Below are positions 1 to 5,388 of a stretch of 5,388 bases of DNA, piece after piece. A program made the translations under genes and the position numbers. This DNA is from Spirochaetia bacterium. GTDB lineage: Bacteria > Spirochaetota > Spirochaetia > Treponematales > Breznakiellaceae. Numbering within the stretch: the first letter of the stretch is position 1; each line of letters begins with the position of its first letter. The notes under the pieces were generated by a model, which made no database searches, was not told the DNA's origin, and worked only from the letters and a program-made list of their open reading frames with translations. Location: contig BOBG01000130.1 in the NCBI GenBank assembly GCA_026002265.1, positions 1 through 5,388 on the forward strand, written 5' to 3'.

Positions 1-30
1 GGCAATGGAAAATTTTGTGCCTATCTGCAT
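1..30 (-). CDS. start of a gene running off the left edge (partial, unidentified)
   Basis: Ten open codons, reading MQIGTKFSIA, run from an ATG at 30-28 to the window edge. A G-rich stretch (GCGGGG, complement of 37-42) sits six T residues before the ATG and resembles the G-run used by the first esterase. A good minus-strand promoter lies just upstream (52-80). The N-terminus loosely recalls methyl-accepting chemotaxis proteins, which often begin M-x-IGTK followed by a membrane segment, but ten residues are too few to assign a product. The promoter, ribosome site and ATG together are the main support. Confidence 0.4.
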   Translation of the reverse strand, partial: MQIGTKFSIA

Positions 31-51
31 AAAAAACCCCGCATAAGGTGT

Positions 52-80
52 AGTATAATAGGCTTTTCCGTTTTTTTCAA
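52..80 (-). promoter_or_regulatory. candidate sigma70-type promoter facing the left edge
   Basis: On the minus strand, TTGAAA (complement of 75-80) and TATACT (complement of 52-57) are separated by exactly 17 nt. Each box matches the consensus at five of six positions. It begins eight nucleotides past the stop codon of the radical SAM fusion gene. It would start a transcript around position 45, about 15 nt before the ATG at 30. This suggests the next gene is transcribed independently of the peptide locus. Confidence 0.5.
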
Positions 81-87
81 CGCGGGA

Positions 88-207
88 TTAGGCAATTCTA
101 ATAATCCGCCCCTCTTTGCGCGGCTTTACGGTGGGGGCTGTACCGTCAGGATAACCCAAAAGGACTATTGCCTTTGCTTCGTAACCTTCAGGAATGGCCC
201 ACTCTTT
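88..207 (-). other. nitroreductase C-terminal remnant fused in frame
   Basis: The last 39 codons of the radical SAM ORF (residues 239-277) carry the pattern typical of the end of FMN-dependent nitroreductases: IPEGYE, a hydrophobic strand, LGYPDG, then a Pro/Lys/Arg stretch (KPRKEG) and a final hydrophobic patch. In intact nitroreductases this follows the FMN-binding alpha/beta core, none of which is present. The simplest reading is that a nitroreductase gene once lay downstream of the maturase and a deletion removed the maturase's end and the nitroreductase's body. The junction is placed near 200-212. The assignment rests on remembered family motifs. Confidence 0.6.
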
Positions 208-921
208 AAAAGTGGTGCCACTGTCCTTGTATGTTTCAAATTTACGCCAGCAAATGTCCAAAAAAGCCTGGTATTCATCGGGCATTATGTGGGTGCTTTT
301 ATCAAAGGCTTGATTTGCCAAGCCGCTGGTCGGACAATATCGCGCAAAGGCGAATATATCAACATGGTTTTTAACAACGGTATCAATCAGCGCGGGTATT
401 TCATGTATATTTGTTCCCGAAACGGTAGTCATTATAACACTTTTTATTCCGGCATTATTGATGAGCGGTATTTTTTCCAGTGTTTCCGCAAAAGAACCGT
501 TTTTATGGATTGTGTCATGTGTTTCCGTTAAACCGTCAAGGGACATTTGATAGCGTTCACAACCAGCGGTGTATAATTTTTCGCAAACTTCACCCCTAAG
601 GTAAAAAGGATTTCCCATAAGGCTAAAAGCTATGTTTTTAGATTTAAGCAGTTCCAAAAGCCGCCAAAAATCCTTGTGTAAAATTGGGTCGCCGCCCGTG
701 ATATAAAAAAAAGGAATGTGGTTCGATTGACGTTCACCCGCAATATGCGGGTGGCTCAAGTTTTTACACATTGCTTCACTGGTTTCTACAACGGCCTGTA
801 ACTGTTCCCACGTCATTTCAACAATCGGCTTGCTGTTGTCCTCGGAAAAAATATAGCAGTGTTTACACCGCTGGCCGCAGGTGTCGGTAATATGCCACTG
901 GATAGAAAAATACTGTTCCAT
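88..921 (-). CDS. radical SAM peptide maturase (ACGX-type), SPASM region replaced by a nitroreductase-like tail
   Basis: This 277-residue protein starts at the ATG at 921-919, chosen because AAAGGA precedes it by seven nucleotides and the radical SAM fold begins directly after it. Residues 15-22 carry the CxxxCxxC motif that binds the [4Fe-4S] cluster and S-adenosylmethionine, followed by aromatic Y23. GGDP at 76-79 matches the usual glycine-rich SAM-binding strand, and SLDG at 127-130 a later barrel strand. Family knowledge: such enzymes, encoded next to a small precursor, make carbon-centred radicals and install crosslinks or epimerisations. SPASM-type maturases are normally well over 350 residues and end with a Cys-rich domain binding extra clusters. 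Here no such Cys array exists. From about residue 239 the protein reads as the end of a nitroreductase (IPEGYEAKAIVLLGYPDG, then a basic PRKEG segment). It is probably a deletion fusion and may be inactive. The maturase family is fairly sure; the fusion is inferred from motif recognition. Confidence 0.8.
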   Translation of the reverse strand: MEQYFSIQWHITDTCGQRCKHCYIFSEDNSKPIVEMTWEQLQAVVETSEAMCKNLSHPHIAGERQSNHIPFFYITGGDPILHKDFWRLLELLKSKNIAFSLMGNPFYLRGEVCEKLYTAGCERYQMSLDGLTETHDTIHKNGSFAETLEKIPLINNAGIKSVIMTTVSGTNIHEIPALIDTVVKNHVDIFAFARYCPTSGLANQAFDKSTHIMPDEYQAFLDICWRKFETYKDSGTTFKEWAIPEGYEAKAIVLLGYPDGTAPTVKPRKEGRIIRIA

Positions 922-1033
922 TGTTTGTTCCTTTGTTCGATTTATATAAGATGCAGACAGCGAAACGCCGCCTAAGGTTCCATGCCGCGCCCCTATCAAA
1001 ATACAGAAGCGGTGGCACAGAACAAGCGCGGGT

Positions 1034-1222
1034 TTATTTTTTGTCACCCGCACCACAGGCACTTGGCTTGGGCTTTTTTTCGCCTTTGTCATCATCACCT
1101 GCACCGCAGGAACCGGCAGCCATCGACACCAGCCCCGCATTCATAACGCCTTGAGCGCTCTTGTTCAAAGAAAACGCGCTCCCACCGCTCAACCAAACGG
1201 CCAATCCGTTCAATTTAGCCAT
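1034..1222 (-). CDS. RiPP precursor peptide with two CGAGD repeats (ACGX-repeat type)
   Basis: A 62-residue peptide starts at the ATG at 1222-1220, with AAAGGAG seven nucleotides upstream, a strong ribosome site. Residues 1-37 form a leader-like part without Cys, rich in Gly, Ala and Ser, with a hydrophobic start. The C-terminal 25 residues are a hydrophilic core with two units, SCGAGD (38-43) and ACGAGD (55-60), separated by a Lys/Asp/Glu/Pro-rich linker and ending in KK. The only two cysteines (C39, C56) are both in these units. This matches the 'ACGX-repeat peptide' class, recalled as the partner of 'radical SAM/SPASM, ACGX system' proteins. The maturase gene follows on the same strand after 112 nt, and the two are probably one transcript. 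The likely role is as substrate for Cys-directed or adjacent-residue modification; the mature product and its activity are unknown. The repeat number is low. No protease or exporter gene is visible in the window. Confidence 0.78.
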   Translation of the reverse strand: MAKLNGLAVWLSGGSAFSLNKSAQGVMNAGLVSMAAGSCGAGDDDKGEKKPKPSACGAGDKK

Positions 1223-1229
1223 AGTTTTA

Positions 1230-1236
1230 CTCCTTT
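1230..1236 (-). promoter_or_regulatory. ribosome binding site of the precursor peptide
   Basis: The minus strand reads AAAGGAG seven nucleotides before the ATG at 1222. It fixes the start of the peptide and argues that this short ORF is a real gene rather than a shadow of the longer frame on the same strand. Confidence 0.75.
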
Positions 1237-1240
1237 GCCC

Positions 1241-1265
1241 CGTTATAATTTCAAGTGTTATAACG
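1241..1265. promoter_or_regulatory. perfect 8-bp inverted repeat, possible operator of the peptide locus
   Basis: CGTTATAA (1241-1248) and TTATAACG (1258-1265) are exact reverse complements separated by nine nucleotides. The repeat lies 19 nt upstream of the precursor ATG, just ahead of its ribosome site, where a promoter -10 region would be expected. Both arms contain a TATAAC-like box, and no convincing -35 box accompanies either. It could bind a dimeric repressor or, if transcribed, form a weak AT-rich hairpin in the leader. Its function is inferred from symmetry and position only. Confidence 0.45.
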
Positions 1266-1312
1266 CAAAGTTCCTAAAAAAAGAGTCATTTTTTTTTCGG
1301 GCAAGCAGTAGA

Positions 1313-1619
1313 AGTATAGAACTGAAACAATTCGGGGTGACCTACCGCATTATTGGACAAACGCTTCATTTACAAGGATTTAAGAAGACATTCAAATTGG
1401 AAGGGCTCAAACAGATTCCCGCGGACGCAGAAATCGCCAACGCAAAACTGGTTGGCGGTCAGAAGCTATGTTTGTACGTGTGGGTATTCTGGAGACAGGG
1501 ACACGAAAGCAGCACAGAGCATACTAGAAGAAGGTCTAAGAATTGTTGCGGGGCGCACCAATCCAATGCTTGTGGAGGCTAAAACCGCTGGTCTGCTAGA
1601 GCTTGCTCTATCAGTCTAA
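1313..1619 (+). pseudogene. tnpB: tnpB relic (IS200/IS605-family accessory nuclease), deleted and frameshifted
   Basis: Two pieces of a TnpB protein remain in different frames. The first (about 1313-1451) reads SIELKQFGVTYRIIGQ, then LQGFKKTFKLEGLKQIP and DAEIANAKLV, like the segment just before the RuvC-I motif. The second (about 1461-1619, stop TAA at 1617) reads YVCTCGYSGDRDTKAA, the end of the zinc ribbon with the last RuvC aspartate motif (DRDxNAA, here K for N), then EEGLRIVAGRTNPMLVEAKT and a Leu-rich end, as in typical TnpB C-termini. Everything between is gone: RuvC-I, RuvC-II and the first zinc knuckle. The N-terminal half is also absent. Intact TnpB is roughly 350-450 residues; about 100 codons survive. 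The product cannot be an active RNA-guided nuclease. Confidence 0.75.
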
Positions 1620-1641
1620 GTTTGGTCTGCGAAACAAGAAG

Positions 1642-1661
1642 CCCAAACCTTCAGGCTTGGG
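1642..1661 (+). repeat. IS right-end hairpin, possible omega-RNA scaffold remnant
   Basis: CCCAAACC (1642-1649) and GGCTTGGG (1654-1661) pair with a single A-C mismatch around a TTCA loop. In active IS200/IS605 elements this structure is recognised by the TnpA transposase. The tnpB 3' end plus right end is also transcribed as the guide (omega) RNA, with the guide being the DNA just past the boundary, here starting near 1671. With tnpB broken, this is best read as a fossil. Confidence 0.6.
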
Positions 1662-1673
1662 TAGCTCACCATA

Positions 1674-1703
1674 TCAATTATGGCTGGGTTTGAGAGTCGC
1701 CAT
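1674..1703 (-). other. orphan translation start: strong ribosome site and nine-codon ORF beside the IS right end
   Basis: On the minus strand GGAGGTGATC (complement of 1712-1721) is a full ten-base match to the complement of the 16S rRNA 3' end. Eight nucleotides later an ATG (1703-1701) opens MATLKPSHN, followed by TGA at 1676-1674, three nucleotides before the IS right boundary. Such a perfect ribosome site in front of nine codons suggests the 5' remnant of a gene that was interrupted or deleted. A functional leader peptide or chance are alternatives. The ATG would be divergent from the esterases. Confidence 0.35.
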
Positions 1704-1740
1704 ACTTTTTAGATCACCTCCAAAATTTTAACTTTGAAGA

Positions 1741-1789
1741 TTGAGTTTTTTTGTTGACAACTCAAAAATAGGCTTATATCATTTTGAGT
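1741..1789. promoter_or_regulatory. three TTGAGT half-sites around the esterase promoter
   Basis: TTGAGTT (1741-1747) and AACTCAA (1759-1765) form an exact 7-bp inverted repeat overlapping the -35 box. A third copy, TTGAGT (1784-1789), lies just after the -10 box in direct orientation. The arrangement around both promoter boxes is what a repressor-binding region looks like, but no cognate regulator is encoded in the window. The first pair could also form an RNA hairpin for a transcript entering from the left. Confidence 0.35.
1754..1782 (+). promoter_or_regulatory. sigma70-type promoter for the esterase pair
   Basis: A consensus -35 box TTGACA (1754-1759) is followed after exactly 17 nt by TATCAT (1777-1782), which matches the -10 consensus at five of six positions. 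Transcription would start near 1789, giving a leader of about 30 nt before the ATG at 1819. It is the strongest promoter-like sequence seen in the window. Confidence 0.7.
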
Positions 1790-1818
1790 AAATTAATTCA
1801 AATTTTTTGGGGGGAACA

Positions 1819-3516
1819 ATGAAAAGATTGTTAAACATGAGTCTTATGCTCATGGCGGTAGGCTCTTTTGTATTTGCTGCCGGGGTGCGATCTCCAGCTA
1901 GCAAAACTAACATTGGTGTTGTCAAGACCGCCTACGGCGATGTCAGCGGCGTACCGAGTGATTTGTATCCTGAAGTAACCATATTCAAAGGTGTTCCCTA
2001 TGCGGCGCCTCCTGTTGGCGATTTGCGTTGGCAAGCTCCACAAGACCCCGCATCATGGACAGGAGTACGAGCTTGCGATACGTATGCAGCAATTTCTCCA
2101 CAATATGCAGATCAAGGTGCCGGTTCCGAACCGTGGAAGACGGATTTCTATAACTGGGGAGCATTTCCCCCGGTCAGTGAAGACTGCCTCTATGTGAACA
2201 TCGCTACAGCCGCACAGTCTCCAAATGAAAAGCGCCCGGTGTATATATGGTTCCATGGTGGCGGTTTGCGTCACGGGTGGTCCTATGAGCCGGAGTCCTT
2301 GGGTGATACCCTTGCAAAAAAAGGTATCGTGGTGGTTTTTGTAGGGCAGCGTCTCGGCGTTTTCGGCTATATGTCTCTGCCGCAGTTGACCGCGGAACAG
2401 GGCCATAGCGGAAACTACGGCTTAATGGACCAGATCAAGGCGCTGGAGTGGGTCAAGAAAAACATCGCTGCTTTTGGTGGCGATCCAGAAAATATTACAC
2501 TGGGTGGTCAATCCGGCGGTACCACAAAAGCCGCGGGGATGGTCAGTTCACCTCTTACACCTGGACCCCAACATGGCATCAAAAACATGATTTTCGAAAG
2601 CGGTATAAAATGGTTTGACACATTCAAAGATCAAGCTGGAGGGGAAGCTGATGGACAGAAGTACCTTAGTCACCTCGGCATCGATCCGAATGCAAGTCTT
2701 GCATCACTCCGCTCACTGGACTTCAAGGTTTTCCTGGGTAAAGATACCAATGACTATGTGGCCAACACGCCCACAAACATGATAAACGACGGCTATTCTC
2801 TTAAATATTCCACCATCGCCGACGCAATCACAGCGGGGGAATGGAAAGGGATCAATATTCTCTCCGGTACCAATCTTGGCGAGGCGATTGATGCCGTGAA
2901 GATGACCGCTGCTGAGTTCTACGCCGCCTACCAAAAGGGTCTTGGAGACCTCTATGACCAGTACGACTTTGAGAGCCTCATAACAGTAACTGACGAGAAT
3001 GCAGCCGACGTCTACCGGATACTGGCATCTCACGGACTAAACGTCAATTTAGGCGCAAGTTATAGCCGCAGCCTGATGGTGAATCGGGTCTTTGGTCCAT
3101 ATATGAAACAGATCTACGGATCCAGCGCCGGAACTTATTATACCTATTTGTTCAGTCACTTTACCCCCTCCAGTCCTGAAGAAACCGGTACTATCCGGGA
3201 CAGCAGGAATTTTTGGGCGTGGCACTCAAGCGAACTCTGGTACACCTTCGCTACTCTACAGCAAGGTATACCTCCCGCGCGACCTTGGACTACCTATGAC
3301 TTCCAGCTTGCGGAAATCATGAGCAGCTATTGGGCGAACTTCATTAGGACCGGAAATCCAAACGGTCCAGGTCTGAGCACATGGCCTGAAACCGATGCAG
3401 GATACGCGTACTTAGATATTGGCGATTCCATCGTAAGCCATAACGAGATGGACAAACTTAATCAATTAATCCGTGAGGTAGTACTCAGCAAATGGGGAAT
3501 TACACTAAACAAATAA
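1819..3516 (+). CDS. exported type-B carboxylesterase, first of a tandem pair
   Basis: This 565-residue protein belongs to the carboxylesterase type B family (alpha/beta hydrolase; para-nitrobenzyl esterase and cholinesterase relatives), which hydrolyses carboxylic esters. The start is the ATG at 1819, preceded by GGGGGGA (1809-1815); an in-frame TTG at 1807 lies inside that ribosome site and is rejected. Residues 1-20 are a signal peptide (KR, a hydrophobic core, cleavage near FVFA/AG), so the enzyme acts outside the cytoplasm. Visible motifs are EDCLYVNI (121-128), oxyanion-hole HGGG (146-149), nucleophile elbow GGQSGG with Ser232, acid Glu355 in GTNLGE, and His469 in WHSSEL. The catalytic triad is complete. 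Cys86 and Cys123 sit where the family has its first disulfide. The elbow is GQSGG instead of GESAG, a variant also known in bacterial members. The substrate (acylated sugars, aromatic esters or lipids) cannot be told. A paralogue follows after 71 nt, probably in the same operon. Confidence 0.9.
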   Translation: MKRLLNMSLMLMAVGSFVFAAGVRSPASKTNIGVVKTAYGDVSGVPSDLYPEVTIFKGVPYAAPPVGDLRWQAPQDPASWTGVRACDTYAAISPQYADQGAGSEPWKTDFYNWGAFPPVSEDCLYVNIATAAQSPNEKRPVYIWFHGGGLRHGWSYEPESLGDTLAKKGIVVVFVGQRLGVFGYMSLPQLTAEQGHSGNYGLMDQIKALEWVKKNIAAFGGDPENITLGGQSGGTTKAAGMVSSPLTPGPQHGIKNMIFESGIKWFDTFKDQAGGEADGQKYLSHLGIDPNASLASLRSLDFKVFLGKDTNDYVANTPTNMINDGYSLKYSTIADAITAGEWKGINILSGTNLGEAIDAVKMTAAEFYAAYQKGLGDLYDQYDFESLITVTDENAADVYRILASHGLNVNLGASYSRSLMVNRVFGPYMKQIYGSSAGTYYTYLFSHFTPSSPEETGTIRDSRNFWAWHSSELWYTFATLQQGIPPARPWTTYDFQLAEIMSSYWANFIRTGNPNGPGLSTWPETDAGYAYLDIGDSIVSHNEMDKLNQLIREVVLSKWGITLNK

Positions 3517-3576
3517 CCCTGTGTGGAGTCTTTCCTGATTAATAAAAACCGGTCGAATTATATTGAATTTAAATAT

Positions 3577-3590
3577 GGAGGAATGTAGTG
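3577..3590 (+). promoter_or_regulatory. ribosome site and overlapping start-stop/GTG at the second esterase
   Basis: GGAGGA (3577-3582) is followed by ATGTAG (3583-3588) and, sharing its last G, by GTG (3588-3590). The GTG is taken as the start because its frame encodes the signal peptide and GGAGG lies six nucleotides upstream. The ATG is too close to the ribosome site and stops at once. The 71-nt gap between the esterases holds no clear terminator or promoter, which favours co-transcription. Confidence 0.6.
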
Positions 3591-5180
3591 AAAAGATTGT
3601 TAAGTATGTGTGTCATTCTCGTTGCCGCGGGTTCCCTGGCATTTGCCAACGGTGTGAGGCATCCTTCAACAGTGCCTGAACTACCGATTGTCAGAGTAGC
3701 CGGCGGTCAGCTCAAGGGATTTGTGGAAGAAGATGGAACACTGGCTTTTACCGGTATTCAGTACGCGGTGGCTGAACGTTTTGGGAAACCCCAGCCGGTA
3801 CCGGCATGGCAGGGAGTGAAACCTGCTCAGGTCTATGGCCCTATTGCTATGATTCCGGATCAGACTGCTGTCGGTTATGATGAATTCGCATGGCCCCATC
3901 GTTACGGCATTCAGAATGAAGACTGTTTATATCTCAACCTGTGGACACAGTCTCTTTCCACCAGCGCAAAAAAACCGGTGCTCTTTTTTATACATGGCGG
4001 TGGATTTACCAATGGTTCTTCCATTGAAGCCGTTGCCTACGAAGGTGGAAACCTGAGCAAGTTTGGTGACGTGGTAGTGGTAACTGTGAACCACCGGCTC
4101 AATGTTCTGGGATATTTGGATCTTTCTTCTTTTGGATCTGCTTATAGTGATACTGCGAATCTTGGAATGTTAGACCTCGTAGCTGCTCTTCAGTGGGTCA
4201 AGGACAATATCGCTCAATTCGGCGGCGATCCCAGTAATGTGACCATCTTCGGTCAGTCTGGCGGTGCCACCAAGGTGCAGACTCTCTACCATATGCCCGC
4301 GGCAGAGGGTCTTTTTGCACGAGGTGTTGGTCAGAGTACTGGCGTATTCAACCCGCTGACCAAAGCGCAGGCAAACCGGGTCGGTCAACTCACAGTACAG
4401 AAACTCGGACTTAACGCAGGTACCATCGATCAGATTAAAACCATTGACTACCGCACGCTCTTAGCTGCCAGTGTAGCTGCCCTTGCGGATGCTTCAAAAG
4501 AAGTGGGCGTGAATATCAACTGGCGCTCGGTGTTGGATGGCTCCACGGTCGTGGCTGATTATCCTGAATGGGCAAATGCTCTCCCTTATATGGCCGGTAC
4601 GGTGTTTAGCGAAAGCAGCAACAACAACCTGAACCTGATCGCCCAGGGCATCAACAAGAATGACTGGACAGCCGCAGAAGTGGATCGCTACCTTGTCCAG
4701 CGCTTCGGCGCTAATGCCGCAGCCGTCAAAACTGAATTCAGCAAGCTCTTCCCTGAGAAAAAGCCCCAGGATGCTTATTTCTATGTTGGCAACCGGAATC
4801 CAACCAGAGATGCTTTAGCCCTCAAAGCCCAGACCGCAACTGCGCCGGTGTATAATTACCTGTTTGCCTTTGAAGCCCCTGCTAATGGCGGAATCACTGC
4901 CTTCCATTGTTCGGAATTGATCTATCTGTTCCACAATGTGAATCTCAGGGAAATAACCAAGGCCACCGGTGGAACCGCCGAGGTGTATGTGATGCAGAAT
5001 CTCGTAGCTCAGGCATGGATCAACTATGCAACTAATGGTAACCCCAGTCAGCCCGGCTTGGAATGGAAACCCTTTGATCCGGTGACTAAAACCGGAACCC
5101 TTATCTTCTCTAATAACGGTCAGAGTCGCTTTGCTCCGCTGGATGATAAAAATCTGGAGCAGTTAATGGCTCCTCGTTAA
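3588..5180 (+). CDS. exported type-B carboxylesterase, second of a tandem pair
   Basis: This 530-residue protein is a paralogue of the upstream esterase and starts at a GTG. Residues 1-20 are a signal peptide whose first residues nearly repeat the upstream one (MKRLLSM versus MKRLLNM), with cleavage likely after LAFA. Family motifs in order are EDCLYLNLW (111-119), HGGG (136-139), VNHRLNVLGY (167-176), elbow GQSGG with Ser224, acid Glu342 in GTVFSE, and His440 in FHCSEL. The triad is complete and spaced as in active enzymes. Unlike its neighbour it lacks the partner of Cys113, so the first family disulfide is probably absent. Overall similarity to the first protein is moderate outside the motifs, so this is an old duplication or separate acquisition with likely different substrate range. 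A C-terminal WINYATNGNPSQPG segment matches the family's usual end. A terminator follows 20 nt after the stop. The specific substrate is not predictable. Confidence 0.9.
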   Translation: MKRLLSMCVILVAAGSLAFANGVRHPSTVPELPIVRVAGGQLKGFVEEDGTLAFTGIQYAVAERFGKPQPVPAWQGVKPAQVYGPIAMIPDQTAVGYDEFAWPHRYGIQNEDCLYLNLWTQSLSTSAKKPVLFFIHGGGFTNGSSIEAVAYEGGNLSKFGDVVVVTVNHRLNVLGYLDLSSFGSAYSDTANLGMLDLVAALQWVKDNIAQFGGDPSNVTIFGQSGGATKVQTLYHMPAAEGLFARGVGQSTGVFNPLTKAQANRVGQLTVQKLGLNAGTIDQIKTIDYRTLLAASVAALADASKEVGVNINWRSVLDGSTVVADYPEWANALPYMAGTVFSESSNNNLNLIAQGINKNDWTAAEVDRYLVQRFGANAAAVKTEFSKLFPEKKPQDAYFYVGNRNPTRDALALKAQTATAPVYNYLFAFEAPANGGITAFHCSELIYLFHNVNLREITKATGGTAEVYVMQNLVAQAWINYATNGNPSQPGLEWKPFDPVTKTGTLIFSNNGQSRFAPLDDKNLEQLMAPR

Positions 5181-5200
5181 TCTTAAAGACATAAGTGTAT

Positions 5201-5225
5201 AGCCGCCTGAAAGGGCGGCTTTTTT
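5201..5225 (+). terminator. rho-independent terminator of the esterase operon
   Basis: AGCCGCC (5201-5207) and GGCGGCT (5214-5220) form a perfect 7-bp GC-rich stem with a six-nucleotide loop, followed by a run of T to 5225. It lies 20 nt after the second esterase stop. Confidence 0.92.
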
Positions 5226-5246
5226 GTTGGTCTCGAAAATCATGTT

Positions 5247-5387
5247 CTAAATTTTAGGAGGCAAAAATGAAAACTCTGGTCGATTCATAAGTCTTTTATA
5301 GTAAAGCTCTATCGCTTGATTTGCAAAATAGGTCGCTATCCCGGTTCTCGCCTTGATCACCTTAATCGTGTTGTACCAAATATAAAA
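5247..5387 (-). CDS. C-terminal part of an unidentified convergent gene (partial)
   Basis: The minus strand is open from the right edge for 46 codons to a TAG at 5249-5247. The translation begins FYIWYNTIKVIKARTG, continues TYFANQAIELYYKRL and ends in PEFSFLPPKI. It has protein-like composition, with many aromatic and amphipathic stretches. A stop-free run of this length arises by chance about one time in ten in random sequence, so the evidence is modest. I do not recognise a family; a transposase C-terminus is possible. Convergent placement after the esterase terminator is natural for a real gene. A plus-strand ribosome site and ATG overlap it, which leaves the interpretation open. Confidence 0.4.
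   Translation of the reverse strand, partial: FYIWYNTIKVIKARTGIATYFANQAIELYYKRLMNRPEFSFLPPKI
5255..5290 (+). other. orphan Shine-Dalgarno and seven-codon ORF
   Basis: AGGAGG (5256-5261) is followed after five nucleotides by ATG (5267) and MKTLVDS, then TAA at 5288-5290. The ribosome site is near perfect, but the frame closes at once. It may be the 5' stub of a gene cut by an insertion or deletion, or the Pro-Pro codons of the overlapping minus-strand frame read backwards. It sits just beyond the esterase terminator. Confidence 0.3.
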
Positions 5388-5388
5388 T

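Follow-up and report, generated by a model that had tools for sequence, protein, structure and literature searches.

The minus strand of the analysed window, a stretch of 5,388 nucleotides from a spirochaete of the family Breznakiellaceae, likely carries a decaying RiPP locus of the ACGX type. A deletion there has probably placed the maturase's radical SAM core in one reading frame with the final 39 residues of a nitroreductase. The open reading frame concerned (88..921, minus strand) is predicted to encode a chimera of 277 amino acids, and the maturase of the window is probably inactive, as judged from its sequence.

The chimera can be divided into two parts: the radical SAM core of an ACGX-system maturase (residues 1-238; 208..921, minus strand), which is recognised by TIGR04340, PF04055 and a structural model and contains CxxxCxxC at residues 15-22, and a nitroreductase C-terminal tail (residues 239-277 plus the stop codon; 88..207, minus strand), which is recognised by sequence matches. 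In the alignment, the tail starts at residue 239, placing the junction directly after residue 238 (bases 207/208), in agreement with the first-pass annotation, and all 277 codons of the fusion are open, as that annotation had also stated. The longest frame in this region comprises 350 amino acids (88-1140), but the internal ATG at 921-919 (minus strand) was adopted as the start of the chimera because relatives start there. It is preceded by AAAGGAAC, which is read here as a ribosome-site-like sequence. Scans for promoters and terminators gave results no better than those from shuffled sequences. The plus strand of the window contains a possible remnant of a TnpB-type transposase (1353-1619; weak PF07282 match, E 0.00037, 21.1 bits versus a cut-off of 26.3) and two tandem genes of the carboxylesterase family PF00135 (1807-3516 and 3588-5180) that begin with similar signal-peptide-like stretches and may have arisen by duplication.

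Residues 3-239 match positions 1-222 of the 341 positions in the NCBIfam profile TIGR04340 (rSAM_ACGX) with about 320 bits, below the curated full-family cut-off of 400, and PF04055 scores 71.9 bits on the core; residues 1-238 by themselves give 319.7 bits over TIGR04340 positions 1-220. The cluster motif expected of a TIGR04340 maturase is present as C15-x3-C19-x2-C22 and a GGDP motif is found at residues 76-79, consistent with the earlier description of a radical SAM core of about 238 residues bearing both motifs. Pfam returns the radical SAM core alone for the chimera and does not find PF13186 (SPASM). The final cysteine is residue 224, and because no cysteine follows it, the SPASM clusters are lost, confirming the earlier observation that the Cys-rich SPASM region is absent. 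A protein search with the chimera gave 1903 matches passing the threshold, 120 of which were listed. In P0001, which is 85% identical over 86% of the query, eight cysteines lie within the region missing from the chimera, and 118 of the 120 relatives among the matches listed have eight or more cysteines within the C-terminal 115 residues; the two exceptions are P0099 (263 residues) and P0118. Like the TIGR04340 maturases P0001 and P0002, the chimera contains the radical SAM core, and as with TIGR04340 maturases an ACGX-type precursor gene lies upstream on the same strand; it differs from them by the absence of the SPASM domain, an 11-residue insertion, the nitroreductase tail and the sub-cut-off score.

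The AlphaFold2 model of the chimera has a mean pLDDT of 75.7, with block means of 87-98 over residues 81-190, a value of 52 for residues 21-30 beside the cluster motif, and values below 50 from residue 241 onward, corresponding to the tail. A Foldseek search recovered radical SAM enzymes, with the RiPP maturase SkfB as the top solved match, which says only that the modelled core has the expected radical SAM fold. The chimera may nevertheless adopt a radical SAM barrel fold, with the tail disordered.

The identity of the tail is based on sequence matches to nitroreductases, because no Pfam or NCBIfam model matches the 39 residues alone; PF00881 was found neither in the chimera nor in the tail. 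A 43-residue piece (88-219, minus strand) produced matches in 22 of 147 genomes at E<=0.01, own genome counted. Outside the own genome there are 21 such loci. In 20 of them, the frame at the match has a nitroreductase-like end and usually a length of 175-200 residues, while the frame recovered at the remaining locus, L041, is unrelated. The closest match is the nitroreductase fragment L023 (68% identity), and 19 other nitroreductase-like C-termini are similar. All ten frames submitted to Pfam, five from tail-match loci and five from ACGX loci, pass the PF00881 cut-off, and the tail matches the nitroreductases of L047-L051 with E values from 1.7e-11 to 3.4e-5. Residues 239-277 do have nitroreductase matches, and their earlier reading as a nitroreductase C-terminus holds on the genome matches, the PF00881-positive frames and the comparison with L047-L051.

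Gene order in relatives points to the source of this tail. TIGR04340 matches were detected in nine of 147 relatives (E<=1e-40) and in 11 of 392 genomes of the phylum (E<=1e-60), own genome included, and 16 ACGX loci from 15 genomes were examined with a profile built from the nitroreductases found by the tail search and compared with the tail. Both approaches pick the same five of the 16 loci, all of the same phylum. The nitroreductase gene is located directly downstream of the maturase gene on the same strand in L047, L048 and L050 and about 0.6 kb downstream of it in L051; in L049, it is flanked by the precursor gene on one side and the maturase gene on the other. The precursor gene was seen upstream in L047, L048 and L051; in L050, it was not identified by the filter used. 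Thus, L047 and L048 display the order precursor, maturase, nitroreductase with directly adjacent genes. The 39 residues of the tail align with the C-termini of the PF00881 nitroreductases adjoining the maturases in L047, L048 and L050, whereas the chimera is devoid of the remainder of the nitroreductase. No nitroreductase was detected in about 1.5 kb of flank in the other 11 loci, including L010, L012 and L013, which belong to the same family and encode full-length, cysteine-bearing maturases, and the tail has no match in L010-L018, the nine loci that TIGR04340 found beyond the own genome in the scan of 147 relatives. The order precursor, maturase, nitroreductase, earlier proposed as ancestral, is therefore real in some clusters, but for the ancestor of this cluster, and in this genus, it is presumed rather than seen, because L010, L012 and L013 show no flanking nitroreductase.

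An in-frame deletion between adjacent genes, as suggested in the first-pass annotation, best explains the core, the tail and the gene order of L047 and L048. The nitroreductase gene would have been located directly downstream of the maturase gene, and the deletion would have run from the SPASM domain through the end of the maturase gene and across most of the nitroreductase gene. Related genes share short A-/T-rich stretches at the position of the junction; a frame-keeping microhomology could not be aligned among them.

The combination of a SPASM-less maturase with the same tail was not seen in the 16 loci or among the 120 listed proteins; the first-pass annotation had named full-length homologues of this kind in many genomes as a finding that would speak against its reading. 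The same junction is present elsewhere only in a second copy on contig C3 of the same assembly. A scan of named genomes with the 277-residue protein returned two loci, both remote, which were set aside. The tail is matched by one of the 120 listed proteins, P0118, a 441-residue in-frame fusion of radical SAM, SPASM and nitroreductase parts that belongs to a cluster of 33 sequences. As in the chimera, an ACGX maturase is fused in frame to the C-terminal part of a nitroreductase, but P0118 retains SPASM and about 100 nitroreductase residues and has other breakpoints, and because the breakpoints differ it is probably an independent event. At the level of sequence, P0118 shows that the maturase-nitroreductase pair fuses elsewhere too.

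Several other relatives deviate from the typical architecture. By eye, the ACGX maturase relative at 1072-2169 of L014 (G018) has lost cysteines of both the radical SAM motif and the SPASM region in an open frame, and the relative at 2-643 of L017 (G012) has an open frame that has lost cysteines of the SPASM region and begins too late for its radical SAM motif to be judged. Both appear to be pseudoenzymes or products of decay, degenerate in another way than the chimera. In L016 (G003, same genus), a short relic (146-313) consists of a maturase N-terminus, up to and including CYIF, linked to a segment from further along the maturase and is located upstream of a second maturase copy that is cut by the contig end. 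The relatives P0021 and P0156 carry the source label Spirochaetia.

The core also contains a 33-base in-frame insertion (724..756, minus strand), corresponding to 11 residues at positions 56-66, and none of the 120 listed relatives has residues in these columns. The insertion, absent from the first-pass annotation, coincides with a dispersed palindromic repeat (725..753; stem arms 735-742 and 746-753) that reads CACCCGCA-ATA-TGCGGGTG. Five copies were found in two of 147 genomes, two in the own genome and three in G007, and none in the other 145, while a control with the reversed pattern gave no match in one scan and one in another. The second copy in the own genome (L045, G000:C3:19405-19433) has a compensated stem and forms part of the translated C-terminal end of a different open frame. 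Of the G007 copies (L067, L068 and L071), L068 is located inside a long open frame and the other two are in tandem upstream of a gene. Three of the five copies thus lie within an open frame or at its end and would be translated if those frames are used. As described in PMC3733652, intragenic REPs contain a CGTC or GTAG terminal tag beside a short stem-loop and, like the rickettsial palindromic elements, are small dispersed palindromes that can sit in reading frames and be translated. The element described here resembles them in these respects, but is limited to five copies in two genomes, and the CGTC/GTAG tag could not be confidently placed: by eye, ACGTTC precedes the stem in all five copies, which is near CGTC yet not CGTC. 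Judged by its sequence, the repeat looks like an uncatalogued REP-like element, which would have been inserted as a separate event. Thirteen viral-contig matches to the palindrome half-site were taken as chance, since by eye the second stem arm follows none of them.

The precursor gene (1034..1222, minus strand) encodes 62 amino acids with a normal leader and is preceded by the ribosome-site-like sequence CAAAGGAG (1230..1237, minus strand), seven bases before its ATG. Its assignment to the ACGX type is provided by 41 homologues at E<=0.01, itself included, three of the 40 others being named ACGX-repeat protein by the source; the ACGX-repeat model TIGR04341 gives 11.3 bits against a cut-off of 28, and Pfam returns no match for this frame. 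Residues 1-37 match P0122 but for two positions. With 62 residues the precursor is the shortest, compared with 64-107 in the 40 other homologues; its core contains two [AS]CG motifs, a number shared by only one of the 40, while relatives mostly have four or more, and two core blocks are missing in the alignment. In-frame losses would have shortened the core in this way. The earlier view that the precursor and its ribosome site are intact thus stands for the leader and for the ribosome-site-like sequence, but not for the core. The window's precursor (P0121) is recorded on two contigs, the longest with 40,878 bases.

Constraint on the maturase core was assessed by a leave-one-out comparison with the 120 listed relatives, with alignment columns grouped by conservation level. 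At the 90% level, the window core departs at nine columns, a number reached by one of the 120; at 95% there are seven departures versus a maximum of five among the relatives, at 98% five versus a maximum of four, and at 99% three, which two of the 120 reach. P0001 has no departure at the 98% level. When the four columns flanking the insertion are left out, five departures remain at 95% (reached by one of the 120), three at 98% (two of the 120) and two at 99% (seven of the 120). The window core thus appears changed at conserved positions more than nearly all 120 listed relatives, and the excess is moderate because it shrinks without the four columns beside the insertion. At four positions (Y71F, T109R, R139H and T213M), the window copy has changed, while the copy on C3 and P0001 keep the family residue.

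Decay is favoured because the SPASM domain is lost, the second copy is broken, the repeat is inserted, the precursor is shortened and conserved residues are changed. The auxiliary clusters of SPASM/twitch enzymes are stated as required for catalysis in PMC8188230, and a chimera without the auxiliary-cluster domain would modify a peptide poorly or not at all. According to PMC5491770, single auxiliary-cluster mutants of KW_cyclase still made product (C437A near the wild-type level, C406A and C419A at very low levels), and this residual activity speaks against decay, although loss of the whole domain would be expected to be worse than mutation of single ligands. Further points against decay are the open frame, the good ribosome-site-like sequences, a dN/dS between the copies that also fits weak constraint, the reduced excess of conserved-site changes without the insertion-side columns, the 82.9% completeness of the assembly, and the missing nitroreductase in the flanks of L010, L012 and L013. 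The insertion and the fusion both keep the frame, which would occur by chance in 1/9 of cases, though the open frame was itself what drew notice to the locus.

The first-pass annotation had left the choice between a dying cluster and a surviving short maturase; decay is now preferred, and survival retains a small probability, because the open frame and the good ribosome-site-like sequences stand against decay. It is unlikely that the core can still bind SAM without a SPASM domain and modify the two-motif precursor, enzyme and substrate having shrunk together. Survival would account for the retained CxxxCxxC and GGDP motifs in a well-predicted barrel, for the in-frame insertion and fusion in the window copy, for the normal leader and for the presence of the precursor on two contigs (up to 40,878 bases). 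It is opposed by the loss of the SPASM-region cysteines that 118 of 120 listed relatives hold, by the changed conserved residues, including the four that are specific to the window copy, and by an architecture unseen in the 16 loci drawn from 147 and 392 genomes or among the 120 listed proteins.

The second copy covers 1..712 of the window, fusion junction included, and is located at G000:C3:1-713 with 693 of 713 positions identical (about 97% identity). It does not contain the 5' part of the gene, and a one-base indel, with a stop within the matching region, breaks its frame. Between the two copies there are 12 nonsynonymous and six synonymous changes, giving a dN/dS of about 0.55 that is not distinguishable from neutral (P 0.18-0.43) and is compatible with neutrality or weak constraint. 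Both junction-bearing contigs start at the same base, and the repeat probably continues leftward beyond this shared start; C3 is either a true second copy or a contig of a sister strain. Across the own assembly, the tail matches in the two copies only, and TIGR04340 (E<=0.001) detects the two copies and a weaker match on contig C172 (73.6 bits), which was set aside as an intact maturase and taken as another radical SAM protein. With a completeness of 82.9%, the assembly could have failed to capture an intact maturase.

It is very unlikely that an error of assembly or binning created the fusion from two genes that the organism carries separately. With 5,388 bases the contig is short, the shared start of both contigs resembles a repeat-broken assembly graph, and the 277-residue protein is not among the 120 of 1903 matches listed in its own search, though the precursor was returned by its search; yet the same junction is found on two contigs that have diverged by about 3%, and it lies well inside both matches, away from the contig ends. 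Selection of the chimera as a new protein, with the nitroreductase arm recruiting the core to a nitroreductase partner, is hardly credible: nitroreductase C-terminal arms pack on the partner subunit and a different maturase-nitroreductase fusion exists in P0118, but just the last 39 residues are kept here, pLDDT is below 50 from residue 241, the tail finds no counterpart (E<=0.01) at the end of the PF00881 protein on contig C123 of the own assembly, and the C3 copy is broken.

A search for literature on the ACGX radical SAM RiPP class found none, and the papers listed for ACGX alone were unrelated as judged by title. As a decaying locus, the window would offer a readable case of the possible break-up of a RiPP cluster by border deletion, repeat insertion, core-repeat loss and partial duplication. 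There is a slim chance that the RiPP system is instead shrinking as a unit, in which a SPASM-free maturase with a translated mobile palindrome and a nitroreductase tail works on a two-motif precursor; if so, it would show how little a SPASM-class maturase needs, and activity of the chimera would directly test whether SPASM clusters are dispensable. The presence of a nitroreductase gene beside or near the ACGX maturase gene in five clusters of the same phylum helps to define this RiPP class.
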